From positions 1-64,000 of the forward strand of contig NZ_JACHKZ010000013.1 in assembly GCF_014207855.1 (NCBI RefSeq): 64,000 nt of DNA. Direction: 5' to 3'. Each line of letters begins with the position of its first letter. Within the stretch, counting starts at the first letter, position 1. The position numbers and the translations under genes were made by a program. Positions 1 to 64,000 of the stretch are shown here, in pieces. The notes under the pieces are model-generated. The model was not told the origin of the DNA. It made no database searches and saw only the letters and a list, made by a program, of their open reading frames with translations. The DNA is from Comamonas odontotermitis. Lineage in GTDB: Bacteria > Pseudomonadota > Gammaproteobacteria > Burkholderiales > Burkholderiaceae_C.

Positions 1-865
1 TATCAGCCTTGTCAAAGGATTTGGTCACCTTGGGCAGACCGCATGCGCCGTTCTCTGAGGTGGCGGCATTGACGAAGGCCGGGCCTACCTTGCCTCTGTT
101 GTTGGTCCAAGTAAGAGTGGCCGGAGGATCATAGAAAGGCGTGATATCAACGACCGCAAAGACACATGCTCCATTACTTGCGTTGGATTGAATCGTCGGT
201 ATCAGAAGCCCATAGACACTGTTGGTTGGCGTTGTACCGGCAGGTGGAAAGCTTGCGGGAGGTGTGCCTGCCGCTAAGTACAGCGCGTTGCTTGCAGGTA
301 CGTTATTGATGTAGGTGATGGCTCCACCATAAAAAGGATTCAAGCCCGTAAAGGATGCGGCGTAAGGGGAGTTTGTATTCAACGGGAACTGCGCGTCATT
401 GCCACCCGAGCTGCCTAGTAAAAAAGTCGAGCCAGTGGCGGCATTCAACGTATTTACCATCTTCTGAGCGTTTGCACCATTGGTCGCTTCGCAGCATCCA
501 TCCACAAAAAAGACAATGGAGTTGGCCCAACGGTTTGCTACGGCGCTTTGGAGAACAGCCCAGTTGGTATTGTCAATAGGGTTATAGGTGCTTGCTACAA
601 CAACAATGTCATAAGGCCCCGGGGCGGCAGTGAATGTGGCCTGCGAGATCCCATTGGCATTGCTAAGCACCGTCATGCGGGTCAGATTTGCCGCACCAAC
701 GACGCTTCCAAACTCAGCTTCAAGATTGTCGTTGGCTTGCATGGCATCAGCAGCACTCTCAGTGGTGGTAAGCAGTAGCACTTTTTGTGCAAAGGCTTGC
801 TGAGAACCACCCCAAAGGAGTGCCGCTGTGAGCAAGAAGCCCAGAGCGCGAATGATTTTCTGCAT
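1..865 (-). CDS. Exported protein, 5' part only (runs off left edge)
   Basis: The frame is open from an ATG at 865 down to base 1, giving 288 codons without a stop, so the 3' part lies outside the window. A good ribosome site (AGGGAAG) sits just before the ATG. Residues 1-26 form a signal peptide ending in AFA. The mature part starts with a hydrophobic strand (KVLLLTTTES) and looks like a compact alpha/beta domain with VFFVDGCCEA near residue 115. The last visible residues (KVTKSFDKAD) resemble the start of DUF11/DUF7933-type repeats found in large surface proteins, so the full protein may be a long repeat-bearing surface protein; this is inference. GC content is visibly lower than in neighbouring genes, which suggests transfer. 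I do not recognise the N-terminal domain. Confidence 0.8.
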   Translation of the reverse strand, partial: MQKIIRALGFLLTAALLWGGSQQAFAQKVLLLTTTESAADAMQANDNLEAEFGSVVGAANLTRMTVLSNANGISQATFTAAPGPYDIVVVASTYNPIDNTNWAVLQSAVANRWANSIVFFVDGCCEATNGANAQKMVNTLNAATGSTFLLGSSGGNDAQFPLNTNSPYAASFTGLNPFYGGAITYINNVPASNALYLAAGTPPASFPPAGTTPTNSVYGLLIPTIQSNASNGACVFAVVDITPFYDPPATLTWTNNRGKVGPAFVNAATSENGACGLPKVTKSFDKAD

Positions 866-881
866 CTTCTTCCCTAACCAG

Positions 882-911
882 ATTAACGTATAGATACAAC
901 TGGATTGTCAA
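882..911 (-). promoter_or_regulatory. Candidate sigma70 promoter of the exported protein gene
   Basis: On the minus strand a perfect TTGACA (-35, bases 911-906) is followed after 18 bases by GTTAAT (-10, bases 887-882). The start codon is at 865, leaving a short leader that carries the ribosome site. Seen in sequence only; no start site is known. Confidence 0.5.
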
Positions 912-1301
912 CGAAATGGATTACTTGAGTCCATGCTGCATCTTGTTCTGTGGTTCGGTTCAAACATGAATGACAATTGTTTTTTTAAAAACGTATTCTT
1001 TGATAACTTGCTTGTCGAAGGCTCCGCATGCCACAGGCGGCCTTGACATGGATGCATGTTGCATGCTCTGGCGCGCGAAAGGAGCGGGAAAAAGGCTCGC
1101 TTGTGCTGAGGGGGTGAAGTGGTATGAGGGTGAGCGACCTTGCTCGCCTCAAACTTGGAGCTGTACCCGCGCGCGGGGACAGAGATGATGGCGCCCGGGC
1201 CGTGCTTGGGGCCCGCCAGGGTTAAACGCCGCAGGTTTGTCTCGCCTTTGTCCTCGGTTTGCGCTGTATCGAGCAGCCTGTCGTTGCCCGTTGACGGCAA
1301 T
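912..1301. other. Gene-free stretch between exported protein and DUF3617 lipoprotein
   Basis: No convincing gene is present on either strand. The left part is AT-rich, with a run of T followed by a run of A near 980-994. A small inverted repeat (GCATG, three bases, CATGC) lies near 1053-1065. Short open frames here lack ribosome sites and recognisable protein features. Confidence 0.5.
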
Positions 1302-1326
1302 GAAAAAGCCCGGCGGGGCCGGGCTT
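1302..1326 (-). terminator. Rho-independent terminator of the DUF3617 lipoprotein gene
   Basis: A perfect 9-bp stem (AAGCCCGGC / GCCGGGCTT) with a 3-base loop. Read on the minus strand it is followed directly by a run of T. It lies 24 bases past the stop codon of the lipoprotein gene. Confidence 0.85.
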
Positions 1327-1349
1327 GGCTGCGGGCGCGTACTGGCAGC

Positions 1350-1880
1350 TTACTTGGCCTGCAGCCCTGTGATGTCGTAGAAGTTGATCTTGTTGCCGTC
1401 CGGGAACATACGGTCGCCGGGCTTCATGCCCGCAGGGCAGGCGCCCATGTACTCGCCCTTGATGTTGCGCGTGGTCTCAACGATCTGGCCATCAGGCATC
1501 TGCTGCTTGGTGACCGAGAGCACATGGAAGTTGGTCTGGAAATCTCCGGTGATCTTGCGGCTGGTCTCGATGCGCTGCTCGGTCTGGCCGACCTTGCAGT
1601 TGGAGGTGAACTGCCAGCCATTGCTGTCTTTGTTGCTGCCGGTCTGGCACTGCTGGACGTCGTGCTTAGCTTTTTGCAGCTCACGGGTCTTGTAGAAGGT
1701 GTCCTTGTCCATGCAGTCCTGGAACGTCACGGTCTCACCAGTCTGGTCTGTCGAGCTGACCTGCCAGTGGCCGGATTTGGGGCGGGGCAGGTCTTCAATA
1801 CCGCCGGTAGAGGCGCAGCCTGCAGCCAGCAGGGCAGCGGCGACGACCGACAGGGAAGTGGTGTAGCGGATGGGTAGCAT
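1350..1880 (-). CDS. DUF3617 family lipoprotein
   Basis: A 176-residue protein with an N-terminal signal peptide and lipobox (LLAAGC, Cys at about residue 22), so probably a lipid-anchored envelope protein. The rest matches the DUF3617 pattern: an early P-x-x-G-x-W segment, a C-x-x-x-D motif (CMDKD), paired cysteines, and a late C-P-A-G-M-K-P-G-D segment. The function of DUF3617 proteins is unknown. It is transcribed alone: a terminator follows it, and the upstream gene, ampR, is separated from it by a repeat element. Confidence 0.85.
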   Translation of the reverse strand: MLPIRYTTSLSVVAAALLAAGCASTGGIEDLPRPKSGHWQVSSTDQTGETVTFQDCMDKDTFYKTRELQKAKHDVQQCQTGSNKDSNGWQFTSNCKVGQTEQRIETSRKITGDFQTNFHVLSVTKQQMPDGQIVETTRNIKGEYMGACPAGMKPGDRMFPDGNKINFYDITGLQAK

Positions 1881-2056
1881 GTGATCCTCTCAATGTGAGC
1901 CATCCCGCAAGGGGGATGTTTTTGCAAGGGTGTTATGTCTTGATCCTAGGAGACCCGCTGGCAGAACATTGTCTGACGAGTGCCGCCTCTCATGTAGGAG
2001 AGAGGAGCGGGCTGAATCGACTGTAACTGAATTTGCGGCACTTCTCGGGGAGGTTC

Positions 2057-2151
2057 TAGGAACCTTCTGCAAGACTCCCTGCCATGGTCTGAATGCGGTC
2101 CCGGGCGATCTGCGTCCATCCCATCTGGCGAGGATTTTGCGAGGATCCCTA
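2057..2151. repeat. Small intergenic inverted-repeat element, short copy
   Basis: A 95-bp element related to the 165-bp copy at 60925-61089. Both carry a shared left part around ctgcc-tggtctgaa-gcggtc and an identical 22-base block at 2112-2133 (61050-61071 in the other copy). The ends are imperfect inverted repeats: TAGGAACCTTCTGCAAGAC on the left, and TAGGGATCCTCGCAAAATC read from the right. The short copy lacks about 69 internal bases that in the long copy lie between two GATCCG direct repeats, which looks like a slippage deletion. The outermost TAG of the right end serves as the ampR stop codon. Confidence 0.75.
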
Positions 2152-3030
2152 GACGCCGTGCAATTCATTGCCTTGCAGGCATTGCTGCTGCAGCCAGCTC
2201 TCAAAAGTCTGCAAGGCGAGCGACGGTGCGCGTGCCTTGGGCTGCGTCAACCAGTAGCTGCCGGTGTCCAGCGTCTGCGAAAAGGGCGCGATCAGGCGGC
2301 CCGCCTGCACGTCGCGGGAGAACAGGCGCATGGGCAGCAAGGCCACGCCCAGCCCCTGGGCGGCAGCCTCGGCCAGGGTCAGCGACGAATCGAACACCGT
2401 GCCGCGCAGTGCTGGACATTCCATGCCGGCATGGCTGAACCAGTCGTTCCACTCGCCTGCGCGGTAGGAGCGCAGCAGGGTTTCGCGGGCCAGATCGGCA
2501 GGCTGGGTCAGGCGCGCGGCGATGGCGGGAGCGCACATGGGGGTGAGCGGTGCATGCAGCAGCAAGGTGGCCGCCGTGCCATGCCAGGCGCCATCGCCAA
2601 AGCGGATGGCGCAATCGAGCCCTTCGCCAGCCAGATCCACCCGGTTGTTGTGGGTGAAGATGCGCAGGTCGATGAAGGCATGGGCTTCCTGCAGGGCGCG
2701 CAGCCGGGGCAGGAGCCAACCGACGGCAAAGGTGCCCACCACGCCGACCGACAGCACTTCGCGCGGTCGCCTGTCGTGCACCTGCTCCAGCGCGCGGGCA
2801 AGGCTGCCGAATGCGCCGCTGACCACCGGCACCAGGGCCAGGCCTTCGTCGGTCAGTGCCAGGCCGCGCGGCAGGCGGCGAAACAAAGGCTTGCCCAGGC
2901 GTTCTTCCAACTGGCGGATGTGTTGGCTGACGGCTGCCTGGGTGACGTGCAGCTCCAGCGCAGCCCGGGTGAGATTGAGATGGCGGGCAGCGGCTTCGAA
3001 GGCGCGCAGTGCGTTCAGCGGTAAATGCAT
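2149..3030 (-). CDS. ampR: LysR-family regulator of beta-lactamase (AmpR/PenR type)
   Basis: A 293-residue LysR-type regulator. The winged-helix DNA-binding domain is at residues 4-63, with the helix-turn-helix at about 20-41, and the effector domain follows. Several blocks are typical of AmpR/PenR rather than LysR proteins in general: RAFEAAARHLNLTRAA, VGVVGTFAVGWLLPRL, THNNRVDLAGEGLD, LLRSYRAGEW and VFDSSLTLAEAA. In the family these regulators bind muropeptides and control a divergent beta-lactamase gene, as here, where the class A enzyme starts 111 bp away. The stop codon TAG falls in the end of a small repeat element. Identification is firm; inducibility is inferred from the arrangement. 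Confidence 0.93.
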   Translation of the reverse strand: MHLPLNALRAFEAAARHLNLTRAALELHVTQAAVSQHIRQLEERLGKPLFRRLPRGLALTDEGLALVPVVSGAFGSLARALEQVHDRRPREVLSVGVVGTFAVGWLLPRLRALQEAHAFIDLRIFTHNNRVDLAGEGLDCAIRFGDGAWHGTAATLLLHAPLTPMCAPAIAARLTQPADLARETLLRSYRAGEWNDWFSHAGMECPALRGTVFDSSLTLAEAAAQGLGVALLPMRLFSRDVQAGRLIAPFSQTLDTGSYWLTQPKARAPSLALQTFESWLQQQCLQGNELHGV

Positions 3031-3069
3031 GGGGGTTAAGTTTTTCTAAGGTTTCTTCTTGGTTTTCAT

Positions 3070-3081
3070 CGTTGGTCAACG
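3070..3081. promoter_or_regulatory. Candidate operator between ampR and the beta-lactamase gene
   Basis: An inverted repeat CGTTG-GT-CAACG lies in the 111-bp divergent intergenic region. A TTATAA at 3093-3098 could be a -10 box for the lactamase, with a weak TTGGTC (-35) overlapping the inverted repeat. The placement fits a LysR-type activator site, but assignment to AmpR is inference. Confidence 0.3.
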
Positions 3082-3141
3082 TTGCTTATTCCTTATAAAT
3101 TCAAGCCATCCGCAACGAATGATTAATTTTAAGGATTGAAG

Positions 3142-4035
3142 ATGATGAAGAGAAGAAAGTTTTTCTTGGCTGTCGGCAGTGCAGGCATGGTGGCGGCGGC
3201 GCATGGAAAATCTCCGGCACCCAAGGCGGCGGTCGGCGAGGCGCAGCGCAGTTTCACCAGTGCCATGCAGGCGATCGAGCAGCGCGTGGGCGGGCGTCTG
3301 GGGGTGGCAGTGCTGGACACGGGCTCAGGTCTATCGCTGGGGTGGCGGCAGGAGGAGCGTTTTCCGATGTGCAGCACCTTCAAGATGTTGCTGGCCGGGC
3401 AGGTGCTGTCCGAGGTCGATGTGCGGCGCGAGCGGCTCGACGCGGAAGTGCGGTTTGATCGCTCCATCCTGGTTGAGCACTCTCCGGTGACGGAAAAGCA
3501 TGCTGGCATATCGCCGATGACGGTGGAACAGCTGTGCGAGGCAGTGATGACCATCAGCGACAACGGAGCGGCCAACCTGCTGCTGGATCGCGTGGGCGGC
3601 CCGGCGGGCTTTACCCGTTACATGCGCAGCCTGGCTGACACGGTAACAAGGCTCGACCGGATCGAGCCCGCCATGAGTGAGTCGCGCCCTGGCGATGTGC
3701 GTGACACTACCAGCCCGTCAGCCATGCTGACCAGCATGCGTGCACTGACCTTGGGCCGCGCCTTGAGCGTGACGGGGCGCAAGCGGTTGGTGGACTGGAT
3801 GCTGGCCAACAAAACCGGCGACAACTGCCTGCGCGCTGGCGCCAAGGGCTGGACGGTGGCCGACAAGACCGGCTCCGGCCCGGGCACCCGCAATGACGTA
3901 GGCCTGCTCTGGCCGCCCGGCGGCGGGGCGCCCATTCTGGTCGCCAGCTTTCTGACTGCCACCAAGGCAGAACCTCCGGCCCGCGATGCGGCGCTGGCCA
4001 GCGTCGCGGCGCAGGTTGTCAAACAGTGGAGCTGA
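3142..4035 (+). CDS. bla: Class A beta-lactamase
   Basis: A serine beta-lactamase of 297 residues. The start at 3142 is chosen because AAGGA lies 6 bases upstream; an in-frame TTG at 3136 abuts the same ribosome site. The leader has a twin-arginine motif (RRKFFL at residues 4-9), suggesting Tat export. Active-site blocks are all present: STFK (catalytic Ser78, standard position 70), SDN (130-132), an omega-loop Glu in RIEPAMSE (166) and KTG (234-236). Residue 170, Asn in most class A enzymes, is Ser here. Cys69 is present but the residue at 238 is Gly, so the Cys69-Cys238 disulfide of carbapenemases is absent. The gene is divergent from ampR, so probably inducible. Confidence 0.95.
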   Translation: MMKRRKFFLAVGSAGMVAAAHGKSPAPKAAVGEAQRSFTSAMQAIEQRVGGRLGVAVLDTGSGLSLGWRQEERFPMCSTFKMLLAGQVLSEVDVRRERLDAEVRFDRSILVEHSPVTEKHAGISPMTVEQLCEAVMTISDNGAANLLLDRVGGPAGFTRYMRSLADTVTRLDRIEPAMSESRPGDVRDTTSPSAMLTSMRALTLGRALSVTGRKRLVDWMLANKTGDNCLRAGAKGWTVADKTGSGPGTRNDVGLLWPPGGGAPILVASFLTATKAEPPARDAALASVAAQVVKQWS

Positions 4036-4067
4036 CGCGGGCGAGCACCTGATGAGTGCGCAGCGGA

Positions 4068-5414
4068 TTACAGGTACTTGACCAGCACCTGGCTCTTGCG
4101 GCTCCAGTTGTACTTGGCCTTGCGCTGTTCGGGCAGCCAGTCGGGGTCAACCGGCTGGAAGCCGCGCTTGATGAACCAGTGCATGGTGCGGGTGGTGAGC
4201 ACGAAAATGCTCTTGAGGCCGGTGGCGCGGGCGCGCTGTTCGATGCGCTTGAGCAGCTTTTCTCCATCGCCCGTCCCCTGGCTTTGCGGCGAGACGGTCA
4301 CCGCCGCCATTTCGCCCGTCTGCGCTTCAGGGTAGGGGTAGAGCGCCGCACAGCCGAAGATCACGCCATCGTGCTCGATGATGGTGTAAGCGGAAATGTC
4401 GCGCTCGATCTCGGTGCGGCTGCGCTTGACCAGCGTGCCGTCCTTTTCAAAGGGCTCGATCAGCTGCAGGATGCCGCCCACATCGTCGGGCTTGGCTTCG
4501 CGCAGCTCTTCGAGGCGCTCGTCGATGATCATGGTGCCGATGCCATCGTGCACATACACTTCAAGAAGCAGCGCGCCATCGGTGGCAAATGGCAGGATGT
4601 GGCTGCGTTCCACGCCATCCTTGCAGGCCTTGACGCAGTGCTGCAGGTAAAAGCCCACATCGGTGGGCAGGGTGGCAGGTGGCAGCTCGGCCAGCAGCTT
4701 TTGCGCAACATCCAGCGGCAGCTCGGTATCGATCGGGTTGTCTTCGCCTTCGGGCTCCAGGGGCTTGAGGCGAATGCCTGGCACCTCGGTCAGGAACATC
4801 AATTTGTCGGCCTTGAGCTCAATGGCGATGCGGGTGGCGACTTCTTCCATGCTCAGATTGAACGCTTCGCCCGTGGGTGAAAAGCCAAAGGGCGATACCA
4901 GCACCATTGCGCCCATGTCGAGCGTGCGGTGAATGCCGCCGACATCGACCTTGCGCACCAGGCCGGAATGCATGAAATCCACGCCGTCCACGATGCCGAC
5001 GGGGCGCGCGGTGACAAAATTGCCCGAGATGACGCGCACCGTGGCCCCGGCCATCGGCGTATTGGGCAAGCCCTGGCTGAAAGCCGCTTCAATCTCGAAT
5101 CTCAGCTGGCCAGCTGCTTCCTGGGCGCAGTCCAGCGCAACGGAATCCGTAACCCGTATGCCGTGTGAATAGCGGGGGGCATGGCCTTTGGCGGCTAGTT
5201 GTTCGTTCACCTGCGGGCGAAAGCCATGCACCAGCACGATCTTGACCCCCAAGGCCTGGATCAGTGCCAGATCCTGCGCAATCGATTGCAGCTTGCCTGC
5301 CGCGATGGCTTCACCGGTGATTCCCACCACAAAGGTCTGGTTGCGGAACTTGTGGATATACGGTGCCACCGAGCGGAACCAGGGCACAAAGGTGAAATTG
5401 AATACGGCGGACAT
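4068..5414 (-). CDS. argA: Amino-acid N-acetyltransferase (N-acetylglutamate synthase)
   Basis: 448 residues, the usual length for bacterial ArgA. It transfers acetyl from acetyl-CoA to glutamate, the first step of arginine synthesis, in the cytoplasm. The N-terminal two thirds is an amino-acid-kinase-like domain (KIVLVHGFRPQVNEQL, about residues 58-73). The C-terminal 150 residues are a GNAT acetyltransferase domain with an acetyl-CoA loop (SPQSQGTGDGEKLL). The gene is transcribed alone, convergent with the lactamase gene (32-bp gap) and divergent from the TctC-type gene across a 285-bp spacer in which I see no other gene. Confidence 0.95.
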   Translation of the reverse strand: MSAVFNFTFVPWFRSVAPYIHKFRNQTFVVGITGEAIAAGKLQSIAQDLALIQALGVKIVLVHGFRPQVNEQLAAKGHAPRYSHGIRVTDSVALDCAQEAAGQLRFEIEAAFSQGLPNTPMAGATVRVISGNFVTARPVGIVDGVDFMHSGLVRKVDVGGIHRTLDMGAMVLVSPFGFSPTGEAFNLSMEEVATRIAIELKADKLMFLTEVPGIRLKPLEPEGEDNPIDTELPLDVAQKLLAELPPATLPTDVGFYLQHCVKACKDGVERSHILPFATDGALLLEVYVHDGIGTMIIDERLEELREAKPDDVGGILQLIEPFEKDGTLVKRSRTEIERDISAYTIIEHDGVIFGCAALYPYPEAQTGEMAAVTVSPQSQGTGDGEKLLKRIEQRARATGLKSIFVLTTRTMHWFIKRGFQPVDPDWLPEQRKAKYNWSRKSQVLVKYL

Positions 5415-5699
5415 GGAGTGGCGTGGAGTATCTCGGTGGCAAGTGACCTGGCCTGCGTGGGGATCTGCAGGAATTCGTCAACACATTCGTTGGCCGCTAT
5501 TGTTATACAAACCCAGGCCCCGCGTGCACAAGCGCCGCGCTTTGTGCCACTCAAAAGGCCCAAAAACTGTAGCCTATGCGATACGCCGTTTTCGCCCTGC
5601 GGAAGTGGAGGTTTGGCAAACGCAAACGGCGCGGTGCACACAAAGCGCAAGCCTGCACCGATGATGGCGGTTTTGAAAAACCAGAACCGGAGACAAACC

Positions 5700-6680
5700 A
5701 TGGCCATCCTCAATCGCCGCCAGCTGCTGGCCCTCGGCGCATCGCCCCTTGCCGCCACGCTGCCCTGGCAGGCCGCGCATGCGGCAGACTACCCCAGCAA
5801 ACAGGTGAAATTCATCGTGCCGTTCCCACCCGGCGGGCCGGTGGACACCACGGCTCGCGCCTTTGCCGTGCCTTTGGGCCAACTGTGGGGGCAGGGCACC
5901 TTTGTTGACAACCGGGCGGGTGGCGGCGGGATCGTGGGTGCCGAAGTGGCCGCCAAGCAGCCGCCCGACGGCTATGGCCTGTTTGTGGGCGCCATCCACC
6001 ATTCGGTCAACCCCTCGCTGCATGCCAAGCTGGGCTACGATATTCAGAAGGACTTTGCACCCATCAGCTTTGCCGCCATGTTTCCGGTTTTCCTGGTCGT
6101 CAATCCCAGTGTGCCGGCCAAGAATGTGAAAGAGCTGATAGCCCTGGCCAAAAAGCCCGACAGCAACCTGAGCTTTGCTTCATCCGGCAATGGGGGCGGA
6201 ACGCACCTGGCAGGCGAGCTGTTCAACATGCACGCAGGCACCAAGCTTTTGCACGTTCCGTACAAGGGCAGCGCTCCGGCCATGACGGATGTGCTGGGCG
6301 GGCAGGTGGCGATGATGTTCAGTGACGCACCGACGGCCATCCCCCACATCAAGACCGGCAAGGTACGGGTGCTGGGCGTGGCCAGCCCCCAGCGCTCGGC
6401 CCTGCTGCCCGATGTGCCAACCATTGCAGAGCAGGGCCTGCCCGGTTACGACGCATACTCGTGGGCCGCCCTGTTTGCACCGGCAGGCACGCCCAAGGAC
6501 GTGATCGCCAAAATCAACACCGATTTCAACAAGGTGATGCGAGACCCGGAAGTCAAGCAGCGCCTGTACGTGGCGGGCGCCGAGGCTGACCCGGGCACGC
6601 CCGAGGACATGGCCAGGCGCCTGCAGTCTGAGATGGACAAATGGGCCAAGGTGGTCAAGGCGGCAGATATCAAGATCTGA
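5700..6680 (+). CDS. Tripartite tricarboxylate transporter receptor (Bug/TctC family)
   Basis: A 326-residue periplasmic solute-binding protein. The start at 5700 is preceded by GGAG and gives a clean signal peptide ending in AHA (about residue 28); an RR-Q-L-L motif makes Tat export possible. The Bug fold is recognisable from the motif VKFIVPFPPGGPVDT after the signal, GGGTHLAGELF, and VPYKGSAPAMTDVLGG in the middle. Such proteins usually bind a small carboxylate or aromatic acid. No TctA or TctB membrane gene is nearby, so this is an orphan receptor, common in Burkholderiales. The ligand cannot be told from sequence. Confidence 0.9.
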   Translation: MAILNRRQLLALGASPLAATLPWQAAHAADYPSKQVKFIVPFPPGGPVDTTARAFAVPLGQLWGQGTFVDNRAGGGGIVGAEVAAKQPPDGYGLFVGAIHHSVNPSLHAKLGYDIQKDFAPISFAAMFPVFLVVNPSVPAKNVKELIALAKKPDSNLSFASSGNGGGTHLAGELFNMHAGTKLLHVPYKGSAPAMTDVLGGQVAMMFSDAPTAIPHIKTGKVRVLGVASPQRSALLPDVPTIAEQGLPGYDAYSWAALFAPAGTPKDVIAKINTDFNKVMRDPEVKQRLYVAGAEADPGTPEDMARRLQSEMDKWAKVVKAADIKI

Positions 6681-6774
6681 CCCAGGGCGGCCCCCCATGC
6701 CTGGTGAGGCCGGGTGGGGGGGGCGGAGGGTATCTGCGCTGCACAATAGGGCGATCTGAAAGCAGTGTGAAACC

Positions 6775-7392
6775 ATGAATTCAATAGCAGATACCGTGCA
6801 ACAGCAGGGCGCAGGTGCCTATTTTCAATCCGTGCCGCTGGAGAAGGCCTACCGGCTGCTCAACCACGGGCCCACGGTGCTGGTGTCGGCCCAGCATGCG
6901 GGCGAGCGCAATGTGATGGCCGCAGCCTGGGCGTGCGCGCTGGATTTCAGCCCGCCCAAGGTAACGGTGGTGCTCGACAAGGCCACCCGAACCCGCGCAC
7001 TGGTGGAAGCCAGTGGCCGCTTTGCGCTGCAATTGCCCACGGTGCCGCAGGCTGCCATGACGGTGGAGTTGGGCACGGTCAGCGCCCTGCAGCAACCGGA
7101 CAAGCTGGTGCAATCGGGTGTGCAGCTGTTTGCCGCACCCGGGCACGGCACGCCCCTGGTCGCCGGTTGCGCAGCCTGGCTGGAATGCCGCCTGATCCCC
7201 GAGCAGCACAACCAGCAGGCGTATGACCTCTTTATTGGCGAGGTGACGGGTGCCTGGGCCGACAGCCGGGTGTTTGCCAACGGCCATTGGATGTTTGAAA
7301 CCGCTCCGCCCGAGCTGCGCACCCTTCACTACGTGGCGGGCGGTCATTTCTATGCGACAGGTGCGGCGGTGGTGGTGCCATCGCAGCCGTGA
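6775..7392 (+). CDS. Flavin reductase-like FMN-binding protein
   Basis: 205 residues matching the flavin reductase-like (flavoredoxin) split-barrel domain: PTVLVSAQHAGERNVMAAAW near residues 33-52, then ALQLPTVPQA and the C-terminal LHYVAGGHFYATG. Members bind FMN and either reduce flavin for a partner oxygenase or act as small redox proteins. No partner oxygenase is adjacent, so the role is open. It stands alone between the TctC-type gene and a convergent operon, and is followed by a terminator-like hairpin. Confidence 0.8.
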   Translation: MNSIADTVQQQGAGAYFQSVPLEKAYRLLNHGPTVLVSAQHAGERNVMAAAWACALDFSPPKVTVVLDKATRTRALVEASGRFALQLPTVPQAAMTVELGTVSALQQPDKLVQSGVQLFAAPGHGTPLVAGCAAWLECRLIPEQHNQQAYDLFIGEVTGAWADSRVFANGHWMFETAPPELRTLHYVAGGHFYATGAAVVVPSQP

Positions 7393-7433
7393 TGACGTTT
7401 GATCGCGGCCGAGGCGCTGTGGCGATGAGGTTC

Positions 7434-7485
7434 AGCCAGAACGAACCGTTGCGATAGAGCCGTTCTGGCTTTGGCTTTGGGTTTG
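7434..7485 (+). terminator. Terminator-like hairpin after the flavin reductase-like gene
   Basis: A perfect 10-bp stem (AGCCAGAACG at 7434-7443, CGTTCTGGCT at 7461-7470) with a 17-base loop. It is followed on the plus strand by a T-rich run interrupted by G. It lies between convergent genes. Confidence 0.55.
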
Positions 7486-7499
7486 CCTTTGGTGTGGGG

Positions 7500-7778
7500 T
7501 TACTTGCTCATGTTGTCTTTGGACATGGCGTCCTTGCCCATGGCGTCCTTCTTCATGGGATCCTTGCCCATGGCATCTTTACCCATGGCGTCCTTTTTCA
7601 TGGCGCCTTTGTCCATGGCGTCTTTGCCCATGCCGTCCTTGTGCTTGGCGTCCTTGTCCATGGCCGATGGTTTGTCCATGCCCATGGCGTCCTTGGCCAT
7701 TGGGTCGGCGGCAAAGGCGGAGGCAGCGCCCAAGGCGAGGCAAATGGAGAGTGCAGCGGTGGTGAATGCGTTTTTCAT
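7500..7778 (-). CDS. Methionine-rich MXKDX-repeat periplasmic peptide
   Basis: 92 residues: a signal peptide (1-23, ending AFA), then a 69-residue mature part built almost wholly of M-x-K-D-x pentapeptide units such as AMGKD and PMKKD. The mature part holds 13 Met, 16 Lys and 14 Asp, with no Cys and no aromatic residue. This is the named 'pentapeptide MXKDX repeat' family. It is the last gene of a set transcribed with an MsrP-like molybdoenzyme (93-bp gap) and a cytochrome b. In Azospira a Met-rich periplasmic peptide, MrpX, works with the methionine sulfoxide reductase YedY1 to absorb hypochlorite; a like role here is inference from composition and context. Confidence 0.85.
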   Translation of the reverse strand: MKNAFTTAALSICLALGAASAFAADPMAKDAMGMDKPSAMDKDAKHKDGMGKDAMDKGAMKKDAMGKDAMGKDPMKKDAMGKDAMSKDNMSK

Positions 7779-7871
7779 GATGGAACTTTCAAGGTTGAGG
7801 TTGCAGGAAACGGCACAAGCCGCGGGGAGAAAACGGCATGGGCCGTGGGGGAACGGAAACGGTGGCGGCTG

Positions 7872-8654
7872 TCAGCTGCCGCCGAACCAGTTGTAGCCCT
7901 GGTCTTCCCAGTAGCCACGGTTGTAGGTGTTGCTCACGAAGATGGCCGTGATGTGCTTGGGGTTCTTGTAGCCCAGCTTGGTTGGCATGCGCAGCTTCAT
8001 CGGAAAGCCGTAGCGGGGCGGCAGCGGCTGCCCGTCCCAGTCGATTGCCAGCAGCGTCTGCGGATGCAGGGCCGTGGCCATGTCGATGCTGGTGTAGTAG
8101 TTGTCGGCGCACTGAAAACCGACATAGCGTGCGCTGAGATCTGCGCCCACGGCGCGCAGAAAGTCACCAAAGCGCGGGCCACCCCACTTGCCGATGGCGC
8201 TCCAGCCTTCCACGCAGATGTGGCGCGTTACCTGGCTGTGCTGGGGCAGGGCGCGCAGCTCGTGCAGCTGCCAGCGGCGCTTGTCGGCAACAAGGCCGGT
8301 AACTTCCAGCCGGTAGCTGCCTGCATCTACGCGCGGTATCTCGCTTTCACCGTAGAAGGCGTTGAACGGAAAGGGGCGCGTGATCATTGAGTCGGGGTAG
8401 GTGGGCGCCAGGCGTGAAGCGTCGAACAGCCACCCCTGCGCGGCATCGTTGAAGCGGGAGATACGTGTGAGCGCCGCCTCGGCCGTGGCGCTGTCGTCGA
8501 TGCGGCAGCCGCTGAGCAGGGCAAGGCCGCCCAGCGTAAGACCGCGCCTGATGAATTGCCTGCGCGCATCCAGAGGCAGTTGCCTGGTGACCAGCTTGCG
8601 TGCCTCGGACACGACCGCGTCCGCATTGTCCCTCTGCCAGATGAATGGGTTCAT
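7872..8654 (-). CDS. MsrP-like molybdopterin-dependent oxidoreductase
   Basis: 260 residues from an ATG whose first bases overlap the stop of the cytochrome b gene (ATGA). The N-terminus has a twin-arginine motif (RRQFIRR) and hydrophobic core ending LLSGC, so Tat export is likely, perhaps with lipid anchoring. The sulfite-oxidase/MsrP fold is shown by RHICVEGWSAIGKWGG, whose Cys would bind molybdenum, and by PLPPRYGFPMKLRMP and YNRGYWEDQGYNW at the C-terminus. MsrP enzymes repair oxidised methionine in periplasmic proteins, taking electrons from a membrane heme protein; the cytochrome b here could supply them. It is shorter than E. coli MsrP, so other substrates are possible. Confidence 0.82.
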   Translation of the reverse strand: MNPFIWQRDNADAVVSEARKLVTRQLPLDARRQFIRRGLTLGGLALLSGCRIDDSATAEAALTRISRFNDAAQGWLFDASRLAPTYPDSMITRPFPFNAFYGESEIPRVDAGSYRLEVTGLVADKRRWQLHELRALPQHSQVTRHICVEGWSAIGKWGGPRFGDFLRAVGADLSARYVGFQCADNYYTSIDMATALHPQTLLAIDWDGQPLPPRYGFPMKLRMPTKLGYKNPKHITAIFVSNTYNRGYWEDQGYNWFGGS

Positions 8655-9313
8655 GTTGCGCTCTCCTGCTGTGTTGTGCGTTGCCATGTGGGGCGGCCCA
8701 GCAGCATGGTGAGCAGCGAGCGCGGCACCAGCACGACCATGGCGATGTGCACCGCGATGAAGCCGACCAGCAAGGCCATGGATATGAAGTGAATGCGCCG
8801 CGCCATCTCGTAGCCGCCCAACAGTTCTCGCAGCAGCGGAAACTGCACCGATTTCCAGATCACCAGGCCGCTCACGACCAGCAGCACCAGGTCTGCCACG
8901 GCGAACAGATACGCCGCGCGTTGCACCTGGTTGTAGTGGCCCAGGTCTGCATGGGACAGCCGCGCCGTCAGTGCAAGCCATGCATCGCGCAGTATGCCGC
9001 GCGGCGAGACGGGAAACATGCGCCGCGCCCAGCGGCCGGTAAGCAGGTTGAGCAGCAGATAGGCGAGGCCATTGACGGCCAGCAGCCACATGCCGGCAAA
9101 ATGCCATTGCAGTGCGCCCCCCAGCCAGCCCCCCAGGGTGATGCCGGCGGGAAAGGTGAAATCGCCAAAGATGGGCGAGGCGTTGTAGATGCGCCATCCG
9201 CTCATCACCATGACCACGACGGCCGCGGCATTGAGCCAGTGGGTGATGCGCAGCCACAGCGGTTGCAAAGGCCTGCGCTTGTGTGGAGATGCTGATGGAG
9301 TGTGCTTTGGCAT
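8651..9313 (-). CDS. Cytochrome b561-type membrane electron carrier
   Basis: 220 residues from the ATG at 9313; a TTG start at 9355 would add 14 residues and cannot be excluded because neither has a strong ribosome site. About four or five membrane segments are visible, with heme-ligand candidates in ITHWLNAAA, WHFAGMWLL and RRIHFISMALLVGFIAVHIAM. This matches the cytochrome b/b6 or thiosulfate-reductase cytochrome b domain. It heads a three-gene set with the molybdoenzyme (4-base overlap) and the Met-rich peptide, and would pass electrons from quinol to the periplasmic molybdoenzyme. It is not an MsrQ-type protein by appearance. Confidence 0.82.
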   Translation of the reverse strand: MPKHTPSASPHKRRPLQPLWLRITHWLNAAAVVVMVMSGWRIYNASPIFGDFTFPAGITLGGWLGGALQWHFAGMWLLAVNGLAYLLLNLLTGRWARRMFPVSPRGILRDAWLALTARLSHADLGHYNQVQRAAYLFAVADLVLLVVSGLVIWKSVQFPLLRELLGGYEMARRIHFISMALLVGFIAVHIAMVVLVPRSLLTMLLGRPTWQRTTQQESAT

Positions 9314-9408
9314 GGGTGCATTGTTCGGTGCGCCTGTTCCCCAAGTCCTCACCAAAAGTTCAAAAAATCGTGATACTTGACCGTGCGCTTCTGCAGGAGA
9401 ATGCGCTG

Positions 9409-10119
9409 ATGGACACCCCCAAACGCATCCTGATCGTCGAAGACGACGAACACATCGCCGAGCTGCTGCGCATGCACCTGAGCGATGAAGGCTTTGACGT
9501 CGAGCATGTGGCCGATGGCCGTCTGGGCCTGGAGGCCGTGGAGCGTGGCGGCTGGCATGCCCTGGTGCTGGACCTGATGCTGCCGGGCGTGGATGGCCTT
9601 GAAATCTGCCGGCGTGCGCGGGCCATGGCCTATTACGTGCCCATCATCATCACGAGTGCGCGCTCCAGCGAGGTGCATCGCATCCTGGGGCTGGAGCTGG
9701 GCGCTGACGACTATCTGGCCAAACCGTTCTCCGTGATGGAGCTGGTGGCTCGTGTGCGGGCGCTCTTGCGGCGCAGCGAGGCGCTGGCACGCAATGCCCG
9801 CCTGGAGTCTGGCGTGCTGGCGCTGTGCGGTCTCAGCATCGATCCGATTGCGCGCGAGGCACGGGTTGATGGCAAAGCGGTCGAGCTCACGCCGCGCGAG
9901 TTTGATCTGCTGTACTTCTTTGCCCGCCAGCCTGGCAAGGTGTTTTCAAGGCTCGACCTGCTCAACCATGTCTGGGGCTACCAGCACGATGGCTACGAGC
10001 ACACGGTCAACACGCATATCAACCGGCTGCGCACCAAGATCGAGAAGAACCCGGCCGATCCCCAGCGCATTCTCACGGTCTGGGGGCGTGGCTACAAACT
10101 CGCGGAGGATGCCCTGTGA
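9409..10119 (+). CDS. OmpR-family response regulator
   Basis: 236 residues: a receiver domain at about 5-118 with the acidic pair in IVEDDEH, the phospho-acceptor Asp in VLDLMLPGVDG (about 54) and the Lys in LAKPFS, then a winged-helix domain with VELTPREFDLL and VNTHINRLRTKIE. The ATG at 9409 is chosen because the protein starts directly at the first strand (KRILIVEDD). It overlaps the kinase gene by 4 bases and is divergent from the cytochrome b/MsrP-like operon. E. coli HprR (YedW) sits beside msrPQ in the same way, so control of the divergent operon is likely. Confidence 0.93.
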   Translation: MDTPKRILIVEDDEHIAELLRMHLSDEGFDVEHVADGRLGLEAVERGGWHALVLDLMLPGVDGLEICRRARAMAYYVPIIITSARSSEVHRILGLELGADDYLAKPFSVMELVARVRALLRRSEALARNARLESGVLALCGLSIDPIAREARVDGKAVELTPREFDLLYFFARQPGKVFSRLDLLNHVWGYQHDGYEHTVNTHINRLRTKIEKNPADPQRILTVWGRGYKLAEDAL

Positions 10120-11612
10120 TTGCAAGCCTTTCGCGGCGTCTGCAGCGCATGTCGCTGTCACAGCGCCTGTCGTCGGTGTTCGTGGTGTTGCTGCTGGCTT
10201 GCTGTGCGGCGTCAGTTGCCCTGCAGATGCGTGGCAGCGAGCGCCATGAGCAGATGGTCATCCAGCGGCTGTCCCTGAACCTTGCGCCGCAGATTGCGCT
10301 CTACCCTGAGCTGATGGAGCCGCAGGGGTTCAACCCTGCCGCGGTAAGCGGCCTGTTCGACAAGCTGATGGCGGTGAACCCGAGCGTTGAAGTCTATCTG
10401 CTCGATGCTGCGGGCCGCATACGGTCTTATTCGGCGCCCGAAGGAGCCGTCAAGCGCGCACAGATCGATCTTGCCCCGGTGCACCGCCTGCTGGGTGGCA
10501 CTGCGTTGCCGGTGTTTGGTGACGATCCACGCAACCCCCTGGGCCACAAGGTATTCAGCGCCGCACCGCTACAGCTGGCGGGCCGCGACGCAGGCTATGT
10601 GTACGTGATTTTGCAGGGCGAGAACCGCGAGTCGCTGGCCTCGCGTGTGAACGCGGGCAGCGCGGCAAACGCCATGCTGTGGTCGATGGGGCTGGTCGCC
10701 TTGCTCGGCATGGTCGCGGGGCTGGCGGCGTTCCGCCTGATCACGCGGCCGCTGCGCGCGCTCACCGAAGGCGTGCGTGGCCTGGAGGCCAATGGCCTGT
10801 CGTGGCTGCCGCAGGCCAGGCCCTTGCTGCACCGTGCGGCAAGGGGCGGCGGCGAGATGGCCTTGCTGAGCCAGAGTTTTGAGCGGCTTGCAGAGCGTAC
10901 CGAAGAACAATGGCAGGCGCTGCGGCAGCAAGACGAGCAGCGCCGCGAGCTCTTTGCCAATCTGTCGCACGATCTGCGCACGCCACTGACGTCGCTGCAT
11001 GGCTATCTGGAGACGCTGCGCATGAAATCGCAAGTGCTCGCGCCGCACGAGCAGGGCCGCTACCTTGACATTGCACTGGAGCAAAGCCGCAAGGTGGGCC
11101 GCCTCGCGCAGGAGATGTTTGAGCTTGCGCGGCTGGAATACGGCGTGGCCAAGCCGGACATGGAGCAGTTCTTTCTCACCGATCTGCTGCAGGATGTGTT
11201 CCAGAAATTCGAGTTGACCGTGCAGGCCAAGCAGCAACACCTGACGGCCGACATCGCGCCCGATCTGCCACCGGTGACGGCTGATCTTGCGATGATGGAG
11301 CGCGTGCTGGTGAACCTGATCGACAACGCAGTGTGCGCCACGCCAACGGGCGGCGAGATCACGGTCGCGCTGCAGCCGCATGCGGCTGGCGGCATTGAGG
11401 TGACGGTGCGCGATACCGGCCCGGGGGTATCGTCCGCCTTGAAGAAGCATTTGTTCGAGCGCCCGGTCGCAATGGATGCCGCATCGCCAAGTGCGCGCGC
11501 AGGAGGCTTCGGACTGTTGATCGTGCACCGCATCCTGCAATTGCATGCCAGTAAGATACGCTTGGTGCCGGATGCCGATAGCGGAGCTGTCTTTCACTTC
11601 GTGCTTCGATGA
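10116..11612 (+). CDS. Sensor histidine kinase, partner of the adjacent response regulator
   Basis: 498 residues from a GTG that overlaps the regulator's stop (GTGA). Layout: membrane segment at about 19-37, periplasmic sensor region at about 38-185, second membrane segment at about 186-208, HAMP, HisKA with FANLSHDLRTP (His about 285), then the ATPase domain with N-box NLIDNAV, G1 DTGPG and G2-like GGFGL. The sensor region contains several Met residues and no recognised ligand fold. In E. coli the similarly placed HprS responds to peroxide and hypochlorite; the same signal here is inference from context. Confidence 0.92.
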   Translation: MIASLSRRLQRMSLSQRLSSVFVVLLLACCAASVALQMRGSERHEQMVIQRLSLNLAPQIALYPELMEPQGFNPAAVSGLFDKLMAVNPSVEVYLLDAAGRIRSYSAPEGAVKRAQIDLAPVHRLLGGTALPVFGDDPRNPLGHKVFSAAPLQLAGRDAGYVYVILQGENRESLASRVNAGSAANAMLWSMGLVALLGMVAGLAAFRLITRPLRALTEGVRGLEANGLSWLPQARPLLHRAARGGGEMALLSQSFERLAERTEEQWQALRQQDEQRRELFANLSHDLRTPLTSLHGYLETLRMKSQVLAPHEQGRYLDIALEQSRKVGRLAQEMFELARLEYGVAKPDMEQFFLTDLLQDVFQKFELTVQAKQQHLTADIAPDLPPVTADLAMMERVLVNLIDNAVCATPTGGEITVALQPHAAGGIEVTVRDTGPGVSSALKKHLFERPVAMDAASPSARAGGFGLLIVHRILQLHASKIRLVPDADSGAVFHFVLR

Positions 11613-11630
11613 TTGAAGCTTGGACAGTGG

Positions 11631-11666
11631 CGATCGCAATCGCAATCGCAATCGCAAACGGAATCG
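11631..11666 (+). repeat. Short tandem hexamer tract
   Basis: Six hexamer units in a row: CGATCG, three perfect CAATCG, then CAAACG and GAATCG. The tract starts 18 bases after the kinase stop codon and lies before the next gene. It could change length by slippage; no function is apparent. Confidence 0.6.
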
Positions 11667-11712
11667 TTAAAGGTGCCGCGTCAGGCCTTCAACAGGCATA
11701 AAGGTGTTCGGG

Positions 11713-12513
11713 ATGTATCTGATCTGGCTGGCAGGTGCGGTGGCACTGGTCGTTGGGGTGTGGTGGCGCAGGCGCGTGGGGCGCTCTCGCCTGCAGCGGC
11801 AGCGTCTGCGTTATGTGCAAGCCTATGCTTTCCAGCCGCGCTACCACGATGCCCTGCGCGTCGCCTATCCGCAACTGGACGCAGAGGGCTTCAAGCAGGC
11901 TGAGCAGGCGTTGCGCCAGTTCTTCATCATGCATCTGCTGGCACCTGGCGAGCGACTGTTGATGCCATCCAACCTGGCAGATGCGCTCTGGCATACCTTC
12001 ATTCTGGATACGCGGCGCTACCAGCAGTTTTGCCAGCAGGCGTTCGGGCAGATTTTTCACCATATTCCGTCGCATGACATGCCTTCTTCGGCAAGTGTTG
12101 CAGGGCAGGGGGGCCGAGAGCGCATGCAGGCCACCTGGAATGCGGCAATGGCGTCAAAGCGCTGGTTGCCCTTGGCCATGCTGGGTGGCATACCGCTTCT
12201 GTTTGCACTGGATGCCCATAGCGGCATTGAAGGAGGGCAGCGCTTTGCCGAAGCCGATCTGCGCTACTGGGCGGTGCAGTACGCAAGGGTGGTATCTGCC
12301 GGCAATGCAGACACATCTGGCGGCAGTGCGAGCTCGGGCTCCGGTGAGTCAGACCATCCGAGTAGTTGGAGCTCGGATTCGGGAACCAGCGGCTCGTCGT
12401 GTACTACACGCAGCACAGGCGGCGATGATGGCGGCAGCAGTGGCTCCAGCTCCTGCGACAGCAACAGCTCCAGCTGCAGTGGAAGCAGCTGCGGCGGTGG
12501 CGGCAGCGACTGA
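11713..12513 (+). CDS. Glycine-rich-domain-like membrane protein with Ser/Gly/Cys tail
   Basis: 266 residues. An N-terminal membrane segment (1-19) is followed by a soluble domain with DALWHTFILDTRRYQQFC and IFHHIP, the pattern of the bacterial 'glycine-rich domain' (DUF1399-like) family. A second membrane segment lies near 157-171. The last 70 residues are low complexity, almost only Ser, Gly, Asp and Cys, ending CGGGGSD. The ATG at 11713 has AAGG 9 bases upstream; an in-frame GTG at 11704 is the alternative. Function unknown. It follows the two-component genes on the same strand after a repeat tract but need not be co-transcribed. Confidence 0.75.
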   Translation: MYLIWLAGAVALVVGVWWRRRVGRSRLQRQRLRYVQAYAFQPRYHDALRVAYPQLDAEGFKQAEQALRQFFIMHLLAPGERLLMPSNLADALWHTFILDTRRYQQFCQQAFGQIFHHIPSHDMPSSASVAGQGGRERMQATWNAAMASKRWLPLAMLGGIPLLFALDAHSGIEGGQRFAEADLRYWAVQYARVVSAGNADTSGGSASSGSGESDHPSSWSSDSGTSGSSCTTRSTGGDDGGSSGSSSCDSNSSSCSGSSCGGGGSD

Positions 12514-12522
12514 CGCGGATAT

Positions 12523-12738
12523 TCAGCGTGTAGCGCCATCGGGCAGCCGCGCGGCTGCGAGGGCGGCTTGCAGCACCTCGCTGTCGCGCACATGCTGGGC
12601 CAGCACCAGAATGAGACGGGCGTTGAAGGCGTGGCTGTCTTCTTCGGTGAGGCCCTGGTGGGCTTCCAGCAGGGACTGGTAGAAATCATCGCTGCCCGGC
12701 CAGGGCGTGTGGGTGTCGAACATGGGCCTTCCCTTCAT
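12523..12738 (-). CDS. DUF2783 small protein
   Basis: 71 residues. Its ATG overlaps the stop of the flavin monooxygenase gene (ATGA); an internal ATG at 12723 with a good ribosome site would give a 66-residue form. The pattern DDFYQSLLEAHQGLTEEDSHAFNARLIL is that of DUF2783, a family usually found beside MhpA-type monooxygenases. The function is unknown; tight coupling suggests it helps or regulates the enzyme. Confidence 0.8.
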   Translation of the reverse strand: MKGRPMFDTHTPWPGSDDFYQSLLEAHQGLTEEDSHAFNARLILVLAQHVRDSEVLQAALAAARLPDGATR

Positions 12739-14483
12739 GCTGCGCAGGCCTGCGCTGCCGCTGCTGGTGTGTTGCAGAGATCGCGGCCCAGCGCCTGGGC
12801 CATGGCGTTGTTGATTGCATCGGCGTCGGCGTTGCGCCAGCGGGCGCAGATGTGATGGTCCGGCCGCAGCAGGTAGAGGGTGCCAGCGCGGGCCTCCAGG
12901 CGTTGCGCCAGCAGTCCCTGGCTGTCATGCAGCGCATGGCTTGCCTGGTGTGTCTGGTCGCTCGGGTGGTCGCCGATGCTGATGGTTTGCAGGCCCGCAA
13001 TACCTGCAGCCCAGGCGGGAGGAGGGCCGAAACACAGCAGGTTGAAGTCTGGCCCCAGCTCGCGCAGGATGAAGCTGTGGCGGCCGGTGCGCGCGCACTG
13101 CACGGGGGCATCCGGCAGCACGGCGCCCAGTGGCGCGGCGCTGACAAAGCCTTGCGTTGCATTGCCCGGCTGGTGCAGCGGGCTGTGTTGCAGCACGGCG
13201 GGCACGGACAGCCGCCCGCTGTTGACCATGCGGCGTGCAAATCCGTGGTGCTGGGCCAGTTGCAGCACGGCCTTGCGAAAGAGGTGGCTGATGGCGCTTT
13301 TCGGGGTGATGAAATCCGTCGACCGGGTCGAATTCAGAATATTCTCATCGGCTGCATATTCGCGCTCGCTGCCATAGGTGTCGATCAGGCGGGCAGGTGC
13401 ATGGCCGCGCAGTATGGCGTCGAGCTTCCAGCCCAGATTGTCGGCATCCTGCACACCGCTGTTGGCGCCACGCGCGCCAAAGGGTGACACGCCATGGGCA
13501 CTGTCGCCAGCAAACACCACCCGGCCATGCACGAAACGCTCCATGCGCTGGCAGGCAAAGGTGTAGACGCTGGCCCAGACCAGTTCCACATCCACATCGG
13601 GCCCGAGCATCGCCTCAATGCGCGGAATGATGCGCGCGGGCTGCTTCTCCACCTCGGGGTCCGCATCCCATCCCAGCTGAAAATCGATGCGCCACACGCC
13701 ATCGGGCTGCATGTGCAGCAGCACGCTCTGGCCCGGGTGGAAGGGCGGGTTGAACCAGAACCAGCGCTCACAGGGGAAGGGGGCGCTCAGGCGCACATCG
13801 GCGATCAGAAAACGGTCCTTGAAGACCTGGCCGCGAGTCTCCAGCCCCAAGGCGCGCCGCACGGTGGAGCGCGATCCGTCGCAGGCCACGAGCCATTGCG
13901 CCTGCAGGCGGTAGCTGCCTTCGGGCGTTGCGACTTCGATGGTCGCGCCATCTGCAGTGTGCAGCACATGTTCCACCTTGTGCTGCCAGCGGATGTCTAT
14001 CAATGGCAACTGCAACGCGCGCTCCACCAGAAAGGCTTCGGCGTAGTACTGCTGCAGGTTGATGAAGGCCGGGCGCTCATGGCCCACTTCAGGCAACAGG
14101 TCAAACTGGTAGACGGGATCGGTGGCAGCGCCTTCAAAGACCTTGCCCACCTTCCAGGCCACCCCTTTTTGCACGGCCCGCTCTCCCACGCCCAGGCGGT
14201 CCCAGATTTCCAGCGTGCGCTTGGCAAAGCACAGTGCGCGCGATCCGGTGGAGAGGTGCTTGTCATTGTCCAGCACCACCACCGGCTGGCCGCGTTGGGC
14301 CAGATCGATGGCAAGGCTCAAGCCCACAGGGCCTGCCCCTACGATGACGACAGGGTGCTCCATGGGCGCTGCGGCATCCTGGTCGGGGCTTCGCAGGTAC
14401 GGAAACTCCATCGCCTGCAGCGCATCGCCGTCGGCGTGCTGCAGTTGATCGAGCAAGGATCGGCGGACGGCTGCATCTGGCAT
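12735..14483 (-). CDS. FAD-dependent aromatic hydroxylase (MhpA-like)
   Basis: 582 residues. The start at 14483 is chosen for the AGGAG six bases upstream. A class A flavoprotein monooxygenase: FAD-binding GxGxxG in VVIVGAGPVGLSLA (about 43-56), the DG motif in LVACDGSRSTVRR, and the GD motif in VVFAGDSAHGVSPFGARG. The C-terminal thioredoxin-like part seen in MhpA/PheA-type hydroxylases follows. It would hydroxylate a phenolic substrate using NAD(P)H and oxygen. It lies in an operon with an MBL-fold protein upstream (25-bp gap) and DUF2783 downstream, divergent from an IclR regulator, which fits an aromatic-degradation operon. The substrate is unknown. Confidence 0.88.
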   Translation of the reverse strand: MPDAAVRRSLLDQLQHADGDALQAMEFPYLRSPDQDAAAPMEHPVVIVGAGPVGLSLAIDLAQRGQPVVVLDNDKHLSTGSRALCFAKRTLEIWDRLGVGERAVQKGVAWKVGKVFEGAATDPVYQFDLLPEVGHERPAFINLQQYYAEAFLVERALQLPLIDIRWQHKVEHVLHTADGATIEVATPEGSYRLQAQWLVACDGSRSTVRRALGLETRGQVFKDRFLIADVRLSAPFPCERWFWFNPPFHPGQSVLLHMQPDGVWRIDFQLGWDADPEVEKQPARIIPRIEAMLGPDVDVELVWASVYTFACQRMERFVHGRVVFAGDSAHGVSPFGARGANSGVQDADNLGWKLDAILRGHAPARLIDTYGSEREYAADENILNSTRSTDFITPKSAISHLFRKAVLQLAQHHGFARRMVNSGRLSVPAVLQHSPLHQPGNATQGFVSAAPLGAVLPDAPVQCARTGRHSFILRELGPDFNLLCFGPPPAWAAGIAGLQTISIGDHPSDQTHQASHALHDSQGLLAQRLEARAGTLYLLRPDHHICARWRNADADAINNAMAQALGRDLCNTPAAAAQACAA

Positions 14484-14508
14484 GGCGGCTCCTGGCGGTA
14501 GATGGCAA

Positions 14509-15465
14509 TCAGCCTTCCAGTGCCTGCCACATGGCCTGGTCACGCTCGGCTGTCCAGATGCGAGGGTCCGGGTACTGCGTGGCCTCGTCGTAGGCACGGG
14601 TCACGTCAAACGGCATGCAATGGTCAAAGATTACCCATTGGCCATACTTGGGCTGCAGCGCGGCATAGGCCTCCTTGTAGGCCTGCTTCAGGTCTTTGCC
14701 AGCCTGGGCGCTGGCGGCAATGCTCTGGTACAGGTCCTGGATGAAGCTGCGCGTGCCTGCCAGGCCTGCAGCCACCTGCTCGGGGGTCTTGAGTGCAGCG
14801 CCTCGGCCGGGCACCAGGTTGGCGGGTTTCAATGCAGCAATCGCGTCCAGCGTGTACGGCCAGTCCTTGAAATAGGCATCGCCCGCGTACGGCGTGGCAT
14901 CAAACTCCACCAGATCGCCACTGAACAGGGTGCGTTCGCCCGGCAGCCAGACAACCGTATCGCCCTTGGTGTGGCCGCGCCCAAGCTGCAGAATCTGCAC
15001 CTCCAGCTTGCCCAGCCACAGGGTCATCTTGCCGGTGAAGGTGATGGTGGGCCAGGTCATGCCTGCGGGTACGCTCTCGACGTTCTGGAACAGGCGTGGA
15101 AAGCGGCCTATCTCGCTGGCCTTGTCCTGCTCACCGCGTTCCACGATGAGGTCATAGGTGTCCTGGCTGGCAATGATGTGTTCGGCGCCATAGGCCGATG
15201 CCCCCAGCACGCGCACCGCATGGTAGTGGCTCAGGGTCACATAGCGGATGGGCTTGTCGGTCACCTCGCGGATGCGGCGGATCACGTCCTGTGCCATCAC
15301 GGGCGTGGCCTGTGTGTCGATCACCATCACCGCATCGTCTCCGATGACGATGCCGGTGTTCGGATCGCCTTCGGCGGTATAGGCCCAGGCATGCTCGGAG
15401 AGTTGCTCGAACGTCACCTTCTTCACTTCGGTGTCGGCATGGGAGGCAAAGGCTTTGGTGTTCAT
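14509..15465 (-). CDS. MBL-fold protein with altered metal site
   Basis: 318 residues from the ATG at 15465; a TTG at 15492 is possible. The metallo-beta-lactamase fold is shown by IGDDAVMVIDT, LSHYHAVRVLGA, QLGRGHTKGDTVVW and LFSGDLVEF. The usual HxHxDH motif reads HYHAVR, so the Asp and third His are replaced by Val and Arg, and the late His is Arg (PGRG). The site-1 histidines and the bridging Asp remain, so a single metal may bind. It is the first gene of the aromatic-hydroxylase operon. A ring-cleavage or ester hydrolase role is possible but unproven. Confidence 0.82.
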   Translation of the reverse strand: MNTKAFASHADTEVKKVTFEQLSEHAWAYTAEGDPNTGIVIGDDAVMVIDTQATPVMAQDVIRRIREVTDKPIRYVTLSHYHAVRVLGASAYGAEHIIASQDTYDLIVERGEQDKASEIGRFPRLFQNVESVPAGMTWPTITFTGKMTLWLGKLEVQILQLGRGHTKGDTVVWLPGERTLFSGDLVEFDATPYAGDAYFKDWPYTLDAIAALKPANLVPGRGAALKTPEQVAAGLAGTRSFIQDLYQSIAASAQAGKDLKQAYKEAYAALQPKYGQWVIFDHCMPFDVTRAYDEATQYPDPRIWTAERDQAMWQALEG

Positions 15466-15704
15466 GGCAGGTGGTGAATTTGCTTTTGACAAATTGATTT
15501 GGTTTAGTTGAATAAATTGTCGATCAAATATTTGTTTTTGTGTAATGCATTTGATAATGGTTAATACCTAGTGTGCAGGCCATGCTGCCTTGGCACGCTC
15601 GTGAACAGGTGGATGGCTGGGGCTTTTGGCGCACTGCATTGCTGCACAATCGCGCTGCTGCCTGTCCCTTTTCTTTCGTTCGTTCTTTCTTTTTCTTGAC
15701 CGCC

Positions 15705-16511
15705 ATGTCCTCTCCAAACCCGTCCATGTCCGCAACCTCCATGTCTGCCAGCCGACAGCGGGGCATCCAGAGCGTGGAAGTGGGCGGCCAGCTGCTGCTG
15801 GCGCTGGTGCGTGCCGGGTGCAGCCTGGCGCTCAAGGATTTGGCAGCGCAGGCCGGCATGACGCCTGCCAAGGCGCATCCTTACCTCGTCAGCTTTGGCC
15901 AGCTGGGCCTCGTGGTGCAGGATGCTGCGGGTCTGTACGGCCTGGGGCCGCTCGCATTGCAGATGGGGGCGATTGCACTGCAGCAGGCCGATCCGGTGCA
16001 GGTGGCCAGCAGCGCGTTGCCCGAGATTGCGCAGCAGTTTGGTTGCTCGGCATCGGTGGCGGTATGGAGCAGCCAGGGGCCCATCATCGTGCACAGTGTG
16101 CAGGGGCCGCAGCAGGTGAATGTGACCATGCGGCTGGGCATGACTGCGGCGCTGTTCGAGACGGCCACGGGCCAGGTGTTTTCAGCGCTGCTGCCTGCAT
16201 CGGAGGTGGAGACCGTAGTCAGACACCAGGGCTTGCTGCGGCAATGGCGCAGCACGGCTTTGGTGCAAACCTTGCAGGCCGTGCGAAAAGAGGGCATTGC
16301 CGAGGTGCGCGATGTACTGATTGAAGGAGTGACAGCGCTCGGTGTGCCGGTGTACAACGGCCTGGGCCAGCCGGTGGTGTGCATTGCGGTGATCGGCCCG
16401 CATGCGCGCTGGCAGGCGTATGCCCAGCGCGCGGGCAGCGCTCCGGCTGCTGACTGGCTGCGCGAGCGCGCAGCGCGCCTGTCGGCGCAGCTGGGGTTTT
16501 ATCCGCGCTAG
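15705..16511 (+). CDS. IclR-family transcriptional regulator
   Basis: 268 residues from the ATG at 15705; upstream in-frame codons read as untranslated sequence. The helix-turn-helix (LALKDLAAQAGMTPAKAHPYL) is at about residues 43-63. The IclR effector domain follows, with GMTAALFETATGQVFSALLP and ALGVPVYNGLGQPVVCIAV. IclR proteins bind small aromatic or organic acids and control adjacent catabolic operons. It is divergent from the MBL/monooxygenase/DUF2783 operon across 239 bp and probably controls it. Confidence 0.88.
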   Translation: MSSPNPSMSATSMSASRQRGIQSVEVGGQLLLALVRAGCSLALKDLAAQAGMTPAKAHPYLVSFGQLGLVVQDAAGLYGLGPLALQMGAIALQQADPVQVASSALPEIAQQFGCSASVAVWSSQGPIIVHSVQGPQQVNVTMRLGMTAALFETATGQVFSALLPASEVETVVRHQGLLRQWRSTALVQTLQAVRKEGIAEVRDVLIEGVTALGVPVYNGLGQPVVCIAVIGPHARWQAYAQRAGSAPAADWLRERAARLSAQLGFYPR

Positions 16512-16681
16512 TTTTGTGAAAACCAGCTTGGAGCGAAACGCCTGTGCGCGCAATGTAATCAAATTTCATAGCAATCAACGCCAGACGAACCAGTGCACCG
16601 GGTGCAAGACGCCTGCCCGCCGCAGGGCGTTGGCTGCACGCGCCTGCGTGCCGGGCCGCGGGCGCGGATAATACGCCGCTT

Positions 16682-19600
16682 ATGTCTTTGCAGATCACGT
16701 TTCCCGAATCGCTCCCCGTCTCCGCCCGCCGTGAAGAAATCATGGAGGCCATGGAGCGCCACCAGGTCATCATTGTTTGTGGCGAAACGGGGTCAGGCAA
16801 GACCACGCAGCTGCCCAAGATTGCGCTGGCGCTGGGCCGGGGAAGACTCAACGCCACCCCTAGTGATCAATGGCCCACACGCCCCTCCGCTGCGCGTGAT
16901 GGAAAAGGTGAAGTGCGCGGCCATCTGATCGGCCACACCCAGCCGCGCCGCATTGCCGCCAGCAGTGTGGCCAAGCGCATTGCCGAAGAGCTGAACACGC
17001 CGCTGGGCGAGGTAGTGGGCTACAAGGTGCGCTTTCAGGATCGCCTGTCCAAGGACGCCTCCGTCAAGCTGATGACCGACGGCATCTTGCTGGCCGAGAC
17101 GCAGACCGATCCGCTGCTCAGGCAGTACGACACGCTGATCATCGACGAGGCGCATGAGCGCAGCCTCAACATCGATTTTCTGCTGGGCTACATCCGCCAG
17201 ATTCTGCCCAAGCGTCCGGATCTGAAAGTGGTGGTGACTTCGGCCACCATCGATGCCGACCGCTTTGCCAAGCACTTCGAATCCCCAAGCGGGCCTGCGC
17301 CGGTCATCATGGTGTCCGGCCGCACCTACCCGGTGGAGATGCGCTACCGCCCGTTTGAAGATGCCAAGGACTATGACCTGAACGACGCAATTGCCGATGG
17401 CGTGGATGAGCTGTGGCAGGGCGGCAGCGGGGGTGACATTCTGATCTTTCTGCCCGGGGAGCGCGAAATCCGCGAAGCGGCCGATCATCTGCGCAAGCAC
17501 CTGCAGCATTCGCCGTTGCTGCGCAGCGCCGAGGTGCTGCCGCTGTTCTCGCGTCTGTCGCAGGCCGAGCAGGACCGCATTTTTGAAGGCCACACCGGCC
17601 GGCGCATCGTGCTGGCTACCAATGTGGCCGAGACCTCGCTCACGGTGCCGGGCATCCGTTATGTGATTGATGCAGGAACGGCGCGCGTCAAGCGCTATTC
17701 ATTCCGCAGCAAAGTGGAGCAGTTGCTGGTCGAGCCCATCAGCCAGGCGGCGGCCAACCAGCGGGCGGGGCGTTGTGGCCGTGTAGCCAACGGCATCTGC
17801 ATTCGCCTCTATGACGAGGCGGATTTCAACAGCCGCGCGCGCTTTACCGATCCGGAAATCCTGCGCTCGTCGCTCGCTGGCGTCATTCTGCGCATGAAGG
17901 CGCTGCGCCTGGGTGATGTGGTGCATTTCCCGTTTTTGGAAGCGCCCTCGGGCCGCGCGATTGCCGATGGCTACCAGCTGCTGCAGGAGCTGGGCGCGGT
18001 GGACGACCAGGGCGAGCTGCTGCCCATGGGCAAGGAGCTCTCGCGCCTGCCACTGGACCCGCGCGTGGCGCGCATGATCGTGGAAGCGCGCGAGCGCGGT
18101 GCGCTGGCCGAGGTGCTGGTGATTGCGGCTGCATTGAGCGTGCAGGATGTGCGCGACCGCCCGCTGGAGGCACAACAGCAGGCCGACCAGCAGCACGCCA
18201 AGTTCGACGACGAGAAAAGCGAATTCAGCGGCTACCTGCGGCTGTGGAAATGGCTGGCGGATGCGCGCGGGGGCAAGGTAGTGGCCAAGACCCGCAAGGA
18301 AATGGCCGCGCAGGCTGCACCCGCCAAGGGCCTGGCCAACTTGCGCAATGCGGCCTTTTTGCCGGTGGCACAGCGCAGCTCGGGTGCTGCTGCCGTGGCG
18401 CAGACCCAGCAGGCGCCGCTGGCGGCCTTCACCCCGCAGGATGCCGTAGCCGACGAAGCCACGCACAAGCTCAGCAACCGCCAGTGGGAGCAGTTGCTGC
18501 GCCAGAATTTCATCAACATCCGCCGTGTGCGCGAGTGGCGCGATATCCATTCGCAGCTGCTCACGGTGGTGAACGAGCAGCGCTGGCCGGTCAACCAGGA
18601 CGCAGCGGGCTACGAGGCCGTGCACCTTTCCATGCTCTCGGGTCTGCTCGGCAACATCGGCTTCAAGACCGACGAGGGCGATGGCTACCTGGGCGCGCGC
18701 GGCATCCGCTTTCACCCGCACCCGGGCGCGCACCTGTCGAAAAAACCGGGGCGCTGGATCGTGGCGGCCGAACTGGTCGAGACCTCGCGTCTGTACGGCC
18801 GTGGCATTGCCGCCATCGAGCCGCAATGGCTGGAGCAGGTGGGCGCGCACCTGCTGCGAAAGCAATTGCTCGATCCGCATTGGGAGAAGAAGCAGGGCGA
18901 GGTGGCTGCGTACGAGCGCGCCACCCTGTACGGGCTGGTGGTGTACAGCCAGCGCCGCATCAGCTATGGCAAGGTCGATCCGCAGGGCGCGCGCGACATT
19001 TTCATCCGCCAGGCCCTGGTGGAAGGGGATTGGGAGACGCGCCTGCCCTTCCTTGCTGCAAACCAGAAGATGATCGCCAAGGTCGAGGAGCTGGAGCACA
19101 AGAGCCGCCGCCAGGACGTGCTGGTCGACGACCAGTTGATCTACGCCTTTTATGACCAGCAGATTCCGCAGGACGTGTGCACCGGCCGCGCACTGGAGCG
19201 CTGGTTCAAGGACGCGAGCGCGCAGAACCCGGATCTGCTGCGCCTCTCGCGCGATGAGTTGATGCGCCACGAGGCCGCAGGCATCACCACGGCATCCTTT
19301 CCCAAGACCATCAAGCTGGGCGGTGTGGATTGCACGGCCAGCTACCTGCACCAGCCAGGTGATGCGCGCGATGGTGTTACGGTGACCGTGCCGCTTTTCG
19401 TGCTGAACCAGGTGAGCGAGGATCGCGCCGAGTGGCTGGTGCCGGGTATGCTCAAGGACAAGATCCAGGCCTTGCTCAAGAGCCTGCCGCAACGCCCGCG
19501 CAGCCGTTTTGTGCCGCTGGCCGAAAACGCGCAGCGCCTGGCCGAGCTGCTGGGCGCAGGCGAGCGCTTTGGCGACGGGAGTTTGACGGAGGCGCTGCTC

Positions 19601-20785
19601 AAGCAGGCGCGCGACGAGACATCGCTCGACATCAAGCGGGCAGATTTCAAGCTCGACATGCTCAGCCCGCATCTGTTCATGAACTTCCGCATCACCGACG
19701 AGCACGGCCGCCAGCTGGGCCAGGGCCGCAACCTGGGCGCATTGAAGGCCCAGTGGGGCGCCAAGGCGCGGGGCGCCTTCCAGGCTCTTGCTTCATTAAA
19801 GATCGCGGGCAGCGCCGGTGAGTTGGCTGGTTCAGATGAAAAACCAGCTGAAGTGAGCGTGAAGAAAGCGCAACCAGCTCCTGAAAAGGAAGCTGCACCA
19901 TCGCGCAAAGCTCAGCAGGCCCCCAGCATGCCTGCGGAGGCGCGCCACACGGACTGGAGCTTTGGTGAGCTGCCTGAGTTGATGGAAATCAAGAAAGGGA
20001 ACCAGACTTTGATCGGTTTTCCTGCGCTTATCGACCATGGCAGCGCCGTCGGCATCGAGGTGTTCGACGAGCCAGAGGTGGCCGCGAGCCGCCACGCGCT
20101 GGGCCTGCGGCGTCTGTTTGCGCTGCAGATCAAGGATGCGCTCAAGTACCTGGAAAAGAACATTCCCGATTTGCAGAAAATGGCCGTGGCCTACATGCCG
20201 CTAGGCACGCAAGAAGAGCTGCGCGAGCAGATCATCAACGTGGCCATCGACCGCGCTTTTCTGCAGGAGCCGCTGCCGATGAATGCCGAGCAGTTCAAGC
20301 AGCGGGTGCAGGATGGCCGGGGGCGCCTGACCCTGATCGCCAACGAGGTGGCGCGCATGGCCGCCGGCATTCTGCAGGAATACATGGCTGCGGTGCGCAA
20401 GATCAAGGACACCAAGAACGCGCCGGACGCCACGCAGGACGCGCAGCAGCAACTGCAAAAGCTGATGCCCAAGAACTTCATCGCCGTGGCGCCCTGGGCG
20501 CAGCTGGGCCACTATGCGCGCTACCTCAAGGCGATCACCGCGCGCCTGGACAAATACCGCGCAGACCCGGCGCGTGATGCCACCAGGCAAAAGGAGCTGC
20601 AGCCGCTGGAGCAGCGCTACTGGCGCCTGGTGGCAGAGCGCAAGGGCCAGGTCGATGCCCGCATGCAGGAGTACCGCTGGATGCTGGAGGAGCTGCGCGT
20701 GAGCTTCTTCGCGCAGGAGCTGCGCACGCCATACCCCGTTAGCACCAAGCGGCTCGACAAGGTGTGGGCACAGTTGCAGCAGTGA
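16682..20785 (+). CDS. hrpA: ATP-dependent RNA helicase HrpA
   Basis: 1367 residues, slightly longer than E. coli HrpA (about 1300). A DEAH-box helicase: Walker A GETGSGKTT at 34-42, DEAH near 156, TSATID, TNVAETSLTVPG, and the arginine-finger motif QRAGRCGR; then the HA2/OB region and the C-terminal DUF3418. In E. coli it acts in mRNA processing and in rescuing stalled or collided ribosomes. Two extra stretches are visible: about 25 residues just after motif I, around residues 50-75, rich in small and charged residues, and a charged Ala/Lys/Pro linker near 1043-1090. It is a single gene, convergent with the next LysR gene. Confidence 0.95.
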   Translation: MSLQITFPESLPVSARREEIMEAMERHQVIIVCGETGSGKTTQLPKIALALGRGRLNATPSDQWPTRPSAARDGKGEVRGHLIGHTQPRRIAASSVAKRIAEELNTPLGEVVGYKVRFQDRLSKDASVKLMTDGILLAETQTDPLLRQYDTLIIDEAHERSLNIDFLLGYIRQILPKRPDLKVVVTSATIDADRFAKHFESPSGPAPVIMVSGRTYPVEMRYRPFEDAKDYDLNDAIADGVDELWQGGSGGDILIFLPGEREIREAADHLRKHLQHSPLLRSAEVLPLFSRLSQAEQDRIFEGHTGRRIVLATNVAETSLTVPGIRYVIDAGTARVKRYSFRSKVEQLLVEPISQAAANQRAGRCGRVANGICIRLYDEADFNSRARFTDPEILRSSLAGVILRMKALRLGDVVHFPFLEAPSGRAIADGYQLLQELGAVDDQGELLPMGKELSRLPLDPRVARMIVEARERGALAEVLVIAAALSVQDVRDRPLEAQQQADQQHAKFDDEKSEFSGYLRLWKWLADARGGKVVAKTRKEMAAQAAPAKGLANLRNAAFLPVAQRSSGAAAVAQTQQAPLAAFTPQDAVADEATHKLSNRQWEQLLRQNFINIRRVREWRDIHSQLLTVVNEQRWPVNQDAAGYEAVHLSMLSGLLGNIGFKTDEGDGYLGARGIRFHPHPGAHLSKKPGRWIVAAELVETSRLYGRGIAAIEPQWLEQVGAHLLRKQLLDPHWEKKQGEVAAYERATLYGLVVYSQRRISYGKVDPQGARDIFIRQALVEGDWETRLPFLAANQKMIAKVEELEHKSRRQDVLVDDQLIYAFYDQQIPQDVCTGRALERWFKDASAQNPDLLRLSRDELMRHEAAGITTASFPKTIKLGGVDCTASYLHQPGDARDGVTVTVPLFVLNQVSEDRAEWLVPGMLKDKIQALLKSLPQRPRSRFVPLAENAQRLAELLGAGERFGDGSLTEALLKQARDETSLDIKRADFKLDMLSPHLFMNFRITDEHGRQLGQGRNLGALKAQWGAKARGAFQALASLKIAGSAGELAGSDEKPAEVSVKKAQPAPEKEAAPSRKAQQAPSMPAEARHTDWSFGELPELMEIKKGNQTLIGFPALIDHGSAVGIEVFDEPEVAASRHALGLRRLFALQIKDALKYLEKNIPDLQKMAVAYMPLGTQEELREQIINVAIDRAFLQEPLPMNAEQFKQRVQDGRGRLTLIANEVARMAAGILQEYMAAVRKIKDTKNAPDATQDAQQQLQKLMPKNFIAVAPWAQLGHYARYLKAITARLDKYRADPARDATRQKELQPLEQRYWRLVAERKGQVDARMQEYRWMLEELRVSFFAQELRTPYPVSTKRLDKVWAQLQQ

Positions 20786-20855
20786 TGGGGCGGCGCCGTG
20801 TCACCTGCGGCACGGCGTGCTCCGGCTGCAGGCCTGGATCGTTGGTAAATACGCT

Positions 20856-21779
20856 CTACAGGCTGCTCTGGCCCTGCAGCAGCGGGTTTCTTGCGAACAG
20901 ATCGACCACCCAGTCCACAAAGGCGCGCACCTTGGCGCTGAGGTGGGAGTTGGGCGGGTAGACGACGTAGACCGGCAGCAGCGGGTGCTTCCAGTCTTCC
21001 AGCACCTGCTGCAACTGGCCGGTTTTCAGGTGTTCGTTGATCTGGAATCGGCTGGCCTGGCCGATGCCCTGGCCCGCCAGCAGCGAGAAGATATAGGCAT
21101 TGCTCTCGTTGACGCACAAATGCGCGGGGCCGGCGATCTCGATCACTTCGCCATCCTTATGGAATTCCAGCGGATAGCGCCGCGCCGATACTGGCGAGAA
21201 GTAAATCACGTTGCGATGGCCGGTCTCCAGATCGCGGGGATGCCGGGGAATGCCATGGCGCTCCAGGTATTGCGGGGCGGCAACGGTGATGAAATCCAGG
21301 TTGCCGATGCGGCGCGCCACGAGTGATTGGTCGGCCAGCTCGCCTCCGCGGATCACGCAGTCCACGCTGTCACTGATGAGATCCACGGTGCGGTCGCTCA
21401 CGCCCAGATCCATCTGGATTTCGGGGTAGCGCGACTGGAACTCGGCCAGGTGCGGAATGATGAGCAGGCGCGCCACCGAGGTTCCCACGTCCACGCGCAG
21501 GCGCCCGCGCGGCGTGGTGCGCGCCTGGCTCACGCTGGCCTCCAGGTCGTCGAAATCCGCCAGCAGGCGTACCGCGCGGTCATAGTAGGCCGCACCGTCG
21601 GCTGTGACCGTGACGCGGCGCGTGGTACGGTTGAGCAGCTTCACGCGCAGGCGCTCTTCCAACGCCTGTACGTTCTTGGTCACACTGGCTTTGGGCACCT
21701 GCAGCGAATCGGCAGCCCGCGTGAAAGTGCCGGCTTCCACAACCCGCGCGAAAATACGCATGGCCTGAATCTGATCCAT
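20856..21779 (-). CDS. LysR-family regulator of the efflux operon (CeoR-like)
   Basis: 307 residues of the CrgA-type LysR branch: DNA-binding domain MRIFARVVEAGTFTRAA at 7-23 with KASVTKNVQALEERL after it, RTTRRVTVTADG at the wing, and an effector domain with DCVIRGG. It is divergent (176 bp) from an llpE-RND operon, the arrangement of ceoR-llpE-ceoA-ceoB-opcM in Burkholderia cenocepacia, where the operon is induced by salicylate. Control of the efflux genes is inferred from this layout. The intergenic region contains several AT-rich T-N11-A candidates but no single convincing site. Confidence 0.9.
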   Translation of the reverse strand: MDQIQAMRIFARVVEAGTFTRAADSLQVPKASVTKNVQALEERLRVKLLNRTTRRVTVTADGAAYYDRAVRLLADFDDLEASVSQARTTPRGRLRVDVGTSVARLLIIPHLAEFQSRYPEIQMDLGVSDRTVDLISDSVDCVIRGGELADQSLVARRIGNLDFITVAAPQYLERHGIPRHPRDLETGHRNVIYFSPVSARRYPLEFHKDGEVIEIAGPAHLCVNESNAYIFSLLAGQGIGQASRFQINEHLKTGQLQQVLEDWKHPLLPVYVVYPPNSHLSAKVRAFVDWVVDLFARNPLLQGQSSL

Positions 21780-21955
21780 GGGATCTCCTTGTCCTCGCGG
21801 AATCTCGGGCTCGCCGAGGATGCGGGATTCTCACACACCGTTTGGGCTGTCATTATTCAAGAATTGGAAACAGTGTGGCCGCGTTTGCGGGGTTTATGCC
21901 GCCAATGCGTGCCGCTACATTCTCATCTCATCGGCCGGCCTCGTCCGGAGAAGCC

Positions 21956-22792
21956 ATGTTGAACACCAAAAAACCTGCTCCATCCACCAGCTCCCATACC
22001 GACACCACCATTGAGGTGGCTGGCGGCATGGAGGCGAGCGTGCGCATGTATGGCAGCAAGAAGCGGGGAGAGGTCTCTCCGCTGGTGGTGCATTTTCATG
22101 GTGGCGCTTTTGTGACGGGTGACCTGGACAACGGCAGCACCGTGGGCAATTCTCTGGCAACTGCTGGTGCCTGCGTGGTGTCGGTGGCCTATCCGCTGGC
22201 CCCGGAGCATCCGTTTCCTCGTCCGCTGGAGCTGGGTTATGCGGTGCTTCAGTGGGCCTACAAGCAGCGCGCCAAGCTGGCAGGCAAGGGTGCTCCGCTC
22301 TATCTGGCTGGCGAGGAGGCGGGGGCCAATCTGGCCGCTGGCGTCTGCATGATGGCGCGCGACCAGTTGCACCCGCCGCTGGCAGGCCAGATTCTCATCT
22401 CGCCCATGCTTGACCCCTGTGCTGCCACGCCTTCACAGCGTGCTGCGCAAGGCGATTCGGTCGAATGCAAATGGGCTTCGGGGTGGTGTCAGTACCTGGG
22501 CGGCTCGCATGATGCCCTGCATCCTTATGCCGTGCCAGCCAGGGCGCATCGCCTCGCGGGGCTGCCGCCGACGCTGATTCTGGTGGGCGGGGACGATCCC
22601 ATGCGCGACGAGGCCCTGGGCTACGCCCAGCGTCTGGAAGCTGCCGGATTGACCGTCTTCCAGCATGTGTTCGAAGGCGCTGGCCAGTGGCCAGATGCCC
22701 TGGTGGAGCCTCCACCCGAACCTTGTCCCTGTGCTGTGCAGATGCAGGAGCAGCTGCACAAATTCTTCGAGACAACGCGATGTCGGCTGTGA
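21956..22792 (+). CDS. llpE: LlpE-like alpha/beta-hydrolase-fold protein, catalytic residues lost
   Basis: 278 residues; GGAG five bases before the ATG fixes the start. The fold is that of the hormone-sensitive-lipase branch: oxyanion motif VVHFHGGAF at about 42-50, VAYPLAPEHPFP, and the acid residue in LVGGDDPMRDEAL. The nucleophile elbow, GDSAGG in the family, reads GEEAGA, so the catalytic Ser is Glu. The His near the C-terminus is also missing (EGAGQWPD). It is thus probably not an esterase. It precedes the efflux genes, as llpE does in Burkholderia; a binding or sensing role is possible. The 193-bp spacer to the adaptor gene has no gene. Confidence 0.85.
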   Translation: MLNTKKPAPSTSSHTDTTIEVAGGMEASVRMYGSKKRGEVSPLVVHFHGGAFVTGDLDNGSTVGNSLATAGACVVSVAYPLAPEHPFPRPLELGYAVLQWAYKQRAKLAGKGAPLYLAGEEAGANLAAGVCMMARDQLHPPLAGQILISPMLDPCAATPSQRAAQGDSVECKWASGWCQYLGGSHDALHPYAVPARAHRLAGLPPTLILVGGDDPMRDEALGYAQRLEAAGLTVFQHVFEGAGQWPDALVEPPPEPCPCAVQMQEQLHKFFETTRCRL

Positions 22793-22985
22793 GCTGACCG
22801 TGCCGTGCTGAGACCGCTGCCTTGATCCGGCCCCACCATCCATAGGTCGGAGAAAGCAAAAGCGCGCTTTTTTCGTTTTTTTTGATCCTCATTCGATTCC
22901 TGGCCTGAGTGCTGGAAGGGGTGAGCTTTGCCTGTCGCAGAGAAGTTTTTTCCTGCATCCATCCATTGAACCTGAAGACATAGCC

Positions 22986-24230
22986 ATGAACGACAACTCC
23001 AAACCTTCCCTCCGCCGCCGCTGGTGGGCCGCTGCTGGCGTTGCCGCAGCCATTTCGGCCACGGCTGGCGCCGTCCTGGGCCTGCAGCCATCACACGCTG
23101 AGGCGCCCGCGCAACAGGCAGTTCCTCCAGCGGTGCCGGTTTCCGTGGCGCAGGTTCTGCAGCAGGATGTGACGCTGTGGAACGAATTCTCCGGCCGCCT
23201 CGAAGCCGTGCAGCGCGTGGATGTGCGTCCACGCGTATCGGGCGCCGTGCAGGCTGTGCACTTCAAGGAAGGCGCCTTGGTAAAGGCGGGCGATCTGCTC
23301 TTTACCGTAGACCCGGCGCCCTACGCGGCCGAAGTCGATCGCGCCGAGGCGCAGGTCGTTGCCGCCAGGGCGCGCATGGCCTATACGCAAAGCGAATCCG
23401 AGCGGGCCACGCGCCTGTGGGATGAGCGCGCCATCGCGCAGAAGGAATACGACGAACGCGTGAATGCCCAGCGCGAAGCCGATGCGAACCTGCGCGCTGC
23501 CCAGGCTGCGCTGCAGACGGCCAGGCTGAACCTGGGTTACACGCAGGTCAAGGCGCCGGTCAGCGGGCGGGTGGGGCGCATCGAGATCACCGTCGGCAAT
23601 CTCGTGAGCTCGGGCGCTGGAGCCCCCGTGCTGACCACCTTGGTGTCGGTGGACCCGATGTACGCCAGCTTCGACGTGGATGAGCAGATCGTGGCCAATG
23701 CCTTGCAGGGCCTGGAGGACACCCGCAAGGGCCGCAGCGCCCGCGCGATGATCGAAACCATTCCGGTGCAGATGGGCGTGGGCGTGAACGGCGCGACGCC
23801 CTATACCGGCCACCTGCAGCTGATTGACAACCAGGTCGATGCGAAAAGCGGCACGGTGCGCGTGCGTGCGGTGTTCGGCAACGCTGATGGCACTTTGATG
23901 GCCGGGCAGTTTGCCCGCATCCGCATGGGCCAGCCGCAGAGCACCCAGGCCGTGCTCATCAACGAGCGCGCCGTGGGCACGGACCAGAGCAAAAAGTTCG
24001 TGCTGGTGATTGGCGACGGCAACAAGGCCGAGTACCGCGAAGTGCAGTTGGGCGCGCCGGTCGATGGCCTGCGCGTGGTCACCACCGGCCTCAAGGCGGG
24101 TGAGCGCATCGTCGTCAACGGCCTGCAGCGCGTGCGTCCGGGCGTTGTCGTCGCACCGCAGGACGTGCCCATGGACGCCAAGGCCGAGCTGGCCGACAGC
24201 CGTACTGCTACCAAGCAGCCAGCGGCCTGA
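22986..24230 (+). CDS. ceoA: RND efflux periplasmic adaptor (CeoA/MexE-like)
   Basis: 414 residues. An N-terminal signal/anchor (about 12-38) is followed by the membrane-fusion fold: lipoyl halves VRPRVSGAVQAVHFKEGALVK and TQVKAPVSGRVGRIEI on either side of a coiled-coil hairpin (about 105-170), then beta-barrel and membrane-proximal domains. It links the inner-membrane pump to the outer-membrane channel, both encoded immediately downstream (23-bp gap to the pump). The context matches CeoAB-OpcM/BpeEF-OprC pumps, which export chloramphenicol, trimethoprim and fluoroquinolones; the actual substrates here are unknown. Confidence 0.92.
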   Translation: MNDNSKPSLRRRWWAAAGVAAAISATAGAVLGLQPSHAEAPAQQAVPPAVPVSVAQVLQQDVTLWNEFSGRLEAVQRVDVRPRVSGAVQAVHFKEGALVKAGDLLFTVDPAPYAAEVDRAEAQVVAARARMAYTQSESERATRLWDERAIAQKEYDERVNAQREADANLRAAQAALQTARLNLGYTQVKAPVSGRVGRIEITVGNLVSSGAGAPVLTTLVSVDPMYASFDVDEQIVANALQGLEDTRKGRSARAMIETIPVQMGVGVNGATPYTGHLQLIDNQVDAKSGTVRVRAVFGNADGTLMAGQFARIRMGQPQSTQAVLINERAVGTDQSKKFVLVIGDGNKAEYREVQLGAPVDGLRVVTTGLKAGERIVVNGLQRVRPGVVVAPQDVPMDAKAELADSRTATKQPAA

Positions 24231-24253
24231 GAACCTCTACCTCCCCCGACATC

Positions 24254-27200
24254 ATGAACCTCTCCCGATTTTTCATCGACCGCCCGATCTTTGCGGGCGT
24301 ACTGTCGGTGCTCATCTTTCTCGCGGGCCTCATCGCCATGCGAACACTGCCGATCTCGGAGTACCCCGAAGTTGCGCCGCCTTCGGTGGTGGTGCGCGCG
24401 CAGTACCCGGGTGCCAGCCCCAAGGTGATCGCCGAAACCGTGGCCACGCCACTGGAAGAATCCATCAATGGTGTGGAAGACATGCTCTACATGGGCAGCC
24501 AGGCCACGACCGATGGTGTGATGACGCTCACCGTCACCTTCAAGCTCGGCACCGACCCCGACAAGGCCCAGCAACTGGTGCAGAACCGTGTCTCGCAGGC
24601 CGAGCCGCGCCTGCCCGAGGAAGTGCGCCGCCTGGGCGTGACCACGGTCAAGAGCGCGCCGGACCTCACCATGGTGGTGCACATGGTCTCGCCCAATGGC
24701 CGCTATGACATTGATTACCTGCGCAATTACGCCGTGCTCAATGTGAAAGACCGGCTGGCACGTATTCCCGGCGTGGGGCAGGTGCAGATCTTTGGTGGCG
24801 GTGATTATTCGATGCGCGCCTGGCTCGATCCGCAGAAGGTAGCGCAGCGCGGCCTGTCTGCCAGCGATGTGGTGTCTGCCATCCGCAACCAGAATGTGCA
24901 GGCGGCCGCTGGCGTGGTGGGCGCATCGCCCGGGTTGCCCGGCGTGGACACCCAGATGTCGATCAACGCGCAGGGGCGCCTCTCCAGTCCCGAGGAGTTT
25001 GGCGACATCATCGTCAAGACTGGTGCAGATGGCGCTGTGACGCGGCTGCGCGATATTGCCCGGCTGGAGCTGGGGGCTGCCGATTACTCGTTGCGCTCGC
25101 TGCTCAACAACGACCCGGCCGTGGGCATGGGTGTGTTCCAGGCGCCCGGATCGAACGCGCTGGAAATCTCGGACAACGTGCGCAAGACCATGGCCGAGTT
25201 GGCCCAGCTCATGCCTGAGGGCGTGGAATTCCGCATCGCCTACGATCCCACGCAGTTTGTACGCGCTTCCATCGAGTCGGTGATCCATACGCTGCTCGAA
25301 GCGATTGCGCTCGTGGTGATCGTGGTGATCCTGTTCCTGCAGACCTGGCGCGCCTCCATCATTCCGTTGCTGGCGGTGCCGGTGTCGGTAGTGGGCACGT
25401 TTGCCGTGCTGCACCTGCTGGGTTTCTCGATCAATGCGCTCTCGCTGTTTGGTCTGGTGCTGGCCATTGGTATCGTGGTGGATGACGCCATCGTGGTGGT
25501 GGAGAACGTGGAGCGGAACATTGAAGCGGGGCTGACACCACGCGAGGCCACCTACCGCGCCATGCGCGAGGTCTCGGGCCCCATCATCGCCATTGCGCTG
25601 GTGCTGGTGGCTGTGTTTGTGCCGCTTGCTTTCATCAGCGGCCTTACAGGGCAGTTCTACCGCCAGTTTGCGGTCACCATCGCCATCTCCACAGTGATCT
25701 CTGCCATCAACTCGCTGACGCTGTCGCCAGCGCTGAGCGCATTGCTGCTCAAGGGCCACCATGAGCCCAAGGATGCGCTCACGCGCGGCATGGACCGTGT
25801 GCTGGGCGGCTTCTTCAAGCGCTTCAATGCGGTGTTCCACCGAGGCTCGGAAGCCTACAGCGGCGGCGTGCGCCGCGTGATCGGTCACAAGGCTGGCATG
25901 CTCGTGGTGTACCTGGCGCTGGTGGGCGCGACCTGGGGCCTGTTCCACCTGGTGCCCGGCGGCTTCGTGCCGATGCAGGACAAGCAGTACCTCGTCGGTT
26001 TTGCGCAGCTGCCCGATGGTGCAACGCTGGACCGTACCGACAACGTGATCCGCCGCATGGGCGAGATCGTCAAGAAGAACCCGAACGTGGAGGATGCGAT
26101 TGCCTTCCCGGGCCTGTCGATCAACGGCTTCACCAACAGCTCCAACGCAGGCATCGTGTTCGTGACGCTCAAGCCCTTTGCCGAGCGCACACGCGCGGAC
26201 CAGAGCGGCGGCGCTGTCGCGGGGCAGCTCAACCAGGCCTTTGGCGAGATTCAGGACGCCTTCATCGCCATGTTTCCGCCGCCACCAGTTGCGGGCCTGG
26301 GCACCACGGGGGGCTTCAAGCTGCAGATCGAAGACCGTGGCTCGCTGGGCTACGCAGGCATGGATGCCGCCGTGAAGGCCTTCATGGCCAAGGCGTACCA
26401 GACACCGGAGCTGGCAGGTCTCTTTACCAGCTGGCAGGTCAACGTGCCCCAGCTCTACGCTGATATTGACCGCACCAAGGCGCGCCAGCTGGGTGTGCCG
26501 GTGACGGACATTTTCGAGACGCTGCAGATCTACCTGGGCAGCTTGTATGCGAACGATTTCAATGAGTTTGGCCGCACCTACAGCGTGCGCGTGCAGGCCG
26601 ATGCGGCATTCCGCGCGCGGCCCGAGGACGTGGGTCAGCTCAAGGTGCGTTCGATGACGGGCGAGATGGTGCCGCTGTCGGCGCTGATGAAGCTGGACGC
26701 CAGCTTTGGCCCCGAGCGCACCATGCGCTACAACGGGTTTCTGGCTGCCGATGTGAATGGCGGGCCCGCGCCTGGCTTCTCGTCGGGGCAGGCACGCGCA
26801 GCGGTAGAGCGGGTGGCAGCCGAGACGCTGCCGCCAGGCATCGGCTTTGAGTGGACGGAGCTGACCTACCAGGAAATCCTGGCAGGCAATTCGGCGGTGC
26901 TGGTGTTCCCGATCGCCATTTTGCTGGTATTCCTGGTGCTGGCTGCGCAGTATGAAAGCCTTACGTTGCCGATTGCCATCATCCTTATCGTGCCCATGGG
27001 CCTGCTGGCGGCGATGACCGGCGTATGGCTTACGCATGGCGACAACAACGTGTTCACGCAGATCGGGCTCATCGTGCTGGTGGGGCTGTCTGCCAAGAAC
27101 GCGATCCTGATCGTCGAGTTCGCCCGGGAGCTGGAGTTTTCAGGGCGCACGCCGGTGCAGGCCGCCATTGAGGCGAGCCGCCTGCGCCTGCGGCCGATTC

Positions 27201-27484
27201 TGATGACCTCGATGGCTTTCATCATGGGCGTGCTGCCACTGGTGTTGTCCACCGGCGCTGGTTCTGAAATGCGCAGCGCCATGGGCATTGCCGTGTTCAG
27301 CGGAATGATCGGCGTGACCGCGTTCGGCCTGTTCCTGACTCCCGTGTTCTACGTGGTGCTGCGCCGCCTGGCCGGTAATCGGCCGCTGCAGCAGCATGGC
27401 AGCCATGTTGCGCCGATCAGCGAGCCTGGCCATGGCGCATCGGCGCTGCCCGTGCTTGCCGCACCGCGCGCTCATGACGAATGA
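24254..27484 (+). CDS. ceoB: RND efflux pump, inner-membrane transporter (CeoB/MexF-like)
   Basis: 1076 residues, typical of HAE1-type RND pumps. It starts MNLSRFFIDRPIFAGVLSV and has twelve membrane segments with two large periplasmic loops. Proton-relay residues are visible: the Asp pair in GIVVDDAIVVVENVERN and the Lys in SAKNAILIVEFA. LPISEYPEVAPPSVVV, the block ATPLEESINGVEDMLYM and the sequence LGTDPDKAQQLVQNRV place it with CeoB/BpeF/MexF. It is the second pump gene of the operon and forms a tripartite complex with the adaptor and the outer-membrane factor. Confidence 0.95.
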   Translation: MNLSRFFIDRPIFAGVLSVLIFLAGLIAMRTLPISEYPEVAPPSVVVRAQYPGASPKVIAETVATPLEESINGVEDMLYMGSQATTDGVMTLTVTFKLGTDPDKAQQLVQNRVSQAEPRLPEEVRRLGVTTVKSAPDLTMVVHMVSPNGRYDIDYLRNYAVLNVKDRLARIPGVGQVQIFGGGDYSMRAWLDPQKVAQRGLSASDVVSAIRNQNVQAAAGVVGASPGLPGVDTQMSINAQGRLSSPEEFGDIIVKTGADGAVTRLRDIARLELGAADYSLRSLLNNDPAVGMGVFQAPGSNALEISDNVRKTMAELAQLMPEGVEFRIAYDPTQFVRASIESVIHTLLEAIALVVIVVILFLQTWRASIIPLLAVPVSVVGTFAVLHLLGFSINALSLFGLVLAIGIVVDDAIVVVENVERNIEAGLTPREATYRAMREVSGPIIAIALVLVAVFVPLAFISGLTGQFYRQFAVTIAISTVISAINSLTLSPALSALLLKGHHEPKDALTRGMDRVLGGFFKRFNAVFHRGSEAYSGGVRRVIGHKAGMLVVYLALVGATWGLFHLVPGGFVPMQDKQYLVGFAQLPDGATLDRTDNVIRRMGEIVKKNPNVEDAIAFPGLSINGFTNSSNAGIVFVTLKPFAERTRADQSGGAVAGQLNQAFGEIQDAFIAMFPPPPVAGLGTTGGFKLQIEDRGSLGYAGMDAAVKAFMAKAYQTPELAGLFTSWQVNVPQLYADIDRTKARQLGVPVTDIFETLQIYLGSLYANDFNEFGRTYSVRVQADAAFRARPEDVGQLKVRSMTGEMVPLSALMKLDASFGPERTMRYNGFLAADVNGGPAPGFSSGQARAAVERVAAETLPPGIGFEWTELTYQEILAGNSAVLVFPIAILLVFLVLAAQYESLTLPIAIILIVPMGLLAAMTGVWLTHGDNNVFTQIGLIVLVGLSAKNAILIVEFARELEFSGRTPVQAAIEASRLRLRPILMTSMAFIMGVLPLVLSTGAGSEMRSAMGIAVFSGMIGVTAFGLFLTPVFYVVLRRLAGNRPLQQHGSHVAPISEPGHGASALPVLAAPRAHDE

Positions 27485-27509
27485 ATGCAATTGACGAATG
27501 GATAACGAT

Positions 27510-28967
27510 ATGAAAGCAATGCAACGCATCCGATCCCTGGCTGTGCCCTTGAGCGCACTGATGGCGGCCCTGGTGCTGGCGGGCTGCGCAAGCGCGCCGC
27601 CCACCGTGGCAGAGCACGCTGGCGTGGCTGTGCCCGCAAGCTTCAGTGAGCAGAAAAGCGCTGCGGCAGCAGGCTGGACGACGGCCGCACCGGCAGAGGC
27701 TCAGCCGCGCGGTGCATGGTGGCTGGCGTTTTCCGACCCCGCACTCAGCGCCCTGGTGGAGCGCGCGGGCGAGGCCAACACTGATGTGCAGACTGCAGCA
27801 GCCCGCCTCGCAGAAGCCCGCGCGCTGCTGCGCTCGGCCGACGCGCAGCGTCAGCCCCAGGTGGGCGCCTCGGGCGGCGCAGTGCGCCAGGCGGGTGCCA
27901 ACACCGCCAATGGCATGCAGCCTGCCACACTGGTCACTGCTGGGCTCAATTTTTCGTACGAGGCAGACCTGTTTGGCCGCCTCTCGGGCGCAAGCGATGC
28001 AGCACGCGCAGATGCCACTGCGCGCGAGGCGCTGCTGCAGAGCACGCGCCTCATGGTGCAGGCCGATGTGGCGCAGACCTATCTGCAACTGCGCTCGCTG
28101 CAGACCGAGCGCCAGTTGGTCGAGCAGAGCCTGACAGCCTACCGTGAGACGCTGAACCTGATTGAGCGGCGCTTTCGGGCAGGCGATGCGGCCGAGCTGG
28201 ATGTGGCGCGCATGAAGACCGAGGTCTCTGCCACCGAGGCCGAAGCGTTGGCGCTGGAGCGCCAGCAGGCCACGCTTACGCATGCACTGGCGGTGTTGGT
28301 GGGCGATGTGGCCACGGGCTTCACGCTGGCATCGCCGCAGGGCGAAGCGACGCTTCCGGTGATTCCGGCGGGCGTGCCCGCCACGGTGCTGGCACGCCGC
28401 CCCGACGTATCGGCTGCCCAGGCATCGGTGCTGGCGGCCCAGGCGCGGGTGGGGGTGGCGCAGGCGGCATGGTTCCCGGCCATCACGCTCACGGGAAATG
28501 GCGGTTACGCCTCGCCAGAGTTGGGCGATCTGTTCAAGTGGTCGGCACGGTCATGGGGCATTGGCGCCTTGCTCTCGCTGCCCATTTTTGATGGTGGCCA
28601 GCGCGCCGCGCAGGAAGAGGGCGCCCGCGCGCGGCTGGAGGTTGCGGTGGCTGCCCAGCGCGGGCAGGTGCTAGCCGCTTTCCGGGAGGTGGAGGACCAG
28701 CTTAGTGCGCTGCGCCTGCTCGCTGGCCAGTCGCAGGTGCTGGGGCAGGCCGTGCAGTCGTCCGAGCGGGCCACGCATCTGTCGGATGTGCGCTACCGCA
28801 ATGGCCTGGTGAGCCAGCTGGAGCTTTTGGATGCGCGCCGCAACGAGCTGCGCAACCGGCGCCAGGCGCTGCAGGTGCGCACCGCCCAGTACACCGCCAC
28901 GGTGGCGCTCATCCGCGCGTTGGGCGGGGGCTGGGAGAGCGGTGCGCAGCTTGCTGCCCGCAGCTGA
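27510..28967 (+). CDS. opcM: Outer-membrane efflux lipoprotein (OpcM/OprN-like)
   Basis: 485 residues from the ATG at 27510; an ATG four codons earlier is possible. The signal peptide ends in a lipobox (LVLAGC, Cys about 25). Two outer-membrane-efflux repeats follow, with EADLFGRLSGASDAARAD in the first and RRPDVSAAQASVLAAQARVGVA starting the second, typical of NodT-family channels. It forms the trimeric TolC-like exit duct for the adjacent pump. It is the last gene of the operon and is followed by a strong terminator. Confidence 0.93.
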   Translation: MKAMQRIRSLAVPLSALMAALVLAGCASAPPTVAEHAGVAVPASFSEQKSAAAAGWTTAAPAEAQPRGAWWLAFSDPALSALVERAGEANTDVQTAAARLAEARALLRSADAQRQPQVGASGGAVRQAGANTANGMQPATLVTAGLNFSYEADLFGRLSGASDAARADATAREALLQSTRLMVQADVAQTYLQLRSLQTERQLVEQSLTAYRETLNLIERRFRAGDAAELDVARMKTEVSATEAEALALERQQATLTHALAVLVGDVATGFTLASPQGEATLPVIPAGVPATVLARRPDVSAAQASVLAAQARVGVAQAAWFPAITLTGNGGYASPELGDLFKWSARSWGIGALLSLPIFDGGQRAAQEEGARARLEVAVAAQRGQVLAAFREVEDQLSALRLLAGQSQVLGQAVQSSERATHLSDVRYRNGLVSQLELLDARRNELRNRRQALQVRTAQYTATVALIRALGGGWESGAQLAARS

Positions 28968-29022
28968 TCGCCTGTAGTTGCCCCGTCCGCAGTTCGCCGC
29001 CAACTGCTGGCCGCTGAACGTG

Positions 29023-29060
29023 AAAGCCTGGGAGCGTTCTGCTCCCAGGCTTTGCTTTTC
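29023..29060 (+). terminator. Terminator of the llpE-RND operon
   Basis: A perfect 13-bp stem (AAAGCCTGGGAGC at 29023-29035, GCTCCCAGGCTTT at 29041-29053) with a 5-base loop, followed by a T-rich run. The symmetric A and T runs could let it work for the convergent gene as well. Confidence 0.85.
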
Positions 29061-29091
29061 TTTCTCCAGGTTTCTTCCTCCAGGCAGATCG

Positions 29092-30078
29092 TCAGGGGGC
29101 GGTTGCGGCAGCCCGCTCGCGCATTACCCGAAACTGGGGCGCGGCTACAGGCGCCGTCCAGCGCAGGGGCAGGGCATGCGGGCGCCACAGCCCCGCCAAT
29201 ACCTTGAAGCGAAGCGCCCGCAGGGCGCCCGGCCAGGGCGCGCAGGCGGCAGCGTCCCACAGCAGCTCTGCCTCGGCCGCCACATGCAGCAGGCCGCCAT
29301 TGTCATAGTCCACGAAGAGCAAGCCTGCCAGCGGGTGCTGCGCAAGGTTGCCCAGGGTGTTGAAGAACTGGTTGCCAGGGTAGTCCGGCATGCTGAGAGT
29401 GATGCCACCGCCGGTATGCGCCACCCGCACAAAGCCGGGCTCGCCCCCGCGGTGCGACATGTCTACGCCGTCGGATTGCGCAAGGCCAGGCCGGGCGGCC
29501 GAGGCGCTGGCGATGAACAATGTGTCGCTGCGTGCCAGCAATGCCAGTGCGGCAGCGTCAAGCGCGGGGCCCAAAGGCTGCGGCGCAGAAGGGCGCAGTG
29601 GCAGTATCTGCGATGGCGCAAGCGGCTCACGGGCCTGGATGTATTTGGGGCAGTTGCCAAAGCTTTGCACCACGTCGATGGCGAGCCCCTCATTGTCGAA
29701 CGCCGCAACCCGGCCGTTCATCCGGTTGCGCCTGCGTGTGTGCGGCTCCAGTCCCAGCACGCCCACCGGGCTGCCTGGGGTCAGACGGGCGAGCACCGGA
29801 TCGGCGATGTCAGGCTGGGTTCTTACCTGCATGCGGCGCATGTCGGGGGTCTGTACCAAGCCGGGCGCACCGGCCACCATCGTGGCCCAGGGCTGGCCTG
29901 TGGCATCCAGCGCAGCCAGCAGCAGCGTGGGCAGTTTCTCGAACAGCTCGCGGTGCTGGTCGGGCATATGGTCGCGCAGCAACATAGGGCCAGCAGCAGC
30001 CATGCGCTCGCGCACGCCCACGCGGGTCTGCAAGGCCTGCTCGCCCGCGTGAAAGGCTTCTGGGGCGGGCACGGTCAT
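29092..30078 (-). CDS. Pyridoxamine 5'-phosphate oxidase-like FMN-binding protein
   Basis: 328 residues; the ATG at 30078 overlaps the stop of the GST gene (ATGA). It has the FMN split-barrel (PNPOx-like) fold: LLLAALDATGQPWATMVAGAPG near 50-71 and a second barrel-like half with DTLFIASASA and FFNTLGNLAQHPLAGLLFVDY. RRRNRMNGRVAAFD lies between. The two-domain form is found in many proteobacteria beside GST genes; substrates are unknown, perhaps small electrophiles or flavin-linked reductions. Co-translation with a GST suggests a shared detoxification role. Confidence 0.8.
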   Translation of the reverse strand: MTVPAPEAFHAGEQALQTRVGVRERMAAAGPMLLRDHMPDQHRELFEKLPTLLLAALDATGQPWATMVAGAPGLVQTPDMRRMQVRTQPDIADPVLARLTPGSPVGVLGLEPHTRRRNRMNGRVAAFDNEGLAIDVVQSFGNCPKYIQAREPLAPSQILPLRPSAPQPLGPALDAAALALLARSDTLFIASASAARPGLAQSDGVDMSHRGGEPGFVRVAHTGGGITLSMPDYPGNQFFNTLGNLAQHPLAGLLFVDYDNGGLLHVAAEAELLWDAAACAPWPGALRALRFKVLAGLWRPHALPLRWTAPVAAPQFRVMRERAAATAP

Positions 30079-30704
30079 GCAGCCTCCGCAAACCGGTCGG
30101 ACAGCGGCACATAGCCGCGCAAGGCCTGCACGCGAGCGACCCATGCAGTGATGCGCGGGTAGGTGGTGAGCGGCAGGCCGCCGATACCTGCCTGCGAGGT
30201 GTAGCCTACCAGGGCAAGGTCTGCGAGGCTGGGCTCGGCGCCATCCATCAGCCAGTTGCGGCCCTGCAATTCGCCTTCCATGAAATCCAGCAGCCGTCGT
30301 CCGGTGGCCTGGGCCGCCTCGCTCACCGGCTTGCCGGTGATGGCTGCAAACCGTGGCCCGGCAATGCCCGGGCCGAGCATGCCCGCTGCCAGACTGAACC
30401 AGCGCTGCAGTTGGGCCTGGCCCACCGGGTCTTGCGGCATCCAGTGGCTGCCGGGGGCATGGCGCTGCGCCAGATAAACCAGAATGGCATTGCTGTCGGA
30501 CAGCACAAGGTCACCATCCACGAGGACGGGCACCTGCCCGAGTGGATTGAGCGCCAGAAAGCCGGCGCTCCGGTTCTCGCCCTGGAGCAGATTCACGTCC
30601 AGCGTTTCATAGGGCAGGTCCAACATGGACAGCAGCAGTTCCACGCGGTGGCAATGGCCTGACAGGGCGAGGCGATAGAGTTTGAGGGGCTGGGTGGGTG
30701 CCAT
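30075..30704 (-). CDS. Glutathione S-transferase family protein
   Basis: 209 residues. The N-terminal thioredoxin-like domain has the glutathione site LALSGHCHRVELLL (catalytic Ser probably at about 15) and NPLGQVPVLVDGDLVLSDSNAIL, where the cis-Pro and SDSNAI motif bind glutathione. The helical C-terminal domain has PSLADLALVGYT. It joins glutathione to electrophiles. It forms a two-gene operon with the FMN split-barrel gene and is divergent (107 bp) from a LysR regulator that probably controls it. Confidence 0.9.
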   Translation of the reverse strand: MAPTQPLKLYRLALSGHCHRVELLLSMLDLPYETLDVNLLQGENRSAGFLALNPLGQVPVLVDGDLVLSDSNAILVYLAQRHAPGSHWMPQDPVGQAQLQRWFSLAAGMLGPGIAGPRFAAITGKPVSEAAQATGRRLLDFMEGELQGRNWLMDGAEPSLADLALVGYTSQAGIGGLPLTTYPRITAWVARVQALRGYVPLSDRFAEAA

Positions 30705-30811
30705 GGCGAAGCTTCTTTCATGGGGCAGTAGATGAAACGCTCACCTTAGCTATTGCATGAACTGGCGTAAATGGAGATATTGAGAACTTCAAAATTGCAG
30801 ATGGCGAAATA

Positions 30812-31735
30812 ATGGATCACCTCGATACCCTGCGCTGCTTCGTAGCCGTTGCCGAGGCCGGTGGCTTTGCGCCGGCTGCACGCAGCCTGGGGCGCTCACC
30901 GGCGGCCATCACGCGGGCCATTGCCACGCTGGAGGCTCGGCTGGGCGTGCTGCTGCTGCAGCGCAGCACCCGGGTGGTGCGGTTGACCGAGGCGGGCGAG
31001 CGCTTTCTGGGCGATTGCCGCCCGGTTCTGGCCGATCTGCACGAAGCTGAGCAGGCCGTGCGCGGTGCGCAGGCCCAGGTGCAGGGACAACTGTCGATCA
31101 CTGCGCCACAGATGTTTGGCATCTGCCATGTGGCGCCCATCGTGCAGGATTTTCTGGCGGCGCATCCGCGAGTTCAGGCACGTACGCTGTTCGTCAACTG
31201 GCTGGTCAACCTGCTCGATGAAGGCATGGACGTAGCGGTGCGCATCGCCCATCTTCCCGATTCCGGGCTCACGGCTTTACCCGTCGGGGCGCTGCGCAGG
31301 CTCGTGGTGGCATCGCCCGCTTATCTGGCGCGGTACGGGGAGCCGCGCCATCCGGGAGAGCTGTCCAGCCACAGGGCCATCGGCATCTCGCGCGACGCAC
31401 GGGCCGTGGCGCCGTGGGCGTTCAAGGATGGCGTAAGCGCCCAGCCGCAGATCTGCTGGATCAGCAACAGCAATGAGGTGGACATTGCAGCGGCCGAGGC
31501 GGGCCTGGGCCTCACGCGCTGCCTGGCCTACCAAGCGGCTGCAGCCCTGCAGGCGGGCCGCCTGCGCGTTGTGCTGGCGGCGCATGAGCCGCCGCCGGTG
31601 CCGGTACACATCGTCTACCCCGCCGGGCGCCGCGCACCTGCCAAGGTGCGGGCCTTCGTGGAGTTTGCGCGCGAGCGGCTGGCCCAGGTGCCCGTGTTGC
31701 AGGGCAGGGGGCTGGCGCCGGGATCGGAACGCTAG
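30812..31735 (+). CDS. LysR-family transcriptional regulator
   Basis: 307 residues: DNA-binding domain with LDTLRCFVAVAEAGGFAPAA at 4-23 and SPAAITRAIATLEARLG, effector domain with QLSITAPQMFGICHVAPIV and MDVAVRIAHLPDSGL, typical of the CrgA-like branch. It starts 107 bp from the divergent GST operon, so GST and FMN-barrel control is the likely job. The inducer is unknown. It is convergent with the cysteine hydrolase gene. Confidence 0.9.
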   Translation: MDHLDTLRCFVAVAEAGGFAPAARSLGRSPAAITRAIATLEARLGVLLLQRSTRVVRLTEAGERFLGDCRPVLADLHEAEQAVRGAQAQVQGQLSITAPQMFGICHVAPIVQDFLAAHPRVQARTLFVNWLVNLLDEGMDVAVRIAHLPDSGLTALPVGALRRLVVASPAYLARYGEPRHPGELSSHRAIGISRDARAVAPWAFKDGVSAQPQICWISNSNEVDIAAAEAGLGLTRCLAYQAAAALQAGRLRVVLAAHEPPPVPVHIVYPAGRRAPAKVRAFVEFARERLAQVPVLQGRGLAPGSER

Positions 31736-31779
31736 AAAACGGATTGGTTTGCTGCCGCCCAGGCACGTAAACCCACGGA

Positions 31780-32445
31780 TCAACGCAGGCGTTCAACCAC
31801 CTCATCCACGGTGAGCACATCGCCAAAGAAGAGCATCCAGTTGTTGAGCGAGTGCTCGTGCTCGTACGGCGTGACGGCGGCCAGGGCATCGTCGACCATG
31901 ATGGTGGCGTAGTCCAGCATCATGGCATCGCGCGCGGTGGATTCGCAGCACACGTTGGTGACGGTGCCGCCGATCAACACGGTGCGGATGCCATGGGCCT
32001 TGAGCACTGCATCCAGCTCGGACGCGCCCGGTGCCAGTGCGCTGTAGCAGCGCTTGACGACGATGAGGTCGCTTTCCTGCACATCCAGCGTGTCTGGCAT
32101 TTCGAAGCCTTCGTGGCTGGCGCTCAGCTCCAGCAGACGCCGGGCACTGCGCTCGGGGGTGAGCATGTGCCTGTGGTGGTGCGACCAGAACTGGTCGGCA
32201 CCGTCCGCATTGGTCTTGATCCATACCACTTTGCCGCCGTGTGCGCGCATGGCGGCGGCCAGCTTGTTGACGTTGTCAAAAATGCCGCGTGCCGGGGCGC
32301 ATTCGCCCTGAAAACCGGGCTGCGTATAGTATTTCTGCAGATCGACCACGACAAAGGCGGTTGTGGCGGCATCGAGCGTGTCGTAGGGGTGGAGCACGCC
32401 CTGGCGTGCCTTCACACGCTCCACGATCCATGGTTCAAATTGCAT
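31780..32445 (-). CDS. Isochorismatase-family cysteine hydrolase
   Basis: 221 residues with the catalytic triad of the family: Asp in FVVVDLQKYY (about 34), Lys in VVWIKTNADG, Cys in VTNVCCESTARDAM, preceded by the cis-peptide IGGTVTN. Such enzymes hydrolyse amides or carbamoyl compounds (nicotinamide, N-carbamoylsarcosine, ureidoacrylate) or isochorismate. It is the last gene of an ABC importer operon (22 bp after the permease gene), so it probably acts on the imported compound, perhaps releasing ammonia; this is inference. Confidence 0.88.
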   Translation of the reverse strand: MQFEPWIVERVKARQGVLHPYDTLDAATTAFVVVDLQKYYTQPGFQGECAPARGIFDNVNKLAAAMRAHGGKVVWIKTNADGADQFWSHHHRHMLTPERSARRLLELSASHEGFEMPDTLDVQESDLIVVKRCYSALAPGASELDAVLKAHGIRTVLIGGTVTNVCCESTARDAMMLDYATIMVDDALAAVTPYEHEHSLNNWMLFFGDVLTVDEVVERLR

Positions 32446-32467
32446 AGGTCCTCGCGGTTTCTGTTTT

Positions 32468-33310
32468 TTATGCGTAACGGTGCTGCACGGCCTTTTCCAG
32501 GCGGGTGACGGCCAGGTACATGACGGCGGACAGCATGGCTAGCACCACGATGGCGGCCATCACGATGTTGAGCTTGAAGACCTGGCTGCCGTTGACGATG
32601 AGAAAGCCAAGGCCGGCGCTGGAGGACTGGAACTCGCCCACGATCACACCGATCAGCGACAGGCCGATGTTCATCTTGATGGCCGCGATCACGGCAGGCA
32701 CGCTGCCGGGGAAGACGACATAGCGCATCACCTGCATCTTGCTGGCGCCCAGGGTGGTGGCCAGTTTGATCTTGTTGGGGTCGATGGCCTGAAAGCCTTC
32801 GTACACCACCATGATCGTGATGAAGAGCGAGATGGCGACGGCCATGCCGTACACCGAGTATTCGGAGCCCAGCCAGATGTAGAAGATGGGCACGAAGGCG
32901 ATCTTGGGCATGGCGTTGGCAATCACGAGGAAGGGGTCCAGCACCTTTTTCAGAAAGCCGCTCCACCACAGCAGGGCTGCGATCAGCACGCCCAGTACCA
33001 TGCTGACGGCAAAGCCGATGATGGTGGCCTTGAAGGTGATCCAGGTGTGTCCTGTCAGGTCGCCGGTCTTGAACAAATCCACCAGCGTGGGAAGCACCGC
33101 GGATGGGTAACTGGTCAGCATGGGGTTGATGACCTGGGTGCGCGCCAATACCTCCCAGACGGCCAGAAAGACGGCCAGCACGCCGATGCGGCTTGCCGTG
33201 ATCAGCAGCTTGCGGCGCTGGATCTGTGCGAGCCACTGCACATATTCGGGGCTGCGGGCATCGGGTGGGCTTGCGGCCTGTGTGTTGGTGGTGTTCATCA
33301 CGGTGCTCAT
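32468..33310 (-). CDS. ABC transporter permease, NitT/TauT family
   Basis: 280 residues with six membrane segments and the permease EAA-type loop in DPNKIKLATTLGASKMQVMRYVVFPGS (the family's contact with the ATPase). It belongs to the SsuC/TauC/ThiX-like importers. The ATG is 2 bases after the stop codon of the ATPase gene; a second ATG five codons in is possible. It forms the membrane channel with the upstream ATPase and binding protein. Confidence 0.92.
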   Translation of the reverse strand: MSTVMNTTNTQAASPPDARSPEYVQWLAQIQRRKLLITASRIGVLAVFLAVWEVLARTQVINPMLTSYPSAVLPTLVDLFKTGDLTGHTWITFKATIIGFAVSMVLGVLIAALLWWSGFLKKVLDPFLVIANAMPKIAFVPIFYIWLGSEYSVYGMAVAISLFITIMVVYEGFQAIDPNKIKLATTLGASKMQVMRYVVFPGSVPAVIAAIKMNIGLSLIGVIVGEFQSSSAGLGFLIVNGSQVFKLNIVMAAIVVLAMLSAVMYLAVTRLEKAVQHRYA

Positions 33311-33312
33311 GT

Positions 33313-34101
<789 letters not shown>

Positions 34102-34111
34102 GGCGCCATCC

Positions 34112-35122
34112 TCACTTTTGCACCAGGCTCATGTCTACGAACCGGGCGTAGTCCACTTTCTTCGATGCCTCCAGCACGCCGCCCTGCACCAGCATGTCCT
34201 GCAGCTTGTCCATGGCTTCCTTTTCAACCAGAGGCGTCTTCTTCCAGAGGTTCAGCGTCTGGTAGCGCTCGATGGCGCTGGTCAACTCGGGCTTGCTCAC
34301 GCCGGTGAAGTACTCGCCCACCAGATCGGCCAGTTCGGCAGCGGGTGCAGCGGCGGTGTATTTCTGCGCCTTGGCCACGGCCTGCGTCCAGGCCTGAACG
34401 GCGGCGCGGTTCTTCTTCAGGTAGGTGTCGGTGGTGGTGAAGACCGTGTAGTCGACCATGCCGGCTTCCTTGCCGACCGAGCCAAGCGGGAAGGCCTTGC
34501 CTTCTTTCTCCAGCGTGCTGGCCTCGGGCTCCAGGAAGGTGGCGTAGTCGTTCTGCCCGGCGAGCCAGGCGCCGGTGCGGGCAGCAGGGCCGATGTTGTT
34601 CACGAGCTTGACGTCCTTTTTCGGGTCGAGCCCCTTCTTGCGCAGCGCGGCTTCCAAAAAGATGTCGGGGTTGGAGCCGGGGCGGAAGGACATGATCTTG
34701 CTGCCCTTGAGCTTGTTCCAGTCAAAGGCCGGATCGGGCTTGCGGCCCATCAGCAGGAAGCCGTCGGTGGCCGTGAGCCCCGCAAACACGACGGGCTTGA
34801 CCGGCGATTCGCTGTTGGCGACATAGATGGAGGCCTCGGGCCCGATCAGCACGATATCGGCGCTGCCCGAGAGCAGGGCCGCCATGCCCTTGTCCGTGCC
34901 CTGCGAGGTTTTCATTGTCAGCTCGATCCCCTCGTCCTTGAAGATGCCTTTTTTCAGACCGGCATACATGGGTACATACAGAACGGATCGCACCACTTCC
35001 TCATAGCGCACCTTGTGCACGGTTTGGGCCTGTGCCGCGCTCAGTGGGAGCAGGCTGCAGGCGGCCAGCGTGGCAGCAAGCAGGGTTTGGTGAAAGCGGC
35101 GGCGTGGGGATCTCAAGCTCAT
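34112..35122 (-). CDS. ABC transporter substrate-binding protein, NitT/TauT family
   Basis: 336 residues; the ATG at 35122 has AAGGAG 6 bases upstream. A signal peptide ends at AQA (about 33). The mature protein starts VHKVRYEEVVRSVLYVPMYAGLKKG, a pattern of the NMT1/SsuA-like group in which the first loop contacts the ligand, followed by LLSGSADIVLIGPEASIYVA. It is the first gene of the operon binding protein-ATPase-permease-hydrolase. The ligand is unknown; thiamine-precursor pyrimidines, sulfonates or ureido compounds are all possible. An 11-bp direct repeat lies just upstream. Confidence 0.9.
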   Translation of the reverse strand: MSLRSPRRRFHQTLLAATLAACSLLPLSAAQAQTVHKVRYEEVVRSVLYVPMYAGLKKGIFKDEGIELTMKTSQGTDKGMAALLSGSADIVLIGPEASIYVANSESPVKPVVFAGLTATDGFLLMGRKPDPAFDWNKLKGSKIMSFRPGSNPDIFLEAALRKKGLDPKKDVKLVNNIGPAARTGAWLAGQNDYATFLEPEASTLEKEGKAFPLGSVGKEAGMVDYTVFTTTDTYLKKNRAAVQAWTQAVAKAQKYTAAAPAAELADLVGEYFTGVSKPELTSAIERYQTLNLWKKTPLVEKEAMDKLQDMLVQGGVLEASKKVDYARFVDMSLVQK

Positions 35123-35139
35123 GTCACACTCCTTGTATA

Positions 35140-35191
35140 CAAATATCGTGATGCGGAAGGGATAACTGGCCAGTGCTACGCAAATATCGTG
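35140..35191. promoter_or_regulatory. Direct repeat upstream of the ABC importer operon
   Basis: CAAATATCGTG occurs at 35140-35150 and again at 35181-35191, with starts 41 bp apart, close to four helical turns. The first copy ends 10 bases past a GTATAC palindrome region and lies just upstream of the ribosome site of the binding-protein gene. It may be a regulator site; no regulator gene is adjacent. Confidence 0.4.
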
Positions 35192-35327
35192 CCTGAATCG
35201 CTGATATGTAAATAGATGTTTTGCTATTAATGTATTCAGTATCCAATTTATTGGTGCAAAGAGAATCGGTGTTAACCAGCAAGTGGCCATGCACCAAACG
35301 GGGCAGAAAGTGCGGCAATGCACCCTA

Positions 35328-35636
35328 AGAACCTGTTTACGATCTCTACGCAGCCGCGTTGGAGTGCAATCGGGATGAGTTCGAAGTGCTGGGCCGCAGC
35401 TTGCACCGGGGTGCAAGCAAGGGCCAGCACGCAGAAATCGCCCGATTTCACTCCAACCCGGAGGGACAGTGGGTTTGCGGGCGCCCGGCTAGGGGCGGTC
35501 TGCGTTGTTGCAGCGCTTGCCAATAACTGGCTATTGGCTGCGCACTGCTCCGCTAGGCGCGCCCCTCGCATCCCATCCCTAGCCGGGTGCCCCGCAAAGC
35601 CACTGTCGCGGCGCGAGGAGATCGTAAACACGTTCT
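35328..35636. mobile_element. 309-bp nonautonomous element with terminal inverted repeats
   Basis: The ends are 19-bp inverted repeats with one mismatch: AGAACCTGTTTACGATCTC at 35328-35346 and its complement at 35618-35636. Inside are nested inverted repeats: a 17-bp pair (35358-35374 with 35441-35457, one mismatch), a tight hairpin TTGCACC-GG-GGTGCAA at 35401-35416, a pair of about 30 bp (35465-35494 with 35577-35607) and a GCCAATA/TATTGGC hairpin at 35519-35538. No coding sequence is present. The form fits a MITE-like element or a structured intergenic repeat. No obvious target-site duplication was found. The flanks 35192-35327 and 35637-35767 hold no gene that I can see. Confidence 0.75.
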
Positions 35637-35767
35637 AAGGTGGCGCGATGGTGGGCACGGCCATGTCCACGCGCATCCGGTAGGGGGGTGCGTCGGCACA
35701 TATGCAGAATGTGTCTGTGCCAGGGCGTTGCGGAACTGCGGGCGATGCCACAATCACCGGCGTGAAG

Positions 35768-36361
35768 ATGGAATCTCTCGTGTCAGGTTGCCGCCGGGCG
35801 CTTTTCTGGTCGCGCCCCTTGTGCGCGGCGGAATGGGCTTTGCTCGCGCAATATTTTGGCGAGCCCGCCGACCCCCGCTGGCGCCGCATGCGTGTGCATT
35901 TGCGGAGGCTGGGCGATACGCGGCGCGCCTTGTCCTTCAATGGCGGCTTTCTGTCGTTTCCTCGGTATTGTTTTGAAGGTGACAATCCACGCGAGGCCTT
36001 GCGGCTGGACCAGCCAATGATCACCGGCTGGCTGATGCACGAGGCCTTTCACCACTGGCAGCGGCTGCGGGGCAGGGCAGTCACGCGCGATGCGCTGCGG
36101 TTGCAATGGCGCTTTTGGCGCCATGGAGACAACCCCTACCACTACGCCCTGTGCGAGTGCCCGAGTGGTTTGCTGGCGAAGTTTCAGCGCGCGCAGGTAG
36201 AGCAGCAGGCGCAGATGTGGCAGGACGCGGTGATGGCAGACCGGGCATACCGCGAGGAGGACGAAAGCCACCCGCAGTTTGCTGCGTTGCAATGCACGGC
36301 ACAGCAATGGCAGCCCGTGCTGCAATGGGTGCGGTCACAGGCTGGAGCCATCGGGTTTTAA
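35768..36361 (+). CDS. Putative HExxH zinc-peptidase-like protein
   Basis: 197 residues from the ATG at 35768; an in-frame GTG two codons earlier and an ATG at 35702 are alternatives, but sequence before 35768 does not look coding. It contains MHEAFHHWQ near residue 91, an HExxH zinc motif. The preceding part, with RPLCAAEWALLAQYFG and FPRYCFEGDN, resembles small 'Vgr-related' metallopeptidase-like proteins. No signal peptide and no type VI genes are nearby. Activity is unproven. It stands alone after the inverted-repeat element. Confidence 0.65.
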   Translation: MESLVSGCRRALFWSRPLCAAEWALLAQYFGEPADPRWRRMRVHLRRLGDTRRALSFNGGFLSFPRYCFEGDNPREALRLDQPMITGWLMHEAFHHWQRLRGRAVTRDALRLQWRFWRHGDNPYHYALCECPSGLLAKFQRAQVEQQAQMWQDAVMADRAYREEDESHPQFAALQCTAQQWQPVLQWVRSQAGAIGF

Positions 36362-36461
36362 CCGGGCAGGGGCGGCGGCACCTTGTCGTCCCGCAGGCGA
36401 CCCCTGTTGGGCACGGCGGTTGGCGATACTGGTGCAGATATTGATTGTACCGGATTGCGCC

Positions 36462-38207
36462 ATGACTGCTTCCTTCGCCGCCCTGTCCCCCGCGCATGCT
36501 TTGCCGCCGCCCGCGCCCACGCGCTACTGGCCGGGGCGCCTGCCCACGCGGCTGACGGTGCCGCAGACTTCGGTATGGGACAACCTGGCGGTCAACGCGC
36601 GGCGCTACCCCGATCATGCGGCCCTGGTGTTTTTCGAGCAGATCATCACCTACCGGCAGATGGAGCAGATCACCGAACGGCTGGCGGCGCACCTGCATGC
36701 GCAGGGTGTGCAGCGGGGCGACCGCGTGATCCTGCTGATGCAGAACTGCCCGCAACTGGTGCTGGCGCACTACGCCATTCTGCGAGCCAATGCGGTGGTG
36801 GTGCCCGTCAATCCCATGAATACGGCCGATGAGCTGGCGCACTACATCACCGACGCGGATGCGCGCGTGGCCATCACCACCGCCGATCTGGCGGGCACGC
36901 TGGCAAAGGCCAACTACCAGGTGAGCCAGATGCCTGGGACAGAGCCGCTGCGCCACCTTCTTGTCACCCGCTTTGCCGATGCCATGCCATCCCAGGTGCA
37001 GCAGCAGAGCGGTTTTCCGCAGGCCTGGGCGGCCTGGCTGCTGGGCGAGCATGCATTTCCGGATGCCAGCTTGCTGCCCGGAGCCTCGGTGGCATCGTGG
37101 CAGCAGGCCCTGCAGTGCACCGAGGCGCCGCCGCCCATCTGCGTGGGTGCCGCCGACATGGCGATCCTGCCCTACACCAGCGGCACTACAGGCAAGCCCA
37201 AGGGGTGCATCCATGCGCACAGCCACATCCAGCACGCGGTACAGGCGGGCCTGCTGTGGGGGCGGCAAAGCAGCGAAAGCGTCAATCTGGTGGTGGCGCC
37301 CATGTTCCACATCACCGGCATGGTATCGATCATGCATGTGCTGATCGCCGCGGCGGCAACCCTGGTCATCATGCCGCGCTGGGACCGCCACCTGGCTGCG
37401 TGCCTGATGGTGCGCTGGCGTGTGACGCACTGGGCCAATATTCCGACCATGGTGGTGGATCTGCTGGCGAGCCCCCAGCTGGCGCAGGTGGATATGCGCA
37501 GCCTCGTCTACATGGGTGGTGGGGGCGCCGCCATGCCGCAGCCGGTGGCCCAGCGCATCAAGGATCTGTGGGGGCTCGATTACATCGAAGGCTATGGCAT
37601 GACCGAGACCTGTGGGGCCTCGCACGCCAATCCCTACGAGCATCCCAAGCAGCAATGCCTGGGCGTGCCGCACATCGGCATGCAGTCCAAGGTGATCGAC
37701 CCCGACACCCTGCAGGAGCTGCCTCCCGGCGAGGTGGGCGAGATTGTGGTGCGCGGCCCGCAGGTGTTGCAGGGCTACTGGAAGCAGCCCGGCGCAACGG
37801 AGACCAGCTTTGTGCGGGTGGGCGGCGAGCGCTTTTTTCGCACCGGAGATCTGGGATACCGCGATGAGGATGGCTACTTTTTCCTGACCGACCGCTTGAA
37901 ACGCATGATCAACGCCAGCGGCTACAAGGTGTGGCCTGCCGAGGTGGAGAGCCTGATGTACCGCCACCCCGCCATTCTGGAGGCCTGCGTGATCTCCGCC
38001 AAAGACCCGTACCGGGGCGAGACCGTGAAGGCCGTGGTGGTGCTGCGCCCTTCGCACCAGGGGCAGGTGAGCGAGCAGGACATCATCGCCTGGTGCCACG
38101 AGCACATGGCGGTGTACAAGGCGCCGCGCATCGTGCAGCTGGTTGATCAACTGCCCAAGAGCGGCAGCGGCAAGGTGATGTGGCGTTTGCTGCAGGAAAA
38201 GGAGTAA
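36462..38207 (+). CDS. Long-chain fatty acid--CoA ligase / acyl-CoA synthetase
   Basis: 581 residues of the ANL superfamily. Start at 36462, where the typical N-terminus begins. ATP-binding P-loop YTSGTTGKPKGCIH, A5 motif EGYGMTETCGASH, hinge TGDLGYRDEDGYFFLTDRLK and the catalytic Lys in SGSGKVMWRLL near the end. It activates a carboxylic acid as acyl-AMP, then acyl-CoA. Fatty acids of medium or long chain are the likely substrates by general similarity, but aryl acids cannot be excluded. It is transcribed alone, 100 bp after the HExxH gene. Confidence 0.9.
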   Translation: MTASFAALSPAHALPPPAPTRYWPGRLPTRLTVPQTSVWDNLAVNARRYPDHAALVFFEQIITYRQMEQITERLAAHLHAQGVQRGDRVILLMQNCPQLVLAHYAILRANAVVVPVNPMNTADELAHYITDADARVAITTADLAGTLAKANYQVSQMPGTEPLRHLLVTRFADAMPSQVQQQSGFPQAWAAWLLGEHAFPDASLLPGASVASWQQALQCTEAPPPICVGAADMAILPYTSGTTGKPKGCIHAHSHIQHAVQAGLLWGRQSSESVNLVVAPMFHITGMVSIMHVLIAAAATLVIMPRWDRHLAACLMVRWRVTHWANIPTMVVDLLASPQLAQVDMRSLVYMGGGGAAMPQPVAQRIKDLWGLDYIEGYGMTETCGASHANPYEHPKQQCLGVPHIGMQSKVIDPDTLQELPPGEVGEIVVRGPQVLQGYWKQPGATETSFVRVGGERFFRTGDLGYRDEDGYFFLTDRLKRMINASGYKVWPAEVESLMYRHPAILEACVISAKDPYRGETVKAVVVLRPSHQGQVSEQDIIAWCHEHMAVYKAPRIVQLVDQLPKSGSGKVMWRLLQEKE

Positions 38208-38247
38208 CTGGCGCACTCCTGGAGCGCACCCGTGGCGGAAGCGCGTG

Positions 38248-38472
38248 CTACCACCAGCGCAATAGCTCAAGCGCTTTGTACCAGAAGCCATCACCAAAGC
38301 GCACGGCAAGCCAGGCGCAGATGACGACGCTGACGATGCAAATCATGGCCCATGACGTCCAACTGGGATAGGTCTGAAAGCCGATCAAGCCGGCGATAAA
38401 CAGCCCCAGCAAGGTACCGCAACCCATGCGAACATTGCGCTCTGCTGTGTCGCGTGGTGGGTCTTCGTGCAT
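38248..38472 (-). CDS. Small two-segment membrane protein
   Basis: 74 residues with two membrane segments (about 17-34 and 40-57), a short polar N-terminus with Cys and a tryptophan-rich C-terminus. No known domain. It lies convergent with the acyl-CoA ligase gene and downstream of the cupin gene on the same strand (83-bp gap). Coding is supported by its membrane-protein pattern and lack of any other gene here; function unknown. Confidence 0.6.
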   Translation of the reverse strand: MHEDPPRDTAERNVRMGCGTLLGLFIAGLIGFQTYPSWTSWAMICIVSVVICAWLAVRFGDGFWYKALELLRWW

Positions 38473-38555
38473 GGCAGCTTAATACAGTGGGGGGAGCTCA
38501 GTGTAGCGGGGCGCAGCCAAAGCTGCCGTACCACCGTGCTACCGTGTGTCCGACG

Positions 38556-38870
38556 CTACACGCTGCCCGCCTTCTCAATCACCAGAATTCGCGCCGCGCC
38601 CTGCGGATGCGCCACATGCTCGCAGCCAATACCGGCGTGGAAGATGTCGCCGCTGTGCAAGGTGGCATGTTTTTCAACACCGGCCTCGCGGTAGTGCATG
38701 ACCACTGTGCCGTCCATGACCGCGAACACTTCCTCTCCGTCATTGATGTGCCAGATGTAGGGCTGGTCCGTCCAGTGCAGGCGCACGCTGGCGCCTCCTA
38801 TGTTGGCGATATCCAGCGCTCCCCAGGCGCGCTCGGCGATGAATTCCTTGCTGCGAATCGTGCGTTGCAT
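38556..38870 (-). CDS. Cupin-domain protein
   Basis: 104 residues, a single small beta-barrel cupin: VRLHWTDQPYIWHINDGEEVFAVMDG is the first cupin motif with His and Glu ligands, and GDIFHAGIGCEHVAHP the second. Such proteins bind a metal and act as enzymes, sugar isomerases or sensors. It lies 47 bp after the yheS gene on the same strand, so may share its transcript. Substrate unknown. Confidence 0.82.
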   Translation of the reverse strand: MQRTIRSKEFIAERAWGALDIANIGGASVRLHWTDQPYIWHINDGEEVFAVMDGTVVMHYREAGVEKHATLHSGDIFHAGIGCEHVAHPQGAARILVIEKAGSV

Positions 38871-38917
38871 GCGGTGTTCCTGGGGTGGGTTGACGCTTTT
38901 GGTGGCAATGCGGGAGA

Positions 38918-40969
38918 TCAGGCTGTCGCGCCCAGCTCCTGGGCAATGGCTTCGATCTGCTCGAACAGCTCCAGCCAGCGCTCTTCCAGTTGCTCGATGC
39001 TGTTGTTGACGGCAGCAAGCTGCTTGCCTGCTTCCACCACGTCGGGGCCGGACAGGCCGGGCGTGGCCAGTTTTTCTTCCAGCGCGCTGCGCTCGGCGGC
39101 AAGCTGCGGGAGCTTTTTGTCGATCTGCTCCAGCTCTTTCTTGAAGGGCTTGGTCTTGTCGGCCAGCTGCTGGCGCGCGGCTGCGGCCTGGCGGCGGGCC
39201 TCCTTGGGATCGAAGCTGGCTTCTGTTCGAGGCGCAGCAGGCTTGGTTGCTACTTGTTTCAGAGCGTCCAGCGGCTGCTGAGCAGGTGCGGAAGGTTCGC
39301 TTTTCTCAGAATTCTGGCCGCGTGCGTCCTGATCTGCCAGCCGGGCCTCTTCGCGCAGGCGTTTCGATTCGTCGAGCAGGTAGCGTTGGTAGTCGTCCAG
39401 GTCGCCATCAAACGGGCCGACCTTGCCGCGGCCCACCAGCCAGAAGTCTTCGCAGACCGCGCGCAGCAGGTGCCGGTCGTGGGAGACAAGCATGACGGTG
39501 CCATCGAAGTCGTTGATGGCCATGGCCAGGGCTTCGCGCGTTGCCAGATCCAGGTGGTTGGTCGGCTCGTCGAGAAGCAGCAGGTTGGGGCGCTGCCACA
39601 CGATCATGGCCAGCACCAGGCGGGCTTTTTCTCCGCCGCTCATGCTGCCCACGGCCTGCTTGACCATGTCGCCGCTGAAATTGAAGGTGCCCAGATAGTT
39701 GCGCAGATCCTGTTCGCGCGCACTGTTGCCTTCTGCGCCGATCTCCTTGGCCAGACGGATCATGTGCTCCAGCGGATTTTCCTCGGGGCGCAGCACATCC
39801 AGCTCCTGCTGGGCAAAGTAGCCGATATTCAGGCCCTTGCCCTCGGTCACCTTGCCGGCGAGTGCCTTCATTTCGCGGGCGATGGTCTTGACCAGCGTCG
39901 ATTTGCCCTGGCCGTTGGCGCCCAGGATGCCGATGCGCTGCCCGGCGAGCACGGAGCGGTTCACATCCCGCAGAATCACGGTGTCCTGATCCTGCTCGTC
40001 GGTGTAGCCGAAGGCGGCATCGGTGATGGCCAACATGGGGTTGGGCAGGTTGGCGGGTTCCTTGAATTCAAAGGTGAATTCTGCTGCGGCCAGCACCGGA
40101 GCCACCTTTTCCATGCGCTCGATCTGCTTCATGCGGCTTTGCGCCTGCTTGGCCTTGGTGGCCTTGGCCTTGAAGCGGTCGATGAACTTCTGCAGGTGGG
40201 CAATCTTGTCCTGCTGGCGCTCGAATGCCGATTGCTGCAGTTCCAGCTGCTGGGCCTGCAGTTCTTCAAACTTGCTGTAGTTGCCGCCGTAACGAGTCAG
40301 CCGCGCATTTTCGATATGCAGCGTGACATTGGTGATGGCGTCGAGAAATTCGCGGTCGTGGCTGATGGTGATCAGCGTGCCGGGGTAGCGTTTGAGCCAG
40401 GCTTCCAGCCAGACCAGGGCGTCCAGGTCCAGGTGGTTGGTGGGTTCGTCGAGCAGCAGCAGGTCGCTGGGGCACATCAGCGCGCGGGCCAGCTGCAGGC
40501 GCATGCGCCAGCCGCCCGAGAAGCTGTTGACGGGTTGGTCCAGCTCCGAGACCTTGAATCCCAGGCCCAGGATCAACGCTTGCGCGCGAGCCGTGGCGTC
40601 GTGTGCACCGGCATCGTGCAGATCGGCGTGGGCCTGCGCGATGGCCATGCCGTCGCCGGCCTCTTCGGCGGCCAGCAGTTGTGCATTCACCTCTGCCAGG
40701 CGCGTATCGCCGTCCAGCACGAACTGGGTGGCTGACTCGGTGGTTTCGGGCATGTGCTGGGCCACCTGGGCCATGCGCCATTGCGCAGGAATGTAGAAAT
40801 CGCCCGCGTCCTCGGACAGCGAGTCGTTCAGCAGCGCAAACAGTGTGGATTTGCCCGCCCCATTGCGGCCTACAAGGCCCACAGACTCTCCGGGGTTGAT
40901 GGTGGCGTTGACCTGGTCGAGCAGAACCTTGGTGCCGCGGCGCAGCGTAATGTTTTTCAGCGTAATCAT
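38918..40969 (-). CDS. yheS: ABC-F ATPase, YheS type
   Basis: 683 residues with two ABC domains and no membrane segments. First Walker A GLVGRNGAGKST (about 33-44), signature FSGGWRMRL; second Walker A GILGANGQGKST, signature MSGGEKARL; both with LLLLDEPTNHLDL. The linker between them carries KAKATKAKQAQSRMKQIERME, the ABC-F hallmark that enters the ribosomal E site. The charged coiled C-terminus is typical of YheS. These proteins resolve stalled translation of certain peptides. It is close to E. coli YheS throughout. Confidence 0.92.
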   Translation of the reverse strand: MITLKNITLRRGTKVLLDQVNATINPGESVGLVGRNGAGKSTLFALLNDSLSEDAGDFYIPAQWRMAQVAQHMPETTESATQFVLDGDTRLAEVNAQLLAAEEAGDGMAIAQAHADLHDAGAHDATARAQALILGLGFKVSELDQPVNSFSGGWRMRLQLARALMCPSDLLLLDEPTNHLDLDALVWLEAWLKRYPGTLITISHDREFLDAITNVTLHIENARLTRYGGNYSKFEELQAQQLELQQSAFERQQDKIAHLQKFIDRFKAKATKAKQAQSRMKQIERMEKVAPVLAAAEFTFEFKEPANLPNPMLAITDAAFGYTDEQDQDTVILRDVNRSVLAGQRIGILGANGQGKSTLVKTIAREMKALAGKVTEGKGLNIGYFAQQELDVLRPEENPLEHMIRLAKEIGAEGNSAREQDLRNYLGTFNFSGDMVKQAVGSMSGGEKARLVLAMIVWQRPNLLLLDEPTNHLDLATREALAMAINDFDGTVMLVSHDRHLLRAVCEDFWLVGRGKVGPFDGDLDDYQRYLLDESKRLREEARLADQDARGQNSEKSEPSAPAQQPLDALKQVATKPAAPRTEASFDPKEARRQAAAARQQLADKTKPFKKELEQIDKKLPQLAAERSALEEKLATPGLSGPDVVEAGKQLAAVNNSIEQLEERWLELFEQIEAIAQELGATA

Positions 40970-41307
40970 GACTGGGGTGGATTATCGCCGCGCCGCACCG
41001 CTCAAGTACGCTGCGGGGCCTCTATGGGAGGGAGGCGCAAGCCTGCAGCGCCCTATCTGTGGCAAATCGCTACGGCTGCAAGTGCATGTTGGCCAACCGG
41101 GGCCGGTGAACGGCGTGCAGGCCCTGAGTTTGTAGGCCATTGCCGCCATCCGTCGGGAGATGGATTGTTGCGTGGAGATGCAATCGTTAAGATGATTCAC
41201 AGCATTGCCGTCATTCAGTGGACATGCACTGGTCATACTGCAGTCACACACGGGCTGTGGCTTGACAGACAGGGACTGCAGCCCTGGGTCAAGACAAGGA
41301 AAGCGCC
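40970..41307. other. Divergent intergenic region, yheS / ferritin-like gene
   Basis: 338 bp without a convincing gene. It must hold promoters for yheS (minus) and the ferritin-like gene (plus). A TTGACA occurs near 41263, but no good -10 lies 17 bases on. The ribosome site of the plus-strand gene (AAGGA, about 8 bases before its ATG) is clear. No riboswitch-like structure was recognised. Confidence 0.5.
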
Positions 41308-42180
41308 ATGACAGCGACAACATCGCCAAACCGGGTTCCGCAAGGCACTACCGGGCACTACACCGCGCAGCCGCGCGGCCACTGGAAGATCGACGATATT
41401 CCCTATCACCGCATAGACCGGGCCGCCATCGAAGGCAATGAAGACCTGTTCTATCTGTTGATGAGTGCTTCATTCGTCGAGACGGGCTCGGACACCTATG
41501 CGGCCAACCTGGGCGAGCATTACGCGCAGTATCCGCAGATCAGCGACTGGCTGGTGCAGGAGTGGGAGCACGAAGAGCTGCAGCACGGTGCTTCGCTGCG
41601 CCGCTATGTGGAAACCGTGTGGCCCAGCTTTCCGTGGCAGCAGGCCTATGACAGCTTTTTTGCCGAGTATTCGCAGTTGTGCACGGTGGAAGAGCTGTTC
41701 AGTGACCGGCGGCTGGAGATGGTGGCGCGTTGCGTGGTGGAAACCGGCACCACGGCTTACTACCATACCCTGCGGGAGCTCAGCCATGAGCCAGTGCTGA
41801 CGCAGTTGCTCGGCCACATCCGCAACGATGAGGTGGGGCACTTCAAGCACTTTCTGAGCTATTTCAAGACCTTGCAGCAACAGGCGCCGATTGGCCGCGC
41901 ACGCATTGCCGGTGCCTTGTACAGCCGTCTGAAAGAGTTGCGCGAGAGCGATTCGGATGTGGCGCTGCGCCACGTGTTTGCGCACAAGGGGGCGCTTTTC
42001 TGCACGCCGGAGCGTCGGTTCGAGGACGTGGCCCAGCGCATCTACCACCTCATAAGCACCGGCCTGCCAGCCGACATGGCGGTGCGCATGCTGCTCAAAC
42101 CCTTGCTGCTGCCGCCCAGGCTGGAGGGCTATCTGCGCGGGCCCATCAGCAAGCTGGCCTGCAAGGTGCTGGCTTATTAG
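41308..42180 (+). CDS. Diiron ferritin-like protein
   Basis: 290 residues. A four-helix diiron site is visible: Glu in FVETGSDTY, ExxH in EWEHEELQHG, Glu in VVETGTTAYYH and ExxH in RNDEVGHFKHF, the two-Glu plus two-ExxH signature of ferritin-like oxidases and acyl-ACP-desaturase relatives. The substrate is unknown; in this family members may be oxygenases or desaturases. It is a single gene with a clear ribosome site, convergent with prmB; a hairpin separates them. Confidence 0.82.
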   Translation: MTATTSPNRVPQGTTGHYTAQPRGHWKIDDIPYHRIDRAAIEGNEDLFYLLMSASFVETGSDTYAANLGEHYAQYPQISDWLVQEWEHEELQHGASLRRYVETVWPSFPWQQAYDSFFAEYSQLCTVEELFSDRRLEMVARCVVETGTTAYYHTLRELSHEPVLTQLLGHIRNDEVGHFKHFLSYFKTLQQQAPIGRARIAGALYSRLKELRESDSDVALRHVFAHKGALFCTPERRFEDVAQRIYHLISTGLPADMAVRMLLKPLLLPPRLEGYLRGPISKLACKVLAY

Positions 42181-42249
42181 CAGCCCATCGCTCTCGTCGT
42201 CCTGCTAATTTTGAAGAAAACCGATGATTGCGCTTGGTGGATAAACGCT

Positions 42250-42274
42250 AATTGCTATCTAACAGATAGCAATT
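42250..42274. terminator. Hairpin between convergent genes (terminator or small repeat)
   Basis: A perfect 11-bp stem AATTGCTATCT / AGATAGCAATT with a 3-base loop. The flank (gcgcttggtggataaacgct) resembles a small palindromic repeat that I recall as common between genes in Comamonadaceae. It could stop transcription from both sides. There is no long T run. Confidence 0.5.
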
Positions 42275-42289
42275 GAGAGAACCCAATCT

Positions 42290-43201
42290 TTAGAATTGTG
42301 TTGGTTGCTCATGCATCCAATGCACGAGCGCATCGCGCGTCAACAGCAGTACCTGGTCGTCGCCGGCGCTGGTGTTCATCCAAAAGACGGGCAGACCGCG
42401 GAAGGCGGCTTCAAAATGCTCGCGTTCATTGCCGATCTCCAGCACCAGCACGCCATCTTCCGTCAGGCGCTGGGGCAGATCGCGTACCAGCAGACGCACA
42501 AAATCCATGCCGTCCTTGCCGCCGGCCAGTGCCATCACAGGCTCGGCGCGGTATTCGAGTGGCAGGCGCGCCATGCTGTCGGCGTTCACATAGGGCGGGT
42601 TGCACAGAATCAGATCCCAGGGGCCGCGCGCCTGTGCCATGCCGTTGGACTGCACGAGGGTGACACGGTTCTGCAGGCCATGCTTTTCGACATTGATGCG
42701 GGCTACCGCCAGGGCATCGGGCGAGAGGTCGGCGCCAGTCACGGCCACATCGGGGTAGGCCATGGCCGCCAGGCAGGCGAGGCTGCCATTGCCGGTGCAC
42801 AGATCGAGCACGTTATGGGTCGTGGTGCTCAGCCATTCGTCAATGCTACCGTCGGCCAGCAACTCGGCAATCAGGCTGCGCGGCACGATGGAGCGCTCAT
42901 CAATATAGAAGGGCACGCCCTGCAGCCAGGCCTGCTGCGTCAGGTATGCGGCGGGTTTGCGGGTGGTGATGCGCTGCTCCACCAGGGCTTGTACCTTGGC
43001 ACGGTCGGCATCGCTGACGGGCCGCGCGCCCACGGCATCTTCGCCCTCGGTGCTGCTGTTCACATCCATCGGCAGGCCCAGGGCCCACAGCACCAGCCAG
43101 GCCGCTTCATCCTGGGCATTGGTAGTGCCATGGCCAAAGTGCACCACGGCGGCGGTGAGTGCGGCTGCGCTGTCGTCAATCAGGGTGCGGATGGTGGTCA
43201 T
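42290..43201 (-). CDS. prmB: 50S ribosomal protein L3 glutamine methyltransferase
   Basis: 303 residues from the ATG at 43201, which matches the usual N-terminus. It methylates a Gln of ribosomal protein L3 using S-adenosylmethionine. The SAM-binding motif VLDLCTGNGSLACLAA is near 136-151 and the catalytic NPPY motif in LCNPPYVN near 206-213, with the PrmB-type N-terminal helical domain before them. It is 105 bp after dapE on the same strand. Confidence 0.92.
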   Translation of the reverse strand: MTTIRTLIDDSAAALTAAVVHFGHGTTNAQDEAAWLVLWALGLPMDVNSSTEGEDAVGARPVSDADRAKVQALVEQRITTRKPAAYLTQQAWLQGVPFYIDERSIVPRSLIAELLADGSIDEWLSTTTHNVLDLCTGNGSLACLAAMAYPDVAVTGADLSPDALAVARINVEKHGLQNRVTLVQSNGMAQARGPWDLILCNPPYVNADSMARLPLEYRAEPVMALAGGKDGMDFVRLLVRDLPQRLTEDGVLVLEIGNEREHFEAAFRGLPVFWMNTSAGDDQVLLLTRDALVHWMHEQPTQF

Positions 43202-43306
43202 GGCAGAAACGAGGTGAGCAAATGTAAAGGCGATTGTAGGCCCCGGAGCCGCATGCGACAGCAAGCTGCGGCTATCGGCCGCGGCTTGTCCATTCGTCAA
43301 AGTGAT

Positions 43307-44455
43307 TTACTTGCTCAGGTTTTCCAGAATGCGGCGGTAGATGTTCTTGAGCGGCTCGATGTCGGCCAAGGCAACGTGCTCATCGATCTTGTGGATGGAT
43401 GCATTGGGCGGGCCGATCTCAATAATTTCAGGGCAGATTTCGGCAATGAATCGGCCATCGCTGGTGCCGCCGGTGGTCGAGAGTTCGGTCTCGATACCCA
43501 TTTCGTCGCGCACCGCCTGCTGCACGGCCGCCACCAAGGGGCCCGGCGTCGTCAGGAAGGGTTTGCCACCCAGCGTCCACTTCAGGTCGTATTCGAGCGC
43601 GTGGCGCTCCAGGGTGGATTTGACGCGAGCCTTGAGGCTCTCGGCGGTGGATTCCGTACAGAAGCGGAAATTGAAATCCACCACCATCTGGCCTGGGATG
43701 ACGTTGCCCGCGCCGGTACCAGCGTGGATATTGCTCATCTGAAAGCTCGTGGGCGGAAAGAAGGCATTGCCCTCGTCCCATACCGTTTTGGCCAGCTCGT
43801 CCAGCGCGGCCAGCGCCTGGTGGATGGGGTTGCGTGCCAGCTGCGGGTAGGCGATATGGCCTTGGACGCCATGCACGGTGAGCTTGCCGGTCAGGCTGCC
43901 GCGGCGGCCGTTCTTGATCATGTCACCCAGTCGGCTGACTGCTGTGGGCTCGCCCACCACGCAGTAATCGAGTGCCTGGCCACGCTTTTTGAGCGCTTCC
44001 ACCACGATGGCCGTGCCATCCACGCTGGGGCCTTCTTCGTCGCTGGTCAGCAAAATGGCGATGTTCAACGGGGCATGCGGATGCTGCGCAACGAACTCCT
44101 CGGCAGCCACCACAAAGGCGGCGACGGAGGTCTTCATGTCGCTGGCGCCACGGCCATACAGCTTGCCGTCGCGGTGCGAAGGGGTGAAGGGGTGGGAATT
44201 CCACTGCTCCATCGGCCCGGTGGGGACGACATCGGTATGGCCCACGAGGACCACCGTCTTGGCACTCGCCACGCCGCTGTTGCGCAAGGCCCAGAGGTTG
44301 CTCACGCGAAAGTCGGCAGGGCCGCTGTCCATGCGCTCGCACACAAAGCCAAGCGGCGAGAGCAGGCCTGCGATCATTTCCAGGCAGCCTTCATCCAGGG
44401 GCGTCACTGAGGGGCGGGCGATCAGTTGCTCGGTCAATTGCAGGGTACGGGACAT
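43307..44455 (-). CDS. dapE: Succinyl-diaminopimelate desuccinylase
   Basis: 382 residues; the start [19 protein letters not shown] is typical of DapE. A zinc-dependent M20 peptidase-fold enzyme that removes succinate in the lysine/diaminopimelate pathway. Metal ligands are visible in [12 protein letters not shown] (His, Asp), [11 protein letters not shown] (Glu pair) and the late His in [15 protein letters not shown]. It is part of a dapC-dapD-pilU-dapE-prmB run on one strand. Confidence 0.95.
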
Positions 44456-44485
44456 ATCGGAAGGTGCAATGCAGCAGGGCAGAGG

Positions 44486-44516
44486 TGGATAAAACAATGC
44501 GGCCCGCAGGCCGCAT
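44486..44516 (-). terminator. Terminator-like hairpin after pilU
   Basis: An 8-bp stem ATGCGGCC / GGCCGCAT with a 4-base loop; on the minus strand it is followed by TTGTTTTAT. It lies between the pilU stop and the dapE start, so it may limit readthrough within the cluster. Confidence 0.6.
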
Positions 44517-44571
44517 GGTCAGTAAATGAGGGGCGGCGCCGGCATGCCCAGGGCCGCCAGCGGTCGCTATC

Positions 44572-45732
44572 TTACTCTTGGTTCACATCAAGCACGATTT
44601 CGGTGAACGATGCCGTGTCATCCACTTCCTGCTGCGCCGCTACCTGCGCCTTGGCTGCATTGGCGGCCATCTGGAAGTCGTTCTGCAGGCGCCACATCAG
44701 GTTGGTGGGCGAGTCGGAGTTGGACAGGCCTTCTTCGCGGCTGATCTTGCCGCTGTTGATGAGGGCAGCCAGAGCACCTTCAAAGGTAACAGAGCCTTCG
44801 GCCATCGATTTTTCCATGGCTTCGCGCACGCCGGAGAAATCGCCTTGCTCGATCATCTCGCTCACCAGCTTGGTGTTCAGCATCACCTCCACGGCTGCCG
44901 TGCGCTTGCCCGATACGGTCTTGACAAGGCGCTGCGAGATGACGGCGCGCAGGGCCGATGCCAGATCGCCCAGCATGGTGGGACGTACTTCGACGGGGTA
45001 GAAGCTAAGGATACGGTTGAGCGCATGGTAGCTGTTGTTGCCGTGCAGGGTCGCCAGGCACAGGTGGCCTGATTGGGCATAGGCAATGGCAGCCGACATG
45101 GTTTCGCGGTCACGGATTTCACCGATCATGATCACATCGGGCGCCTGGCGCAGCGCATTTTTGAGCGCGGTCTGCAGTGATGCAGTGTCGCTGCCGACTT
45201 CACGCTGGTTGATGATGGAACGCTGGTTGGTGAACAGGTATTCGACCGGGTCTTCCACGGTCAGGATGTGGCCGGTCTGCTTGGCATTGCGATGGTCGAT
45301 CATGGATGCGAGCGAGGTGCTCTTGCCCGAGCCCGTGGCGCCAACAAACAGCACCAGGCCGCGCTTGGCCATGATCAGATCCTGAAAGATGTCGGGCAGC
45401 TCCAACTCTTCGAGCGTGGGAATGTCCTTGGGTACATAGCGGATCACCACGGCGCAGCTGCCGCGCTGGTGCATGGCGCTGACACGGAAACGCCCGACGC
45501 CGTCCAGCGGCACGCCCATGTTCAACTCGCCGGTCTCGTCCAGCTCCTCGATGCGCTCGGGCGGCACGATCTCGGCCAGCAGCGTGCGGGGCGCGTCGGG
45601 GGTGAGGACCTGGTTGTTGAGAGGAATGCAGTCACCCTGGATTTTGACCAGCGCGGGCGCGTTGGCCGACAGGTAGACGTCCGATGCCTTGTTTTCGGCC
45701 ATCAGGCGCAGGATTCGCTCCATGGTTCCCAT
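44572..45732 (-). CDS. pilU: Type IV pilus retraction ATPase PilU
   Basis: 386 residues, PilT/PilU family: Walker A GATGSGKSTSLA (about 131-142), Asp box ILTVEDPVEYLF, Walker B MIGEIRDRETM and His box AYAQSGHLCLATLH. The start MERILRLMAENKASDVYLSANAP and the acidic tail (VDDTASFTEIVLDVNQE) suit PilU rather than PilT. PilU helps the PilT motor pull back pili. No other pilus gene is nearby; it lies between dapD and dapE, separated from each by hairpins. Confidence 0.87.
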   Translation of the reverse strand: MGTMERILRLMAENKASDVYLSANAPALVKIQGDCIPLNNQVLTPDAPRTLLAEIVPPERIEELDETGELNMGVPLDGVGRFRVSAMHQRGSCAVVIRYVPKDIPTLEELELPDIFQDLIMAKRGLVLFVGATGSGKSTSLASMIDHRNAKQTGHILTVEDPVEYLFTNQRSIINQREVGSDTASLQTALKNALRQAPDVIMIGEIRDRETMSAAIAYAQSGHLCLATLHGNNSYHALNRILSFYPVEVRPTMLGDLASALRAVISQRLVKTVSGKRTAAVEVMLNTKLVSEMIEQGDFSGVREAMEKSMAEGSVTFEGALAALINSGKISREEGLSNSDSPTNLMWRLQNDFQMAANAAKAQVAAQQEVDDTASFTEIVLDVNQE

Positions 45733-45866
45733 ATCTGTTCCCTCCGATGTTTATCGGCCCGATTGTAGGCGTTGCAGCGGTAACGGCTTGTTCTGAGATG
45801 ACGCAATGTGGCGCGCATGCTGCATCGAGCATGCGCATCCAGGGTTGGTATTGCGCAGGTTGCCGC

Positions 45867-45897
45867 AATGAAAAAAGCCCTGCAGGGCAGGGCTTTT
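45867..45897 (-). terminator. Terminator after dapD
   Basis: A perfect 11-bp stem AAAAGCCCTGC / GCAGGGCTTTT with a 3-base loop. On the minus strand it ends in six T, a classic rho-independent terminator, 22 bases past the dapD stop. Confidence 0.85.
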
Positions 45898-45918
45898 GGG
45901 GAGCAGCGCGGGTGCGGC

Positions 45919-46743
45919 TCAGTCGCGCAGCAGGTCGTTGATGCTGGTCTTGGCGCGCGTCTCGGCCGTCACCTGCTTGACGATCACCGCGCAGTACAGG
46001 CTGTGGCTGCCGTCCTTCGATGGCATGGAGCCGCTCACCACCACCGAGCCCGATGGGATGCGGCCATAGGTGATTTCGCCAGTCATGCGGTTGTAGATCT
46101 TGGTGGATTGGCTGATGTACACGCCCATCGACACCACGGAGTTTTCTTCGACGATCACGCCTTCCACGATTTCGGAGCGGGCGCCGATGAAGCAGTTGTC
46201 TTCAATGATCGTGGGGTTGGCTTGCAGGGGTTCGAGCACGCCGCCCAGGCCCACGCCGCCGGAGAGGTGGACGTTCTTGCCCACTTGCGCGCAGGAGCCC
46301 ACGGTGGCCCAGGTGTCCACCATGGTGCCTTCGCCCACGTAGGCGCCAATGTTCACGTACGATGGCATCAGGATGGCACCCTTGGCCACGAAGCTGCCGC
46401 GGCGAGCCACAGCGGGCGGCACCACGCGCACGCCGGTGGCGGCAATGTCCATGTCGTTCATGTTGGCGAACTTGGTGGGCACCTTGTCGTAGAAATTCAG
46501 GGCACCCGCCTGCATCAGCACGTTGTCGTTCAGGCGGAAGGACAGCAGCACGGCCTTCTTGATCCATTGGTGCACGGTCCATTGGCCCACGCCCTCACGG
46601 GTGGCCACGCGCAGCTCGCCCTTGTCCAGCGCGTTGATCACGTATTCGACGGCGTCCACGATTTCCTTGGGAGCCGAGGCAGGCGACAAGGTGGTACGGT
46701 TTTCCCAGGCGGATTCGATGATGGTTTGCAGTTGTTGCGTCAT
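45919..46743 (-). CDS. dapD: Tetrahydrodipicolinate N-succinyltransferase
   Basis: 274 residues, typical length. It transfers succinyl from succinyl-CoA to tetrahydrodipicolinate in lysine synthesis. Left-handed beta-helix hexapeptide repeats are clear from about residue 105 on ([21 protein letters not shown] and similar). It starts 3 bp after dapC ends on the same strand. The pathway partner dapE lies further down the same strand. Confidence 0.96.
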
Positions 46744-46746
46744 GGT

Positions 46747-47955
46747 TTAACGTTGTTTCCAGGATTGAATGAATTGCACGATGCGTTGGGCTGCCTGCAG
46801 GCATTCGGCGGTTTCTGCCACCAGTGCCATGCGCACACGCCCTGCGCCCGGGTTGGTACCGTTGAAGTCGCGGGCCAGATAACTGCCCGGCAGAACCGTC
46901 ACATTGTATTGAGCATACAGCTCGCGGGCGAACTCGGTATCCGACAGGCCCATGTGTGCGGGCACGCCAGCCCACAGGTAGAAGCTCGCATCGGGCAGCT
47001 GCACATCCATCACGCCAGACAGGAGCGGCGTCACTTCGGCAAACTTTCTGCGGTATTGTTCGCGGTTGTCGTGTACGTGGGCTTCGTCGCCCCAGGCAGC
47101 AATGCTGGCGGTTTGCACCGATGGGCACATGGCACCACCCTGGTAGGTGCGGTACAGCGCAAAGGATTTGATCAGATCGGCGTCACCTGCGACAAAGCCG
47201 CTGCGCAGGCCAGGTACATTGCTGCGCTTGGAGAGGCTGGTGAAGGACATCAGCCGCTTGAAGTCCGTGCGGCCCAGCTTGGCCGCGGCCTCCATGCCGC
47301 CCAGCGGTGGCTCGTCACGGAAGTAGATTTCGCTGTAGCACTCGTCCGACGCAATCACGAAACCGTAGCGGTCCGACAGCGCAAACAGCTTCTTCCACTC
47401 TTCCAATGGCATTACCGCGCCCGTGGGGTTGCCCGGAGAGCAGACAAAGATCAGTTGCGTGCGCTGCCAGATGGCCTCGGGTACGCTGTCCCAATCCACC
47501 GCAAAGTTCTTCGCGGCAATGCTGGGAACGTAGTACGGGGTGGCCCCGGCGAGCAGGGTGGCGCCTTCGTAGATCTGGTAGAACGGATTGGGGCACAGCA
47601 CGATCGGGTCGGGCTTGCTTGCGTCCACCACGGTCTGGGTGAACGCAAACAGGGCCTCGCGGCTGCCATTGACCGGCAGGGTGTGCTTCTGGCCATCCAC
47701 CTGCAGGCCATAGCGGGTGTTCAGCCACGCCGCAAACGCATCGCGCAGCGCGGGCGTGCCGGCGGTCGCGGGGTAGCTGGCCAATCCGGCCAGATTGTCG
47801 GCCAGCGCCTGCTTGATGAAGGCGGGTGTGGGATGGCGCGGCTCGCCGATACCCAGGCTGATGGGGGGGATGTCAGCCGGTGGAGTGACGCCGGCAAACA
47901 GCTGACGCAGCCGCTCAAACGGATAGGGCTGCAGTTTCTGGAGCAAGGGGTTCAT
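46747..47955 (-). CDS. dapC: Succinyldiaminopimelate transaminase
   Basis: 402 residues from the ATG at 47955 (MNPLLQKLQPYPFERL, the usual start). A class I/II aminotransferase with PPISLGIGEPRHPTP near the N-terminus, the PLP lysine in SFTSLSKRSNVPGLRSG, and CSPGNPTGAV. It makes N-succinyl-diaminopimelate from the keto acid, between the DapD and DapE steps. It is the first gene of the dap cluster and nearly touches dapD. Confidence 0.94.
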   Translation of the reverse strand: MNPLLQKLQPYPFERLRQLFAGVTPPADIPPISLGIGEPRHPTPAFIKQALADNLAGLASYPATAGTPALRDAFAAWLNTRYGLQVDGQKHTLPVNGSREALFAFTQTVVDASKPDPIVLCPNPFYQIYEGATLLAGATPYYVPSIAAKNFAVDWDSVPEAIWQRTQLIFVCSPGNPTGAVMPLEEWKKLFALSDRYGFVIASDECYSEIYFRDEPPLGGMEAAAKLGRTDFKRLMSFTSLSKRSNVPGLRSGFVAGDADLIKSFALYRTYQGGAMCPSVQTASIAAWGDEAHVHDNREQYRRKFAEVTPLLSGVMDVQLPDASFYLWAGVPAHMGLSDTEFARELYAQYNVTVLPGSYLARDFNGTNPGAGRVRMALVAETAECLQAAQRIVQFIQSWKQR

Positions 47956-48048
47956 AAGCGAACCATTATCACGCAGCGGCCAGGGCTTTGGCGCAGTACG
48001 CGGGCAAGCCAAGCCCGCTTTGTGTGCCGCCTGCGCGACGTTTGGCCG

Positions 48049-48804
48049 CTATGCCTGGTTCGAGCCGCCGCGCTGTTGCCTGGCCTTGGCCAGAATGGCG
48101 GCAATCATCGCCTTTTTGTCTGGGTGCGTCGCCTCCGCCGCTGGTGTGGTGCCGCCGTTCGTAACCTTGCTCGGCATAGGGGTTGCAGCCGGTGTGCTGC
48201 TGGCGACCAGGCGGTCTTTGGCGGGAGCAGGTGAGGTTTGAAGGTTTTTTGCGGGTTTGCGCACATTGGATGAGCGCCGAAAACTATGCTTTTGATAGCG
48301 TTTTCGTGCCTGGACGGCCTGCTCCTGGCTCCACGCTGCCCAGCCGGTGGCCTCTGCGCTGGCATTGTCCAGCTCAATGCAATCCACGGGGCATACGGGC
48401 AGGCACAGCTCGCAACCCGTACAGGCCTCGGCAATGATGGTGTGCATGCGTTTGTTGGCACCCAGAATGGCGTCGGTGGGGCAGACCTTGATGCACAGGG
48501 TGCAGCCGATACACCAGTTTTCGTCGATGCGGGCGAGCACGCGCGGCGCCTCTACACCATTGTCAGGGTTGAGTGGCAGCGCTGGCTGGCCAGTGATGGC
48601 CGCCAGGCGCGCGATGCCTTCCTCTCCACCGGGGGGGCACTGGTTGATGGCCGCTGCACCGGCGGCAATGGCCTCGGCATAGCGGCGGCAATCAGGGTAG
48701 CCGCAGCGCGTGCACTGGGTCTGCGGCAGGGCCTGGTCAATGGCATCAATGAAAACAGCCAGCGCTGAGGCTGGCTGCTGGGGGGGAGGGAATGGATCGG
48801 TCAC
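48049..48804 (-). CDS. RnfB/RsxB-like ferredoxin
   Basis: 251 residues. An N-terminal four-iron cluster domain with CTRCGYPDCRRYAEAI and a later Cys in INQCPPGG is followed by two classic 4Fe-4S motifs, CIGCTLCIKVCPTDAI and CTGCELCLPVCPVDCI. The C-terminal 90 residues are Lys/Ala/Pro-rich and disordered in appearance. Unlike true RnfB there is no N-terminal membrane segment, and no other rnf gene is near, so it is probably a soluble electron carrier. Its start overlaps the phaZ stop (ATGA is not exact but the genes overlap by 4 bases). Confidence 0.88.
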   Translation of the reverse strand: MTDPFPPPQQPASALAVFIDAIDQALPQTQCTRCGYPDCRRYAEAIAAGAAAINQCPPGGEEGIARLAAITGQPALPLNPDNGVEAPRVLARIDENWCIGCTLCIKVCPTDAILGANKRMHTIIAEACTGCELCLPVCPVDCIELDNASAEATGWAAWSQEQAVQARKRYQKHSFRRSSNVRKPAKNLQTSPAPAKDRLVASSTPAATPMPSKVTNGGTTPAAEATHPDKKAMIAAILAKARQQRGGSNQA

Positions 48805-50129
48805 ACCGTTTGCAAGTTGCTCTGCTTGGAAACCGTGGATTTTACCGTGCGGGCCTTGGCGGGGAGTTCACTATGGGCCAGGATGAAGTCCTTGAGCACA
48901 GGATAGACCATGTTGCGCCAGCGCTTGCCGCTGAAGATGCCGTAGTGACCGGCGCCCTTGACCTCGAAGTGGCGGTTTCCCGATCCCTTGAGGCCGGTAC
49001 ACAGGTCGTGTGCAGCCTGGGTCTGGCCGGAGCCGGAGATGTCGTCCAGTTCGCCTTCCACCGTCAGCAGCGCGGTGTACTGGATATCCTGCGGCCGCAC
49101 GAGTTCTGCCACGCCTTCGGGCGAGCGCACCTGCCAGGTGCCCTTGACGAGGGCGAAGTCCTGAAACACCGTCTTGAGCGTTTCCAGGTAATAGGCGGCA
49201 TCCATGTCGAGCACGGCGTTGTACTCGTCATAGAACTGGCGGTGGTGTTCTGCGCTTTCCTCATCGCCCTTGAGCAGGTCTTTGAAGTAGTCGTAGTGGC
49301 TCATCGCATGGCGGTCCGGGTTCATGCTGACAAAACCCATGTGCTGCAGGAAACCAGGGTAGACCTTGCGGCCGGCACCGGGGAAATTGGCAGGCACCGG
49401 GTAGATCACATTGTTTTCGAACCACTGGATATCGTGCGTGGTGGCCAGGTTGTTGACTGCGGTGGGCGAGCGGCGCGCATCGATCGGGCCGCCCATCATC
49501 GTCATCGACAATGGCGTCTGCTCTCCGCGGCTGGCCATCAGCGATACGGCGGCAAGCACGGGTACGGTAGGCTGGCAGACGCTCACCACATGGCAGGCGC
49601 CATAGATTTCCTGAATATGGCGGATGAAATCCTGCACATAGTTCACATAGTCATCCAGATGGAACTCTCCGGAGGACTGCGGCACCAGGCGGGCATTGGT
49701 CCAGTCAGTGATATAGACCTTGTGGCCTTCGAGCATGGTGCGCACCGTCTCGCGCAGCAAGGTGGCGTAGTGGCCCGACAGCGGAGCCACGATCAGCACA
49801 GCTGGCTGCCCCTTCATGGCGGTGAGGGTGGCTGGATCGTCTGAAAAGCGCTTGAAGCGGCGCAGTTCGCAAAATGGCTTGGTCAGCTCCACACGCTCGT
49901 GCACGGCAATGTCGTGGTCACCAGCGGTGATGGTGTTGATGTTGAATGCGGGTTTTTCGTAGTCCTTGCCCAGTCGGTAGAGCAGGTCAAAGCCCGCCGA
50001 AGCGCGTTGAACAGCGGTGGTCTGACTGACAGGCCACAGGGGATTGCTCAACATCTTGGATGTTGCATGCGCGTATTCGGCAAATGGCTCCATCAGGGCG
50101 CGCTGGGTTTCGTAGAGTTGGTACAGCAT
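48801..50129 (-). CDS. phaZ: Intracellular polyhydroxyalkanoate depolymerase
   Basis: 442 residues; the ATG at 50129 has CGGAG a few bases upstream. It matches the Ralstonia-type intracellular PHB depolymerase: the nucleophile is a Cys in VVSVCQPTVPVLAAV rather than a Ser, with the acid in VEGELDDISG and His in VKGAGHYGIFSGKRW. It breaks down stored PHB granules, so the organism probably makes PHB. It overlaps the ferredoxin gene by 4 bases. A palindrome and a TTGC-ATC-GCAA repeat lie upstream. Confidence 0.92.
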   Translation of the reverse strand: MLYQLYETQRALMEPFAEYAHATSKMLSNPLWPVSQTTAVQRASAGFDLLYRLGKDYEKPAFNINTITAGDHDIAVHERVELTKPFCELRRFKRFSDDPATLTAMKGQPAVLIVAPLSGHYATLLRETVRTMLEGHKVYITDWTNARLVPQSSGEFHLDDYVNYVQDFIRHIQEIYGACHVVSVCQPTVPVLAAVSLMASRGEQTPLSMTMMGGPIDARRSPTAVNNLATTHDIQWFENNVIYPVPANFPGAGRKVYPGFLQHMGFVSMNPDRHAMSHYDYFKDLLKGDEESAEHHRQFYDEYNAVLDMDAAYYLETLKTVFQDFALVKGTWQVRSPEGVAELVRPQDIQYTALLTVEGELDDISGSGQTQAAHDLCTGLKGSGNRHFEVKGAGHYGIFSGKRWRNMVYPVLKDFILAHSELPAKARTVKSTVSKQSNLQTV

Positions 50130-50171
50130 CAAAACTCCGTTAATGTTGCATCGCAATATAGCAGCACCGTG

Positions 50172-50202
50172 TTACGCCGAGAATCAAAATTTCTCAGCGT
50201 AA
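50172..50202. promoter_or_regulatory. Palindrome upstream of phaZ
   Basis: TTACGC-C-GAGAA and TTCTC-A-GCGTAA form a 12-bp stem with one mismatch around a 7-base loop, 43 bases before the phaZ start. There is no T run, so a regulator site or mRNA structure is more likely than a terminator. A second inverted repeat TTGC-ATC-GCAA at 50146-50156 lies between it and the ribosome site. Confidence 0.45.
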
Positions 50203-50313
50203 ACACGGGTGGGGTGGTGCTTCTTGTGTAAACAAATGTTGTTGCCAGCTATGGATTGGCACGAGAGTAGGTGCCAACCCTGGGGTGCCAGGGTGGCAGT
50301 CGTTACGGTGCTT

Positions 50314-51387
50314 TCAGGCAGCGGTGCGCCGCGTGGGCTGGTGCAGTTCCAGCCACTCTTCGAACGCCTCGCGGGCGGAGTTGCGCAGGCTGCGGCGGAA
50401 ACGCTGTTTGTCCTCCAGATAGAGGCAGTGGCGCATTACCGTGAACGGGTTGAAGCTGCTGCTGGGATAACGGTGCTGAAAATCGGCTTTGTAGTGGCGC
50501 GCCGTGGAAATATGCTTTTGCACCACGGCAAACAGCCAGGATGCCTGGCGCACGCCGAAATCGTTGACCAGTTCGTCAATGAAGAACTCCACCTTCTGCG
50601 GATCGAAATCGTAACCGGGGAAATGGCGTTGTCCAAAAGCAACAAACCCAAAGGCGTCGAGCGGCTCGTTGCCATCCAGATGGGGTGGAGGCGCAGTGTC
50701 GGCTTCGTCCTCAGGGTCTGCGCGCGACAGCGCCAGGGCCTGGTTGGTTTCGTTGCGGATCTGTAGGAACTCACGGTCCGCGAGCTCAAACAGGGCAGAG
50801 AGGATGTTGATGCGCCGTTTGAGATTGGTGGGAATCGACTTCTTGTATTTGATCTTGTGGTCCAGCTCGCTCCACGAGTCCTGGATGATGGTGCGAATCT
50901 GCAGCTCGAACGCTTGCTGGGCATACGCCTTGTGTTCCGAGAGCTGCGCCTGCTCATTGTTGAAGCGCAGATCCATGTGGATGCCCTTGTAGCCGAAATC
51001 GGATTCGGAATCCTCCATGGGGGCCGTCTTGTCGGTGATCTCGATCACGTCGAAGTATTCGCGCACCTTGGCCATGATGGCAGGCGGCTCATCCTCGTAC
51101 AGGCACACCACACGCACGCCGATCAGGTCGGTGATGTAGTCGCCAATGGCGTAGCTCTCGGTGCGGTCTTCCAGCGCATTGCGGTATTTGCGCTTGAACT
51201 TGCGCACAGCCTCTTCAGCGTTTTTGACGCGGCATTCGATCTTGGCAATATTGACGCCGGGCAAGCCCTGAAGAATGGCTTCGATCAGCGCGTTGAACGA
51301 AGCGGCTGCCGCCTTGAGCGTTGGCAGGCGCTGGGCGTACTCGGCCAGGAACTCTTGTTTACGAAGTTCAAAATCATGAAATGGCAT
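50314..51387 (-). CDS. RelA/SpoT-domain (p)ppGpp synthetase-like protein
   Basis: 357 residues. The synthetase core is intact: DLIGVRVVCLYEDEP (about 86-100), FGYKGIHMDLRF (GTP-binding Tyr and His), ELQIRTIIQDSWSELDHKIKYK. There is no hydrolase, TGS or ACT domain, so it is a small-alarmone-synthetase-like enzyme, with a C-terminal extension of about 150 residues of unknown role. Expected product is pppGpp/ppGpp or a related nucleotide. It lies 22 bp downstream of the PerM-type gene on the same strand. No antitoxin gene is apparent next to it. Confidence 0.85.
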   Translation of the reverse strand: MPFHDFELRKQEFLAEYAQRLPTLKAAAASFNALIEAILQGLPGVNIAKIECRVKNAEEAVRKFKRKYRNALEDRTESYAIGDYITDLIGVRVVCLYEDEPPAIMAKVREYFDVIEITDKTAPMEDSESDFGYKGIHMDLRFNNEQAQLSEHKAYAQQAFELQIRTIIQDSWSELDHKIKYKKSIPTNLKRRINILSALFELADREFLQIRNETNQALALSRADPEDEADTAPPPHLDGNEPLDAFGFVAFGQRHFPGYDFDPQKVEFFIDELVNDFGVRQASWLFAVVQKHISTARHYKADFQHRYPSSSFNPFTVMRHCLYLEDKQRFRRSLRNSAREAFEEWLELHQPTRRTAA

Positions 51388-51408
51388 GCCAGGCTTTCAA
51401 GCGGCGTA

Positions 51409-52503
51409 TCAGTTTTGGTTGTCGGGCGGCGCCAGGCTGTCTGCGGGCACGCCGATCTGGGCCTGCGGTGCAAACAGATCCCACACTGCGATGAACAGGG
51501 CTGCAATCAGCGGGCCGATGACAAATCCGGTCAGCCCGAACAGCGACAGGCCGCCCAGGGTAGAGATCAGAATCAGGTAATCGGGCATCTTGGTGTCCTT
51601 GCCCACCAGCAGGGGGCGCAGGATATTGTCCACCATGCCCATGACACCTGCGCCATAGGCGGCCAGCACAATGCCTTGCCAATTTGCACCGGTTGCCAGG
51701 AAATAGATGGCGACAGGCGCCCACACGATGGCAGCTCCCACCGCAGGCAGCAGTGACAGGAAAGCCATCACCACGCCCCACAGCAAGGCACCGTCAATGT
51801 CCAGAATCCAGAAAATGATGCCGCCCAGCGCACCCTGGGTTGCCGCAACGGCCAGGTTGCCTTTGACGGTGGCGCGCACCACCGTGATGAACTTTGCGCC
51901 CAGCTTTTGCTTGTGCGAATCGTCCAGCGGTACAGCAGCGTAGATCTTGCGCACCAGCACCTTGCCATCCCGCAGGAAGAAGAACAGCAGGTACAGCATG
52001 ATGCAGAAGCTCACGAGAAAGCCCATGGTGTTCTGGCCGATGGCCAGCACCTTGGTCGCCACGAACTGGCTGGCCTGTACCGAAATGCCGGAGATCTTTT
52101 CCTGAATGACCTTGGGGTCATTGAGGTTGAAGCGGGCCAGCAGATCAATCAGCCACTGGGGCAGGGCGTTGTAGATCTGCTGGAAATACTGGCCGAAATT
52201 CATCTGGCCGGTATGCACACGCTCATAGATCGCTGCAGACTCCTTGGCGAGCGAGATCGACAGCAGAATGAGGGGCAGAATCACCAGCACAAGGCACAGC
52301 GACAGCGTAATCAGGGCCGCGATAGTCGGGTATTTGGGGAATTTGGCCGCAATCTTTTTGTGTAGAGGTGTAAACACAACAGCAAATATCACCCCCCAGA
52401 ATACAGCCCCCTGGAAGGGGAACAGCACTGCAAAAAACGCAATGGTGACGGCAATTAGCAGCAAGATAAATGCTTTGTCGTGAAGAGATCGGGTATTGAG
52501 CAT
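51409..52503 (-). CDS. AI-2E/PerM-family membrane permease
   Basis: 364 residues from the ATG at 52503 (an ATG two codons earlier is equally possible). About eight membrane segments, with PFQGAVFWGVIFAVVFTPLHKK near the N-terminus, a cytoplasmic loop with AKFPKYPTIAAL, a periplasmic loop with VHTGQMNFGQYFQ and the C-terminal segments with GLSLFGLTGFVIGPLIAALF, typical of the AI-2E transporter family. Substrates of most members are unknown. It is divergent from sucA across 246 bp and precedes the synthetase gene. Confidence 0.87.
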   Translation of the reverse strand: MLNTRSLHDKAFILLLIAVTIAFFAVLFPFQGAVFWGVIFAVVFTPLHKKIAAKFPKYPTIAALITLSLCLVLVILPLILLSISLAKESAAIYERVHTGQMNFGQYFQQIYNALPQWLIDLLARFNLNDPKVIQEKISGISVQASQFVATKVLAIGQNTMGFLVSFCIMLYLLFFFLRDGKVLVRKIYAAVPLDDSHKQKLGAKFITVVRATVKGNLAVAATQGALGGIIFWILDIDGALLWGVVMAFLSLLPAVGAAIVWAPVAIYFLATGANWQGIVLAAYGAGVMGMVDNILRPLLVGKDTKMPDYLILISTLGGLSLFGLTGFVIGPLIAALFIAVWDLFAPQAQIGVPADSLAPPDNQN

Positions 52504-52749
52504 CGCCATTTCGCCAAAATTAGATAGCGCAAATGTATCTGACTTGGCGGGTTCGTAGCGTCGTCCAAAGTAGATGCTTGGTGCGCCTGACCCCTGGCCG
52601 GACGATATGGGCCGAAAGTGGCACAATACCCCCCGTTCGGCCCTTCCCAGCCACAGTCGCATCCGCCAACCGGTTCAGCCGTGTCGCGGAAGGTTGTTTA
52701 TATGCACCAGCTAATGCTTTCCAGAGGAAAGCGGAGGTCAGCGGAGAAA

Positions 52750-55629
<2,880 letters not shown>

Positions 55630-55671
55630 GCACTCAGACAGCTCTTATCAACGAACACAGAAAGCATTTTT

Positions 55672-56931
55672 ATGGCAATCGTAGAAGTCAAAGTTCCTCA
55701 GCTGTCCGAGTCGGTCGCTGAGGCCACCATGCTCAATTGGAAGAAGAAGGCCGGCGAAGCCGTTGCAGCCGACGAAATCCTGATCGAGATCGAGACCGAC
55801 AAGGTCGTTCTGGAAGTGCCCGCACCGGCTGCCGGTGTGCTCGCCGAGATCGTGCAAGGCGACGGCGCCACCGTGGTGGCCGACCAACTGATCGCCAAGA
55901 TCGATACCGAAGCCGTGGCTGGCGCTGCAGCAGCGCCAGCTGCTGCCCCTGCACAGGCCGCTGCCGCACCGGCACCGGCTGCAGCCCCTGCCGCCACCGG
56001 CGGCAACAAGGGTGATGTGGCCATGCCTGCAGCTGCCAAGCTGCTGGCAGACAACAACCTGCCAGTGGGCGCGGTTGCTGGTTCCGGCAAGGATGGCCGT
56101 GTGACCAAGGGTGACGTGTTGGCTGCTGTGGCCGGGGGCGTCAAGTCCACCGCTGCGGTGATTCCTACCGGCGTACCTGCCAAGTCGCTGCCGCAAGTGG
56201 CATCGCCTGCTGGTTCGCAAGACCTGGGCGAGCGCCCAGAGCAGCGCGTGCCGATGAGCCGTCTGCGTGCCCGTATCGCTGAGCGTCTGCTGCAATCGCA
56301 GTCGACCAACGCCATCCTGACCACGTTCAACGAAGTGAACATGGCTCCCGTGATGGCGCTGCGCAAGAAGTTCCAGGACGACTTCACCAAGGAACATGGT
56401 GTCAAGCTGGGTTTCATGTCCTTCTTCGTGAAGGCGGCAGTGCATGCGCTCAAGAAGTACCCCGTGCTGAACGCATCGGTCGATGGCACCGACATCATCT
56501 ACCACGGTTACTTCGACATCGGTATCGCCGTGGGCTCGCCACGCGGCCTGGTGGTGCCCATCCTGCGCAATGCCGACCAGATGAGCTTTGCCGACATCGA
56601 GAAGAAGATTGCCGAATTCGGCAAGAAGGCTGCAGACGGCAAGCTGGGCATTGAAGACATGACCGGCGGCACGTTCTCCATCTCCAATGGCGGTACCTTC
56701 GGCTCGATGATGTCCACCCCCATCATCAACCCGCCTCAATCGGCCATTCTGGGCGTGCACGCCACCAAGGACCGTGCCGTGGTGGAGAACGGCCAGGTGG
56801 TGGTTCGTCCGATGAACTACTTCGCCATGTCGTACGACCACCGCATCATCGACGGCCGCGAAGCCGTGCTGGGCCTGGTCGCCATGAAGGATGCGCTGGA
56901 AGACCCATCGCGTCTGCTGTTCGACCTGTAA
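55672..56931 (+). CDS. sucB: 2-oxoglutarate dehydrogenase E2 (dihydrolipoyl succinyltransferase)
   Basis: 419 residues. One lipoyl domain with the lipoate Lys in [12 protein letters not shown] (Lys44), an Ala/Pro linker at about 82-115, a peripheral-subunit-binding domain ([22 protein letters not shown]), then the catalytic core ending with [15 protein letters not shown] (His and Asp active site). It passes succinyl groups to CoA. It is 42 bp after sucA and 18 bp before the lipoprotein gene. Confidence 0.97.
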
Positions 56932-56949
56932 TCAGGCAGTCGGCTCGTC

Positions 56950-57456
56950 ATGGCGCGTGTCTTGGTGATAGCGGCCTCTGCGCTGGTGCTTGCTGCGTGC
57001 GGCGCCACACGTCCTGCCAAGGACGTGACTGCGCAGAGCTGGAGCGGGGATTACCGTTTCCAGTGGCAGGCCAACACCCAGGCGATGCGCCGTGGCTTGC
57101 CCGCACCCGAGAAGGTGCAGATACGCCCGGTGACCGCGGTATCCGTCAAGGATGTGCCAGGTGCCAGGCTGGACAATGGCCCGCAATGGGCCATTTCGTT
57201 TGTGGGCGAGGCGGGCAAGCCGCTGCCGCTCAGGCCTTTCAAGGCAGACGGCTACCGGGATTTCGGCTGGGAGCAGCAACGCGCCAGCGGGCAGATCGCG
57301 TGTCTGGAGTCGGGCGCGTTCATGTTTCTGTGCCGCGTGCCTGCAGGAGCCACGGTTTCGTTTGGCCGTTCGGACGATGAGCAACTGACAAGCAAGACAG
57401 GCCTGTTTGGTGTGATCCTGCACCAGGGCAGTTTTGAACTAACACCATTGGAATAA
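56950..57456 (+). CDS. Lipoprotein encoded between sucB and lpdA
   Basis: 168 residues. A signal peptide with lipobox (LVLAAC, Cys17) and a mature part with GPQWAISFVGEAGKPLPLRPFKADGY and IACLESGAFMFLCRVPAG. No known domain was recognised. It starts 18 bp after sucB and ends 2 bp before lpdA, so it is translated within the 2-oxoglutarate dehydrogenase operon. An envelope lipoprotein has no evident link to this cytoplasmic complex. The coding frame is well supported by the spacing, the lipobox and the lack of overlap. Confidence 0.82.
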   Translation: MARVLVIAASALVLAACGATRPAKDVTAQSWSGDYRFQWQANTQAMRRGLPAPEKVQIRPVTAVSVKDVPGARLDNGPQWAISFVGEAGKPLPLRPFKADGYRDFGWEQQRASGQIACLESGAFMFLCRVPAGATVSFGRSDDEQLTSKTGLFGVILHQGSFELTPLE

Positions 57457-57458
57457 TC

Positions 57459-58886
57459 ATGAGCAAGCAATTTGATGTCGTCGTGATCGGCGGCGGCCCC
57501 GGTGGCTATGTGGCCGCCATCCGTGCAGCGCAACTGGGCATGGCCGTGGCCTGTATCGACGAGTGGAAGAACGCCGCTGGCGGCCCCGCTCTGGGCGGCA
57601 CCTGCACCAACGTAGGCTGCATTCCATCGAAGGCGCTGCTGCAGTCGTCCGAATATTTCGAGCACGCCACGCACAGCTTTGCCGACCACGGCATCTCCAC
57701 CGGCAAGGTGGCCATGGACGTGGCCAAGATGATCGCCCGCAAGGACGGCGTCGTGAAGCAGAACAACGACGGTATCCAGTACCTGTTCAAGAAGAACAAG
57801 GTCACCTTCTTCCATGGCCGCGGCTCCTTTGTGAAGGCGGTCGATGGTGGCTACGAAATCAAGGTGGCTGGCAAGGAAGAAGAATCCATCACCGGCAAGC
57901 AGATCATTGTTGCCACGGGCTCCAACGCCCGCGCGCTGCCTGGCGTGCCTTTTGATGAAGACAAGATCCTGTCGAACGATGGCGCGCTGCGCCTGGGCGC
58001 TACGCCCAAGAAGCTGGGCCTGATCGGCGCTGGCGTGATCGGCCTGGAAATGGGCTCGGTCTGGCGCCGTCTGGGCACCGAAGTGACGGTGCTCGAAGGC
58101 ATGGACAAGTTCCTGCCCACCGTGGACGAGCAAATCGCCAAGGAAGCAAAGAAGGCTTTCGACAAGCAGGGCCTCAAGATCGAGCTGGGCGTGAAGGTTG
58201 GCGAGGTCAAGACCGACAAGAAGGGCGTGAACATCAGCTACACCAACGCCAAGGGCGAGGCCCAGCAGCTGGAAGTGGACAAGCTGATCGTGTCGATCGG
58301 CCGCGTGGCCAACACCATTGGCCTCAACCCCGAAGCCGTGGGCATCAAGCTCGACGAGCGAGGTGCGATTGTGGTCGATGACGACTGCAAGACCAACCTG
58401 CCAGGCGTGTGGGCGGTGGGCGATGTGGTGCGCGGCCCGATGCTGGCGCACAAGGCCGAAGAAGAGGGCGTTGCCGTGGCCGAGCGTATCGCTGGCCAGC
58501 ACGGCCATGTGAACTTTGCTACGCTGCCTTCGGTGATCTACACCAGCCCTGAAGTGGCATGGGTGGGGCGCACCGAGCAGCAGCTCAAGGCCGACGGCGT
58601 GGCGTACAAGGCCGGCACCTTCCCGTTCCTGGCCAATGGCCGCGCCCGCGCTCTGGGCGACACGACCGGCATGGTCAAGTTCCTGGCCGATGCCACAACC
58701 GACGAAATCCTGGGCGTGCATATGGTAGGCCCGATGGTGTCGGAGCTGATCTCCGAAGCCGTGGTGGCGATGGAGTTCAAGGCATCGAGCGAAGATATCG
58801 CTCGTATCTGCCACGCCCACCCATCGCTGTCGGAATCGACCAAGGAAGCGGCTCTGGCTGTGGACAAGCGCACCTTGAACTTCTGA
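57459..58886 (+). CDS. lpdA: Dihydrolipoyl dehydrogenase (E3)
   Basis: 475 residues. FAD motif GGGPGGYVAA (11-20), redox disulfide Cys49/Cys54 in GGTCTNVGCIPSK, NAD motif GAGVIGLEMGSVWRRLG, and active-site His-Glu in CHAHPSLSE near the C-terminus. It reoxidises lipoamide on E2 and makes NADH. It follows the lipoprotein gene with a 2-bp gap; the insertion separates it from sucB. Confidence 0.97.
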   Translation: MSKQFDVVVIGGGPGGYVAAIRAAQLGMAVACIDEWKNAAGGPALGGTCTNVGCIPSKALLQSSEYFEHATHSFADHGISTGKVAMDVAKMIARKDGVVKQNNDGIQYLFKKNKVTFFHGRGSFVKAVDGGYEIKVAGKEEESITGKQIIVATGSNARALPGVPFDEDKILSNDGALRLGATPKKLGLIGAGVIGLEMGSVWRRLGTEVTVLEGMDKFLPTVDEQIAKEAKKAFDKQGLKIELGVKVGEVKTDKKGVNISYTNAKGEAQQLEVDKLIVSIGRVANTIGLNPEAVGIKLDERGAIVVDDDCKTNLPGVWAVGDVVRGPMLAHKAEEEGVAVAERIAGQHGHVNFATLPSVIYTSPEVAWVGRTEQQLKADGVAYKAGTFPFLANGRARALGDTTGMVKFLADATTDEILGVHMVGPMVSELISEAVVAMEFKASSEDIARICHAHPSLSESTKEAALAVDKRTLNF

Positions 58887-58963
58887 TCCAGACCCTCAGC
58901 CCTGCGATGACTTTTCGAGCGTCGCCCGGTTGAGAGATGGAAGCATCAGAAGTTTGACGAAAA

Positions 58964-59002
58964 ATAGCCTCTACCGCTTGCTCAATGCGCGGTAGGGGCT
59001 AT
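58964..59002. repeat. Small palindromic repeat between lpdA and zapE
   Basis: A 14-bp stem (58964-58977 with 58989-59002, one G-T pair) around an 11-base loop TTGCTCAATGC. Flanking aaaatagc and tatagcaat are typical of a small palindromic repeat I recall from Comamonadaceae intergenic regions. It lies 78 bases after the lpdA stop and could end or process the operon transcript. Confidence 0.6.
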
Positions 59003-59033
59003 GTAATTTATAGCAATAGAGACTGAGACATCC

Positions 59034-60137
59034 ATGGGCACCGCGGTAAGAGATGCATACGAGGCCGAGATTGCGGCCAAAGGTTTTCACAGCGATCCGG
59101 CGCAGCTGCGCGCGGTCGATGCCTTGCAGCGCTGTGCCGATGAATGGGAACAGTACAAAAGCAAGCGCTCCAACGCACTCAAAAAGCTGATCAACCACCC
59201 CGATATTCCCAAGGGCGTCTACATGTATGGCGGCGTGGGCCGGGGCAAGAGCTTTCTGATGGATTGCTTCTTCAACGCTGTGCCCATCCGGCGCAAGGTG
59301 CGGCTGCACTTTCATGAGTTCATGCGCGAAGTGCAGCGCGAGCTCACCCTGCTCAAAGGTACGCAGGATCCGCTGGATGTTCTGGGCGCGCAGATTGCCA
59401 AGAAGTACAAGCTGATTTGTTTTGACGAGTTTCACGTGGCGGACATCACCGATGCGATGATCCTCTACCGCCTGCTGCTGGCGCTGTTCGACAATGGCGT
59501 GGGCTTTGTCACCACCTCCAACTTCAAGCCTGACGATCTGTACCCCGATGGGCTGCACCGCGACCGCATCCTGCCCGCAATTGAACTGCTCAATGCGCGC
59601 ATGGAAATCGTCAATGTGGACAACGGCACTGACTACCGCCGCCGTACCCTGGAGAAGGTCACCCTCTACCACTGTCCATTGGGCCCGGAGGCAGACCAGG
59701 CCATGCAGGAGGCGTTCAACCAGCTGGCCGAAGTGCCGGACGAAAAGCCCGTGTTCAAGATCGAATCGCGCGAGTTGCGCCCGCTGCGCCGTGCGGGAGG
59801 GGTGATCTGGTTCGATTTTCATGAGCTGTGCGTGAACCCGCGCTCGCAAAACGACTATCTGGAACTGGCGAGCCAGTTCCACACGGTTTTGCTGTCCAAT
59901 GTGCCCTATATGCCCGTCAACATGGCATCGCCCGCGCGGCGCTTTACATGGCTGGTGGACGTGCTGTATGACCGCCGGGTCAAGCTCATCCTGTCTGCTG
60001 CGGTGCCGCCCGAACAGCTGTACACCGAAGGGCCGTTGGTACATGAGTTTCCGCGTACTGTCTCACGCCTCAATGAAATGCAGTCGCAGGAATACCTGAC
60101 GCTGGAGCGGCGCGTGGTGGACACGGCCCTGACCTGA
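59034..60137 (+). CDS. zapE: Cell division protein ZapE (AFG1-type ATPase)
   Basis: 367 residues. A P-loop ATPase: Walker A GGVGRGKS at 66-73, Walker B LICFDEFHV, and late sensor segments FDFHELC and RRFTWLVDVLYDRRVKLIL. In E. coli ZapE binds FtsZ and helps the division ring under stress; relatives act as AAA chaperones. It follows the lpdA gene and a hairpin repeat; lpd-zapE linkage is common in betaproteobacteria. Confidence 0.93.
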   Translation: MGTAVRDAYEAEIAAKGFHSDPAQLRAVDALQRCADEWEQYKSKRSNALKKLINHPDIPKGVYMYGGVGRGKSFLMDCFFNAVPIRRKVRLHFHEFMREVQRELTLLKGTQDPLDVLGAQIAKKYKLICFDEFHVADITDAMILYRLLLALFDNGVGFVTTSNFKPDDLYPDGLHRDRILPAIELLNARMEIVNVDNGTDYRRRTLEKVTLYHCPLGPEADQAMQEAFNQLAEVPDEKPVFKIESRELRPLRRAGGVIWFDFHELCVNPRSQNDYLELASQFHTVLLSNVPYMPVNMASPARRFTWLVDVLYDRRVKLILSAAVPPEQLYTEGPLVHEFPRTVSRLNEMQSQEYLTLERRVVDTALT

Positions 60138-60148
60138 AAGTGTAAACG

Positions 60149-60856
60149 ATGAACGCAAGCTTGAAACTGCTCGGTGCTGTATTGCTGGTTGCCTGCGCTG
60201 TGGGATCTGCCCAGGCCGCAGAAATGGATGCGGCCGAGCGCCAGGCTGCGCGTGCGGAAATATCCAGGGAGCGCGCAGCCAACGACAAACAGCTCGCAGA
60301 CAATGAAAAGATCTGCTACCAGCACTTTGCAGTCACGGACTGCCTGAAAAAGGTACGGAGCGAGGCCAATCACCGCGACCGCGAACTGCGTCAGCGTGAG
60401 CTGGCCATCAACGCAGATGAACGGGCCGAGCGAACCGCCAAACAGCGCGGAGCCCGCGAAAAGAAGCAGGCCGAGTTCGATGCCAAGCACCGCAACGACG
60501 GTGCCGACAGCGGCGCCTTGAACAAGGAAGACCTGGAGCAGCGCCAGCGCGAACACGAAGCCCAGGCGGCTAGCCGCAGCAAGAAGCCAGCCCGCAGTCC
60601 GCAGGAAATTGAAGCGGAGCAGCAACGCCGCCAGCATGACGCCGCGCAGCGCGCCACGCAGCACGAGCAAAAGCTCGGCAGCAAGCAGCGGGCCCAGCAG
60701 CGCCGGGCCGCAGAGGAGGGCGACAATGTGGAGCAGGCGCGCCAGGAATACGATGCCAAGCAGCAGGACGCGGCCAAACGCCAGGCAGAGCACGCCCGCC
60801 GCATGCAGGAGCAGAGCAAATCGCGCAAGGCAGCGCCATTGCCAGTGCCGGAATGA
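60149..60856 (+). CDS. Exported, highly charged coiled-coil protein
   Basis: 235 residues. A signal peptide of about 23 residues (ending AQA) is followed by a long Arg/Lys/Glu/Gln/Ala-rich helix with many EAE/QRR-type repeats, predicted coiled coil and probably disordered in part. Two Cys lie near 52 and 60 (ICYQHFAVTDC). No enzymatic motif was seen. It is 11 bp after zapE, so likely co-transcribed. The function is unknown; a periplasmic scaffold or metal-independent binding role is guesswork. Confidence 0.75.
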   Translation: MNASLKLLGAVLLVACAVGSAQAAEMDAAERQAARAEISRERAANDKQLADNEKICYQHFAVTDCLKKVRSEANHRDRELRQRELAINADERAERTAKQRGAREKKQAEFDAKHRNDGADSGALNKEDLEQRQREHEAQAASRSKKPARSPQEIEAEQQRRQHDAAQRATQHEQKLGSKQRAQQRRAAEEGDNVEQARQEYDAKQQDAAKRQAEHARRMQEQSKSRKAAPLPVPE

Positions 60857-60924
60857 GCATCTTCTGCCCCGTGCGGCTGCGGCGCCACGTCCAAGGCATG
60901 CCTGCACGAGGCTGGGGCGAGCGG

Positions 60925-61089
60925 TAAAGGATCCCCTGCAAAACTCGCTGCCGTGGTCTGAACGCGGTCTCGGGCGATCCGCTGCGTTGTCTTCCTCGGC
61001 AATAGCTACGGCTCGCCTTCAAAAGACGCCTTGCGGCTCATCCCGATCCGCGTCCATCCCATCTGGCGAGGGTTCTGCAGAGGTTCCTA
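60925..61089. repeat. Small intergenic inverted-repeat element, long copy
   Basis: A 165-bp copy of the element at 2057-2151. Left end GGATCCCCTGCAAAACTCGC and right end (complement) GGAACCTCTGCAGAACCCTCGC are imperfect inverted repeats. Two GATCCG repeats at 60976-60981 and 61045-61050 flank the 69 bases missing from the short copy. The rest of the 60857-61215 stretch holds a -10-like box for alaS but no gene. Confidence 0.75.
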
Positions 61090-61144
61090 AAAGGCCGCTG
61101 CTTCCATTCTGCCGAGCCCCATGATGTGGAATAGCCCCAAACCC

Positions 61145-61150
61145 TATAAT
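61145..61150 (+). promoter_or_regulatory. Likely -10 box of the alaS promoter
   Basis: A perfect TATAAT 65 bases before the alaS ATG. The -35 region 17 bases upstream (tgatgt) is weak. It is the only strong -10 in the spacer after the repeat. Confidence 0.5.
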
Positions 61151-61215
61151 GAAAGATTCGCGCCCGCAGCGCGGCCAGTGTGGCTGCAAGGCGGGTGCCA
61201 CCACCGCTGCAAAAC

Positions 61216-63840
61216 ATGAGTACACCCACTTTTTCCGTCGCGGAAATCCGCAAGACCTTCCTGGACTTCTTCGCATCCAAGGGGCACACCATTGTTCCGT
61301 CGAGCCCGCTGGTGCCAGGCAATGATCCCACGCTGATGTTCACCAACTCTGGCATGGTGCAGTTCAAGGACGTGTTTTTGGGCACGGACAAGCGCCCCTA
61401 CAACCGCGCCACCAGCGTACAGACCTGCCTGCGTGCAGGCGGCAAACACAATGACCTGGAAAACGTGGGCTATACCGCGCGCCACCACACTTTTTTCGAG
61501 ATGCTGGGCAACTGGTCGTTCGGTGATTACTTCAAGCGCGAATCGCTCAAATGGGCCTGGGAACTGTTGACCACGGTCTACAAGCTGCCGCCGGAAAAGC
61601 TGCTGGCCACCGTTTACGAAGAAGATGACGAGGCCTATGACATCTGGACCAAGGAAATCGGTCTGCCGCCCGAGCGCGTGATCCGCATTGGCGACAACAA
61701 GGGGGGCCGCTACAAGAGCGACAACTTCTGGATGATGGCCGACACCGGCCCTTGCGGCCCTTGCTCCGAGATCTTCTATGACCATGGCCCGCATATTGCT
61801 GGCGGCCCTCCAGGCTCGCCCGATGAAGACGGCGACCGCTTCATCGAAATCTGGAACAACGTGTTCATGCAGTTCGACATGGCAGAAGACGGCTCGGTCA
61901 AGCCGCTGCCTGCGCCTTGCGTCGATACCGGCATGGGCCTGGAGCGCCTGGCTGCCATTTTGCAGCACGTGCACAGCAACTACGAGATCGACCTGTTCCA
62001 GGCGCTCATCAAGGCTGCAGCCCGCGAAACGCACACTGCCGATCTGGACAACCCTTCGCTGAAGGTGATTGCCGACCACATCCGCGCCACGGCCTTTTTG
62101 GTGGCCGACGGCGTGATTCCATCGAACGAAGGCCGCGGCTATGTGCAGCGCCGCATTGTGCGCCGCGCGATCCGCCATGGCTACAAGCTGGGCCAGAAGA
62201 CGCCGTTCTTCCACAAGCTGGTCAAGGATCTGGTCGCCGTGATGGGCGATGCCTACCCCAAGATCCGCGAGCAGGAAGCGCGCATCACCGATGTGCTGAA
62301 GGTGGAAGAAGAGCGTTTCTTCGAGACGCTCGCCAACGGCATGGAAATCCTGGACAGCGCGCTGGCCGGTGGCGCCAAGGTGCTGCCTGGTGATGTGGCC
62401 TTCAAGCTGCACGACACCTATGGCTTCCCGCTCGACCTGTCCAACGACGTGGCGCGCGAGCGCGGCGTGACGGTGGATGAAGCAGGCTTCAACGCCGCCA
62501 TGGAGCAGCAAAAGAACCAAGCCCGCGCTGCAGGCAAGTTCAAGATGGACCGTGCGCTGGAATACACCGGCGCTGCCAACTCCTTCACCGGCTACGACAA
62601 ACTCGCCGAATCCGCAAAAATCGTAGCGCTGTATGTTGACGGCACGAGCGCTGCTGAGCTGAAGGCGGGCCAGAGTGGGGTGGTTGTTCTGGACACGACC
62701 CCGTTCTATGCCGAATCTGGCGGCCAGGTCGGAGACCAGGGCGTGATCGTTGCAGGTGGCAACCGTTTTGCCGTGGAAGACACACTCAAGATCAAGGCCG
62801 ATGTCTTCGGCCACCATGGCGTGCTCGAATCCGGCAGCCTCAAGGTGGGCGATGTAGTCGAGGCGCAGGTGAATACCGCCGTGCGTGCTGCCACCATGCG
62901 CAACCACTCGGTCACCCACATCATGCACAAGGCCTTGCGCGAAGTGCTGGGCGACCACGTGCAGCAAAAGGGCAGTCTGGTGAATGCCGAGCGCACCCGC
63001 TTTGACTTTGCCCACAACAGCCCGGTCACCGATGCACAGAAGCGCGAGATCGAAAAGCGCGTGAATGCCGAAATCCTGGCCAACACGGCTACCGATGCGC
63101 GTGTGATGGACATTGAGAGCGCGCAGAAGACCGGCGCCATGATGCTGTTTGGTGAAAAGTACGGCGAAACCGTGCGCGTGCTCGACATCGGTACCAGCCG
63201 CGAACTGTGCGGTGGTACCCACGTGCACCGCACCGGCGACATCGGTCTCTTCAAGGTCGTGGCCGAAGGCGGTGTGGCTGCCGGTGTGCGCCGTATCGAA
63301 GCCGTGACTGGCGAGAACGCATTGGCCTACCTGCAGTCGCTTGAATCGACGGTGGACGAAGCGGCAGCAACCTTGAAGGCGCCTGTGGCCGAGCTGAACC
63401 ACCGCATTGGCGGCGCGCTTGACCAGATCAAGGCGCTGGAGAAGGAATTGGCCCAGCTCAAGGGCAAGCTCGCTTCCAGCCAGGGTGATGAGTTGGCTGG
63501 CCAGGCGGTAGATGTCAAAGGCATCAAGGTGCTGGCTGCCACGCTGGAAGGCGCAGACGCCAAGACCCTGCGCGACACCATGGACAAGCTCAAGGACAAG
63601 CTGGGCTCTGCTGCCATCGTGCTGGCCGCCGTGGATGGCGACAAGGTGCAACTGGCTGCGGGTGTGACCAAGGACAGCATTGGCAAGATCAAGGCCGGCG
63701 AGCTGGTGAACTTTGTGGCCCAGCAAGTGGGTGGCAAGGGTGGCGGCAAGCCTGACATGGCCATGGCAGGCGGCACCGACGCCTCGGCCCTGCCCAAGGC
63801 GCTGGCTGGCGTGCAAGCCTGGGTGGCAGAACGCGCCTGA
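61216..63840 (+). CDS. alaS: Alanyl-tRNA synthetase
   Basis: 874 residues from the ATG at 61216 ([24 protein letters not shown]), the usual length and start. It charges tRNA-Ala. The class II catalytic domain has [19 protein letters not shown] and [25 protein letters not shown]; the editing domain has the zinc ligands in [13 protein letters not shown] and [13 protein letters not shown]; the C-Ala domain ends the protein. It is a single gene with a strong terminator. Confidence 0.97.
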
Positions 63841-63860
63841 GTCTGCGGTTTTTCCGCCTG

Positions 63861-63890
63861 AAAACCTCCTGCCCTGCAGGAGGTTTTTTT
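63861..63890 (+). terminator. Terminator of alaS
   Basis: A perfect 10-bp stem AACCTCCTGC / GCAGGAGGTT with a 3-base loop, followed by a run of T, about 22 bases past the alaS stop. Nothing else was recognised in the last 110 bases of the window. Confidence 0.9.
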
Positions 63891-64000
63891 ATGCCCGGGA
63901 AGAGGGGCCCCTCACCTCATGCAAGGGCCTTGCATAGGGCTCAAAAAGCATAGCGGCCCCTGCCCATCCCAAAAGTGGTGGAGCAGAAAACCTTCTCAAA

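Follow-up and report, generated by a model that had tools for sequence, protein, structure and literature searches.

In E. coli, methionine sulfoxide (MetSO) in the envelope is repaired by MsrPQ, a molybdoenzyme of the sulfite-oxidase fold with a membrane electron donor, under the control of HprSR. In Azospira, a SigF/NrsF-YedY1(YedYZ)-MrpX system, said to have been described by Melnyk in 2015, reportedly uses a Met-rich periplasmic peptide and an MsrP-like enzyme as a recyclable sink for HOCl. Brucella has a HOCl-responsive sigma/anti-sigma pair of the ECF16 group with an MXKDX peptide, and its BcrXQP system, under BcrS/AbcS, combines such a peptide with a Met-sulfoxide reductase pair and is induced by HOCl (PMC8315932). 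In UPEC E. coli CFT073, one report describes a two-component system, OrhK/OrhR, that drives an operon (c3566-c3568) for a cytochrome b, an MsrP-like enzyme and a Met-rich peptide (PMC8550376). There, tert-butyl hydroperoxide acts via OrhK/OrhR to induce the operon, whose promoter is bound by OrhR at a reported site of TCACA-N15-TGTGA; mutants in c3564, c3565, c3566 and c3567 were peroxide-sensitive, and in the section on these mutants no such sensitivity is described for c3568 (PMC8550376).

Gene Content of the C. odontotermitis Locus

The window analyzed here is a 64,000-nucleotide stretch of the Comamonas odontotermitis genome. It contains a five-gene locus in which an operon for a cytochrome b561, a candidate Tat-lipoprotein molybdoenzyme and a secreted MXKDX peptide is divergent from the genes of an OmpR-type regulator and a kinase. 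This arrangement, including the 13 Met residues of the peptide, had been noted in the initial annotation and was borne out by the gene coordinates and family scans. A convergent flavin-reductase-like gene faces the operon. A scan for sigma-70 promoters between positions 7300 and 11800 gave no match, with 0.6 expected.

The peptide (92 aa, 7500–7778, minus strand) is of the MrpX/BcrX/C3568 kind, as indicated by its family match, composition and repeat count. It scored 86.3 bits on TIGR02953 against a curated cut-off of 41, so the match is not due to chance, and no second match to this model was found in the same genome at E 0.1. Cleavage of the signal peptide is likely at AFA|AD, as judged by eye, which leaves a mature peptide of about 69 residues that contains nine MxKDx units and, by composition, 13 Met, 16 Lys, 14 Asp, one His and no Cys.

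The molybdoenzyme (260 aa, 7872–8654, minus strand; PF00174, 113 bits) ends 93 bp before the peptide start codon and has the sulfite-oxidase fold with a conserved Cys, Cys147, as the presumed Mo ligand. The description of the enzyme as Tat-type and MsrP-like in the initial annotation held for its fold and for its best model, MsrP. However, the protein looks like a Tat lipoprotein, judging from a lipobox Cys (Cys50) found in 113 of 113 relatives, and with 68.2 bits it fell below the cut-off of 207 of the MsrP equivalog NF003767. In the fold comparison MsrP was tied with sulfite dehydrogenase.

The gene of the cytochrome b561-type membrane protein (220 aa, 8651–9313, minus strand; PF01292, 76 bits) overlaps that of the molybdoenzyme by 4 bp. 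Among the cytochrome relatives with a residue at these positions, His25 and His71 were present in all 110 and His175 and His189 in all 111. The cytochrome presumably carries electrons from quinol to the molybdoenzyme. This partner is a PF01292 protein rather than an MsrQ: the MsrQ of the same genome belongs to PF01794, and the two proteins gave no significant match to each other (E 0.54). That MsrQ forms a separate pair with an MsrP elsewhere in the genome, both proteins scoring above their model cut-offs (477.9 bits for MsrP, which shares 28% identity with the molybdoenzyme of the locus). The operon is therefore an additional system. The idea that a cytochrome b is used "instead of MsrQ" was thus misleading, and replacement of MsrQ as the whole story is ruled out by the distinct pair.

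The response regulator (9409–10119, plus strand; PF00072 and PF00486), whose best start is the ATG at 9409 (the family scan was run from 9400), is an ortholog of OrhR. Its gene overlaps by 4 bp that of the sensor histidine kinase (10116–11612, plus strand; PF00512 and PF02518), an OrhK ortholog with a PAS/Cache-like periplasmic sensor. The regulator scored 156.6 bits on the HprR model against a cut-off of 353, and membership of HprSR was rejected on this basis; the parallel with HprSR drawn earlier is an analogy only. The model of the kinase sensor had a pLDDT of 75, and its Foldseek matches included the CitA and DctB sensors. No invariant Cys was found in the examined part of the kinase; Met85 was its sole invariant Met (28 of 28 sequences), which is weak evidence as many other residues there are also invariant.

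The same five genes in identical order were found on the E. coli plasmid pVR50B (L156), with identities of 45% for the kinase, 66% for the regulator, 55% for the cytochrome, 58% for the molybdoenzyme and 43% for the peptide. The arrangement of a divergent pair and a three-gene operon, judged against this plasmid, is that of the OrhK/OrhR module.

A Palindromic Box and the Exchange of Regulators

A palindromic box, TCACGATTTTTTGAACTTTTGGTGA (minus-strand reading), lies at 9349–9373, about midway between the divergent start codons. Its pattern, TCAC-N17-GTGA, forms the inverted half-sites of a predicted regulator site in the operon promoter, as in OrhK/OrhR modules, and it is presumably an OrhR-type binding site. 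The box is also present on pVR50B. With up to one mismatch to the pattern allowed, it was the single match in the 4.5-Mb C. odontotermitis genome, the reversed control giving none.

For a broader comparison we studied 120 loci (the C. odontotermitis locus and L038–L156), of which 113 were kept for having a molybdoenzyme match of at least 200 bits together with a cytochrome match; L058, L105 and L151–L155 were left out, and three pairs of loci have identical molybdoenzymes (L113/L129, L117/L130 and L080/L122). The same effector cassette occurred under either a two-component system or SigF/NrsF. The box was found in 29 of the 30 two-component loci, a group that includes the C. odontotermitis locus, and with one mismatch in the thirtieth (L040), vs. 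none of the 22 SigF/NrsF-type loci and none of five loci with a third type of kinase. Here, SigF/NrsF-type means that a sigma factor or NrsF is encoded in the stretch; both are in 21 of the 22, and L092 has the sigma factor alone. A strict ECF16-like promoter pattern was present in four of these 22 loci. A looser pattern raised this to 12 of 22 loci when 300 bp upstream were considered (0.85 expected from shuffling) and to 21 of 22 for 1.5 kb (3.7 expected), compared with 0 of 30 and 1 of 30 two-component loci over the same distances. At 36 of the 113 loci, the box was absent and the stretch held no recognized regulator. On a quick, partly unresolved tree there were at least four changes of regulator, and the box loci were confined to two clades, so much of the conservation of the box reflects shared descent.

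Twenty loci had the box and no adjacent regulator. An unlinked regulator ortholog was present in all 11 of the genomes from this group that were searched, vs. 4 of 22 without the box (Fisher p 7e-6). Four genomes had a regulator ortholog and no box at the cytochrome operon, and three of these had a box at the MsrB promoter; in the fourth, Edwardsiella (G324), no box was found. A search of 30 genomes identified 37 box sites (four in the reversed control) using a looser pattern that was devised once the MsrB-side boxes were known and that misses the cytochrome-operon box of G309. Thirty sites were inspected: 22 precede the cytochrome b-molybdoenzyme genes and the other eight, all those on the regulator side, sit between the regulator and an exported MsrB, whose Tat-type signal was judged by eye. 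One box site is unexplained. MsrA matches of at least 100 bits (tblastn) were found at 28 of the 113 loci, and the DsbD-like proteins, with scores of 23.6 and 24, narrowly missed the DsbD_TM cut-off of 27.1.

Together, these comparisons strongly suggest a predicted OrhR regulon with two arms, one being the cytochrome b561-molybdoenzyme operon with its sacrificial Met peptide and the other an exported MsrB with MsrA and DsbD-like partners. In C. odontotermitis the one MsrA and one MsrB that were found had no evident signal peptide by eye; hence the MsrB arm is not seen there, and the genome-wide box search gave no site at an MsrB operon. A link between OrhR and MsrB was not found in the available literature passages on OrhK/OrhR and related systems. 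We speculate that OrhR might be the master of both arms via one palindrome, with the kinase reading not the oxidant but something soluble that oxidation yields, for example free methionine sulfoxide, and we regard this as improbable.

Proposed Role and Alternative Explanations

Gene content, orthology, the box and the association with MetSO-repair genes are observed, and comparative genomics gives good support to the reading of the locus in terms of oxidants and methionine sulfoxide. Our favored interpretation, to which we assign a probability of roughly 0.78, is that the locus is a betaproteobacterial envelope oxidant-defense module of the OrhK/OrhR type with a recyclable Met-peptide sink. 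Oxidant sensing, box binding, MetSO reduction and the electron path are what we infer. The kinase would sense periplasmic oxidative stress and phosphorylate the regulator, which would then bind the divergent promoter at its TCAC-N17-GTGA box and turn on the cytochrome b-molybdoenzyme-peptide operon. Hypochlorite or peroxides would react with the peptide, the proposed sacrificial sink, converting its methionines to sulfoxides. The cytochrome b561 would draw electrons from quinol for the membrane-tethered molybdoenzyme to reduce these sulfoxides, and the peptide would therefore be recyclable. Put simply, these genes probably provide an expendable small protein that absorbs bleach-like oxidants and is then repaired, all under the control of their own sensor.

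Alternatively, the cytochrome b and molybdoenzyme may be a general reductase of envelope-protein or small-molecule sulfoxides, with the peptide a minor substrate or reporter, which we consider possible and on the unlikely side. The UPEC peroxide phenotypes, which cover c3564-c3567 with none described for c3568 in the section on these mutants (PMC8550376), fit this explanation, as does an increase of P. fluorescens yedY on hypochlorite mentioned in a review that does not give the type of enzyme in the passages concerned (PMC7464077). By our own pattern, 31 of the 113 loci (4 of the 30 two-component loci among them) have no MXKDX peptide; however, the peptide was recognized at the other 82, usually as the next gene. 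In favor of the sink interpretation, among 300 order-level genomes, with coordinates read by hand, a TIGR02953 match lay within 3 kb of 19 of 34 strong molybdoenzyme matches. Also against a minor role for the peptide, six over-cut-off peptides lay away from any strong molybdoenzyme match, in three cases together with MsrB or MsrA and in the other three, at four loci altogether, with SigF/NrsF; one of the six adjoins a partial molybdoenzyme match.

Since periplasmic peptides rich in Met are able to bind Cu(I)/Ag(I), and since the Foldseek matches to the kinase sensor included CusS (rank 8) and CzcS (rank 43), the peptide might be a copper/silver chaperone under a Cus/Cop-kind metal sensor. This we rejected as very improbable: the regulator scored 174 bits vs. 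279 on the heavy-metal regulator model, all 30 inspected box sites were at the cytochrome-molybdoenzyme operon or at MsrB, and the mature peptide is without Cys and has a single His. A sulfite dehydrogenase-type oxidase with a coincidental link to Met oxidation is also a very improbable explanation, as MsrP was the best model, 1xdq was the best solved sequence, the Cys region in the alignments (CVEGWS) resembles CVEAWS of 1xdq and not CAGNRR of plant sulfite oxidase, and linkage to MsrA/MsrB recurs.

Comparison with Known Systems

The recyclable-sink interpretation retains the core of the initial annotation, a complete module in which a two-component system of its own governs a Met sink, a sulfoxide-repair enzyme and a membrane electron supply, and the exchange of regulators around the cassette and the box and peptide loci with exported MsrA/MsrB add to it. 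Its two claimed novelties do not stand. A two-component system is indeed present in place of SigF/NrsF, but the locus is a new instance of the known OrhK/OrhR type, published as OrhK/OrhR-c3566-c3568 (PMC8550376) and found in the same order on pVR50B. What is new here is the palindromic box, together with a predicted regulon that is clear and an exchange of regulators. The UPEC system belongs to a wide environmental family spanning Comamonadaceae, Alcaligenaceae, Pseudomonas and Enterobacterales. Genome comparison supplies a box for its regulator and two operons predicted as targets. A single effector cassette is found under differing regulators, either a two-component system or an ECF sigma factor, and the promoter signals match the regulator and do not overlap.

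Of the known systems, MsrPQ of E. coli has the enzyme fold and the presence of a membrane electron donor in common with the C. odontotermitis operon, which misses the MsrP and HprR cut-offs. The Azospira system reportedly likewise has a Met-rich peptide, an MsrP-like enzyme and a quinol-linked partner, but sigma/anti-sigma control rather than a two-component system; no adjacent ECF16 sigma factor and NrsF accompany the C. odontotermitis operon. Unlike the C. odontotermitis locus, Brucella BcrXQP comprises, in its authors' description, homologs of MsrQ and MsrP, and its sigma factor is of the ECF16 type (PMC8315932). The OrhK/OrhR module of CFT073 has its gene types in common with the C. odontotermitis locus, the sequence comparison being with the pVR50B copy. 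The CFT073 molybdoenzyme has 27.6% to MsrP and the operon runs on into hemolysin genes (PMC8550376), whereas the C. odontotermitis operon meets the convergent gene noted above.

Genes of the window module

In order of coordinate, the module encodes a Met-rich MXKDX peptide (7500-7778, minus strand; TIGR02953, 86.3 bits against a cut-off of 41), a molybdoenzyme (7872-8654, minus; PF00174), a cytochrome b (8651-9313, minus; PF01292), a response regulator (9409-10119, plus; PF00072 and PF00486) and a sensor kinase (10116-11612, plus; PF00512 and PF02518), and the coordinates and family matches of all five agree with the gene content described in the initial annotation. The mature peptide, the sole TIGR02953 match in its genome, has 69 residues (13 Met, 16 Lys, 14 Asp and 0 Cys) and nine MxKDx units. 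CAATCG-type short tandem repeats (11622-11665) lie in the stretch from the kinase stop to the next gene. At 11704-12513 (plus) a 269-aa protein with a long Ser/Gly/Cys-rich C-terminal tail is encoded, for which neither Pfam nor NCBIfam gave a match.

The model of the kinase sensor (pLDDT 75) resembles citrate-/dicarboxylate-type periplasmic sensors (CitA 2j80, E 5.7e-4; DctB 2zbb, E 1.8e-3), and its best structural match was a WalK model (E 2.4e-5). In the part of the kinase examined, Met85 was invariant (28/28) and no Cys was. The kinase may thus sense either the oxidant or a product.

Relatives and regulator types

The loci compared were drawn from the best 80 of at least 501 confirmed relatives, 38 further genome stretches and E. 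coli pVR50B. Their usual order has the cytochrome b gene immediately before that of the molybdoenzyme and the MXKDX peptide immediately after; such a peptide is recognised at 82 of 113 loci. Among 300 order-level genomes, TIGR02953 was present in 39 (over cut-off in 24) and the molybdoenzyme family, at E 1e-30, in 38; by the coordinates of both tables, a TIGR02953 match lay no more than 3 kb away for 19 of the 34 molybdoenzyme matches above 380 bits (from 31 genomes). Immediately upstream of cytochrome b there is often a gene for a DUF1223 protein (L092, L093, L098, L099, L117 and others; PF06764 by the match at L099), SigF/NrsF-type loci being among the carriers, and a single-domain response-regulator receiver (PF00072, family from L070) lies downstream of the peptide at several Pseudomonas loci (L047, L049, L070 and L074).

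The regulator varies from lineage to lineage. An OrhR-type regulator adjoins the operon in 30/113 loci, a sigma factor and/or NrsF lies within the stretch in 22 (both genes in 21), a third kinase type was found in five, and 56 had no recognised regulator. Relatives of the exported L119 MsrA occurred in 28/113 stretches (OrhR-type 12/30, SigF/NrsF 12/22, third type 0/5, none recognised 4/56). On a molybdoenzyme tree built by a quick method, with 55 of 115 inner branches unresolved, at least four changes of regulator type are required, and the OrhR-type loci fall into two clades, Enterobacterales (support 99) and Comamonadaceae/Alcaligenaceae/Pseudomonas (support 93). The third-type loci (L114, L115, L116, L138 and L146) carry their kinase/regulator near cytochrome b-molybdoenzyme genes without an MXKDX peptide; at L114, L115 and L138 these genes are followed by a short protein (c27), exported-looking and of unknown family.

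A conserved box in the promoter region

The spacer between cytochrome b and regulator contains the palindrome TCAC-N17-GTGA (window 9349-9373) in 29 of the 30 two-component loci, where shuffled spacers would give 0.065, and in the remaining one with a single mismatch. It was absent from all 22 SigF/NrsF-type and all five third-type loci, and was present at 20 of the 56 loci without a recognised regulator. Within N17, which the search left unconstrained, seven columns were invariant across all 29 sites, and mean pairwise identity was 0.79 (flanks, 0.49 and 0.55). With up to one mismatch allowed, the window box was the sole match in its own genome (reversed control, 0). OrhR of uropathogenic E. 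coli (UPEC) is reported to bind its own operon promoter, where the authors noted TCACA-N15-TGTGA (PMC8550376), the same half-site core and spacing as in the window-type box. An element resembling the published ECF16 consensus (PMC3420878), GTAAC-N14-18-CGA/T, occurred within 1.5 kb at 21/22 SigF/NrsF-type, 1/30 two-component and 4/56 remaining loci.

Where the box stands at an operon without an adjacent regulator, OrhR is expected elsewhere in the genome. This prediction was borne out: in all 11 genomes searched, 10 from Pseudomonas and one from a member of the window organism's own genus (such loci numbered 20 in all), an unlinked regulator, 72-77% identical, was found. Among comparison genomes, whose loci lack both box and OrhR pair, a regulator at 72% or more was present in 4/22 (Fisher p 7e-6), and in three of these four the box sits at an MsrB promoter. 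In the fourth, from Edwardsiella (locus L097), the operon and an OrhR ortholog were present and no recognisable box was found.

An MsrB arm of the predicted regulon

A looser pattern, drawn up after the MsrB-side boxes were known, gave 37 sites across 26 of 30 genomes (reversed control, 4). Thirty sites had loci, 22 ahead of cytochrome b–molybdoenzyme genes and eight between regulator and MsrB; by coordinates, six of the seven others were 59-186 bp from a regulator ortholog. The seventh, a match in a Pseudomonas genome (G300:C40:18716-18740), was placed at neither target operon. All eight MsrB frames have a Tat-type signal by eye, and MsrB (matched at L159 by both PF01641 and TIGR00357) is followed by MsrA or by a DsbD-like gene scoring slightly below its Pfam cut-off.

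Six of the 300 order-level genomes encode an over-cut-off MXKDX peptide with no strong molybdoenzyme match nearby. MsrB or MsrA accompanies it at L202, L203 and L204 (families confirmed at L202 and L204), and sigma plus NrsF at L202, L203 and L207; L205 has a partial molybdoenzyme match and L206 a weak DsbD-like match only.

Comparison with known systems

The initial annotation had proposed an oxidant-scavenging module, and this functional interpretation is probably correct. The novelty claimed for it does not stand, as UPEC OrhK/OrhR is already reported to switch on c3566-c3568 (cytochrome B, an MsrP-like protein and a small Met-rich peptide) and also to activate peroxide resistance (PMC8550376). 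In the parts of the literature searched, we found no published account of the box conserved across lineages or of the MsrB arm; what the present comparison adds is a predicted regulon and the exchange of one regulator type for another. Elsewhere, Brucella BcrXQP is described as an MXKDX peptide with MsrQP, controlled by an HOCl-responsive sigma pair (PMC8315932), Azospira MrpX/YedY1 is placed under SigF/NrsF in citing papers (PMC5748585, PMC4623255), and perchlorate islands are reported to hold exported msrA/msrB (PMC4623255). Against this background, the window system belongs to the OrhK/OrhR kind, as a betaproteobacterial representative.
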